Positions 1-38,397 of a stretch of 38,397 nucleotides of DNA are shown here, one piece after another; position 1 is the first letter of the stretch; each line of letters starts with the position of its first letter. The translations under genes were made by a program, and so were the position numbers. A model generated the notes under the pieces. That model searched no databases and was not told the origin of the DNA. It was given only the letters and a program-made list of their open reading frames with translations. Source of the stretch: Burkholderiaceae bacterium (GTDB lineage: Bacteria > Pseudomonadota > Gammaproteobacteria > Burkholderiales > Burkholderiaceae_C); assembly GCA_030654805.1 (NCBI GenBank), contig JAURWR010000089.1:1-38397 (forward strand), in the 5' to 3' direction.

Positions 1-982
1 CCGACGACACCGCGATGCCCTTCATGCCCATCAGCAGCGACTCGCCCTCGACGAAGGTGAAGCTCAGATTCAGGTTGTGCGGCACGCGCTGCGTGAGGCT
101 GCCGTTGACGAGCACCTCGGGGATCTGCTGCGCGCCGGCCAGCAGGCGGTCGCGCAACTGGCCGATGCGTGCGTTCTCGCTGACCATCGCCTCGCGCGCC
201 AGCCGGTAGGCCTCGCCCATGCCGGCGATCTGGTGCGTCGGCAGCGTGCCCGATCGCATGCCGCGCTCGTGGCCACCGCCGTGCATCTGCGCCTCGATGC
301 GAACCCGCGGCTTGCGGCGCACATACAGCGCACCGATCCCCTTGGGTCCATAGGTCTTGTGAGCCGACAGGCTCATCAGGTCGATGGGCAGTTCGGTCAG
401 GTCGATCGCGACCTTGCCGCTGGCCTGCGCCGCATCGACGTGGAACAGGATGCCCTTGCTGCGGCACAGCGCACCAATGGCGGCCACATCCTGAATCACG
501 CCGATCTCGTTGTTGACGAACATCACCGAGACCAGGATGGTGTCCGGCCGGATCGCCGCCTTCAGCACCTCGATGTCGAGCAGGCCATCGGATTGCACGT
601 CGAGGTAGCTCACCTCGAAACCGTGGCGCTCCAGCTCTCGCATCGTGTCGAGCACGGCCTTGTGCTCGGTCTTGACGGTGATCAGGTGCTTGCCCTTGCC
701 GGCGTGGAACTGCGCCGCGCCCTTGATCGCGAGGTTGTTGGATTCGGTCGCGCCGGAGGTCCACACGATTTCACGCGGGTCTGCGCCGATCAGCGCGGCG
801 ACGTGTTCACGGGCGATCTCGACCGCCTCTTCCGCAGCCCATCCGTAGGCGTGACTGCGCGAGGCCGGGTTGCCGAACTGCTCGTACAGGTAAGGCACCA
901 TCGTGTGCACGACCCGGGGGTCGACCGGCGTGGTGGCAGCGTAGTCCAGGTAGATCGGTCTGGCGTCGAGCTTGAGGTCCAT
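1..982 (-). CDS. iscS: Cysteine desulfurase, IscS type (3' end beyond window)
   Basis: PLP-dependent enzyme that takes sulfur from L-cysteine for Fe-S cluster assembly. The reading frame opens at the ATG complementary to 980-982, behind a GGGAG ribosome-binding site, and runs off the left edge after about 327 codons, so the usual catalytic-Cys loop is not visible. The N-terminus reads [17 protein letters not shown], followed by [14 protein letters not shown]. The PLP lysine lies in [12 protein letters not shown], then [16 protein letters not shown]. These match housekeeping IscS better than the shorter, divergent NifS type. Its position beside nif and mod genes and the sigma54-like promoter just upstream suggest it serves nitrogenase here. 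Family assignment is firm; the nif-specific role is inference. Confidence 0.93.
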
Positions 983-1016
983 CGCAGTACTCCCACGTCA
1001 TCGGATGCTCTTCCTT

Positions 1017-1032
1017 CTCAAGGAACGTGCCA
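1017..1032 (-). promoter_or_regulatory. Sigma54 (-24/-12) promoter candidate for the iscS-type gene
   Basis: The minus strand reads TGGCACGTTCCTTGAG. The -24 hexamer TGGCAC is perfect, the spacer is five bases, and the -12 element is TTGAG instead of TTGCA. It lies about 35 bases upstream of the iscS ATG, a normal distance. The rest of the divergent 983-1245 gap shows no further recognisable signal and no perfect NifA site (TGT-N10-ACA). The degenerate -12 element keeps confidence moderate. Confidence 0.5.
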
Positions 1033-1245
1033 GTCGATGTCGCCGCGCGACGCAATGCGGAAAAGCGACCGCGCATCAGGCACTTGGCGCGTTTTGGGTC
1101 GCGGTTCGGGGCGCGCCGGCGGGTGGGGATCGATGTCGGATCGCTGTCGGCTTTGTCGCAACCTCGACGCGCCGAACGTGCATTCGTCGCCCGTGGCGCC
1201 GGGCCCGGGGCTTGCGTTGCCTGCTCCCATCAACCGAGACACGAC

Positions 1246-1752
1246 ATGAACCTGTTCACCGGCGAATCCGCCGACGCCTTCTTCGGCGGCGACATGCCCG
1301 AAGCCGCACGCAACCTGCTGCATCAGGCTGCGCAGTCGGCACGCGGTGAGGTGGGCGCACTGCTGTGGACGGCGCAGGCCCTCGCACCGCAGGCCCTGGG
1401 CATCTACTACGCGCTGTACAAGCACCACGCCGGCCTGCGCGAGTTCGAGCAGGCCGAACGCGCGGCGCAACGCGGCCTGCTCGAAGCGGCGAAGCAGGCC
1501 GGGTTGGCCGAAGACTGGCGCCAGGTCGCGCCCGGCAGCGTGCCCGACGGCATCGACTTCCGCGGCAACGGAGCGGCACGCTTCTGGCTCTTCACGCTCA
1601 AGGCGCTGGCCTTTATCGCGTTGCGCAGCGGGCGACCCGAGGACGCGCGCGAGCTGCTGGCCCGCATCGCCGCGCTGGACGACCAGGCGCACATCGGCGG
1701 CGAGGTCATCGCGACCCTGCTGGCCTGCGTGACGAGTCGGCCCGGTGCCTGA
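1246..1752 (+). CDS. Small helical, TPR-like protein of unknown function
   Basis: A 168-residue protein rich in Ala and Leu, starting MNLFTGESADAFFGGDMPEA. It looks like helical hairpins of the TPR type: a helix around residues 17-35, ALGIYYALYKHHAGLREF at about 48-65, and a later pair LFTLKALAFIALRSGRPEDA then ELLARIAALDD. The AL-x-ALYKHH helix recalls the docking surfaces of small scaffold proteins. I chose the ATG at 1246 because the homogeneous helical sequence begins there; the longer in-frame extension upstream reads as low-complexity Arg-rich sequence. The ribosome-binding site is weak. I do not recognise a named family. Its place between an Fe-S gene and the mod/nif block suggests a nitrogen-fixation accessory, but that is inference. 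Confidence 0.72.
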   Translation: MNLFTGESADAFFGGDMPEAARNLLHQAAQSARGEVGALLWTAQALAPQALGIYYALYKHHAGLREFEQAERAAQRGLLEAAKQAGLAEDWRQVAPGSVPDGIDFRGNGAARFWLFTLKALAFIALRSGRPEDARELLARIAALDDQAHIGGEVIATLLACVTSRPGA

Positions 1753-1770
1753 AAACCTGGGGCGGGCGGG

Positions 1771-2127
1771 TCAGTGCCAGGCCTGAAACAGCCCGGGCTG
1801 CTGCTCGCGGTAAACGCGCAACCAGCTCAGGGTCGCCGGCACCAGCGACTGCACGGCGAACCACAGTGCCTCGTCCTGCTGTGCGCCGGGCAGCGGCAGC
1901 GCCAGCCGCGTGGCACGCCAGCCGGCCCAATCCATCTCGGGCATCAGATGGCGCAGCGCATCCGGCGCGTCCGCCAGCGTGTCGGCCAGGCAGCGCACCT
2001 GGCGTTGCACCTCGGCACGCGTCAGACGCGAGCGCAGCAGTTCGGATTGCTGCAGCCCGTCGGTCAGGATCAACACGGCCTCGCAAGCGTCGTTCGTCAG
2101 TTGGAGCATCGGTGCAGTGATCATCAT
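1771..2127 (-). CDS. Small conserved-looking protein, possibly DUF6931-like
   Basis: A 118-residue protein starting MMITAPMLQLTNDACEAV and ending LFQAWH. It has no signal peptide or membrane helix. An Ala/Trp-rich middle (MDWAGWRATRLAL) is followed by WFAVQSLVPATLSWLRVYR, which I loosely associate with a small protein found in nif neighbourhoods (perhaps DUF6931); this is from memory and uncertain. It converges on the preceding gene with an 18-base gap and diverges from the acetyltransferase gene. A GTG nine bases further upstream (2136) is an alternative start; neither start has a clear ribosome-binding site. Confidence 0.7.
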   Translation of the reverse strand: MMITAPMLQLTNDACEAVLILTDGLQQSELLRSRLTRAEVQRQVRCLADTLADAPDALRHLMPEMDWAGWRATRLALPLPGAQQDEALWFAVQSLVPATLSWLRVYREQQPGLFQAWH

Positions 2128-2186
2128 CGGCGACACATTGCAGCTTTCGCGCCAGCACGACGCGGCTCGAACGGCCATCACCCGCG

Positions 2187-2738
2187 ATGAAGCGCGTGCT
2201 CCACACCGAGCGACTGCGACTGCGCGCGCCGCAGCCGGGCGACGAGCACGCGGCCTTCGACGGCTGGGCGCAGGACCCGGACGTGTTGCGCTACCTGGGT
2301 TGGCGGCCGCACGGGGCCATCGCCGACACCCGCACCCAGCTCGACTGGGACCAGGCACGCTGGCTCAAGCGCAGCGCCTGGACCTGGCTGCTCGTCGAGC
2401 CGCGAGGCGCCGCGATCGGGTTGGTTCAACTGATTCCCCAGCGCTTCGATGGCCCGGCCCACCATCTGCGCCTGGGTTATCTGCTGGCTCGCGGTCAGTG
2501 GGGCCGCGGGCTGATGCGCGAAGCCGTCGCGGCGGTGCTGTCCGAGGCGTTTGCGCAGACCCCGGTGTGGCGCATCGACGCGCTGTGCGATGTCGACAAC
2601 CACGCGTCGGCGCGTCTGCTCCACGCGCTCGGCTTTGCGCACGAAGGCGTGCTGCGCCGGCACAGCCTGCATCCCAATGTGAGCGCCGAACCACGCGATG
2701 TCACGGTCCACGCCCGACTGCGACCCGACGGCGCGTGA
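2187..2738 (+). CDS. GNAT-family N-acetyltransferase (RimJ/RimL-like)
   Basis: A 183-residue acetyl-CoA-dependent acyltransferase of the RimJ/RimL type. It opens with the family-typical MKRVLHTERLRLRAPQPGD. The core strand LGYLLARGQWGRGLMREAV contains the acetyl-CoA loop (QWGRGL) at about residues 104-109, and DVDNHASARLLHALGFAHEG is the C-terminal helix and strand of the fold. These enzymes acetylate protein N-termini or small amines; the substrate cannot be read from sequence. It stands alone between the small minus-strand gene and modA, and I see no functional link to molybdate uptake. Confidence 0.9.
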   Translation: MKRVLHTERLRLRAPQPGDEHAAFDGWAQDPDVLRYLGWRPHGAIADTRTQLDWDQARWLKRSAWTWLLVEPRGAAIGLVQLIPQRFDGPAHHLRLGYLLARGQWGRGLMREAVAAVLSEAFAQTPVWRIDALCDVDNHASARLLHALGFAHEGVLRRHSLHPNVSAEPRDVTVHARLRPDGA

Positions 2739-2739
2739 C

Positions 2740-2808
2740 TCAGACCCCGAGCACGACGTGGCTGGCCTTGATCACCGCGATGTCCTGACCACCTGCGACA
2801 GGTCTCAG
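2740..2808 (-). pseudogene. Remnant of a Mop (molbindin) domain C-terminus
   Basis: On the minus strand, right after the acetyltransferase stop, a 22-codon open stretch ends in TGA. It reads PVAGGQDIAVIKASHVVLGV, the characteristic end of a molybdopterin-binding Mop domain as found in molbindins and at the C-terminus of ModE. An in-frame TAG lies immediately upstream, so no start codon can be supplied and most of the domain is missing. Its position just ahead of modA suggests that a modE or mop gene once stood here and was deleted. The match is short but the context is specific. Confidence 0.55.
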
Positions 2809-2878
2809 CAGCTATAACCCGGTGACGACATCGTGGCCAGATCACGCGGTGAAGGATTGAACTCGAAGGATCGATGAC

Positions 2879-3643
2879 GTGATGAAACTGGAATTCCGGA
2901 TGTTGTTGCTTCTGGCGATCGCCGCCTCGGCAACGGTCGCCGTGCCGTCGCAGGCCGACGAGGTGGTGGTGGCGGTCGCGGCCAATTTCGCCGGCCCGCT
3001 GGCGAAGATCGGTGAAGGTTTCACCGCGGCCACCGGCCACACGCTGAAGGTCTCGGCGGGGTCCACCGGCAAGTTCTATTCGCAGATCGTCGCCGGCGCG
3101 CCGTTCGAGGTGTTGATCGCCGCCGACGACGAGACGCCGAAGAAGCTGGTCGCCGACGGCTTGGCGGTGGCGGGCAGCAACTTCACCTATGCGATCGGCA
3201 AGCTGGTGCTGTGGAGCGCGCAACCGGGCTATGTCGACGACCAGGGCGCGGTGCTGGCCACGGGCCGGTTCGCACACCTGGCGATCGCCAACCCGAAGCT
3301 GGCGCCGTACGGACAGGCGGGCATGCAGGTGCTGAAGGCGCGCGGCCTGACCGATGCGGTCGCGCCCAGGCTCGTGACCGCCGAGAGCATCGCGCAGGCC
3401 CATCAGTTCATCGCCACCGGCAACGCCGAGCTCGGCTTCGTCGCGCTGTCGCAGGTGGCGACTGCGGGCAAGCCGGTGACGGGCTCGTACTGGCTGGTGC
3501 CGACGTCGCTGTACGGCGAGATTCGCCAGGACGCGGTGCTGCTCAAGACGGGCGAGAAGAACCCGGCCGCCGCGGCCTTGCTGGCCTACCTGAAGAGCGC
3601 GCCGACCCAGGCGGTGATCCAGTCGTTCGGCTACGGGCCATGA
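2879..3643 (+). CDS. modA: Molybdate ABC transporter, periplasmic binding protein ModA
   Basis: A 254-residue periplasmic protein that captures molybdate and delivers it to ModBC. An N-terminal signal peptide (MLLLLAIAASATVAVPSQADE) should be cut after about residue 26. The mature part shows the ModA pattern: VAVAANFAGPLAKI, then SAGSTGKFYSQI (oxyanion-binding Ser/Thr), APFEVLIAADDE, LAIANPKLAPYGQAG and ELGFVALSQV. The start is GTG at 2879, eight bases after GAAGGA; the ATG at 2882 is equally possible. It heads the modABCD operon, which supplies molybdenum for the nitrogenase cofactor made by the nif genes downstream. I found no clear ModE box upstream. Confidence 0.95.
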   Translation: MMKLEFRMLLLLAIAASATVAVPSQADEVVVAVAANFAGPLAKIGEGFTAATGHTLKVSAGSTGKFYSQIVAGAPFEVLIAADDETPKKLVADGLAVAGSNFTYAIGKLVLWSAQPGYVDDQGAVLATGRFAHLAIANPKLAPYGQAGMQVLKARGLTDAVAPRLVTAESIAQAHQFIATGNAELGFVALSQVATAGKPVTGSYWLVPTSLYGEIRQDAVLLKTGEKNPAAAALLAYLKSAPTQAVIQSFGYGP

Positions 3644-3677
3644 AGTTCGACGCCATGACCACCCGAGGCCTGCGCGC

Positions 3678-4364
3678 ATGACACCGGCCGCCTGGACCGC
3701 GATCCGCCTCACCGCCGAGCTGGCGGCGCTCACGACGGCGCTGCTGCTGATCGTCGGCACACCGATCGCATGGTGGCTGGCCCGCACGCACTCGCGCTTG
3801 AAGCCGGTGTGGTCTGCGGTTGTCGCGATGCCCATCGTGCTGCCGCCCTCGGTGCTGGGCTTCTACCTGCTGCTGCTGATGGGGCCTTTCGGGCCGGTGG
3901 GGCAGTTCACGCAATGGCTCGGCATCGGTCGGTTGCCATTCACGTTCGGTGGTCTGGTCGTCGCTTCGGTGCTGTATTCGATGCCGTTCGTCGTGCAGCC
4001 GCTGCAGCAGGCGTTCGAGGCGATCCCTGAGCGCACGCTGGAAGCCGCGGCCACGCTGCGCGCCTCGCCGCTGGATCGCTTCTTCAGCGTCGCGCTGCCG
4101 CTGGCACGGCCGGGTTTCGTCACCGCCAGCGTGCTCGGCTTCGCGCACACGGTCGGCGAGTTCGGCGTGGTGCTGATGATCGGCGGCAACATCCCGGGCC
4201 AGACACGGGTGTTGTCGGTCGCGATCTACGACCATGTCGAGGCCGGCGAATTCAGCGAGGCGCATCGTCTGGCGGCCGGCATGGTGGCGTTCGCCATGAT
4301 CGTGCTCGTGACGCTGTACGTGGTGAACAAGCCGCGCCGGGACGATGCGGAGGCCCTGCGGTGA
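3678..4364 (+). CDS. modB: Molybdate ABC transporter permease ModB
   Basis: A 228-residue inner-membrane permease that forms the molybdate channel as a dimer. It has about five hydrophobic helices, including LTTALLLIVGTPIAWWLA and VLGFYLLLLM. The cytoplasmic EAA loop, which docks on ModC, is visible as LEAAATLRASPLDRFFSVALPLARPG (about residues 121-146), followed by GFAHTVGEFGVVLMIGGNIPG, typical of ModB. It starts 34 bases after modA and its TGA overlaps the GTG start of modC by four bases, so the three genes are co-transcribed and probably translationally coupled. Confidence 0.96.
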   Translation: MTPAAWTAIRLTAELAALTTALLLIVGTPIAWWLARTHSRLKPVWSAVVAMPIVLPPSVLGFYLLLLMGPFGPVGQFTQWLGIGRLPFTFGGLVVASVLYSMPFVVQPLQQAFEAIPERTLEAAATLRASPLDRFFSVALPLARPGFVTASVLGFAHTVGEFGVVLMIGGNIPGQTRVLSVAIYDHVEAGEFSEAHRLAAGMVAFAMIVLVTLYVVNKPRRDDAEALR

Positions 4365-5440
4365 TCGAAGCCACCTTGCGCCTGCAACGCCGGGACTTCC
4401 GGCTCGACGTCGCGCTCGCTTTTCCGGCGCACGGCATCACCGCGCTCGTCGGCCCGTCGGGCTGCGGCAAGACCACCGTGCTGCGGGCGCTGGCCGGGCT
4501 GGAACGCGCATCGGGGCGCGTCGCCTGGGGTGCCGAGGTCTGGCAGGACGACGCCACCGGCTGCTTCGTGCCCACGCACCGGCGGCCACTGGGCTACGTG
4601 ATCCAGGAGGCGGCGCTGTTTCCGCATCTGGATGTGCGCGGCAACCTGCACTACGGACGCCGACGCAGCGACGGCGAGTCCGGTCGCATCTCCCTCGACG
4701 CGGTCGTCGATCTGCTCGGCATCGGACACCTGCAGGCGCGGCGCACGGCCACGCTGTCAGGCGGCGAACGCCAGCGCGTGGCGATCGCTCGCGCGCTGGC
4801 CACCGGCCCCCGCCTGCTGTTGATGGACGAGCCGCTGGCCGCGCTCGACGCAGCACGCAAGGCCGAAATCCTGCCGTACCTCGAGCGCCTGCATCGCGAA
4901 CTGGCGCTGCCGGTCGTCTACGTCACGCATGCGATGGACGAGGCGGCGCGGCTCGCGGACCATCTGGTGCTGATGCGCGATGGACAGGTCGAAGCGGCCG
5001 GCCCGCTGGCCGAGTTGATGGCACGCACCGATCTGCCGCTGAGCCGGCAGGACGATGCCGGGGTCGTGATCGAAGCGCAAGTCGTCGAGCACGACCGGCC
5101 ACACGGCATGACCCGCATCGGCTTCCACGGCACGACCCTGTGGGTCGGCGAGGCTGCGGCGCCGCCGGGGGAACGCGTGCGCGCACGGGTGCTGGCCCGC
5201 GACGTCAGCGTGACCCGCCAGCGGCCCGGCGAGACCAGCATCCTGAATGTGCTGCCCGTTGTCCTCGAAAGCGTGCAGCGCGAACGCACCACCGCACTGC
5301 TGCGACTGCGCGTCGGCCACGACGCATCGGAACACGACTGGACCCTGCTCGCACGCATCACGAGCAGGAGCTTCGACACCCTGGATCTGCAACCGGGCGA
5401 CGCGCTGCACGCGCAGATCAAGGGTGTCGCATTGATGTAG
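4361..5440 (+). CDS. modC: Molybdate ABC transporter ATP-binding protein ModC
   Basis: A 359-residue ATPase that powers molybdate import. The ABC domain has the Walker A loop GPSGCGKTT (about residues 32-40), a Q-loop in YVIQEAALFPHL, the signature LSGGERQRVAIARAL, Walker B LLLMDEPLAALD and the switch histidine in VYVTHAMDE. The C-terminal third is a TOBE/Mop-like molybdate-sensing domain (VRARVLARDVSVTR, ETSILNVLP, DALHAQIKGVALM), present and complete. It starts with GTG, overlapping the modB stop. The next gene, modD, follows after eight bases. Confidence 0.96.
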   Translation: MIEATLRLQRRDFRLDVALAFPAHGITALVGPSGCGKTTVLRALAGLERASGRVAWGAEVWQDDATGCFVPTHRRPLGYVIQEAALFPHLDVRGNLHYGRRRSDGESGRISLDAVVDLLGIGHLQARRTATLSGGERQRVAIARALATGPRLLLMDEPLAALDAARKAEILPYLERLHRELALPVVYVTHAMDEAARLADHLVLMRDGQVEAAGPLAELMARTDLPLSRQDDAGVVIEAQVVEHDRPHGMTRIGFHGTTLWVGEAAAPPGERVRARVLARDVSVTRQRPGETSILNVLPVVLESVQRERTTALLRLRVGHDASEHDWTLLARITSRSFDTLDLQPGDALHAQIKGVALM

Positions 5441-5448
5441 GACCCACG

Positions 5449-6678
5449 ATGGAGCGAATCGACGACGACGAATTGAGGCGCTGGCTGCGCGAAGACGCGC
5501 CGCACGGCGACCTGACCACGCGCACGCTGCGGCTGGGCAGTCAACCGGGTCGCCTGCAGTTCCAGGCCCGCGGCGCCATGCGCGTGGCGGTGATCGAGGA
5601 GGCCGCGCGCCTGTTCGAACTGTGCGGATGCGAGGCGGTCGTGGTCGTGCCCAGCGGCAGCGACGCGGCGCCAGGCGAGACGCTGCTGAAAGCCGAGGGA
5701 CCTGCGGACGGGCTGCTGCTGGCGTGGAAGGTGGCGCAGACGGCCGTCGAGGCGGCCAGCGGCATTGCCAGCGAAGCGGCACGCATCGTCGCGCTGCTGC
5801 GCACCGCCGAGTTCAGCCAGCCGCTGGCCTGCACGCGCAAGAACTGGCCGGGAGGTCGTGCGCTGGCCGCACGGGGGGTGTGGGCCGGCGGCGCGGTGAT
5901 GCATCGGCTGGGCCTCTCGGAAACGCTGCTGGTGTTCCCCGAGCACCGGGCCTTCCTGGCGCCCGCCGATGTCATGGCATCGATGACCGCGCTGCGAGCT
6001 GCCCAGCCCGAGAAGAAGCTCGTCGTCGAGGTGGGCAGCGAGGACGAGGCGATGGGCTTCGCGCGCGCCGGCGCCGAGGTGCTGCAGCTCGAACGCTTCA
6101 GCCCGGCGGCACTGGCGGCGCTGCGTCGGCGCCTCGACGCCGAGGGGCTGCGGCCGCTGCTGGCACCGGCCGGCGGCGTCACCGCCGCCAATGCCGTGGA
6201 CTATGCACGCGCCGGCGCCAACTTCCTGGTGAGTTCGGCCCCCTACTTCGCCCCGCCCGCCGACGTGAAGGTCGTCATCGCGACCGCCTCCGTCGGAACG
6301 CTAGCGAAGCGGGACCTCGCGGACCGAGGCACCTATTGCGGGCGTCTGATTCCTGGCGGAAAGTCGAACTGCTCTTTCCGACCCGCAGGCGACATCCAAC
6401 CGATGAGTTTCACGACTGGCAAGCGGTCGTTGCGGCGGAGCGCGATGGGCACCAAGTACCTGAGCCCGCACCCCGTCAGGCGCACGGTGCAGCGTTGCGC
6501 CCAGCAAGCCCATGTCGGCGCTACTCATCAGTGCCTCAATGTTGGTCGGTATGCGCATGCGATCCACGTCGGCGGCCTTCACGGACCCTCGCCTCTAGAA
6601 TCGCGCTCGCGCAATCAACATGACCAAGCCATCTGCCCTTCCCAAGGTACGCAACCCGCGAAAGCCTACCCTGCCTGA
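5449..6678 (+). CDS. modD: ModD, quinolinate phosphoribosyltransferase-like, C-terminally fused to foreign sequence
   Basis: ModD belongs to the quinolinate/nicotinate phosphoribosyltransferase fold and is linked to molybdate transport operons; its exact reaction is not settled. The domain is intact from MERIDDDELRRWL through HGDLTTRTL, ACTRKNWPGGRALA, VVEVGSEDEA and APAGGVTAANAVDYA to VSSAPYFAPPADVKVVI. Family members normally stop within a few residues of that last motif (near 6275). Here the frame continues for about 130 more residues of unrelated low-complexity sequence to a TGA at 6678, overlapping the start of the methyltransferase gene by 59 bases. The natural end appears to have been replaced by the island. 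The enzyme core may still be functional. Confidence 0.88.
   Translation: MERIDDDELRRWLREDAPHGDLTTRTLRLGSQPGRLQFQARGAMRVAVIEEAARLFELCGCEAVVVVPSGSDAAPGETLLKAEGPADGLLLAWKVAQTAVEAASGIASEAARIVALLRTAEFSQPLACTRKNWPGGRALAARGVWAGGAVMHRLGLSETLLVFPEHRAFLAPADVMASMTALRAAQPEKKLVVEVGSEDEAMGFARAGAEVLQLERFSPAALAALRRRLDAEGLRPLLAPAGGVTAANAVDYARAGANFLVSSAPYFAPPADVKVVIATASVGTLAKRDLADRGTYCGRLIPGGKSNCSFRPAGDIQPMSFTTGKRSLRRSAMGTKYLSPHPVRRTVQRCAQQAHVGATHQCLNVGRYAHAIHVGGLHGPSPLESRSRNQHDQAICPSQGTQPAKAYPA
6285..6619. other. Island left border, no credible gene of its own
   Basis: Between the end of the real ModD domain and the methyltransferase start, the only plus-strand coding potential is the read-through tail of modD. 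A 93-codon minus-strand frame (6301-6582) has no recognisable motif and no good ribosome-binding site. A TAGAAT hexamer at 6596-6601, 19 bases before the methyltransferase ATG, could be a -10 box, but no convincing -35 partner is visible. I see no direct repeat, integrase or tRNA end that would name the insertion mechanism. Confidence 0.4.
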
Positions 6679-7741
6679 TGTCGCCCGGATTGAGGTGGTC
6701 GACTTGTTCTGCGGTGCGGGAGGCCTGAGTTGCGGCTTGAAAAAGGCCGGCGTGCGGGTGGTGGCCGGCATTGATGTGGATGCGACCTGCAAGTACCCCT
6801 ACGAGGCCAACCACCCTGGCGCAAAATTCTTGCTGCAGGATGTGACCACTCTGACGGGAGCTGACCTGAAGGCACTGTGGAGCCCGACGTCGGTGCGGCT
6901 GCTGGCGGGCTGCGCGCCGTGCCAGCCCTTTTCAAGCTACGCCAACACCAAGGTGGCGGCTGAAAATGACAAGTGGGGCTTGCTGTACCAATTCGGGCGT
7001 TTGGTGGCTGAAACCAAGCCCGACCTGGTGACCATGGAAAACGTGCCGGGCCTCGCCGCCCAAGCGCCGTTCAAGGCGTTTTTGCGCATCCTCAAAGCTG
7101 CGGGCTACAACATTCAATACGCGGTGCTGAACGCGGCGGACTACGGTGCGCCGCAGCAGCGCAAGCGCCTGGTGCTGCTAGCGTCTCTGCTGGGCCGGGT
7201 GCAAATGCCTGCAGCCACGCACCCGGGCTCGGCCCGGTGGGTGACGGTGCGCGACGCGGTGGGTGCCTTGCCGGCCATTGACGACGGCGAGGTATCGACC
7301 CAAGACCCGTTGCATCGGGCGTCGGCCCTGTCGCCCTTGAACCAGCAGCGTGTGCGTGCTTCAAGGCCCGGCGGCACCTGGCGCGACTGGCCCGCTGACT
7401 TGGTGGCCGAGTGCCACCGCAAGCCCAGCGGCCAGCATTCGGCCGGCGTGTATGGGCGTATGGAGTGGGACAAGCCCGCGCCCACCATGACCACGCTGTG
7501 TATTGGCTACGGCAATGGGCGCTTTGGGCACCCGCAACAGCACCGGGGCATTTCGCTGCGCGAGGCGGCCATCTTCCAGTCGTTCCCACCCAGCTACAAA
7601 TTCGTGAAGCCAGGCTCGCCCGTGTTAGCCAAGCGGCTGGCGCGGCTGATAGGCAATGCTGTGCCGCCTAAGTTGGGGGAGGCGGTGGGGCGGGCGCTGC
7701 AGGCGGCAGTGCGTTCACCCGCAGGTACAGCCGACGCGTGA
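6620..7741 (+). CDS. DNA (cytosine-5-)-methyltransferase
   Basis: A 373-residue C5-cytosine DNA methyltransferase. Motif I is VDLFCGAGGLSCGL (about residues 27-40). Motif IV, GCAPCQPFSSY, carries the catalytic Cys (about 101). Motif VI is MENVPG, motif VIII is GAPQQRKRLVLLAS, and motifs IX-X include LTRLIGNAVPP-type sequence (RLARLIGNAVPP near 344-355). The target-recognition region between VIII and IX is short, so the recognised DNA sequence cannot be read off. All catalytic motifs are intact. Its 3' end overlaps the convergent HEPN gene by 74 bases. Together with that gene and the DUF262 gene it probably forms a restriction-like module in which the methylase marks self DNA; that role is inference. 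Confidence 0.95.
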   Translation: MTKPSALPKVRNPRKPTLPDVARIEVVDLFCGAGGLSCGLKKAGVRVVAGIDVDATCKYPYEANHPGAKFLLQDVTTLTGADLKALWSPTSVRLLAGCAPCQPFSSYANTKVAAENDKWGLLYQFGRLVAETKPDLVTMENVPGLAAQAPFKAFLRILKAAGYNIQYAVLNAADYGAPQQRKRLVLLASLLGRVQMPAATHPGSARWVTVRDAVGALPAIDDGEVSTQDPLHRASALSPLNQQRVRASRPGGTWRDWPADLVAECHRKPSGQHSAGVYGRMEWDKPAPTMTTLCIGYGNGRFGHPQQHRGISLREAAIFQSFPPSYKFVKPGSPVLAKRLARLIGNAVPPKLGEAVGRALQAAVRSPAGTADA

Positions 7742-8420
7742 GGTAGTCGTCGACGTGGCCGACCACACTGGCGAGGCAGTTCAGTAGGCCGTTGGCATCG
7801 CTGTCTACATCGGTGTAAGCCAGCGTTTGCCCGCAGTCGCGGAAGCTGAGTTCGCCATGGGCCAGCTTGTTGCGGCGGTTCTTGGTGGTCAGCAAGCTGG
7901 CATGGCTGAGGTGCGTGTCTTTGCCTTCTTCCAGGCTGGCGAAGCCGTAGTCCCGACCGATTTCGCGGATGCGCTTGCTGTCCACATTGCCTGAAAGCTG
8001 GTAGTTCTTGTTTTCCTTGGCGCGGATCTCGTAGTCACGAAGCCAGTGGTCAATGATGGTGCCGCCGCTGGGCACGGGTGCCGATTGGTCATTGATCTCA
8101 ACCCTGCTAGTACGAAACCGCTGCAGGATGTGGAGGTACATCTGCGGGTGCAGTTCATCCAGAACGGCACCGCTTTGTTTCACCGTGCGGTGAATGTCGG
8201 CGATGAGCTGTGTCATCGTTGCTTCCACCACGTTGTACAGCAGCAAGTAGGTGTTGGCCTTCAGCGTGTGGGTGAGTTCCATGTCCAGCGCAAAGGGCGC
8301 AGGCAGCGTCCGGGCGTGAAGTTCAGTCCCGCGTTCAAGCGCTGCTTGCAAGAACGCCAGGTAAGCCCGCACCTCGGTGGCACGGGCGTTCAACAGCGCG
8401 CAGCTGAGCGCGGTGGGCAT
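7668..8420 (-). CDS. HEPN nuclease, MAE_28990/MAE_18760-like
   Basis: A 250-residue, mostly helical protein. It contains the HEPN catalytic motif R-x4-H, seen as RRNKLAHGELSF (Arg183, His188), after a long helical N-terminal region with LKANTYLLLYNVVEATMTQ. HEPN proteins of this motif are typically metal-independent RNases in toxin and defence systems. I associate the overall layout (a YNVVEA helix, a variable middle, then K-x-RNKLAHG) with the MAE_28990/MAE_18760 family. It starts at the ATG of a TGATG overlap with the DUF262 stop, so the two are co-translated. Its Pro-rich tail (PPAAPAPPPPP) is coded by the strand opposite the methyltransferase 3' end and may be non-essential. Confidence 0.85.
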   Translation of the reverse strand: MPTALSCALLNARATEVRAYLAFLQAALERGTELHARTLPAPFALDMELTHTLKANTYLLLYNVVEATMTQLIADIHRTVKQSGAVLDELHPQMYLHILQRFRTSRVEINDQSAPVPSGGTIIDHWLRDYEIRAKENKNYQLSGNVDSKRIREIGRDYGFASLEEGKDTHLSHASLLTTKNRRNKLAHGELSFRDCGQTLAYTDVDSDANGLLNCLASVVGHVDDYLTRRLYLRVNALPPAAPAPPPPPT

Positions 8421-9604
8421 CAAGCTACCAAGCTGAGTTGTTCGGGGTCGGCCGGTGCGTCCAGGTTGGCGCTGGCTTCGAATTTGGCGGTGTCGCCGTC
8501 GTATTGGACGGGTCGACCCATCAGGTTGTCGCGCACAAACTGAACCCGGTTGACGACCTTGGGCCGTGAGTTGCTGGCGTCAGAGCGGGTGTGTTTGGTG
8601 AACTCGTCGCTTTCAAGCCAGGCGACGACGTTGTTCGGTGACAGTTCAGGCCGTTCTCGCAGGGCCAGCGTGGTGCCCACCGACAAGCACTCGAAGCGGA
8701 TACGAGCCACTGTGTTGGCGGTCGGCGACTTTCTGAAGCCGTTGGGAATGTGGCGCTTCACGAAGGCCAGCATGGCCTCAAATTCTTGGACGCTGGACGC
8801 TTCTGCTTGCCGGTCGTCGGCCTGGTTACGGGTCTTGAGGTAGTCGGTCAAGAACTTATCCACGCGCTTGGTGAACCTGGCGTAGTTGTCGCAGTAGGCG
8901 AAGTAGCGCAGTACCAGTTCAACGTGTTCGGCCCGGTCGGCCAGGGACTTGTTCACGGGGCAAAGCTCCAAGAACAATGTGTTTTTGGCACAGGCCTCCA
9001 CCACCTTCAGGAAAGGCCCGTCCAACGTGCCGCGGCGGGTTTCCATGCTCTCCAGTTTGGTGCCACCGCTGTTAAGGCGCTCAAACATCTCGCGCCGGGC
9101 CTCGTTGTCGGCCCGGCGCGTGAGCTCAATGACGCGCACCGTCTTGCGCTTGAAGCGCAACTGCCCAGGCAAAGAAAAGTCTTGCAACTTCAGGCCGTTG
9201 GCCAGGCTAACCTTCTCCAACTGCTCAAGCGTGAGCTTGTTTTGCAGGAAGTTGGCCAGCGTGCGCGTGCGCTGTGAACCGTCGAGGATTTCAAGGTGAC
9301 CGGCGCGGGGTCCTTCGGGCACGTCGGCTACGAACATATAGGGCACCGGCAGGTTCATCAGCAGCGACTCTATGAAACGCGACTGTTGCCGCGCCGACCA
9401 GATGAATTCGCGTTGGTAGTCCGGGATGAAGATTTCGGCCTCGTCCGTTTCCAGGCCGCAGGTGAACTTGTCCACCAGCACCTCAATGGGATATTCGCGA
9501 ATTTCGAAATCCGTCACCTTGCGGATGGCGTCGATCTGCTCATCAAGCCGATCTGCGAGAACTTTCGGAGTTTCACTGAGCAGTGGTGGGGCGTCTTGGG
9601 TCAT
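8420..9604 (-). CDS. DUF262 (GmrSD N-terminal-like) protein
   Basis: A 394-residue protein with a DUF262 domain, a ParB/sulfiredoxin-like nucleotide-binding fold found in Type IV restriction enzymes (GmrSD) and many defence loci. Signature elements are IPDYQREFIWSARQQSRFIESLL (about 60-82), ILDGSQRTRTLANF (about 106-119; the usual DGQQR is DGSQR here) and MFERLNSGGTKL (about 173-184). I see no HNH (DUF1524) motif in its C-terminal half, so the nuclease function may be supplied by the co-translated HEPN protein. The start ATG at 9604 directly follows the S24 repressor remnant. Likely role: NTP-dependent sensor or effector in a defence module; this is inference from family and context. Confidence 0.9.
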   Translation of the reverse strand: MTQDAPPLLSETPKVLADRLDEQIDAIRKVTDFEIREYPIEVLVDKFTCGLETDEAEIFIPDYQREFIWSARQQSRFIESLLMNLPVPYMFVADVPEGPRAGHLEILDGSQRTRTLANFLQNKLTLEQLEKVSLANGLKLQDFSLPGQLRFKRKTVRVIELTRRADNEARREMFERLNSGGTKLESMETRRGTLDGPFLKVVEACAKNTLFLELCPVNKSLADRAEHVELVLRYFAYCDNYARFTKRVDKFLTDYLKTRNQADDRQAEASSVQEFEAMLAFVKRHIPNGFRKSPTANTVARIRFECLSVGTTLALRERPELSPNNVVAWLESDEFTKHTRSDASNSRPKVVNRVQFVRDNLMGRPVQYDGDTAKFEASANLDAPADPEQLSLVA

Positions 9605-9631
9605 TGTGGTGGCCTGCGGCGAGTTCGGGTG

Positions 9632-9925
9632 TCAGTGCTCTCGCAGCGTTAGCCAAGCCTGAACGCGACCGCAAATGGTCCGATCGTTCTCAGCGGCCAG
9701 CTGCGGGTTGTGCTTGTCGTTGTCTGAACCCACGCGGATCTTGCGCGTGGCGACATCGGCTGAAAGGGGCTTGATGAGCGGTGCGTCGTTGAACATGAGA
9801 CGTAGATGCCATCAGTTTCGAAGCGTCGGTGCCGGTATCGACGAACGCCAGATCGCTTTCATTGATGGCCAAACTCATGCTATCACCGGCCACCATGACG
9901 GCTCGCGCTGACTCGAGGTTGGCAC
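9632..9925 (-). pseudogene. Decayed S24 (LexA/CI-like) repressor, C-terminal peptidase domain
   Basis: The minus strand holds pieces of an S24 autoprotease domain in three reading frames. First comes ARAVMVAGDSMSLAINESDL followed by AFVDTG, containing the catalytic-Ser motif GDSM. Then ETDGIYV appears after one frame change. Then MFNDAPLIKPLSADVATRKI runs on to the end IICGR-like TICGRVQAWLTLREH and a TGA at 9632. Joined, they follow the normal order of a LexA/CI-type C-terminal domain, so at least two indels have broken the gene between about 9795 and 9830. The DNA-binding N-terminus is not recognisable. It sits right behind the DUF262 gene and may once have regulated the island. Confidence 0.65.
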
Positions 9926-10259
9926 CCGGGCTTCGGCCACGTCGATGAGGCCCAGCACCATGGGGCGGTTCACCGCCTTGGCCGGCGGAAGGGCTTGGCG
10001 TTGAGCAGTGCGATGCGCTGGTGGCCGTCTCAGGGTGTCAACGAGTCCTTGCGTTCCTGGGTAGTTGCGAGCTGCAGTTCCGGGCGCCTGAACCGGACCG
10101 TCAGGAGCACCCGCAACTGGCCAACAGTGTGAGTTCGAGATGCAGTGACGGTGACATTGCCTCACGCAAAGAAGTGCCAGGACTTCGCGCGCACCGCACC
10201 AGGAATCTGTCGGGCTTGTGTGGTCGGGCCCGCGCCGTCAACCGAGGAGCCGGTGTGCC
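9926..10259. other. Degenerate right border of the island
   Basis: No credible intact gene. On the minus strand a short piece reads DGHQRIALLNAKP between stops at about 9980-10030, which recalls ParB-like proteins, but it is too short to assign. The sequence looks like decayed coding DNA continuing upstream of the S24 remnant. It ends where the high-GC TANGO2/NRDE gene stop codon appears at 10260. No inverted or direct repeat matching the left border was found by eye. Confidence 0.35.
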
Positions 10260-11147
10260 TCAGGTCGGCGCCCCGAAAACAGTCGGGTCCTGCTGCCATT
10301 CCTCGAGCACGCGGCCGCACAGCGCGCCGTCGGCGTCGAAGCTGCGCTCCTCGAAGTGCAGGCTGCCATCGCGCCCCATGATGAAGACGGTGCTGCTGCG
10401 TGTGCCCGGCTCGCCGCCGGCGACGAACACCGCCGAGCGGCGTTGCTCCTCGGCGCGATCGAGGCCGGTCTCGGGCAGCCCGGCGTCGGACGTGTGGCGA
10501 TCGGCCAGCATGATGAACGCGGCCTCGGCGATGTCGGCGGCGCGCAGTTCCTCGTCCGGCATCGGCAGCTCGCAACCGTACAGCGCTTGCGCATCGCGCA
10601 GGCGCGGGTAGCCATCGAGCAAGGTCGTGAAGCCGCCGACGGCCTTGATGTACGCACCAAACAAGGTGCCGAGCCGCTCGGTCTGCGGCCAGCGCTGGTC
10701 GAGCAGGCCGTTCGACAGCGTGTGCAGGCCTTCGGTCAGCGCGATCGGCAGGCGCGCGCGCGTCGCGGCGTAATGCGCCTGGCGCGGGTTGCCGACGATG
10801 AGATTGAACGGCGCATACGACCCCTTGTCGCGCATGAAGCGGCGAGCGAACACCACCGGGTCTTCGCCGGAAGCCAGGTACACCAGCGGCAGCTCACCCC
10901 GACTGGGCGCGTCGACCGGCGCTGGAGCCGCCTCGCGAAAACCGGTGACCAGCGCGAAGCGACCGCCCTCGCGGCTCACCGCGAGCCAGGTGCCCTGCCC
11001 TTGCAGATCGCGGCCGGCCAGCACGTCGGGGGGATCGGTCCACCACGCGGCCGGGGCCGTCGCTCGCGTCTGCTTTTCGGTGCGGTTGTAGAGCAGAACC
11101 AGCGGGAAATACGGGTGGGCTCGCCACGCGATGTCGACCACGCTCAT
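10260..11147 (-). CDS. TANGO2/NRDE-family protein, lacking its signature residues
   Basis: A 295-residue protein of the NRDE (TANGO2) family, whose biochemical role is unsettled. The family layout is clear: an N-terminal strand followed by AWRAHPYFPLVLLYNRTE, then VLAGRDLQGQGTWLAVSREG, RFALVTGFRE and FNLIVGNPRQAHYAA, ending in VFIMGRDGSLHFEERSFD. Two hallmark positions differ. The usual Cys at position 2 is Ser, and the name-giving NRDE is NRTE. The start at 11147 follows GAGGAG at good spacing. It is the last gene of the nif run, ten bases after the methyltransferase. Its link to nitrogen fixation is only positional. Confidence 0.88.
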   Translation of the reverse strand: MSVVDIAWRAHPYFPLVLLYNRTEKQTRATAPAAWWTDPPDVLAGRDLQGQGTWLAVSREGGRFALVTGFREAAPAPVDAPSRGELPLVYLASGEDPVVFARRFMRDKGSYAPFNLIVGNPRQAHYAATRARLPIALTEGLHTLSNGLLDQRWPQTERLGTLFGAYIKAVGGFTTLLDGYPRLRDAQALYGCELPMPDEELRAADIAEAAFIMLADRHTSDAGLPETGLDRAEEQRRSAVFVAGGEPGTRSSTVFIMGRDGSLHFEERSFDADGALCGRVLEEWQQDPTVFGAPT

Positions 11148-11157
11148 GGGCTTCTCC

Positions 11158-11949
11158 TCAGTTGTTCTTGAAAGCGACGGCCACCAGCTGCATCGCGTCG
11201 TGGCGGATTCCGTCGGGGCCGCGCAGGGCCTCGAGGCGACGCACGAGGTCGGCACGCGCACGAACGCGCAACAGCCGTGGCAGGTGCATCAGAAAGTGGC
11301 CCCAGGCGCTCGCCTGCATGTGTTCGAGCGCGCCCTCGCCCGTCGCATGCAGGAAGGTCTCCGGCCGTGCCTCGACGCGCACCGAGACCAGGCCGGCTCG
11401 ACGCAGCAAGCGATCCAGCTCGTCGGCGCCGACCGGGTAGCGGCGACTCTCCTGGGGCCAGGGGTGATCGACGTAGTCCGGCTCGGCCAGCAGCGCGTGC
11501 AGCAAACGCTCGGCCGGATGCGGATGCGCCGCCGAATGGGTCGCCAGACCGAGGCAGCCCCCAGGGGCCAGCAGGCGTGCGCATTCGGTCAGGGCAGCGG
11601 TGGCATCGGGCCAGGTGTGCAGCACGCCGTTGGCGACGATGGCGTCGAAGCTGCCTGCACCGAAGCGCCGCAGCGCAGACGGATCGCCGACCTGGAAACG
11701 CAGGTTGTGTCGGCCGCGCTGATGCGCGATCTGCACCCGCAGAGGCATCGCATCGAGCCCGAGCACTTCGCCGTTCGGGCCGACGCGTTCGACCAGGTGC
11801 TCGGCCAGCAACCCGATTCCGCAGCCGAGTTCGAGCACGCGCTGCCCCGGACGCAAACCCATGCGGTCGACCAGGGCGCAGCCGACCTTCAGCTGGCGAT
11901 CGACCGCCAGGCGCTCGTGGTGCGACGCCAGTGAGGGAGCGCAGTCCAC
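11158..11949 (-). CDS. Class I SAM-dependent methyltransferase
   Basis: A 263-residue small-molecule-type methyltransferase. SAM motif I is VLELGCGIGLLAEHL (about 43-57), followed by an acidic strand end (EVLGLDAMPLRV), then FDAIVANGVLHTWPDA and LLAPGGCLGLATHS. I chose the GTG start at 11949, five bases after the nifQ stop; the upstream extension of the frame is only the shadow of nifQ. No substrate can be inferred. It lies inside the nif operon between nifQ and the TANGO2 gene, so it is likely co-expressed with them. A DNA methyltransferase is unlikely, as no NPPY or PC motif is present. Confidence 0.85.
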   Translation of the reverse strand: MDCAPSLASHHERLAVDRQLKVGCALVDRMGLRPGQRVLELGCGIGLLAEHLVERVGPNGEVLGLDAMPLRVQIAHQRGRHNLRFQVGDPSALRRFGAGSFDAIVANGVLHTWPDATAALTECARLLAPGGCLGLATHSAAHPHPAERLLHALLAEPDYVDHPWPQESRRYPVGADELDRLLRRAGLVSVRVEARPETFLHATGEGALEHMQASAWGHFLMHLPRLLRVRARADLVRRLEALRGPDGIRHDAMQLVAVAFKNN

Positions 11950-11954
11950 CGGAT

Positions 11955-12644
11955 TCAGGAGGCGACCGCGTCTTCCGGCCCGAAGCAGTGCGCGTGGTCG
12001 CTGCACACGCTGCAACTCGGTGCGCGGCAGATCGAAAGTTCGGCCCGCTCGCACAGCTGCTTGTAAAGGAACTTCTTCCACTTCATGTCGCGGTCGTTGC
12101 GCGCCGCCAGCGCAGGGAACCAGCGCCCCATCAGCGCCGACAGCTCGCGCCTGGACGGCAGGTGCAGGTCCTGCCAGAGGTGGTTGTCGCCCAGGCTGGC
12201 CTGGCTCAGCGCATGAGCCAGCCAGAGAGCCTCCTCGCGGTCGACGCTTTCGGCGCCAGCGCCCGCCGTCAACAGGTCGACCAGGTCCTCGATTTCGTCG
12301 TATCGAGGTTCCGAACGAGACGCGTGTTGCAGCGCTGGCCAGTCGAGCGCCAGCAGCGCGTCCGCGTCCGGAAACCACCGCGCCATCAGCCGTCTCGTGG
12401 CAGAGGCACCCAGACCCGAGATCGGCAACAGATCGCAGCCGTGCGCCTCGAAGGCCGTTGCGAGCACACCGGCCATCGCCTGGATCTCGGGTGACTCCAC
12501 GGCGACAGCGCAGCTCATCAGGTCGTTCCAGATCGTCAGGCGCAAGCCCGTCGGCAGGGCGCCGTGCGCGCCGCCCAACGCCCGCTTGAGGTTGCGCCAG
12601 CGACCGACAGCCGAGGTCGGGTCGAGGTGTTGCAAGGTTTGCAT
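11955..12644 (-). CDS. nifQ: NifQ, molybdenum delivery for FeMo-cofactor
   Basis: NifQ is an Fe-S protein that provides molybdenum, in an Fe-Mo-S form, for FeMo-cofactor synthesis on NifEN. The 229-residue product has the diagnostic C-terminal cysteine cluster C-x4-C-x2-C-x5-C in ICRAPSCSVCSDHAHCFGPE, preceded by the conserved DRDMKWKKFLYKQLCERA. The N-terminal 150 residues are helical and variable. It starts 12 bases downstream of the fdxB stop, as in many proteobacterial nif clusters. With modABC in the same window, the whole route from molybdate import to cofactor insertion is nearly complete. Confidence 0.94.
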   Translation of the reverse strand: MQTLQHLDPTSAVGRWRNLKRALGGAHGALPTGLRLTIWNDLMSCAVAVESPEIQAMAGVLATAFEAHGCDLLPISGLGASATRRLMARWFPDADALLALDWPALQHASRSEPRYDEIEDLVDLLTAGAGAESVDREEALWLAHALSQASLGDNHLWQDLHLPSRRELSALMGRWFPALAARNDRDMKWKKFLYKQLCERAELSICRAPSCSVCSDHAHCFGPEDAVAS

Positions 12645-12656
12645 GGCAGTGGCTCC

Positions 12657-12965
12657 TCAGCCTTCCATCGGGCCGTGCGTGTAGCACTTCTTCGGACAAA
12701 TCTTCGAGCACGCGGTGCAGCCGATGCACAGCTCCTGGTGCGCGATGGTCATCACTTTCTTCTCGTACTCCTCGTCGTCGTCATCGTCGTCCTGCGAGAC
12801 ACCGACGCGTTCGCCGTTCTCGTCGAGGCCGACCATCGCGAGCACGCCGCGCGGACAGACCTTGAAGCAGCGGCCGCAGCCGATGCAGGTCTCTTCGTTG
12901 ATGTTCTGGACGAACTGGGGCGTCCAGGTTTCGCCGCTGGGCAGCGTCACTGAAAAACTACTCAT
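12657..12965 (-). CDS. fdxB: Nif-specific ferredoxin III (2[4Fe-4S])
   Basis: A 102-residue ferredoxin with two cluster motifs: CIGCGRCFKVCPRG (about 27-40) and CIGCTACSKICPKK (about 81-94). The spacing between them is enlarged by a strongly acidic loop with six Asp in a row followed by EEYEKK. The start MSSFSVTLPSGETWTPQF is typical of the nif-associated ferredoxin III family. It probably donates electrons during FeMo-cofactor assembly or to nitrogenase. It lies between the CCE_0567-type gene and nifQ with short gaps (25 and 12 bases). Confidence 0.92.
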   Translation of the reverse strand: MSSFSVTLPSGETWTPQFVQNINEETCIGCGRCFKVCPRGVLAMVGLDENGERVGVSQDDDDDDEEYEKKVMTIAHQELCIGCTACSKICPKKCYTHGPMEG

Positions 12966-12990
12966 GTCGATGCTCCGTGCGTCTGTGCGA

Positions 12991-13269
12991 TCAGGCCGGC
13001 GTCGCGGCGGCCAGTTGCTGGCGCACCGCCATCAGTGCGGCGTGTGCGTCGTGGGCCCGCTGCGCGATCTCGAGAATCTGCTCCCAGTTCGTCGGCAGTT
13101 CCTCGGACAGGTCGTGCAGGTCCATCTTGGCCTGCGTGGCCTTCGCATTGAGCTTCTTGGCCTGCGCTTTCAGGTCGTCTAGGTCAGCGACGCCGGGCTG
13201 CCCCAAGGCGCTGACGGCCCCCTCGGGGGGTACCGAACGAAGAGAGGTCGGGGGCTCCATGTCAGCCAT
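12991..13269 (-). CDS. CCE_0567-type (DUF683) small nif protein with repeat-derived N-terminus
   Basis: A 92-residue protein. Its conserved part is a two-helix hairpin, [20 protein letters not shown] then [21 protein letters not shown], as in the small metal-binding helical protein family (CCE_0567) that sits next to nifX in many diazotrophs. The first 25 or so residues ([20 protein letters not shown] and following) are unlike the family and are coded by a GC-rich repeat read in frame. The start at 13269 has a perfect GGAGGT eight bases upstream and overlaps the preceding stop (ATGGCTGA), so translation probably does begin there. Its function in cofactor assembly is unproven. Confidence 0.88.
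13197..13257. repeat. GC-rich palindromic repeat inside a coding region
   Basis: The stretch from CCAAGGCGCTGACGGCC to GTCGGGGGCTCC contains a CCCCC-TC-GGGGG hairpin (13218-13229) followed by CCGAACGAAGAGAGG. It resembles the small hairpin repeats scattered between genes of Burkholderiales. It lies within the N-terminal codons of the CCE_0567-type gene without breaking the frame. Related but not identical elements are at about 32.3 and 35.1 kb. Confidence 0.5.
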
Positions 13270-13753
13270 AGTTCGCCACCTCCTTGTAGGTCTCGACCAT
13301 CGTGACGCCTTCGTTGACCAGCTTGTTGCCGGCCTCGGCGAGCTTGGCCAGGCTGGCGTAGCCGAAGCGGTGCACGTCGCGCAGGAAGCGGTTCACGACG
13401 ATCAGCCGGCCAGTGGTGAGCACGGCGCGGCCGAAGCCCTCGTGGCTCATCTTCATCATCGGACTGACCATGCAGCCGGTGGCGCGCTCGATCGACAGGC
13501 CGATCGCGTTGTGGAACAGGTCCAGTCGCCACAGCGTGTCGGGATCGGGGTCGCCCATCATCGGCAGCGCGCGTCGCTGCTCGGCGGTCAGGATGTAGGG
13601 CTCGAGCAGCTTGGCGTCGCTCTTGCCTTCCCAGGTGCCGTGCGTGTCTTGCGCGCGGATCTGCTTGATCAGCTCGCGGATGAACGGGTCTTGCAGCAGC
13701 TCCTCGTCGGTGGCGGGGACGCTGGCTGCTTCGACCACAGTGGCTTCACTCAT
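13262..13753 (-). CDS. NifX-associated nitrogen fixation protein (DUF269)
   Basis: A 163-residue protein of the NifX-associated family (DUF269), found almost only in nif clusters; its molecular role is not settled. Recognisable segments are [20 protein letters not shown] (about 22-41), a middle with [20 protein letters not shown], and [20 protein letters not shown] followed by [10 protein letters not shown]. The real start is the ATG at 13753, overlapping the nifX stop by four bases (ATGA); the longer upstream frame is a shadow of nifX. It is translationally coupled both to nifX and to the next gene. Confidence 0.93.
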
Positions 13754-14166
13754 GACTTCACCTCTTCTTCGTCGTCTTCGAAATCGTGGACTTGCTCCTG
13801 CTCCTTCAGCAGCGCCTTGCGCAGCCAGGGCGGCGGGGTGCCCTTGAGCACCACCTGCATCTTGTCGAGCAGTTCGAGGATGGGCTCGGGCTGCGTCACC
13901 TTGATCGGGTGGATCTTGCTGGCCACCACGCGCGCCGCGGCCGAGCCGCCGATGGCGGCGACGTAGACGATCGCGCAGTCCTTGATGGCTTCGAGCTTGG
14001 GCGCGAGCTTGTCCTCGTTGCCGTCTTCGGCGAGGTCTTCGCCGAACGGGAAGGCCTGCACGAACTGGTAGCCGTCGGCGTCGATCTGGTAGACGGCGAG
14101 GTGCTTGGCCCAGCCGAAATGCGCATCGACGCGCTGCTGGTCCTGGGTGGCGAAGGCGATTTTCAT
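13750..14166 (-). CDS. nifX: NifX, FeMo-cofactor carrier protein
   Basis: NifX binds FeMo-cofactor precursors (NifB-co, VK cluster) between NifB, NifEN and nitrogenase. The 138-residue product starts [20 protein letters not shown], the usual NifX/NafY opening with HFG, and continues with [19 protein letters not shown] and [11 protein letters not shown], all typical. The tail is acidic ([11 protein letters not shown]). It lies 23 bases after nifN and overlaps the following gene by four bases. Confidence 0.95.
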
Positions 14167-14189
14167 CAGGGCTCCTTGATGACTTGAAA

Positions 14190-15650
14190 TCAGACGCTGG
14201 AAGCAGTGGGTTCACTGCGGTGCAAGAGGCGCGGAATCTCGGCGCTGACGTGGGCCACGCCCGGTTCGGGAACGGTGCTGAACATCGGCATCGCCTGCCC
14301 GCGTGCCGCCGCCACCGCGGCTTCAGGCAACGGCCAGTGGTCGGGGCCGTGGTGCGGGATCTGTTCCATCAGCAGGTTGCCGACCTCGTACACCAGGTTG
14401 CGCGTGCCGCGATAGCCGACGTAGCACTTGTGGGCGTTGCCGATGCGATCGAAGGTCGGGATGCCCAGCCGGAACAACGGCTTGCCCAGCCGCTCGGCCG
14501 CCTGCCGCCCGTGCGAATGCGTCATCAGCAGATCGCAGCCGGTGGCCTTCGCCGCCTGCTCGAAGTCTTCGAGGTCGCCGATCACGACCTCGACCGCGGG
14601 CATGCGCGCCAGCAGAGACGAGGCTGTCGTCGTGACGCAGACCGCGAGCTCGGCGCCCATCTCGGCGAGGAAGCTGCCGACGGCGAACAGCAAGTCGGGC
14701 TCGGCGCCGAGCGCGACCTTGACATTGCCGAAGTGGAAGTGACCATCGAGCATCGCGTCGACGAGCTGGCTGCGCTGGCGACGCAGACGCTGCGGCGCAG
14801 CGCGGCCGGACAGCGTGCTGAGCAGCTGCACGAAGGCGTCGGTTGCGGTCAGGCCGGTGAGGCGATCGAACACCGTGAACGGCACGCCGCAGCGCGCTTG
14901 CAGCGCCTCGGCGGCGGTCCGCATCTGCTCGCCGATCGCCAGCGTGTGGACCGCACCGCCGATCTCCTGCAGCGCCTTCAACGGCGTGCCGCCGATCGTC
15001 GTGCCCAGCCAGTCGTCGGGGATGTGGCCGTCGAGCGAACCCGACACATCGGGCACGAACACCGGCTGCAGTCCGAAGGCCTCGATCAGCTCGCGCAGCT
15101 CTTCGATGTCGCCCGGCGTCAGGTGGCTGCCAGGCAGCACGTTGACGCAGCCTTCGCAGCGCGGCGTGTCGAGCTTCGGCACCTGCTTGACGAGCGTGGT
15201 CACCGCCTTGGCCCAGCCGTCCTGGAAGGCACCCGCGTAGTCGGGCGTCGAGACGTAGACGATCTCGGTGTCGGCCAGCTCGGGGTGCTTCTGGCGGGCC
15301 AGCGCGATGTAGCCGTCGACGTCGTCCCCCTTGGTCTCGGTGAGGCCCGTCGAGCAGATCGCGATGACCTGCGGCTTCGCGCGGCTGCGGATGTTGAGGA
15401 TCGCCTTCTCGATGTTGTCGTAGCCACCCATGATGGTGGTGGCCTCGTTCATCGCGGTGGTCTGCAGCGGGATCGCCTCCTTGAAGTGGCGCACCAGCAC
15501 CACCAGGCCGAACGAGGTGCAGCCCTGCGAGCCATGCATCACCGGCATGCACGACTCCAGCCCCATGAACGCGTAGCTGGCGCCCAGCGGCTGGCTCATC
15601 TTGAGCGGGTTGACCGTGCAGGCCTTCTTGGACTCGACGACGTGGGCCAT
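14190..15650 (-). CDS. nifN: Nitrogenase cofactor assembly protein NifN
   Basis: NifN, the beta-like subunit of the NifEN scaffold on which the iron-molybdenum cofactor is matured. The 486-residue product has the family N-terminus with [16 protein letters not shown], the P-cluster-type Cys regions [19 protein letters not shown] and [13 protein letters not shown], then [16 protein letters not shown] and, near the end, [20 protein letters not shown] followed by [11 protein letters not shown]. Length is normal. It follows nifE by 19 bases and precedes nifX by 23, so it belongs to the nifE operon. Confidence 0.97.
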
Positions 15651-15669
15651 GGTGATCTGCTCCGTCGGT

Positions 15670-17115
15670 TCAGGCGGGCTGGGCTTCGGCGGCGAGCTGC
15701 TCGGCGCTCTGCTCGATCAGCAACGAGTCGACGGTCTCCCAGGGCGCCGGCGTGCGCACCTCGGCCCACATCGGGTTGAACAGGGCCTTGTCGATCTCCG
15801 CGATCATCGTGACCATGCCTTCGTAGCCGGCGAAGGCGTGGTGTCGCTCCTGGTTGATGTCCATCCAGGGCATGCGCGCCTTCAGTGCGACGAACTGGCT
15901 GCGCCCGCCGCTGAGCATGATGTCGGCCTTGGCGTCGCGCAGCATCGCGTACATCTGCCGCGGCGTCATGTCGTCGATCATGTGCGCGTCGTCGCCCATG
16001 ATTTCCTTGATCTTTTCCTTGTCTTCCTTCGTGCTCTTCTTGGTGCTGGTGCCGACCACCTCGAGTCCGGCCTCCTGCAATGCCGCCACGACCGACCAGC
16101 TCTTCACGCCGCCGGTGATCAGCAGCACCTTCTTGCCGGTGAGCCGCTCCTTGTAGGCGCGGATGCGCTCCCAGGCGCGCGCTTCCTCGACCGCGATCAG
16201 CGCTTCGGTGCGATCCTTCAACTCGGCCGGTGCGCCGCGCTCGACGAGCAGCCGCGCGATCTCGCGCAGCGTCTCGCTCATGTCGCCGATGCCGTAGAAC
16301 GAACCCTCGAAGTACGGGATGTCCCAGCGCTGCTGCATCTTGGTCGCGATGTTGATCATCGACTTCGAGCAGACCATCATGTTGGCCTTCGCGCGGTGCG
16401 CCGAAGCGACCTCGGCGTAACGCCCGTCACCCGAGATGCAGCTCAGGATGCGCACGCCCAGCGCGTCGAGCAGCGGCTTGACCTGCCACAGCTCGCCCGA
16501 GAGGTTGTACTCGCCGATGATGTTGATGTCGTAGGGCGTGGTGTGCTCGGGCTCGACGGTGCCGATCACGTAGTCGAGCAGCGCCTCGGCGCCGAGCTTG
16601 TTGCCCAGGTTCTTCGGCCCGGCGAAGCCCGGTGCGTTGACCGGGATCACCGGCTTGCTGAACTTCTCGGCCGCGCGCTTGCAGACGGCCTCGATGTCGT
16701 CGCCGATCAGGCCGGTGACGCAGGTCTGGTAGACGAAGATCGCCGGCGGGTCGTACTTCTCGCAGATCTCGCGGATCGACTTGAACAGGCGCTTCTCGGC
16801 GCCGTAGATCACGTCGAGCTCGTTGATGTCGGTGGTGAAGCCGGTGCGGTAGATCGTCGATCCCGACGACGCGCTGTGCCGGTTGTCCCACGAGTTGCCT
16901 TCGCAGGCGATCGGCCCGTGCACGAGGTGCGCCACATCGACGATGGGCTGCAACGCGATCTTCGCGCCGTCGAACGCGCAGCCACCGGCGGCAGCGCCGG
17001 GCGTCAGTTGCTTGGTGCAGCCCTTCTTGCGTTCCTTCTCGGTCTTGCCGACGTTCTTGTCGCAGCCAGGCTCCTCGAACACTTCGGCGATCTTGGCTTT
17101 GAGCGATGCGGACAT
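15670..17115 (-). CDS. nifE: Nitrogenase cofactor assembly protein NifE
   Basis: NifE, the alpha-like subunit of the NifEN scaffold. The 481-residue product shows GGCAFDGAKIALQPIVDVAH, HGPIACEGNSWDNRHSASSG, YQTCVTGLIGDD and IPVNAPGFAGPKNLGNKLG, then a C-terminal half with GGVKSWSVVAALQEAGLEV and LSGGRSQFVALKARMPWMDI ending in NQERHHAFAGYEG. It is the first gene of the minus-strand nif run. A sigma54-type element 56 bases upstream supports NifA control. The nitrogenase structural genes nifHDK are not in this window. Confidence 0.97.
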   Translation of the reverse strand: MSASLKAKIAEVFEEPGCDKNVGKTEKERKKGCTKQLTPGAAAGGCAFDGAKIALQPIVDVAHLVHGPIACEGNSWDNRHSASSGSTIYRTGFTTDINELDVIYGAEKRLFKSIREICEKYDPPAIFVYQTCVTGLIGDDIEAVCKRAAEKFSKPVIPVNAPGFAGPKNLGNKLGAEALLDYVIGTVEPEHTTPYDINIIGEYNLSGELWQVKPLLDALGVRILSCISGDGRYAEVASAHRAKANMMVCSKSMINIATKMQQRWDIPYFEGSFYGIGDMSETLREIARLLVERGAPAELKDRTEALIAVEEARAWERIRAYKERLTGKKVLLITGGVKSWSVVAALQEAGLEVVGTSTKKSTKEDKEKIKEIMGDDAHMIDDMTPRQMYAMLRDAKADIMLSGGRSQFVALKARMPWMDINQERHHAFAGYEGMVTMIAEIDKALFNPMWAEVRTPAPWETVDSLLIEQSAEQLAAEAQPA

Positions 17116-17170
17116 CCGGGGCCTCCTGTGCGCTACAGCGACATCGAACGGTGGGGTTCGAGGTCTCCAT

Positions 17171-17186
17171 TGCAGCTTCGATGCCA
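17171..17186 (-). promoter_or_regulatory. Sigma54 (-24/-12) promoter of the nifE operon
   Basis: The minus strand reads TGGCATCGAAGCTGCA. The -24 TGGCA and -12 GC doublets sit at the exact sigma54 spacing, matching TGGCAC-N5-TTGCA at all but two positions. It lies about 56 bases before the nifE ATG. A perfect NifA site (TGT-N10-ACA) is not present upstream; the nearest is TGG-N10-ACA at 17271-17286. The remainder of 17187-17416 holds no gene I can support. Confidence 0.7.
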
Positions 17187-17416
17187 GGAGCGGAAAACTC
17201 TATGAATCAACGACTTGGTGTGCAGGGCTGCGTCGTGGACCCGGTCGATGCGACAAGTCGTTGCGTCGAATGGCAGCTTTCCGACAAAGGATCCGGCGCG
17301 CGAGATGACGTCGATCACGGGCCGAGACACCCCTCGCATCGCACCGACGCCCCACTCCCGCAGCCGCTGGGCGAAAGGTTCGATGCGATCGCCGACAGAG
17401 GTGAACCCACAAAGGC

Positions 17417-17440
17417 GAACGCCCCGCATGCGGGGCGTTC
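17417..17440. terminator. Perfect inverted-repeat terminator between phasin and nifE
   Basis: A 12+12-base perfect palindrome (arm GAACGCCCCGCA) is flanked by AAAGG on one side and TTTC on the other. It is about 80 bases downstream of the phasin stop and upstream of the nifE promoter. It would end phasin (and any hydrogenase) transcripts before they enter the nif operon. Confidence 0.7.
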
Positions 17441-17492
17441 TTTCGGCAACATCGGCGACCACCGGCCGTGGCCGAACTCCTCAGAGCCCGGC

Positions 17493-17508
17493 CCGTGCCG
17501 AAGCACGG
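17493..17508 (-). other. Small stem-loop after the phasin gene
   Basis: The minus strand has CCGTGC-TTCG-GCACGG, a six-base stem with the very stable UUCG tetraloop, 11 bases beyond the phasin stop codon. It lacks a U-run, so it may stabilise the phasin mRNA 3' end rather than terminate transcription. Confidence 0.4.
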
Positions 17509-17518
17509 TGCCGTCAAC

Positions 17519-18061
17519 CTACTTCGTCTTGCTGGCAGGCTTCGTCGCCTTGGTGGCCATCTCTGAGGCCGCAGCAAATTGCTTGCCGGCGGTATCCATG
17601 GCTTGCTTGGCTTGCGACTGGGCAGTTGCCAGCGAAGCCTGACCCGCAGCGATCGCATTCTTGAAGGCCGAGACGGCGCCTTCGCTGCCGGTCGGTGCAT
17701 TTTTCATGACCGCTTCGATGCTGGCAACGGCTTGTGCCTGCATGTCAGCGAACTTGGCCTCGGTCGCCTTGGTCAGCGCCGTGCCCGTTTCGGTCACGAT
17801 GCCAGCGACAGCCCGACCGTAGGCCGCAGCTTTTTCGGCCATGGGCTGGATCAGACCGGTCACGTCAGTCAGGTCCTGCGGTGACTTGATGGCAAATCCT
17901 GCCTGCATCTGCTCGGACACCTCGGCCATGGCAGCCTGCGCGGTGGCCATGTTGAGTTCCATGAGCTTGCTGAAGCCAGCCATGGTCGTTGTCGTCATGT
18001 CGTTCAGGTCAGCCATCGTGGTCTTGGCAGAAGAGAGGAATTGTTCAGCGGGTTGGGTCAT
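17519..18061 (-). CDS. Phasin family protein (PHA granule-associated)
   Basis: Phasins coat polyhydroxyalkanoate granules in the cytoplasm. The 180-residue product is almost wholly amphipathic helix, low in aromatic residues, with family-like segments EQFLSSAKTTMADLNDMTTT, FSKLMELNMATAQAAMAEVS and EKAAAYGRAVAGIVTETGTA. It ends in an Ala/Lys/Thr-rich tail (ATKATKPASKTK). I chose the ATG at 18061, eight bases after GGAG, because upstream residues are not phasin-like. It has its own promoter and a PhaR-type palindrome. It lies between the nif and hydrogenase operons and links the window to carbon storage. Confidence 0.93.
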   Translation of the reverse strand: MTQPAEQFLSSAKTTMADLNDMTTTTMAGFSKLMELNMATAQAAMAEVSEQMQAGFAIKSPQDLTDVTGLIQPMAEKAAAYGRAVAGIVTETGTALTKATEAKFADMQAQAVASIEAVMKNAPTGSEGAVSAFKNAIAAGQASLATAQSQAKQAMDTAGKQFAAASEMATKATKPASKTK

Positions 18062-18126
18062 GGAGTGCTCCAGGAAGTTAGTCTGCAAACCGTGGGACAA
18101 GAAATTGTGCGGTGCAGCATGGCGTC

Positions 18127-18154
18127 ATCGTACGACCGATTCCGCTCAATGCAA
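18127..18154 (-). promoter_or_regulatory. Sigma70-like promoter of the phasin gene
   Basis: The minus strand has TTGCAT, a 16-base spacer and TACGAT, giving a transcript start about 55-60 bases before the phasin ATG. It lies between the hoxJ stop and the phasin start, immediately downstream of the PhaR-like palindrome. Confidence 0.5.
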
Positions 18155-18161
18155 GACGCTT

Positions 18162-18178
18162 TTGCTGCATTGCAGCAA
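18162..18178. promoter_or_regulatory. PhaR-type operator palindrome
   Basis: A perfect 17-base palindrome, TTGCTGCA-T-TGCAGCAA, contains CTGC-N3-GCAG. This is the motif described for PhaR, the repressor of phasin genes that is released by PHA. It sits eight bases upstream of the -35 box of the phasin promoter. PhaR itself is not in the window. Confidence 0.6.
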
Positions 18179-18219
18179 TTCTAGGGGACTGGTACTAACT
18201 TGCCTTGCCGGAACTTCGA

Positions 18220-19599
18220 TCAGGACGCCAGCGGCAACTCGAGAACGAACTCCGCGCCACCCTCCGGATGGTTCAACGCAGTCAGCCTTCCGCCATGCTG
18301 TTCGACGATGCCGTAGCTGATCGACACGCCGAGACCCGTGCCTTTGCCCACGGGCTTGGTCGTGAAGAACGGATCGAAGATGCGCGACACATGCTCCGGC
18401 AGGATGCCGGGCCCGTTGTCGCGCAGGTGCAGCTGAACCTGCGCATCTCCGCACTCCAGCGTCAGCCAGACCTGCGGGTGCAACGCACCGGGGCCCGATG
18501 CCGCATCGGCAGCGTTCTGAAGCAGGTTCATCAGTACCTGTTGCAGTTGCCCGGCGCTGCCCGTCACGATGCACGGTGGTCCGCTGTGCCAGTGCATCTC
18601 GAAGGCCGGGCCAGCACCCTTGCGAACCCAGTGGATCGCACGCTCGATGACCGTGTTGAGGTCGACCGGCGTGCGTGCTTCCGGGTCCATGGCCGAAAAG
18701 CGCTTCAGGCCACCGACGATGTCGGCCGTGCGCTGCGCGCCCTCGAGCGTGCCTTCGATCAGCGACGGCAGATCACCCAGCAGATGATCGATGCGCAGCG
18801 TCTTGCGCAAGGCATCCAGCGCCTCCGCGCCCAGCCCTGCGTGCACCGCTGCAAGGTACTGGCGCAGTCGCTCGCTGTAGCGAGCCAGCGCATGCACGTT
18901 GCCGAGCACGAAGCTGATCGGGTTGTTCAGCTCGTGCGCCACGCCCGCCACCAGGCGACCCAGCGACGCCATCTTCTCGGAATGCAGCAGCTGTTGCTGC
19001 GCGAGCTTCAGCGACTCGTGCGCGGCGCGCAGCTCGTGATAGGCACGCTTGATCTCGGCCGTCGGCCTGCCCACGAACACCGTGCCGACACGGCGACCGC
19101 TGGCGGCGATGCGCGGTGTGCAGTTGGCATCGACCGGCACGCTGTGCCCCTGTTCCGCAGTGCCGCTCAAAAAGTTCAGTTCGATCGCCTCGCCGCTGCG
19201 CGAGGGCTTGCTGCGCGAAAGCACGGCACGCGCCCGATCGCTGCTCGGTGCATCGGCCAGCAGGTCATAGAACGAGGTGCCGCGCAGCTCGCCGTCGCTG
19301 CGACCGACCAGCTCGCACAGCGCTGCGTTGGTTTCCTCGATGCGGCCGTGCTCATCGCACACGACCAGCACGTCGGACATCGCCGACAGCACGCTGAAGA
19401 TGAACTGCTGCGACTGTTCCAGCTCGACGTTCTTCTGTTCCAGCTGGATCTCGTCGTGCACCAGCTGCGAGTACACCTCGTCCATCTTGCGGATCACGTC
19501 GAACCACGTCGATTCGTCGACGCCTTCGATGCCGATGTGCGGCATCAGTCCTTCGAGACTGCGGCTCGGCAGCTTACTGGCGGGGTCGGTATCGGCCAT
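18220..19599 (-). CDS. hoxJ: H2-signalling histidine kinase HoxJ (HupT)
   Basis: A 459-residue soluble sensor kinase that receives the signal of the regulatory hydrogenase HoxBC. After a coiled-coil start ([20 protein letters not shown]) comes a PAS domain (about 65-180, with [20 protein letters not shown]). The phospho-accepting His is in [15 protein letters not shown] (His222). The ATPase has an N-box ([13 protein letters not shown]), G1 (LRDNGPGIL), an F-box ([17 protein letters not shown]) and G2. No membrane helix is seen. The ATG at 19599 lies 14 bases after the hoxC stop; the long upstream frame is a shadow of hoxC. It is the last gene of the hydrogenase locus. All catalytic motifs look intact. 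Confidence 0.94.
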
Positions 19600-19613
19600 G
19601 GTGGTCGGTTCGA

Positions 19614-21071
19614 TCAATGCACCGTGCACACCATGCAGGGGTCGAACGAGCGCACGATGTGCTGCACCGCCACCGGCGTGGTCTCGCCCTCGCGCACCGG
19701 AGCGCCGACCAGCGCCTGCTCCAGCGCACCGGGGGTGCCTGCGGCATCGCGCGGCGAGAAGTTCCAGGTCGTCGGGGCGACGATCTGGTAGTTCGCGATG
19801 CGGCCACGGCGGACCTCGATCCAGTGTCCCAGGCTGCCGCGCGCCGCTTCGCTCAGGCCCACGCCCACCCCTTCGTCGGGCAGCGCGGTCGGCACGCAAT
19901 AGGCGTCGTTCACGACGAGTTGCTGCAGCCAGCGCTCCATCATCGGCACCACTTGCGCCAGCTCCAGCAGCCGCGCCAGCACGCGTGTGTAGACGGTGCC
20001 GCCGTGCCGCGCCACCACCTCGCGCACCAGCGGGTGCGCCGACGCCAGCTGGCGCGCGATGGCGCCGGTCTCGACGACCTGGCCGTCGAGTCGAGGCGCC
20101 TTGTTCCAGGTGTAGGCGTCCGGCTTGTCGGGCTCGGGATGGGTGATGCCGGCGCTCGGATGCAGCGGGCCGCCCACGTCGGCCAGCCAGGCATGGGTCG
20201 CGTCTTCGCGGATCGCGCCGGCGTTCAGCGCCGTGAGCTCGCCGGTGGCCGACTGCCACAGCCCGGACGCGAACAGGTGCGAGCCACCGGGCTGCGGGTA
20301 CGCACCGTAGCTGAGGTAGCGCCCAGGCCCCTGGCCCAGCGCAGCCAGACCGGTGTCGTGCGCGATGCTCAGGAAGAGCCTGAAATCGCCGCGCAACGGG
20401 TCTTGCGCGTGCCACGCCTGCAATTGATCTTCGGTACGCAGCGCGACGATCTGCTCCAGCGGAGCGCCGAAGAGTTGCCGCTCCAGAAAGCCACGGAACT
20501 CGCGCACGCGGGCCAGCAGCCGCGTGCGCTCAGCCGCCTCGACCGCACGCGTGGAGCCCCCCGGTTCGAGGCTTTGCGTGTGCGGCCATTTGCCCGCCAG
20601 CGTGCCCAGCAGCTCGAACCAGCGCTGGCGCGCCGAGATGGCCGCACGCACCTGCTCGCCGGTCTGCGGCGCGAAGCGCCGCAGCGCTTCGGCATGCCAC
20701 GGTTGCGCCGCGTACACCGGCCGGGTGAAGTCCGGCATGAAGAACAGGTAGAAGTGCGTCAGGTGGTCGGCGAGGTTTTCGGTGGCGAGGATCACGTTGG
20801 TGATGTGCTGGCCGTTCGGCGGCATCTCGATGCCCCCCAGATCGGCCAGCGCGCGCGCCGCGGCGACCGACTGCGACACCGAACAGATGCCGCAGATGCG
20901 CGGCACGACCACGAGCGCATCGTGCGGCGCCTTGCCGTGCAGGATCTGCTCGAAGCCGCGGTACATCGTTGCGTTGACGTGGGCCGCATTCACGCGCCCG
21001 TCGGCCACGTCGAGCATGACTTCGAGGTCGCCCTCGACCCGGTTGAACGGCCCGACCAGCAAACGGGTCAT
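19614..21071 (-). CDS. hoxC: Regulatory [NiFe]-hydrogenase large subunit HoxC (HupV)
   Basis: Large subunit of the H2-sensing hydrogenase, carrying the NiFe site. The N-terminal nickel motif is RICGICSVSQ (about 58-67). The C-terminal motif DPCMVCTVH ends exactly at the His, with no cleavable extension. That is the hallmark of regulatory hydrogenases, which need no maturation protease. Length (485 residues) is normal. It begins 43 bases after hoxB and is followed by hoxJ, the hoxABCJ order of Ralstonia eutropha. Confidence 0.96.
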   Translation of the reverse strand: MTRLLVGPFNRVEGDLEVMLDVADGRVNAAHVNATMYRGFEQILHGKAPHDALVVVPRICGICSVSQSVAAARALADLGGIEMPPNGQHITNVILATENLADHLTHFYLFFMPDFTRPVYAAQPWHAEALRRFAPQTGEQVRAAISARQRWFELLGTLAGKWPHTQSLEPGGSTRAVEAAERTRLLARVREFRGFLERQLFGAPLEQIVALRTEDQLQAWHAQDPLRGDFRLFLSIAHDTGLAALGQGPGRYLSYGAYPQPGGSHLFASGLWQSATGELTALNAGAIREDATHAWLADVGGPLHPSAGITHPEPDKPDAYTWNKAPRLDGQVVETGAIARQLASAHPLVREVVARHGGTVYTRVLARLLELAQVVPMMERWLQQLVVNDAYCVPTALPDEGVGVGLSEAARGSLGHWIEVRRGRIANYQIVAPTTWNFSPRDAAGTPGALEQALVGAPVREGETTPVAVQHIVRSFDPCMVCTVH

Positions 21072-21114
21072 GGGCGGCTCACCGGAGGCGCGGACTCAGG
21101 CGCGATGTGCCCGA

Positions 21115-22140
21115 TCATTTGAGTCGCGTCTTGCGCGCGGCAGGCGCCACGACGATGTGATCGGCCGTGGCGTTGACCTTCACGCGCCGCGGCGTGGCCG
21201 ACTTCGACAGCGATGCCAGCGCCACGAACCAGGCCTTGGGCATGTCGGTCGGCAGGCCGATCGGGATGCCGGCAATCTTGGGCGTCTGGTGGAACGGGTG
21301 GCCAGGCTCCTGGAATCCGGGCTCGGTGCAGCTGATGCACGCATAGCCGCCACGGGTGCACGAACCCTCGCCGTTCCACAGCCGCGTGTTGCAGTCGGCA
21401 TGCGCCTGCGTGCCCTTGCAGCCCATGTGCTCCATCATGCAACCCAGGTCGGAGGGCTTTTCGGCACTGGCCTTGAACTCGTAGAACTCGTTGCGCGTGC
21501 AGCCGTGGTGCACGAGCTGGTCGGCATAGAAGCGCGGCCGGCCGAAGGTGTCGAGGTCGGCCTCGGTGAGCCCGTCGGCGGCGAGCGCCATCAGCGTGTC
21601 GTTGACCCAGCCGGGGTGCGTGGGGCAGCCGGCGACATTGATCACCGGCAGCCCGCTGCCCGAGCGGAATGCGGCGCCGAGCAGTCCGCCCCGGCGATCG
21701 TCGTCGTACTGCAGTCCGCAGGCATCCGTCGGGTTGTCGCCACTGGCGGTGATGCCGCCCCAGGCCGCGCAGCTGCCGATCGCGATCACGTGCCGCGCCT
21801 GGGCCGCGAGGCGGGTCACCCACTGGATCATCGGCACGCCGGTGCCGGCCATCACATGAAAGCGGCCGGTGCCGTTGGGTCCGCGCAGCAGCGACCCTTC
21901 GACGCACAGCGCATCGACGCGCAGCGTGCCGTCGAGCACGCGGTTCAGCATCTCGACGACTTCGGTGCCGCTTTCCAGCGAGAGCGATGGGTGCCACAGC
22001 AGGTGGATGCCGGCATCGCGCCACTGGCCGTGGAAATCGGTCGTGTCGGCACACAGCAGCGACATGCTGCAACCGCCGCAACCGCCCGATTGCAGCCACA
22101 ACACGTTCAGCCCCGTCGATGAATCGCGAGCAGCACCCAT
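21115..22140 (-). CDS. hoxB: Regulatory [NiFe]-hydrogenase small subunit HoxB (HupU)
   Basis: Fe-S subunit of the H2 sensor. The 341-residue product starts without a twin-arginine signal peptide, so the enzyme stays in the cytoplasm, as expected for a sensor. Cluster ligands include SGGCGGCSMSLLC near residue 18, GSCAAWGGI, INVAGCPTHPGW, and the later HHGCTRNEFYEF, CKGTQAHADCNTRLW and GYACISCTEPGF. The ATG at 22140 shares its A with the hoxA stop (TGATG), so the two are coupled. Together with HoxC it relays H2 to HoxJ. Confidence 0.95.
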   Translation of the reverse strand: MGAARDSSTGLNVLWLQSGGCGGCSMSLLCADTTDFHGQWRDAGIHLLWHPSLSLESGTEVVEMLNRVLDGTLRVDALCVEGSLLRGPNGTGRFHVMAGTGVPMIQWVTRLAAQARHVIAIGSCAAWGGITASGDNPTDACGLQYDDDRRGGLLGAAFRSGSGLPVINVAGCPTHPGWVNDTLMALAADGLTEADLDTFGRPRFYADQLVHHGCTRNEFYEFKASAEKPSDLGCMMEHMGCKGTQAHADCNTRLWNGEGSCTRGGYACISCTEPGFQEPGHPFHQTPKIAGIPIGLPTDMPKAWFVALASLSKSATPRRVKVNATADHIVVAPAARKTRLK

Positions 22141-23594
22141 CACCCCTCCAGACCGAAGCGTTGCATCTTGCCGCGCAAGCCGACGCGTGACAGCCCCAGT
22201 TCCTTCGCGGCACGGGTCTTGTTCCAGCGGTGGCGCAGCAAGGTCTCGCGAAGCACCATCGCCTCGATGGCATCGAGCCGTTCGCCGAGCGTGCCGCTGG
22301 CGGGCAGCAGCGTGGCCTGACCCGCCAGTGCCGCCGACCGACCGGCCTGCCCCTGCAGCACGCGCGTCGAAAAGGCCTGCGCTTCGATCAGGTCGGCGTC
22401 GCTCAACGCGATCGCTCGCGCGATCTCGTTGCGCAACTCGCGCACGTTGCCGGGCCAGGAGTGGCTCATCAGGCAGGCCATGGCTCCGTCGCTCAAGGCC
22501 ACACACGAGCGGCCCAGTTCGCCGCCCACCTCGCCCAGCAGGCGCTGCGCGATCGGACCGATGTCGCCGGGTCGTTCGCGCAGCGGCGGCACGGTGAGCG
22601 ACACCCCGGCGATGCGGTAGTAGAGGTCTTCGCGAAACAGGCCCTCGTGTACGCGCTGCTCCAGATCGCGGTGGGTCGCGGCGATCACGCGCACGTCGAC
22701 CGGAACGGCACGCGCGGCGCCCACCGGCCTCACCTCGCCCTCCTGCAGCACGCGCAGCAGCCGAACCTGGAAGGCCGGCGAGGTCTCGCCGATCTCGTCC
22801 AGGAACACGGTCCCGTTGTGCGCGCGCTGGAACAGGCCGACATGGTCCTCGTAGGCGCCGGTGAAGGCACCGCGCTTGTGGCCGAACAGTTCCGATTCGA
22901 GCAGGCTGTCGGTGATCGCGGCACAGTTCTCGACCACGAACGCGCCGCTGGCGCGCGGGCTGGCGTAGTGCATGGCGCGCGCCAGCAGTTCCTTGCCGGT
23001 GCCCGACTCGCCGAGCACCAGCACGCTCAGGTCGTAGCGCGCGACACGCGCCGCCATCTCGCACACCGCATCGAGCGGGCTGCCGGGCGCCCGCTCGATG
23101 CGATCGAAATCGAACACGCGGCGCGCACGCTCGAGCTTGTGCGCGGCACGCTGGCGCAGCACCGGTGTGCTGGTGCGCAGCTCCACGTCGAGCCGGTTCA
23201 TGCTGCGCTGCAGGGTCTGCGCCTCGGCGGCGGTGCGCACGGTGCCGAGCAGGTGGTCGGGCACCCAGGGCTTCAGGAGGTACTGGTAGATGCCCGCATC
23301 GTTGATGCCGGCGATGATGTCTTCGGAATCGGTGTAGCCGGAGATCACGATGCGCACCGTGTCGGGCCAGCGCTCTCGGACCTCCTTCAGGAAGACGACA
23401 CCGGTCTGACCCGGCATGCGCTGGTCGCACAGGATGACGCTGATGTCGAAACGCTCGAGCTGCTGGCGCGCTTCGTCTGCGTTGCTGGCGGTGAGCACCG
23501 CGAATTCTTCGTCGAGCGTGCGGCGGATCGCATCCTGCGACCGCACCTCGTCGTCGACGACGAGCACGCGTGGCAGCAGGTCAACCGTGCTCAC
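22140..23594 (-). CDS. hoxA: Sigma54-dependent response regulator HoxA (HupR)
   Basis: NtrC-type activator of hydrogenase genes, 484 residues. The receiver domain has VLVVDDE and the phospho-acceptor Asp57 in VILCDQRMPG. The AAA+ domain has Walker A GESGTGKE (195-202), the sigma54-contact motif GAFTGA (242-247) and GTVFLDEIGE. A Fis-type helix-turn-helix (WNKTRAAKELGLSRVGLRGK) closes the protein. The GTG start at 23594 overlaps the hypX stop (GTGA). In Ralstonia the unphosphorylated form activates; whether that holds here is unknown. Expected targets are the hoxK promoter (outside) and perhaps others. Confidence 0.95.
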   Translation of the reverse strand: MSTVDLLPRVLVVDDEVRSQDAIRRTLDEEFAVLTASNADEARQQLERFDISVILCDQRMPGQTGVVFLKEVRERWPDTVRIVISGYTDSEDIIAGINDAGIYQYLLKPWVPDHLLGTVRTAAEAQTLQRSMNRLDVELRTSTPVLRQRAAHKLERARRVFDFDRIERAPGSPLDAVCEMAARVARYDLSVLVLGESGTGKELLARAMHYASPRASGAFVVENCAAITDSLLESELFGHKRGAFTGAYEDHVGLFQRAHNGTVFLDEIGETSPAFQVRLLRVLQEGEVRPVGAARAVPVDVRVIAATHRDLEQRVHEGLFREDLYYRIAGVSLTVPPLRERPGDIGPIAQRLLGEVGGELGRSCVALSDGAMACLMSHSWPGNVRELRNEIARAIALSDADLIEAQAFSTRVLQGQAGRSAALAGQATLLPASGTLGERLDAIEAMVLRETLLRHRWNKTRAAKELGLSRVGLRGKMQRFGLEG

Positions 23595-25360
23595 GCGGCA
23601 TCCAGCCGGCCGAACCCGGGCTCGCGGTGCAGCGCCAGGTGACGCGGCGTCCACGCGTGCGGCAGCTTGTGCACGAAGTGGTAGCGCGCGACGTGGTAGC
23701 TCGGATCGAATCCATAGAAATTTCGGTGCATGCGGGAAAGCTCGTCCTTGCGGTGATCGGCCAGCGGGCGCCGCGCTTCGTCGACTGCACGTGCTATCTG
23801 CTTGTCGGCCAGTCGCTGCGAAAGATTGTGCGACACGGCCAGCGCCAGCGCATCGGCAACGACCCCGTCGGCAAAGCCCGCCGCATCGCGCTCGACGCAT
23901 CGATCGATCAGGCCCATCTGTGCCGCCATAGCGGCCGACAGCGGCAGTCTGCGCTGCATCAGCGCGCGGGCGGCCGCATCGCCGAGCCGGCGCGGCAGCA
24001 GGTAGGTCCAGTATTCGGACCCGTACAGGTTGCCCATGTTCTTGTAGTGCGGGTTGAGCACCACGCCGCGGTGCGCCCACACCTCGTCGGCAGCCAGCGC
24101 CAGGAAAGCGCCGCCCGCGCCCGCGTTGCCGCGCAGCGCGGCGACGGTGATCCGGTCGGTCATCGTGATCAGCGCCAGCGCCACGTCGTTCATCGCCTGG
24201 ATGTTTCTCCACGATTCGTCGGCGGCGCTGTCGTCGGGCCGGTGCGCTGCGGCTTCGATGCAGTTCAGGTGGATGCCATTGCTGAAGAAGTCGCGGCCAC
24301 CCAGCAGCACCAGCACCTGGGTGTCGCGTTGCCTGACTTCGCGCAGCGCGGCCAACAGCCGCTCGCACTGCGCCGTCGACATCGCCCCGTTGTAGAAGTC
24401 GAAGGACAGGCACCCCACGCGCGCACCGGACGGGCCGAGTTCGCGGTAGCGCAGCTCGGCCCATTCGTCGTCGGCGCGTTCGAGCGGAGCATCGCACCGG
24501 GGCAGCACCGCCACCTGCTGCGCGAAGGCCATTGCCGCCGGCAGCTTGAACGCCGCGCCGTCGCCGCAGGCCTGCGCCGTGCGTGCCTGCCCGATCCAGA
24601 CCGCGCCATCGACCGTGCGGCGCAGCAGCGCGCCGTCCCGCTGCGCGATCACGTCGCCGGGTCGGGCTGCAGGCAGCGATCGAAGCACGCGCTCGGTGGC
24701 CGCATGACCGTCGAACCAATGGCAGGGCTGGCCGAACAGTTCATCGGCCACGCCCGGCTGGCCGTCCGCGCTGCGCAGCCTGGACAGCACCCGGTCGGTG
24801 GTGTCTCGCTGCCAGTCGATGCGGCGCGCCGATTGCGGCATCGCCGGCTGCCAGTGCGCGGCTCCGATCGCCGGTGACTCGACCCGGTGACCGGCTTCGG
24901 AAAACTGGGCCACCGCCTGGAGCGTGGCGGTGACCGCGGCGTCAGCGACTTCGGTGCGGTAGAGGCTGCCCTTGGCCGCAGCGCGCATCGGGAAACTCGC
25001 ATGCGCCCACACCGGGCCCGCATCGAAATCGGCGTTGGCACGCAGCACCGTGACGCCCCATTGCGCCGGCTGGGTGAGCACCGCCCAGTCGAGGGCGGAC
25101 GGACCGCGGTCGCCGGGCGGGCCGGGGTGCACCACCAGGCACACGGTGCTGCGCCACACCGTCTCCGGGATCCGCCGCTTCAGGAACGACGCGATCACGA
25201 GCTGCGGCGCATACAGCGCGACGGCTTCCTCGGTCACGCTGTCGGCGATGTCCAGCTCCACCGACACGAGGTGCCCGAGCGCGCCAAGCTCGACGAACAG
25301 TCGCTGCGTCAGGCTGTTGAAGCTGTGGCACAGCAGCAGGATGCGCAGCGGCTGGACCAT
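23591..25360 (-). CDS. hypX: HypX (HoxX), CO-ligand synthesis from formyl-tetrahydrofolate
   Basis: HypX makes the CO ligand of the NiFe site from formyl-tetrahydrofolate under oxic conditions. The 589-residue protein joins a formyl-THF transferase-like N-terminal half (LVVHPGPPGDRGPSALDWAV, GVTVLRANADFDAGPVWA) to an enoyl-CoA hydratase-like C-terminal half. The latter has LSFDFYNGAMSTAQCERLLA, VLLGGRDFFSNGIHLNCIEA and AALRGNAGAGGAFLALAADE; its end is RYHFVHKLPHAWTPRHLA. Found mainly in aerobic hydrogenase producers, it supports an O2-tolerant enzyme. It follows hypE by two bases and overlaps hoxA by four. Confidence 0.94.
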   Translation of the reverse strand: MVQPLRILLLCHSFNSLTQRLFVELGALGHLVSVELDIADSVTEEAVALYAPQLVIASFLKRRIPETVWRSTVCLVVHPGPPGDRGPSALDWAVLTQPAQWGVTVLRANADFDAGPVWAHASFPMRAAAKGSLYRTEVADAAVTATLQAVAQFSEAGHRVESPAIGAAHWQPAMPQSARRIDWQRDTTDRVLSRLRSADGQPGVADELFGQPCHWFDGHAATERVLRSLPAARPGDVIAQRDGALLRRTVDGAVWIGQARTAQACGDGAAFKLPAAMAFAQQVAVLPRCDAPLERADDEWAELRYRELGPSGARVGCLSFDFYNGAMSTAQCERLLAALREVRQRDTQVLVLLGGRDFFSNGIHLNCIEAAAHRPDDSAADESWRNIQAMNDVALALITMTDRITVAALRGNAGAGGAFLALAADEVWAHRGVVLNPHYKNMGNLYGSEYWTYLLPRRLGDAAARALMQRRLPLSAAMAAQMGLIDRCVERDAAGFADGVVADALALAVSHNLSQRLADKQIARAVDEARRPLADHRKDELSRMHRNFYGFDPSYHVARYHFVHKLPHAWTPRHLALHREPGFGRLDAA

Positions 25361-25362
25361 CG

Positions 25363-26415
25363 TCAGCAGATGCGAGGCAACTGTTCGCCGCTGAGCCAGT
25401 CGACCACGCGGCGCCCTCCGAAACGGGTTTCCATCTGCACGAAATGGTGTGCGTCTTCGGTGACGGTGCCGATCCGGACGGCGTTACCGCCCAGCGGATG
25501 CGCGCGCATGGCTGCGAGCACCGCCTCGGCCGCTTCGGGCGCACAGATCGCGATCAGCTTGCCCTCGTTGGCGATGTAGAGCGGGTCCAGCCCGAGCAGC
25601 TCGCACGCGGCATCGACCTGCGGCAGCACGGGAATGGCCGATTCCACCAGCAGCATGCCCACGCCCGACTGGCGGGCGATCTCGTTCAGGGTGGTGGCCA
25701 GACCGCCTCGCGTCGGATCACGCAACACGCGGACGCCATCGCTCGAAACCTGCAGCATCGCGGCGACCAGCGTGTGCAGCGCGGCGGTGTCGGAGGCGAT
25801 GGTGGTCTCGAACTCCAGCGATTCGCGCTGCGACATCACCGCCACGCCATGCTCGCCGATCGTGCCCGACAGCAGGACCACGTCGCCGGGCCGCGCGTTG
25901 GCGCCGCTGATGGCCACGCCGCGGGCGACCACGCCGATGCCGGTGGTGCTGATGAACACACCGTCGCCCTTGCCCTTCTCGACCACCTTGGTGTCGCCCG
26001 TGACGACCGGCACGCCGGCTTCACGGGACGCGGCAGCCATCGAGTCAACGATGCGCTTCAGGTCGGCGAGCGGAAAGCCTTCCTCGATGATGAAGCTCGC
26101 CGCCAGATGCAGCGGACGCGCACCGCACATCGCCACGTCGTTGATCGTTCCGTGCACGCTGAGGCAGCCGACGTCTCCGCCGGGGAAGAACAACGGCGAG
26201 ACGACGTGGCCGTCGGTCGCCATCACCAGCTTGTGGCCGTCGGGAATGTCGAAGGCGGCACCGTCGTTGCCCTGCCGCAGGTACTCGTTGTCGAAGGCCT
26301 GGAGAAACAGCTCCTCGATCAGTTGCGCCGCAGCGCGACCACCGGCGCCATGGCCCATGTCGATGCGACCGTTCTTCAGATCGAGCGGTCGGATGTAGTC
26401 CTTCTTGACGGTCAT
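25363..26415 (-). CDS. hypE: Hydrogenase maturation protein HypE
   Basis: HypE dehydrates the carbamoyl group that HypF attaches to its C-terminal Cys, giving the thiocyanate that supplies CN ligands. The 350-residue product ends PRIC, with the essential C-terminal Cys in place. N-terminal ATP-binding features include MGHGAGGRAAAQLIEE and GTINDVAMCGARPL; VVTGDTKVVEKGKGDGVFIS and LRDPTRGGLATTLNE follow. The ATG at 26415 overlaps the hypD stop by four bases. Confidence 0.97.
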   Translation of the reverse strand: MTVKKDYIRPLDLKNGRIDMGHGAGGRAAAQLIEELFLQAFDNEYLRQGNDGAAFDIPDGHKLVMATDGHVVSPLFFPGGDVGCLSVHGTINDVAMCGARPLHLAASFIIEEGFPLADLKRIVDSMAAASREAGVPVVTGDTKVVEKGKGDGVFISTTGIGVVARGVAISGANARPGDVVLLSGTIGEHGVAVMSQRESLEFETTIASDTAALHTLVAAMLQVSSDGVRVLRDPTRGGLATTLNEIARQSGVGMLLVESAIPVLPQVDAACELLGLDPLYIANEGKLIAICAPEAAEAVLAAMRAHPLGGNAVRIGTVTEDAHHFVQMETRFGGRRVVDWLSGEQLPRIC

Positions 26416-27560
26416 GCCGCCACCTCCACCCGAACCGGAATGTCGCGGAAGCGCCCATAGGAATAGTGAGCCGCGCAGGCGCCCTCCGACGACACCATGC
26501 ACGACCCCATCGGGTTCTCCGGCGTGCACACGGTGCCGAAGATCTTGCAGTCGGTCGGCTTCTTCACGCCGCGCAGGATCGCGCCGCACTCGCACGCCTT
26601 GTTGTCGGCCACCGGCTGGTAGCCCAAGCCGAAACGCCGCTCGGCATCGAAGCTCGCAAATCCGGGGCGGATCTTCAACGCGCTGTAGGGCACCTCACCC
26701 AGACCCCGCCACTCGAAACTGGTGCGCAGCTCGAACACCTCCGACACCAGCGCCTGCGCCGTCAGGTTGCCTTGCGACGTGACCGCACGGGTGAATTCGT
26801 TCTCGACTTCCGCGCGGCCCTCGTTGACCTGCCGCACCAGCATCAGCACCGCCTGCATCACGTCGAGCGGCTCGAAGCCGGCGATCACGACCGGCTTGCG
26901 GTATTCCTCGGCGAAGTGCTCGTAGGGCGCCGAGCCGATCACGATGCTCACGTGCGCCGGACCGATGAAGCCGTCGATCGGCACGGTGCCGTACTGCCGC
27001 ACCTCGGGGCTCTCCAGAATGTGCGTGATCGCCGAGGGCGTGAGCACATGGCAGCACAGCACGCTGAAATTCGCCAGGCCCTCGCGGTGCGCGGTGCGGA
27101 TCGCCAGTGCCGTGGGCGGCGTGGTGGTCTCGAAGCCGATTGCGAAGAACACGACCTCCCGGTCCGGGTTCTGGCGCGCGATCTGCAACGCGTCTGACGC
27201 CGAATACACCATGCGGATGTCGCCGCCGCGCGCCTTCGCACGCACCAGCGACAGGCTGCCGGATGCCGGCACGCGCATCGTGTCGCCGTAGGTGCAGACG
27301 ATGGCACCGTTGTCGAGCGCCAGCTGGATCGCCAGGTCGATGCGGCCGATCGGCAGCACGCACACCGGGCAGCCGGGGCCGTGGATCATGCGCACGTTGG
27401 CCGGCAGCAGCTCGGTGATGCCGTAGCGCGAGATCGCATGCGTGTGGCCGCCGCAGAACTCCATGAAGCTGTACTGGCGCTGCGGCAGGACCTCGTCGCG
27501 CAGGCGTGCGGCGATCTTCTGAGCCACCGCGCCGTCGCGGAATTCGTCGATGTACTTCAT
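26412..27560 (-). CDS. hypD: Hydrogenase maturation protein HypD
   Basis: HypD, with HypC, is the Fe-S scaffold on which Fe(CN)2CO is built. The 382-residue protein shows FMEFCGGHTHAISRYG, IHGPGCPVCVLP, and the C-terminal cluster cysteines in KACECGAILRGV, DCKIFGTVCTPENP and MGSCMVSSEGACAAHY. The ATG at 27560 overlaps the hypC stop by four bases; the longer frame upstream is a shadow of hypC. Confidence 0.97.
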   Translation of the reverse strand: MKYIDEFRDGAVAQKIAARLRDEVLPQRQYSFMEFCGGHTHAISRYGITELLPANVRMIHGPGCPVCVLPIGRIDLAIQLALDNGAIVCTYGDTMRVPASGSLSLVRAKARGGDIRMVYSASDALQIARQNPDREVVFFAIGFETTTPPTALAIRTAHREGLANFSVLCCHVLTPSAITHILESPEVRQYGTVPIDGFIGPAHVSIVIGSAPYEHFAEEYRKPVVIAGFEPLDVMQAVLMLVRQVNEGRAEVENEFTRAVTSQGNLTAQALVSEVFELRTSFEWRGLGEVPYSALKIRPGFASFDAERRFGLGYQPVADNKACECGAILRGVKKPTDCKIFGTVCTPENPMGSCMVSSEGACAAHYSYGRFRDIPVRVEVAA

Positions 27561-27799
27561 GGGGTGCTCAACAAAGTGGGTGGTTCGCCGGCCAGCTCGC
27601 CGAACATCGCGAGCGTGCGTTGCGCTTCCTCGGGGTCGATCTGCCCGATGGCGTGCCCGACGTGGACGATGACGTGATCGCCGACCCCCGCATCGGGCAC
27701 CAGCGCGATCGACACCTGCTTGCGGATGCCGCCGAGATCGACGATGGCCTGATCGGCCCCGCACAGTTCGATCACGCGAGCGGGAATGGCTAGGCACAT
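27557..27799 (-). CDS. hypC: Hydrogenase maturation chaperone HypC
   Basis: An 80-residue chaperone that carries the Fe(CN)2CO unit to the hydrogenase large subunit and partners HypD. The essential N-terminal Cys is present in [28 protein letters not shown] and VGDHVIVHVGHAIGQID are typical. It overlaps the hypF end by ten bases and hypD by four. A second HypC-like protein, HoxL, is encoded at 33.9 kb. Confidence 0.95.
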   Translation of the reverse strand: MCLAIPARVIELCGADQAIVDLGGIRKQVSIALVPDAGVGDHVIVHVGHAIGQIDPEEAQRTLAMFGELAGEPPTLLSTP

Positions 27800-28956
27800 G
27801 ACAGGCTTTCGTTAAGAACGTTGGCGGGCACCGTGATTACGGCACTGCCGGCTGACCGCAGACGGTGCGCCGCGACCCAGGCCTGCCCGAGTGCGAGGCC
27901 GGCATCGCCGCACGAGTACCGCAGCGGGCGCAGCACGCGCAGGCCGCGGGCTTGCAGATGGCGCGTCACGCGCTCGGTCAACACCGCGTTGAAGAAGCAC
28001 CCGCCGCCCAGGCAGACGGTGCGCGCACCACACCGCTCGGCAGCCGCTGCCGCCCACGGTGCGAGCGCCGCAGCGAGTGCGGCGTGGAACCACGCGGCGG
28101 CTTCGTCGACAGCGGTGACCGGTGTGTCGAACAGGCGCGCGAGCAACGGGCGCAGGTCGAGCACACCGGCTTCATCGACCTGTGCGACAGCGACGCCGGC
28201 GGGTTCGCGGCCCGCCGCCAGCCAGCGCGCGGCGCAGCGTTCGAGCACGATCGCGGCGTCGGCTTCTGCCGCTTGCCTGACGCTCAAGCCGAGCGCCCCC
28301 GCAGCAGCATCGAACCAGCGGCCGGTGCTGCTGGTGGGCGGGCACTGGAGACGCTTCTGGAGCATCTGCCGCACCCCTTTCGCGGCGACCGGTCCGACCG
28401 CCGCACCGAAGCGGCCCTCGATCTCGTCGCCGCGTCCGAGCGCGTGCAAGGCCGATGCCGCCATGCGCCATGGCTCGCGCGCGGCCACATCGCCGCCGGG
28501 CAGTCCCAGCAGGCCCAGGTGGCCGAGGCGCTCGAATCCGCCCTCGTCGACGCTCAGCAGCTCGCCACCCCAGGCCAGGCCATCGGTGCCGAGGCCGACC
28601 CCATCCAGCGCCAGGCCGACCACCGGCTCGCGAAGATCGTGCTCGGCCATCACGGCAGCGATGTGCGCGTGGTGGTGTTGCACGCCGATGGCGGGCACGC
28701 CGAGTTCGGCGGCGAGCCGCAGCGCGAGCCGCGTGCTGAAGAAATCGGGATGCAGATCGTGGGCAATCGCGGCGACCGGCCTGCGCGTGTCGTGCAACCA
28801 GGCCGACACCGAGTTCTCGAGCGCGACGCAAGCGGCCGGATCACTCAGGTCGCCATGCACGCCCGACATCTGTGCCGCGCCGCCCGTGAGTCGGCACGCG
28901 GCGTTCTTCAGCCACGCACCGAGCGCGATCACATCGGGCAGGTCAGCGTTCGCCAT
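27790..28956 (-). CDS. hypF: Short HypF: carbamoyltransferase domain only
   Basis: HypF normally (about 750 residues) makes carbamoyl-adenylate with an acylphosphatase, a zinc-finger and a YrdC-like domain, then moves carbamoyl to HypE with a Kae1-like domain. This 388-residue product holds only the last part. It starts at [20 protein letters not shown] and contains the motif [35 protein letters not shown] and [14 protein letters not shown] shortened HypF is also reported, from memory, in the membrane-bound hydrogenase locus of Ralstonia. The ATG at 28956 overlaps hypB by 14 bases; an alternative start at 28992 exists. No missing domains lie nearby, so a full-length copy is expected elsewhere. 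Confidence 0.92.
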
Positions 28957-29968
28957 GCTGCGCAGGGACGAATCCGACGGCAGCCGCAGCACGGCGTGCT
29001 TCGGCGAGCGCGGCTTCGAGATCGGCGATCCGCTGCTGGATGGCCGGATCGGCGGCCGGGGACTGCGCGGGCGGCGACATGCGCTGTTCCAGCCAGTGCA
29101 GCCAGGCCTCCATGCCCTCGCCCGTCGTCGCCGACAACTGGATCACCTCGATCGCGGGGTTCACGCGCCGCGCGGCCTCGATGCAGCGAGCCACATCGAA
29201 CGTCACGTGCGGCAACAGGTCGATCTTGTTGAGCAGCATCAGCGTGGACGCGGCGAACATGTCGGGGTACTTGAGGGGCTTGTCCTCGCCCTCGGTGACC
29301 GACAGGATCGCGACCTTGGCGTCTTCCCCCAGGTCCCACACCGCCGGGCAGACGAGGTTGCCGACGTTCTCGATGAACAGCAGGCTGCGCGCGTCGTGAC
29401 GGTGGTGGTCGTGGGGATGGTCGTGCAGGCGGGAGAACGCCTCCGCCACCATCGGCGCGTCGAGGTGGCAGCCCTTGCCGGTGTTGATCTGGATGGCGGG
29501 TGCACCGGTCGCGCGGATCCGGTCGGCGTCGAAGCTGGTCTGCTGATCGCCTTCGATGACCGACACCGACAGGGCCGGCGCGCGCCGCTTCAGCGCCTCG
29601 ATGGTCGCGCACAGCAGCGTGGTCTTGCCCGATCCCGGGCTGGAGACGAGGTTCAGCGCCGTGACCCCGTGGACCTCGAAGTGGTGGCGGTTGTGGCGGG
29701 CGATGCGATTGTTCTCGCCGAGGATGTCGGTCTCCAGCCGGATCGCGCGCGCCTGACTCATGCCGGGCACCGAGACGCGCGCCGCACCGGCACCGAAGTG
29801 CAGGTCGCCATGCCGAGGATCGACGTGCACATGGGCATGCGCCGGCTCGTGCTCGTGCTCGTGCTCGTGCTCGTTCTCGTGAGAATGACCCGGTGCATGG
29901 CTGTGCGCCAGCGACTCGACCACGGCGCCGGTCTGGCCGGCCTCTGAACAACCACAAACGACACACAT
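28943..29968 (-). CDS. hypB: Nickel-inserting GTPase HypB with His-rich nickel store
   Basis: HypB is the GTPase that, with HypA, inserts nickel into the large subunit. The 341-residue product has an N-terminal CVVCGC nickel site, then a His/Glu-rich stretch ([20 protein letters not shown]) for nickel storage, and a second His cluster ([11 protein letters not shown]). The P-loop is [11 protein letters not shown], with later motifs [29 protein letters not shown] and [11 protein letters not shown] coiled C-terminal extension ([20 protein letters not shown]) is unusual for the family. It lies 13 bases after hypA. Confidence 0.96.
29845..29880. repeat. Hexanucleotide tandem repeat inside hypB
   Basis: Five perfect copies of GCTCGT and one variant (TCTCGT) follow each other in frame, coding the alternating Glu-His run of the nickel-storage region. 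Slippage here would change the number of His residues without shifting the frame. Confidence 0.8.
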
Positions 29969-29981
29969 CAGGGGGTCTCCT

Positions 29982-30329
29982 TCACTCGTCTTCCACCAGC
30001 ATGTCCACCACCCGCAGCTCGGTGCCGCCGGTGGGCTGCAACTGGTAACCGCCGCACTGGGGGCAGGGGTTGCCGCGCTGTTCGATCACCACCGCCGCGC
30101 TGCAGGGCATGCACCAGGCCTGTCCGGCAGGCTCGTCGATCGTGAACTGCGCGCCCTGCAGGCAGGTGCCGGGCGCGAGCGCTTCGAGCGCGAAGCGCAA
30201 TGCGCGAGGCTCCACACCGGCCAGCTGCCCGGCTTCGAGGCGCAGCAGCGTCACGCGGGCGAAGCCCTCGCGCCGCGCGCTGTCTTCGACCAGCTTCAGG
30301 ATGCCGCCCGCGAGGCTCGCCTCATGCAT
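29982..30329 (-). CDS. hypA: Hydrogenase nickel incorporation protein HypA
   Basis: A 115-residue metallochaperone. The nickel-binding N-terminus [11 protein letters not shown] is present, as is the zinc site with CMPCSAAVV (about 72-80) and CPQCGGYQL (about 88-96). It works with HypB in nickel delivery. The true start is the ATG of MHEASL at 30329, overlapping the end of hoxV by eight bases; the upstream part of the frame is not HypA-like. Confidence 0.95.
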
Positions 30330-31467
30330 GGGCGGCCTCGCGCGACGTCTGATGATCCAGTTGGTAGGGCACACACGGATCGTACGAGGCCATCACGGCC
30401 GCGAGCCGGTGTCGACCCTCGGCAGAAGGCGGTGTGGGCAGACGCTCCAGCACCCGGGCCACCGCGCCGTCGGCGTGGAAATTCCATTCGGTCGGCGCGA
30501 TCACATGGCACGCGGCGATGCACGCAGATTCGCCGGCCCCGTCGAGCTGCACATGGTGCATCAGCAGGCCGCGCGCCATCTCGACCCAGGCGATCGCCTC
30601 GCCCGCCGCCAGCGGCAGCGCCCCCATGCCCAGCCAGGCCGTGCCGCAGCGGGTGGGCGACGATTCGTCTTCGGCTGGCAACGCGAGCCGCACGACCTCG
30701 GCAAGGCGCGCCCCGAGGCGCAGCCACGGTGTGTTCAAGCGCGGCCGTGCGGCCTCGTTGAGGCGCGTCCACACGCCGGTCTCGGCGCAGTCTCCTTGCC
30801 ACGAGGGCTGGCGCGCGAATGCGGCACCGTTGGCCTGCAACCGGGCCGCCCAGGTTCGCAGCGTTCCGGCATCGGCGTGGACACGCAGCGGCGCAACGTC
30901 GGGCAAGTCCCCGCTGGCAGCGGCCCGGCAGTGACGCATCAACGCTGGCAGCGGGCCGGTGGCCTGTCGGCACCAGGTCGTCAGCCACGCGTGCGGGTCC
31001 TGCTCCCAGGCATCCAGCCACGCGCGCAGTGGCATGCCGATGGCCTGCACCTCCAGCCACGTCGTGGCGTCGGCCGGCGTCGATGCGAACGCCGGGCCCT
31101 GCGCGAGAACGCGGGCGGCTTCGTCGATCACGGTGTCGGGCACCGGCGTCGCAGCAAGCTGGCGCGGCCAGTCGATCCAGATGCGGCGCAGGTGCTCGCG
31201 CAAGGTCTGCAGCGCGAGCCGCTCGCGGGCCACGGCGCTCGGAGGCTCTGCGCGACCCCGCGCGGCGTCGACAGCCATCGAGGCGCAGGCGATGTGGGCA
31301 TGGCCACACAGGCTGAACAGGCTGCCCAGCGTGGCCGGCAGGCGGCTGACAGGAAGGCCGCGCGTGACGCGGCCGACCCAGTCGGGACGGGTGCTGCGCA
31401 GGTTGTGCGGGCGCGCTGCGCCGGGCCGCAGCCAGAGCGCGCCACCCAGGGGTTCGGTCCCGGTCAT
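30322..31467 (-). CDS. hoxV: Hydrogenase assembly scaffold HoxV (HupK)
   Basis: HoxV/HupK resembles a decayed large subunit and is thought to carry the Fe(CN)2CO unit before transfer to HoxG. In this 381-residue protein the pseudo-active-site regions are visible: FSLCGHAHIACASM (like the N-terminal RICGVC motif) and, near the end, VMASYDPCVPYQLDHQ (like DPCxxC, second Cys lost). CHVIAPTEWNFHADGAVAR also mirrors large subunits. It overlaps hoxT and hypA, in the order of the Ralstonia locus. Confidence 0.9.
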   Translation of the reverse strand: MTGTEPLGGALWLRPGAARPHNLRSTRPDWVGRVTRGLPVSRLPATLGSLFSLCGHAHIACASMAVDAARGRAEPPSAVARERLALQTLREHLRRIWIDWPRQLAATPVPDTVIDEAARVLAQGPAFASTPADATTWLEVQAIGMPLRAWLDAWEQDPHAWLTTWCRQATGPLPALMRHCRAAASGDLPDVAPLRVHADAGTLRTWAARLQANGAAFARQPSWQGDCAETGVWTRLNEAARPRLNTPWLRLGARLAEVVRLALPAEDESSPTRCGTAWLGMGALPLAAGEAIAWVEMARGLLMHHVQLDGAGESACIAACHVIAPTEWNFHADGAVARVLERLPTPPSAEGRHRLAAVMASYDPCVPYQLDHQTSREAAHA

Positions 31468-32000
31468 GGCCGAACGACGCCAGCCGCACTGCGGCCGAAC
31501 AAGAAGGATCGCCGCGCCGGCGACGCGTCGGCAGCCACCGTCGCCTCGGGTTCAACCACCGGTGGCGCTGGTTGCGCGCGCAGCAGTGCCAGAACCGCCA
31601 GCGCCGTGTTCCGCGCCGCGGCCTGATCGGAGAACTCGAACACCGGCGAGAACAGCGAGCAGGCCGCGAACGAACCGAACGCCGGCTCATGGGCGCCGAT
31701 GAATTCGAGGGCCCGTCCGTTCATCTGGTGCATCTGCGTATGCCCGACGGCCGAATCGTCATGGCGCTGCAGCGGCAGGCGCACGAGATTCATGAACCAC
31801 GGCGTGATGAGAATGCCCAGCCCTGCGACTGCATCGCCTGCATCTGCTGCCACGAGTTCGAATCCGACGGCCTCCACCCGCAGCGCACGGTTGAGCACCG
31901 GCACGCCCGCCATGCGCGTGCGCTCGATGGCCGCGAACAAGGCCACCAGATCGGCGACACGTCCGTTCAGCCGATCCGCCAGGTCAGCGCGCGCAGTCAT
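31464..32000 (-). CDS. hoxT: [NiFe]-hydrogenase assembly chaperone HoxT (HybE/HupJ family)
   Basis: A 178-residue HybE-family chaperone, proposed to act in protection or folding of the hydrogenase during assembly. Typical segments are MAGVPVLNRALRVEAVGFEL, GILITPWFMNLVRLPL and FGSFAACSLFSPVFEFSDQA, followed by an Ala/Pro-rich C-terminal tail ending FLFGRSAAGVVRP. Its stop overlaps the start of hoxV (ATGA). It begins six bases after the hoxR stop. Confidence 0.93.
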   Translation of the reverse strand: MTARADLADRLNGRVADLVALFAAIERTRMAGVPVLNRALRVEAVGFELVAADAGDAVAGLGILITPWFMNLVRLPLQRHDDSAVGHTQMHQMNGRALEFIGAHEPAFGSFAACSLFSPVFEFSDQAAARNTALAVLALLRAQPAPPVVEPEATVAADASPARRSFLFGRSAAGVVRP

Positions 32001-32006
32001 GCCGGT

Positions 32007-32231
32007 TCAATCCGTCAGCACCATGAACTGCTCGGCATCCCCGTCGCACTGCGGGCAGCGCCAGTGCGGCGGCACGTCGCTGAACGCCGTGCCGGGGTCG
32101 ACCTGCCAGACCGGGTCGCCCAGCGCCGGGTCGTAGACCCACCAGCAGATCTTGCATTCGAGACGCGCACCCGCCGGCAGCTTGGCCCGGCTGCCCAGGT
32201 AGCTGCCTTCAAAACGGACGGCGCCGTTCAT
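32007..32231 (-). CDS. hoxR: Rubredoxin HoxR (HupI)
   Basis: A 74-residue rubredoxin with iron-binding pairs CKICWWVYDPALGDP (about 27-41) and WRCPQCDGDAEQF (about 58-70). Such rubredoxins of uptake-hydrogenase operons are needed for making the enzyme in air. The ATG at 32231 begins the conserved sequence MNGAVRFEGSYLG. It is preceded by a 115-base gap filled with repeat DNA, the largest gap in this part of the operon apart from none comparable nearby. Confidence 0.94.
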   Translation of the reverse strand: MNGAVRFEGSYLGSRAKLPAGARLECKICWWVYDPALGDPVWQVDPGTAFSDVPPHWRCPQCDGDAEQFMVLTD

Positions 32232-32250
32232 GAGGCGGGCCGCCGCGCCG

Positions 32251-32344
32251 GGCCGCCCCAAGCCAGGCCCGACCGAGGCCCACGCAGTGGCCCCTTCGCG
32301 GCCCAGGGAGGGTCGTTCGCTGCACTCGGCGAACGGGGCGGGGT
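32251..32344. repeat. GC-rich repeat element between hoxQ and hoxR
   Basis: A 94-base element bounded by imperfect inverted ends (GGCCGCCCC and GGGGCGGGG) with an internal CGTTCGC/GCGAACG stem-loop (32314-32335). It fills the whole gap between two genes that are normally adjacent. It resembles small mobile hairpin repeats seen between genes of Burkholderiales; family membership is from memory. It could reduce or process the operon mRNA at this point. Confidence 0.5.
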
Positions 32345-32346
32345 CA

Positions 32347-33216
32347 TCACGCGCCCTCCACCCATTCCAGCACTTCGCGCAGCCGCTCGTGCGAGTCGTC
32401 CAGGTCCTCCTGCGCGGCCTGGGCCACGTCGGGCAGGTCGGTGACCTCGACGGTGTTGAGGATGACCACGTCCTGCGAGTTGTAGTAGACGACGCGCCAG
32501 CAGTTCGGCATGCGCGTGTTGGTGATGCGGCAGTTGCCGTAGCCGCGCGACAGGATCAGCACGCGGCCGGTGCCGAGGTGGTGATCGAGAAAGCCGATGT
32601 CCTCGACCGACATCGGCAGCAGCGTCAGGTTGACCACGTGCGCCGGCTGGCCGGCATGCCACGTCAGCCACTGGTCCTCGATCTCGGCCAGCAGTGTCGG
32701 TGCGTTCTGCACGTTCGGCGGCAGCGCGCCCTGCCAGCGCGGCACGCGGGGCGACACGTCTTCGACCGCCGCGGTTCGGAGTGCCTGCGGCACGGCACCG
32801 AGTTCGATCGTGTCGGAGCTGACGATGCCGTTCACCGAGCAGACCACGCGCCAGACCCCGGCGAAGACCGACTCCTGCACGCGCAGTTCGTAGCTGGAAT
32901 CGCCGCCGGTGACGAGCGCGCTGACCTCGCCCTCGCCCAGCACCTGGTTGATCAGCTTGAGGTCGGCTTCGGGCAGGCCGGTGAGGTCGACGCCAAGGTT
33001 GCCCGCGCCCTGGCGCACGCGGTCGAGCTGCGCCAGCGCCTCGCGCAGTGCGCGGTGCGCCTGCTTGCATCCGACCACGTCTTCGGGCTCGGGCAGCACC
33101 GGCGCGCGGAAGGTTTCCATGCCTTGGGGCATGGGCAGGTACTCGAGCGTGTCTTCTTCCGGCTGGCTGCCGGGTCCGATGCCGATGGCGACGACGGGAA
33201 TGGGGAAGTCTTTCAT
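32347..33216 (-). CDS. hoxQ: Hydrogenase expression/formation protein HoxQ (HupH)
   Basis: A 289-residue HupH/HyaF-family protein needed for maturation of the small subunit together with HoxO. Conserved parts are MKDFPIPVVAIGIGPGSQPE, EYLPMPQGMETF, LGEGEVSALV, VWRVVCSVNG and, near the end, GYGNCRITNTRMPNCWRVVY followed by ILNTVEV. Length is normal. It starts 18 bases after the hoxO stop. Confidence 0.95.
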   Translation of the reverse strand: MKDFPIPVVAIGIGPGSQPEEDTLEYLPMPQGMETFRAPVLPEPEDVVGCKQAHRALREALAQLDRVRQGAGNLGVDLTGLPEADLKLINQVLGEGEVSALVTGGDSSYELRVQESVFAGVWRVVCSVNGIVSSDTIELGAVPQALRTAAVEDVSPRVPRWQGALPPNVQNAPTLLAEIEDQWLTWHAGQPAHVVNLTLLPMSVEDIGFLDHHLGTGRVLILSRGYGNCRITNTRMPNCWRVVYYNSQDVVILNTVEVTDLPDVAQAAQEDLDDSHERLREVLEWVEGA

Positions 33217-33234
33217 GGCGGGGGCTCTTTCAGA

Positions 33235-33744
33235 TCAATGGCAGGACGCGCCGCTGGCGGTGGCACTGACCACCGGGATGCCGATGGTCGGCGCGCGCGA
33301 GACCGGCATCGCGAGCGCTTGCGACACCCGTTCGACAAAGACATCCCAGTCGTGCATGCCGCTCAGCGTGGTCACGTACTGGCCGTCGCGCAGGAACAGC
33401 AGCGTGGGCCAGCGCTGCGAGCCGAAACGGCGCGCCACCGCGTCTTCGCGGTCGCGCGGCACCACGCCGACCTGAAAGCGGCCGGGCAGGCTGCGCTGCA
33501 GCTCGGGCAGCACGACAGCCACGTCGAGCCCCTCGGGAAACTGCACCGGGTCGCCAGCGAACAGCACGACGCGGTCGCCGCCTTCTGCGGCCCAGGCGTC
33601 GATGCTGGTTTCATCGACCCAGGTCGCGCCGAACTGCTCGACCAGCCGCTCGACCAGCGCCGAAGTCACGACCTTCGGTGCCTTGACCGGCAGCTTGACC
33701 AGGGTCTGGGTGCCCGATGAATCGGTGCTCGTGTCGATGCTCAT
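33235..33744 (-). CDS. hoxO: Hydrogenase chaperone HoxO (HupG/HyaE family)
   Basis: A 169-residue thioredoxin-fold chaperone that binds the small subunit with its Tat signal before export. Visible features are VVLFAGDPVQFPEGLDVAVV, QVGVVPRDREDAVARRFGSQ and RWPTLLFLRDGQYVTTLSGM, with no CxxC redox pair, as expected for HyaE-like proteins. It overlaps the hoxL end by four bases. Confidence 0.93.
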   Translation of the reverse strand: MSIDTSTDSSGTQTLVKLPVKAPKVVTSALVERLVEQFGATWVDETSIDAWAAEGGDRVVLFAGDPVQFPEGLDVAVVLPELQRSLPGRFQVGVVPRDREDAVARRFGSQRWPTLLFLRDGQYVTTLSGMHDWDVFVERVSQALAMPVSRAPTIGIPVVSATASGASCH

Positions 33745-34085
33745 GACGTGCTTTCGGGAGTGCGTGGAAGGGATGCGCCGGACAACGCTCGCAGTTGTTC
33801 CGTGGTCCAGCGCGATGGAAGCTCGAACGCGGCGTGCGCGTTGTCCTGCGGGTCGGGAAGATCGCCGTCCATGGCTGACTGCAGCAGGTCCAGCGTCGCG
33901 TTGATTTCATGCACGCGAAGCGCGTCGAGGTGCTCCTGCGCGCTGTCGATGAACACCAGCAGCCAGTCGCCGAGCGCCACCTCGCCGACCAGCGCGGTGC
34001 GCACGCGGCGGGTTTCGCCGCGGCCGGCACACAGCGCCTGGCCGGGAGCGGTCTCGATCACCTGCATGGGGATGCCGATGCACAT
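33741..34085 (-). CDS. hoxL: HypC-family chaperone HoxL (HupF)
   Basis: A 114-residue HypC-like chaperone dedicated to the uptake-hydrogenase large subunit. The essential Cys2 is in MCIGIPMQVIET; VRTALVGEVALGDWLLVFID and HEINATLDLLQSAM follow. It is longer than HypC by a C-terminal helix and tail (ELPSRWTTEQLRALSGA). The start is the ATG at 34085; the upstream frame is a shadow of hoxM. Confidence 0.94.
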   Translation of the reverse strand: MCIGIPMQVIETAPGQALCAGRGETRRVRTALVGEVALGDWLLVFIDSAQEHLDALRVHEINATLDLLQSAMDGDLPDPQDNAHAAFELPSRWTTEQLRALSGASLPRTPESTS

Positions 34086-34098
34086 GCTTCGTGCGGCC

Positions 34099-34761
34099 TC
34101 AGGTGGATGATGGAAAGAAGCGCTCGTCGCCGACACGGCAGGCCAGGCCTTCAGCGGGCCGCTCGCCTTCGTAGCGCGACAGTTCGAGTTCCGCGAAGCC
34201 GACCGCCTCGCGCTGCGTGAGCGGCGTGGTGCGCGGCACGGGCTGCGCGCCCCACTCACGCAGGGCGCTGACGCCGAGCGCGAGGGCGTCTTCCATCGCC
34301 TCGCGCACCACCGGGCGCAGGCTGCCGCCGTAGTCGTCCAGCTCCTCGGGCTGGCAGCCGATCAGCAGCACTTCGCGCGGGTACTGCTCGGTCAGCAGGG
34401 CCAGCATCAGCACCTCCTGGAAACCAGTCTGGTGCAGGCTCATCTTCTTCGCGCCCATGAAGCGCGGCACCTCTTCGTTCTCGACCTGCTTCAGGGTGCC
34501 CGGCGCCAGTCCGTAGTCGATCGCATCGAAGATCAGCAGCTTGCCCGCCTGCTGCACATGCTGGATCAGATACAGGCCCTGCGTGCCGCCGTCGACCAGC
34601 TGCACGTTCGGCGCGAATTCGTAGCGCTGCTGAAGCGTCTCGATGCAGCGGACGCCGAAGCCTTCGTCGGCCCACAGCACATTGCCGATGCCGAGCACCG
34701 TGATGGTGTCCGTGCTGTCACGGGAGGGGTGACAGGCGCTTTCGGGCGAGATGAGGCTCAT
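34099..34761 (-). CDS. hoxM: Hydrogenase maturation protease HoxM (HupD/HyaD)
   Basis: The endopeptidase that removes the C-terminal extension of HoxG after nickel insertion. The nickel-sensing residues are visible: Glu in GIGNVLWADEGFGVRC, Asp in LLIFDAIDYGLAPG and His in KKMSLHQTGFQEVLML. The 220-residue length and CQPEELDDYGGSLRP fit the family. Its substrate, the 15-residue tail on HoxG, is present in this window. The ATG is at 34761; the upstream frame belongs to the HigA-like gene. Confidence 0.95.
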   Translation of the reverse strand: MSLISPESACHPSRDSTDTITVLGIGNVLWADEGFGVRCIETLQQRYEFAPNVQLVDGGTQGLYLIQHVQQAGKLLIFDAIDYGLAPGTLKQVENEEVPRFMGAKKMSLHQTGFQEVLMLALLTEQYPREVLLIGCQPEELDDYGGSLRPVVREAMEDALALGVSALREWGAQPVPRTTPLTQREAVGFAELELSRYEGERPAEGLACRVGDERFFPSST

Positions 34762-34790
34762 GGCGGGGTCGCTTCGGCAAAAAAAGGGAG

Positions 34791-35198
34791 TCAGTGCGCG
34801 CCGCGAACGCGACGGGCCTGCGTGCGAAGGCTCTTCCACGCGTGGAAGCTGTCCCAGGCGGCCTGCAGCGCAAGCCAGAACATCGCATCGGTGCGGAACA
34901 CGATCGCGCACCGCAGCGCGGTGTCGGGCGTCATCGCGCGCTGCCCGTGCACCACCTCGTGCAGGCGCCGACGCGACAGACCGAGCAGGCGCGCCGCCTG
35001 CGACTGCGACAGGCCCAGCGGCGCGAGGTAGTTGCGGCTCAGAAAGCGTCCCGGATGCCACGGCGCGCGCGCCGGCACACCGACCGGTGAGAGGCGAACG
35101 CCCCAACCAAGCGGTCGCCGCAGATCCGGGTTTCCCGGTCTGCTGGCGGCGCCCGCCTGGGGGGGAGCGCCGAAGGCGCTGCGGGGGGGAGGAGCCAC
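34791..35198 (-). CDS. HigA-like helix-turn-helix protein inside the hydrogenase operon
   Basis: The C-terminal 95 residues are a HigA-type antitoxin domain: HPGRFLSRNYLAPLGLSQSQ with AARLLGLSRRRLHEVVHGQR (HTH), then MTPDTALRCAIVFRTDAMFW. The upstream 40 residues (VAPPPRSAFGAPPQAGAASR onward) are read through a GC-rich repeat and are probably not part of the ancestral protein. Starts considered: GTG at 35198, with AAGGA five bases upstream, and GTG at 35078, with no ribosome-binding site. No HigB toxin gene adjoins it. It lies between hoxZ and hoxM, where the standard operon has no gene. Role unknown. Confidence 0.75.
   Translation of the reverse strand: MAPPPRSAFGAPPQAGAASRPGNPDLRRPLGWGVRLSPVGVPARAPWHPGRFLSRNYLAPLGLSQSQAARLLGLSRRRLHEVVHGQRAMTPDTALRCAIVFRTDAMFWLALQAAWDSFHAWKSLRTQARRVRGAH
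35126..35195. repeat. GC-rich hairpin repeat after hoxZ
   Basis: The element contains hairpins CCGGG-TTT-CCCGG (35126-35138) and AGCGCC-GAA-GGCGCT (35166-35180) between G-runs. It lies directly after the hoxZ stop and runs into the frame of the HigA-like gene. It is related in style to the repeats at 13.2 and 32.3 kb and could attenuate transcription between hoxZ and hoxM. Confidence 0.5.
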
Positions 35199-35199
35199 T

Positions 35200-35937
35200 T
35201 CAGTCCTTGAACGTGCGGTGGCCCGAAATCATCGTGCTGACAATGCTGGACCGGCCCATGATGTCTTCGCGGATCGCCGCGTAGATGTGCACGATCGCGA
35301 ACACGACCAGCCCCCACATGCCCAGGTGGTGCCAGGTGTGCACGTCCTGCGACTGACCGAACAGCGGGATCACCCAGCCGAACATCCGCTCCTGCCACGA
35401 CCCCATCTGTGAGCCCTCGCCGTACAGCGCGAAGCCGGTCAGCACCATGAACACCGCGAGCAGCAGAAAGCCGAACACCATCGCAAAACGCGCCAGCGGG
35501 TTGTGCCCGACGAATCGCCCCGGACGCGGCGCGAGGAACGCGTACCACTTCAGCATGCCGAACAGCTCGGACCAGTAGGCGCGCTGGAAGATCGGCACCC
35601 AGAACAGCTCGCGGGCGTGGTGGTTGCCGACCACCGCCCAGTAGATGCGGCCCAGCAAGCCCACCGCCAGGACGTAGCCGGACGCGAAATGGGCAAAGCG
35701 GATGTAGCCCATCAGGAAGTTGGCGCTGGCCTCGCCGGGCTGGGTGGGCAGCGGCGAACCGATGAAGTAGCCCGTGACGGCCAGCACCGTGATGGCCAGC
35801 GCGTTGATCCAGTGCCAGATGCGCACCGGGGCCTCGTAGACATAGACCGACTTGATCGAATGCGCGCGGGCGAATTCGCGCGCATCGGTCGGATCGGCGA
35901 TCGTGCCGGAGACGATCGGGGGGTGTTGGGCAGGCAT
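35200..35937 (-). CDS. hoxZ: Hydrogenase b-type cytochrome HoxZ
   Basis: The membrane anchor that passes electrons from the hydrogenase to quinone. The 245-residue protein has four hydrophobic helices (LAITVLAVTGYFIG, ASGYVLAVGLLGRIYWAVVG, FAMVFGFLLLAVFMVLTGFA, HLGMWGLVVFAIVHIYAAI). Heme-ligand His candidates include RIWHWINAL, IRFAHFASGY and VHTWHHLGMW. It matches the Ni/Fe-hydrogenase cytochrome family along its length. In Ralstonia hoxZ directly follows hoxG; here hupE lies between them. Confidence 0.96.
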   Translation of the reverse strand: MPAQHPPIVSGTIADPTDAREFARAHSIKSVYVYEAPVRIWHWINALAITVLAVTGYFIGSPLPTQPGEASANFLMGYIRFAHFASGYVLAVGLLGRIYWAVVGNHHARELFWVPIFQRAYWSELFGMLKWYAFLAPRPGRFVGHNPLARFAMVFGFLLLAVFMVLTGFALYGEGSQMGSWQERMFGWVIPLFGQSQDVHTWHHLGMWGLVVFAIVHIYAAIREDIMGRSSIVSTMISGHRTFKD

Positions 35938-35974
35938 GTGCGTGTCTCCTCGACGGTGACGAATGAACTCGCGA

Positions 35975-36556
35975 TCAGAGGCGGACCAGCATCACCAGCC
36001 CGGCTGCGCCCAGCGCCGATCCGGCGATGCGCCAGGCCCAGTCGCGAGCGCGGTCGATACGCAGCCCCAGGGCGAGGCCCCCGGCATGCAGCAGCGCCGT
36101 CGTCAGCAGGAATCCGGTCGCATACGACGCGAAGCCGGCGCCTGCCGGCATCTCGGCCCCGTGCGCCAGACCGTGCAGCGAGGCCGACGCGGCGACGAGC
36201 ACCAGGCCGAGTGCGGGCGACAACTGACGCGCGAAGATCAGCATCGCGCCCATCAGCACCACGCTGGTCGCGATGCCGGCCTCGACGGATGGCAGGGAGA
36301 CGCCGGCCACGCCGGCCGCCGCGCCAACGGCCATCGCACCCAGAAAGGTCAGCGGACCGAGCCAGCGCCGCAGGCCCGTCAGCGCCGCGGCCGACCACGC
36401 ACCGACCGCCACCATGGCGAGCAGGTGATCGAGCCCGAACGGGTGTTCGAGACCTTCGAGGAAGCCGTGTGTTCCATGGCCGGTGTGGGCCGCGGCGGTG
36501 CCGGCCAGCGCCAGCAGCGAGGCGCCCACCGCGAGGCGTCGTGTCAGAGTGTTCAT
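35975..36556 (-). CDS. hupE: HupE/UreJ-family nickel (or metal) permease
   Basis: A 193-residue membrane protein with a signal peptide (MNTLTRRLAVGASLLALAGT, cut near AAA-HTGH) and about six helices. The family motif is HPFGLDHLLAMVAVGAWSA, and HGLAHGAEMPAG with its His residues is the second metal-related site. HupE proteins are thought to take up nickel for the hydrogenase. The gene lies between hoxG and hoxZ (28- and 37-base gaps), which suggests co-regulation of nickel uptake with the enzyme. Confidence 0.94.
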   Translation of the reverse strand: MNTLTRRLAVGASLLALAGTAAAHTGHGTHGFLEGLEHPFGLDHLLAMVAVGAWSAAALTGLRRWLGPLTFLGAMAVGAAAGVAGVSLPSVEAGIATSVVLMGAMLIFARQLSPALGLVLVAASASLHGLAHGAEMPAGAGFASYATGFLLTTALLHAGGLALGLRIDRARDWAWRIAGSALGAAGLVMLVRL

Positions 36557-36584
36557 GCGTGTGTCTCCAGGATGTCGTTGTCGT

Positions 36585-38397
36585 TCAGCGGACCTTGACC
36601 GAGGTGAGCTCGGTGCCGTCCGGGCTCATCACGTGTGTCGAGCACGCCAGACACGGATCGAAGGAATGCAGCGTGCGCAGGATCTCGACCGGCTGCTCGG
36701 GATTGGCCATCGGCGTGTTCATCAGGCTGGCCTCGAACGCACCGATCTGACCCTGGTTGTCGCGCGGGCTGCCGTTCCAGGTGGTCGGCACCACGCACTG
36801 GTAGTTCTCGATGCGGCCGTCCTTGATCTTGATCCAGTGGCCGAGTGCGCCGCGTGGCGCGGCGACGGTGCCCACGCCCTTGGCCTCTTTCGGCCAGGTG
36901 GCCGGATCCCACTTCTCGACGTTGGCGGTGCTGGTGTCGCCGGCCTTGATGTTGGCGACGAGCTCGTGCCAATCGGCCAGCATCATCTCGGCGCAGTACT
37001 GCGCTTCGAGCGCACGGGCGAGTGTTCGGCCGATGGTGGTGGGCAACAACTGCTTGGCGCTGTAGTCGGTCTCCTTCATGCCCAGAGCCTTCGGGAAGGC
37101 GCTGTTGATGATGGCAGCCGAGCTCTCGATCTGCTCTTTCACGCGCTGGCAGTGTTTGTGGCCCTTGAGCGCGTGCGCGTAGCCGAGGATGTAGCGCGCC
37201 AGCGGGCCCACTTCCATCGCGTGACCACGCCAGCGCGGCGACTTGATCCACGAGTACTTGGCAGCCTCGTCGATCTCCTTGATGTCGGTGCGGGTGCCCT
37301 TGGTCTTGTCACCGAGCACGTAGTTGGGTTCGGTCACGCCGTCCCACGGGTGCAGGCCCTTCGATTCGTCGGCGTACTTGTACCAGCTGTGGGGCACGAA
37401 TTCCTGCACCTGCTCGGGGTCGCGCGGGTCGACCGGGTGAATCTTGTCCCAGTTGCCGTCGAGGATGGCGCCGCCCGGCAGCTGCTGGGTGCTGGCGTCG
37501 CCCATCACCTTCTCGTAGGTGCCGTAGTCCATCACATTGGTGGCCGACAGGCCGCCGCCGAACAGCCAGCCGGCGTCCTTGTAGATCGTGCCAATGGCCA
37601 GCACGTCGGGGATGTACACGTTGTTGTTGAACTCGATCATCTCGTCGATGCGAGCCTTCACGAAGTTCAGCCGTTCCATGTTGATCGGCGCACCGGCGGC
37701 GCCGTCTCCGTCGATGTTGATCGCGCACGGCACGCCGCCCACCAGGTAGTTCGGGTGAGGGTTCTTGCCACCGAAGATGGTGTGCACCTTGACCCACTCT
37801 TTCTGCAGGTCGAGCGCTTCGAGGTAGTGCGTGACGGCCATCAGGTTGGCCTCGGGCGGCAGCACGTAGGCCTTGCTGCCCCAGTAGCCGTTCATGAAGG
37901 GGCCGAGCTGACCGCTCTCGACGAACTTCTTCAACCGGTTCTGGATGTCGCGAAAGTACCCCGGCGACGACATCGGGTGCGAGGGCGACACCGTCTGCTG
38001 CAGCTCCGAGGTCTTCTTCGGATCGGCCTTCAGTGCCGAGACCACGTCGACCCAGTCGAGCGCGTGCAGGTGGTAGAAGTGCACCGCGTGGTCGTGCTCC
38101 TGCAGCGTCTTGGCCATGATCTCGCGGATCAGGTACGCGTTCTTCGGGATCTGGATGCCGAGCGCGTCTTCGACCGCACGCACCGAGGTCAGTGCATGGC
38201 AGCCAGTGCACACGCCGCAGATGCGTTCGACGAAGGCCCACGCATCGCGCGGGTCGCGACCCTTGAGAATCACTTCGAGACCACGCCACATCGTGCCGGT
38301 GGAAACGGCGTTGCGGATCACGTTGTTGCTGTCGAGGTTGACCTCGCAGCGCATGTGGCCCTCGATGCGCGTGACCGGGTCGACGACGATGCGCCGG
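36585..38397 (-). CDS. hoxG: Membrane-bound [NiFe]-hydrogenase large subunit HoxG (5' end beyond window)
   Basis: Catalytic large subunit of the uptake hydrogenase. The frame is open to the right edge, where it reads [20 protein letters not shown], so the first few residues lie outside. The N-terminal nickel motif is [14 protein letters not shown]; the C-terminal motif is [11 protein letters not shown], followed by a 15-residue tail ([15 protein letters not shown]) removed by HoxM. Other parts ([35 protein letters not shown]) are typical. It should pair with a Tat-exported HoxK small subunit encoded just outside the window. Confidence 0.97.

Follow-up and report, generated by a model that had tools for sequence, protein, structure and literature searches.

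The window analysed here, a stretch of 38,397 nucleotides of Burkholderiaceae bacterium DNA (contig JAURWR010000089.1), carries a three-gene module which, with a probability only slightly above one half, encodes a mobile restriction-like, probably abortive defence system, with DNA methylation as the mark of self, a DUF262 protein as the sensor, and a HEPN protein as the RNA-cutting effector. Homology and gene context suggest these roles of the three proteins.

Organization of the module

The module comprises a gene for a C5 cytosine DNA methyltransferase of 373 aa (positions 6620–7741, plus strand; PF00145, E 1e-53) and, on the minus strand and convergent with it, the genes for a DUF262 protein (GmrSD_N, ParB-like fold; 8420–9604, 394 aa) and for a HEPN ribonuclease-like protein of the MAE_28990 family (7668–8420, 250 aa). 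A preliminary description had reported this layout, with an intact methyltransferase facing the pair, and it is confirmed from the open reading frames and Pfam profiles; also the reported TGATG joint of the pair is seen in the sequence (8418–8422, minus strand), the TGA stop of the DUF262 gene and the ATG of the HEPN gene having one base in common. Absent from that description was a 74-base overlap of the convergent 3' ends of the methyltransferase and HEPN genes (7668–7741); a 3'-end overlap of these genes is found in 34 of 58 other convergent non-redundant loci as well.

The segment 6623–10030 is collinear with pPNAP06, a mobilizable plasmid of Polaromonas naphthalenivorans (81.4% DNA identity), and is a probable horizontally moved unit, whose left end is limited by where the plasmid record starts. 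Comparison with the plasmid copy shows purifying selection on each of the three genes (dN/dS of 0.11 for the methyltransferase, 0.23 for HEPN, and 0.10 for DUF262). On pPNAP06 the module is preceded by an S24 regulator gene; in the window, a decayed remnant of such a regulator (LexA/cI-like; 9635–10029, minus strand), found by tblastn with the intact plasmid homologue, lies directly 5' of the DUF262 gene in three pieces in different frames. PF00717 is found in the intact homologue. The flanking open reading frames scanned, a part of those in the window, belong to the transport, TANGO2, methyltransferase-like, ferredoxin, nitrogenase, and hydrogenase families.

The DUF262 and HEPN proteins

The DUF262 protein has the N-terminal NTPase domain found in GmrSD (PF03235, E 4e-26), with DGSQR as its nucleotide-pocket motif; the DGxQR motif was detected by a script pattern in 159 of the 160 loci surveyed, and the remaining one reads DGVQR. 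Its best PADLOC match is NsnA (1e-48), which we take to be a component of Menshen; PD-T4-2_A is matched at 3e-34. The top rows of a Foldseek search are ParB (7bm8, E 2.7e-3) and BrxU (7p9k, E 3.2e-3), none reaching E ≤ 0.001. As had been noted earlier, no HNH domain is found: neither the DUF262 nor the HEPN protein gives an HNH or DUF1524 match at E ≤ 1.

The HEPN protein belongs to PF18737 (HEPN_MAE_28990, E 8e-13, 49.5 bits against a cut-off of 26.8) and also matches PF18735 (7e-5), below the cut-off of that family, while no PADLOC model matches it. Its R-x4-H ribonuclease motif, R183-N-K-L-A-H188, is intact as first described, both R183 and H188 being invariant across 100 aligned relatives. 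At E ≤ 0.001, PF18737 is matched by each of the 100 module HEPN proteins and PF18735 by 83 of them; 14 of 100 weakly match a Csx1/Csm6 CARF-HEPN model. The fuller motif RN-x-[LIVM]-[AS]-HG is present in 150 of the 160 loci, nine differ from it yet keep R-x4-H, and one is cut.

Distribution and gene linkage

Relatives were collected as the best 80 of 312 and the best 80 of 109, giving 160 loci, reduced to 97 non-redundant DUF262-HEPN representatives; not among them are L008 and L065, in which the DUF262 piece is at most 250 aa long, and L009, whose stretch yielded no DUF262. Exclusion of five edge loci left 92 with a readable neighbourhood. A methyltransferase was taken as lying beside the pair by a 1.5-kb rule, and by manual reading in the few loci that the rule did not reach. 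Two labels were assigned by hand before the count, L017 as edge and L015 as DISARM, the latter because its methyltransferase sits 7 kb upstream.

That the three genes belong together, as had been proposed, is borne out by the neighbourhoods in other genomes, in which they are not scattered independently: a C5 methyltransferase is linked to the pair in 83 of the 92 readable non-redundant loci, adjoining it in 82 and, in one more locus, located on the same strand 7 kb upstream. Farther from the pair, 1.03 Mb of flanking sequence at the 160 loci holds four C5 methyltransferase matches as background. The 83 linked loci comprise 59 convergent ones, 22 with the order methyltransferase-DUF262-HEPN, one with DUF262-HEPN-methyltransferase, and one interleaved with DISARM genes. 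The link between HEPN and DUF262 in the 160 loci was not taken as independent evidence, because the DUF262 query alignment was built from neighbours of HEPN hits; in a single-protein DUF262 search of phages, the 11 of 89 records reaching at least 80% coverage were the same 11 that have HEPN. The linked module spans ten phyla and many viral contigs.

The methyltransferase and its target site

The methyltransferase gene (6620–7741) is the sole PF00145 match in its whole genome. Among its sequence matches in the PDB are DNMT1, M.HaeIII, and M.HhaI, and in PADLOC the DrmMII models (1.5e-80) are surpassed by a Type II methyltransferase model (2.7e-88). The PC[QR] and EN[VI] motifs are present in all 139 methyltransferase matches with E < 1e-60. 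The PF00145 match predicts a DNA methyltransferase, one component of a Type II restriction-modification system; an ordinary system of this type was not accepted, no known endonuclease family being found beside the methyltransferase among the scanned flanking open reading frames. The DUF262 protein could itself be a nuclease.

Most of the module methyltransferases have a common target-recognition region, which among the core enzymes extends over eight named phyla and viral contigs, so that many modules may mark one site. The median identity in this region is 0.58, compared with 0.50 and 0.57 in the two catalytic parts, i.e., it is conserved only to the level of the better catalytic part. Methyltransferases found with DISARM and with GHKL-Vsr genes have the same target-recognition region. 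DISARM is reported to methylate CCWGG (PMC5957327), and no site is assigned to the module since the DISARM enzyme could not be tied to the module methyltransferase clade. The identity with Dcm is only 25% over 197 residues, and in the available part of the ST131 methylome report no site is assigned to a prophage enzyme of such a type.

Losses, rearrangements, and co-evolution

On the DUF262 tree the presence of the methyltransferase changes twice and the arrangement of genes about eight times; for the methyltransferase-first label alone, well-supported branches force at least four changes. In nine of the 92 readable non-redundant loci, which fall into two clades, the pair has no C5 methyltransferase nearby and retains intact motifs. 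In the 11 genomes of cyanobacteria that have such loci, no methyltransferase of the module type is found elsewhere, the best match being at 2.9e-30 and 33% identity. L048, counted as edge, is probably a third lineage of this kind, with no methyltransferase within 2 kb downstream and none of the module type in the genome. In L003, L221, and L023 the methyltransferase frame is broken beside an intact pair, for which a sequencing error may be responsible. The distances of DUF262 correlate with those of HEPN (0.75, with 0 of 500 shuffles as high) and barely with those of the methyltransferase (0.13, 20 of 500 shuffles as high; 0.11 and 35 of 500 when seven divergent methyltransferases are left out). 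It is worth adding that the clades devoid of the methyltransferase, the broken frames, and the occurrence of the same methyltransferase clade with other systems run against a simple reading of the preliminary proposal, which is partly supported.

These data bear on an alternative that is unlikely but deserves weight, namely that the DUF262-HEPN pair suffices for defence by itself, as PD-T4-2 appears to do, and that the methyltransferase is a passenger shielding mobile elements from host restriction. The two clades and the probable third lineage without it, which retain intact motifs, and the almost independent evolution of the methyltransferase argue for this, as does the finding that its relatives at ≥50% identity lie near GHKL ATPases, Vsr, or an SNF2-type helicase instead of the pair. 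Moreover, methyltransferases of prophages and plasmids are thought to protect mobile elements, according to PMC4659465. Against it stand the linkage in 83 of 92 readable non-redundant loci through about eight rearrangements with only two changes of presence, and the module copies on chromosome-sized contigs (L024, L029, L045, L056).

Genomic context

A defence setting, anticipated in the preliminary description, is found in relatives: the three E. coli P2-like prophage alleles that were opened are situated between the portal and replication endonuclease genes, an interval described as the defence hotspot of P2 (PMC9519451), and the L015/L196 relative is interleaved with DISARM genes. Other copies reside on plasmids, phages, and viral contigs. 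This mobility, as well as the S24 regulator preceding the module on pPNAP06, would suit an addiction module resembling toxin–antitoxin systems, in which methylation is the antidote to a HEPN toxin and the beneficiary is the plasmid or prophage rather than a host facing phages. Against it stand the copies in a known defence hotspot, among DISARM genes, and on the chromosome-sized contigs of several cyanobacteria. The addiction reading is improbable as an account of the module; it is compatible with the restriction-like defence preferred here.

Proposed mechanism

In the restriction-like defence, the methyltransferase, assigned to its class by homology, would set 5-methylcytosine at one site of the host DNA. 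The DUF262 protein, a putative ParB/GmrS-like nucleotide-binding protein, would survey DNA and keep HEPN inactive, as its fold, the gene overlap, and the co-evolution of the pair suggest. On meeting unmarked DNA, or on loss of the mark, a nucleotide switch would free or activate the HEPN endoribonuclease, the catalytic motif of which is invariant; it would cleave cellular RNA, by which growth would stop before the phage completes its cycle. Its working may be likened to that of PrrC with its restriction system, DUF262 replacing the restriction subunits.

A sensor of the opposite kind, i.e., one which ignores the mark of the methyltransferase, senses phage-made modified cytosines, and triggers HEPN in the manner of a Type IV enzyme, is very improbable. 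GmrSD and BrxU, both DUF262 proteins, act on modified cytosine DNA (PMC10952713), and BrxU is the second row of the weak structural match list; but a sensor of 5-methylcytosine would be set off by the module's own enzyme, and the linkage to the methyltransferase would be left without an explanation.

A further-reaching version of the restriction-like reading, which we regard as doubtful, is that the module represents a class of restriction-like systems in which DNA is never cut and a single fixed, non-diversifying DNA mark is used. In its boldest form it would be a guard: DUF262 would read the methylated site of its own module, hold HEPN off while the site is marked, and fire once a phage destroys, hides, or dilutes the mark, and lineages without the methyltransferase would borrow a host mark such as that of Dcm.

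If the restriction-like reading is true, the two halves of restriction are split, the DNA methyl code for self being kept and the punishment being cleavage of RNA. The module is widespread, with representatives in ten phyla and at least three E. coli prophage lineages, and no functional study of it was found. It makes testable whether DNA methylation can be read by a DUF262/ParB-type switch, and raises the question of why one methylation specificity would be kept across phyla while ordinary restriction systems diversify.

Comparison with known systems

GmrSD and BrxU are DUF262 proteins with a DUF1524 HNH nuclease that cut modified cytosine DNA (PMC10952713); the module has the DUF262 NTPase domain in common with them and lacks the HNH domain, and its membership in GmrSD is rejected for this absence from both the DUF262 and HEPN proteins. 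DISARM membership is rejected as well, despite the DrmMII matches of the methyltransferase and the one relative amid DISARM genes, since its own genome gave no match to a DrmA model (PDLC02567, one of several in PADLOC). PrrC, a ribonuclease suggested to have the HEPN fold, lies dormant on a modification system until unmodified DNA or another signal activates it (PMC3506569), but PrrC/EcoprrI works with a Type Ic restriction-modification system, while the module has no recognised restriction subunit. Menshen, described as a DUF262 protein with a predicted OLD nuclease (PMC10952713), resembles the module in its DUF262 component, NsnA being the best PADLOC match, and differs in the partner, which in the module is HEPN.

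A tested DUF262-HEPN defence is PD-T4-2, which protects E. coli from T4 (Vassallo et al. 2022) and whose HEPN is assigned to PF18735 (PMC10952713). The likeness consists in the PD-T4-2_A match of the window's DUF262 protein and the PF18735 matches of 83 of 100 module HEPN proteins. The differences are that all 100 of the latter belong to PF18737, that the PF18735 match in the window is below the cut-off, that its DUF262 protein is closer to NsnA, and that the available accounts of PD-T4-2 report no methyltransferase. The module proteins match no PADLOC model of a PD-T4-2 partner, a model that may be missing from PADLOC.

In Table 1 of Anantharaman et al. 2013 (PMC3710099) the MAE_28990 HEPN is listed as "In operon with a ParB nuclease and DNA methylase genes"; the HEPN family is that of the module (PF18737), its neighbours include a ParB-fold gene and a DNA methylase, and the association is almost certainly the one described here. 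The row by itself gives no mechanism, methyltransferase type, gene-order variants, clades without the methyltransferase, or phage hotspots, and in a search of the open-licence PMC literature the three genes were not treated as a system beyond it. The preliminary statement that the combination matches no characterised named system is only half right in view of the 2013 row and of PD-T4-2, in which DUF262 occurs with a related HEPN family. Given that listing and PD-T4-2 as a tested DUF262-HEPN defence, the module is a widespread uncharacterised variant rather than a novel kind of system.

Organization of the module

In the window, the C5 methyltransferase gene (6620-7741, forward strand; PF00145, 1e-53) faces the genes of the MAE_28990-family HEPN protein (7668-8420; PF18737, 8e-13) and the DUF262 protein (8420-9604; PF03235, 4e-26), both on the reverse strand. 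These matches bear out the gene positions of the preliminary description, the TGATG overlap it reported is indeed common to the DUF262 and HEPN genes, and a profile search gave no HNH match, in agreement with the claimed absence of that domain. The 3' ends of the methyltransferase and HEPN genes overlap by 74 bases. A whole-genome profile search found no second PF00145 gene in the window's own genome.

Linkage among relatives

A DUF262 profile search yielded 312 relatives in an 84,980-species collection and 109 in IMG/VR, of which the best 80 of each were analysed. Under a 1.5 kb rule, the methyltransferase is convergent in 118 of these 160 loci, upstream in line in 23, downstream in line in one and absent from 12, and in six the contig edge is too near; the more distant flanks of the same loci (1.03 Mb) contain four C5 methyltransferase matches. 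Loci from other searches raised the set to 170, which clustering at 80% identity reduced to 97 representatives from viral contigs and ten named phyla. Of these, 59 are convergent, 22 have the methyltransferase first in line, one has the order DUF262-HEPN-methyltransferase, one lies with DISARM genes, nine lack a methyltransferase, and five are too near a contig end to be read. With the last left out, a C5 methyltransferase is thus present in 83 of the 92 readable non-redundant DUF262-HEPN loci, and the three families are neighbours in other genomes. On the DUF262 tree, methyltransferase presence changes twice and arrangement eight times; for the methyltransferase-first label, well-supported branches force at least four changes. 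The best-supported reading of the module, with a probability of roughly 0.5, is a restriction-modification (R-M)-like system whose effector would cut RNA.

Co-evolution and target recognition

Across 78 loci, the correlation of distances is 0.75 between DUF262 and HEPN (0 of 500 shuffles as high), 0.13 between the methyltransferase and DUF262 (20 of 500), and 0.15 between the methyltransferase and HEPN (13 of 500). The methyltransferases of 71 of these loci, the window included, are at least 47% identical to the window's; seven are divergent (24-28%). Among 74 core enzymes, i.e., window-like module methyltransferases, the target-recognition region between the motifs that we take to be VIII and IX has a median pairwise identity of 0.58, compared with 0.50 in the catalytic part that precedes it and 0.57 in the one that follows; its first third is variable (0.38), the others are not (0.60, 0.75). 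Eight other C5 methyltransferases compared with the core reach 0.15-0.30 in this region and 0.29-0.33 in the first catalytic part, and six divergent module enzymes are also lower in the former; in the seventh (L133) the two are about equal. Conservation of the region in the core, unlike in the other C5 enzymes compared, suggests that most modules would share one methylation target site.

Pairs without an intact methyltransferase

Two observations count against the R-M-like reading: two clades of DUF262-HEPN pairs lacking a nearby C5 methyltransferase have intact motifs, and in three individual loci (L003, L221, and L023) the methyltransferase frame is broken and the pair intact. The strongest rival explanation, in which the pair works by itself with the methyltransferase as a passenger, is considered rather unlikely, and the R-M-like reading is preferred. 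L048, labelled as an edge locus because just 214 bases precede its DUF262 gene, is likely a third lineage of methyltransferase-less pairs, having no methyltransferase within 2 kb downstream and none of the module type in its genome. Nor was a module-type enzyme found in 11 cyanobacterial genomes of methyltransferase-less loci, each with 2-16 distant matching places. In one cyanobacterial locus (L077, 8854-9831) an N6/N4 DNA methyltransferase, possibly a replacement for the C5 enzyme, lies directly downstream of HEPN. The one genome searched from the gammaproteobacterial methyltransferase-less clade encodes just one C5 methyltransferase, which shares 53% identity with E. coli Dcm, and such pairs may borrow the host Dcm mark; the E. 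coli form of this clade is confined to plasmids at all 11 places where it occurs in nine genomes.

The methyltransferase clade outside the module

Among 398 genomes of the window's phylum, with at most four candidates scored per genome, nine have a methyltransferase match at E <= 1e-60, and in six, the window's own included, its identity is 50% or more; no module HEPN was found in the genomes of the other five. At L200, L202, and L203 a GHKL-ATPase gene, joined by Vsr in two of the three, lies near a module-type methyltransferase without DUF262-HEPN, apparently another R-M-like system with the same methyltransferase clade, and at L199 the neighbour is an SNF2-type helicase. At L201, GHKL-like and Vsr-like ORFs were recognized by eye only, the methyltransferase itself not being called as an ORF. 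In Alcanivorax (L015, 13-14662; L196, 6088-13501), genes for a C5 methyltransferase, drmD-like and drmMI-like proteins, DUF262, HEPN, drmA, and drmB follow on one strand; the products of the drmD-like and drmMI-like genes score best with PADLOC models for DrmA and Type IIG, closely followed by the DrmD and DrmMI models. Given these neighbours, the methyltransferase clade goes with several systems.

Origin of the window copy

Window positions 6623-10030 are collinear with pPNAP06, a mobilizable 21.6-kb plasmid of Polaromonas naphthalenivorans (81.4% DNA identity), and the module genes have a G+C content of 0.59-0.65 against 0.68 for the window. The insert is flanked on one side by ABC transporter genes (molybdate type, judged by eye) and on the other by TANGO2, methyltransferase-like, and ferredoxin genes, followed by nitrogenase and hydrogenase genes. 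Directly 5' of DUF262 lies a decayed S24 (LexA/cI-like) regulator remnant in three frames (9635-10029), whose place in pPNAP06 is taken by an intact S24 gene; distant S24-like matches precede DUF262 in L011, L004, and L127. Between the window and plasmid copies, dN/dS is 0.11 for the methyltransferase, 0.23 for HEPN, and 0.10 for DUF262, showing purifying selection on each gene of the module; together with the remnant, this indicates that the module is retained while its former neighbour decays. A long ORF (4345-6678), read across the transporter ATPase gene in a different frame, extends over the start of the methyltransferase gene. The later portion of this ORF is ModD-like by eye (5463-6335 has no Pfam match) and continues beyond the usual ModD-like end; the insertion may have cut it.

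Copies on mobile elements

Six of 12 HEPN-bearing plasmid records were inspected: the methyltransferase is present in three, absent from two, and one record is cut at its end, with a Vsr gene next (L009, 1-830, a Hymenobacter plasmid with a HEPN fragment at the linear record end and Vsr on the other strand). Both phage records inspected, of 11 bearing HEPN, contain the methyltransferase, with a broken frame in one. In a MAG of the Burkholderiales, one contig (L017) ends with the pair and another (L197) starts with a module-type methyltransferase beside tniQ and tnsA, so a Tn7-like element probably carries this module as cargo.

In E. coli, at least 80% of a lambdoid type occurs in 106 of 5,426 genomes; among the 60 matches listed, 52 name all three genes and eight the antiterminator alone. 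Two P2-like types occur in seven (three near-identical) and nine of the 5,426 genomes, all three genes being named in 16 of 16 matches. In three P2-like copies viewed with flanks, the module lies between the portal and replication endonuclease genes, an interval described as a P2 defence hotspot (Vassallo 2022, PMC9519451). Annotation is unbroken for DUF262 and HEPN in all six E. coli copies inspected and for the methyltransferase in five, the sixth being annotated as frameshifted. In one P2-type allele, a G run in the same methyltransferase codons has eight G in L003 (2360), six in L221 (2398), and seven in L095 (9203), L099 (9203), and L220 (3798), possibly through slippage switching or sequencing error.

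Comparison with known systems

The Alcanivorax system is a DISARM interleaved with the module, DUF262-HEPN lying between the drmMI-like gene and drmA. The association of MAE_28990 HEPN with ParB nuclease and DNA methylase genes was already listed in 2013 (PMC3710099), and PD-T4-2 is a known defence system with DUF262 and HEPN (PMC10952713); the module is therefore judged a variant of a known defence type and not a new one.
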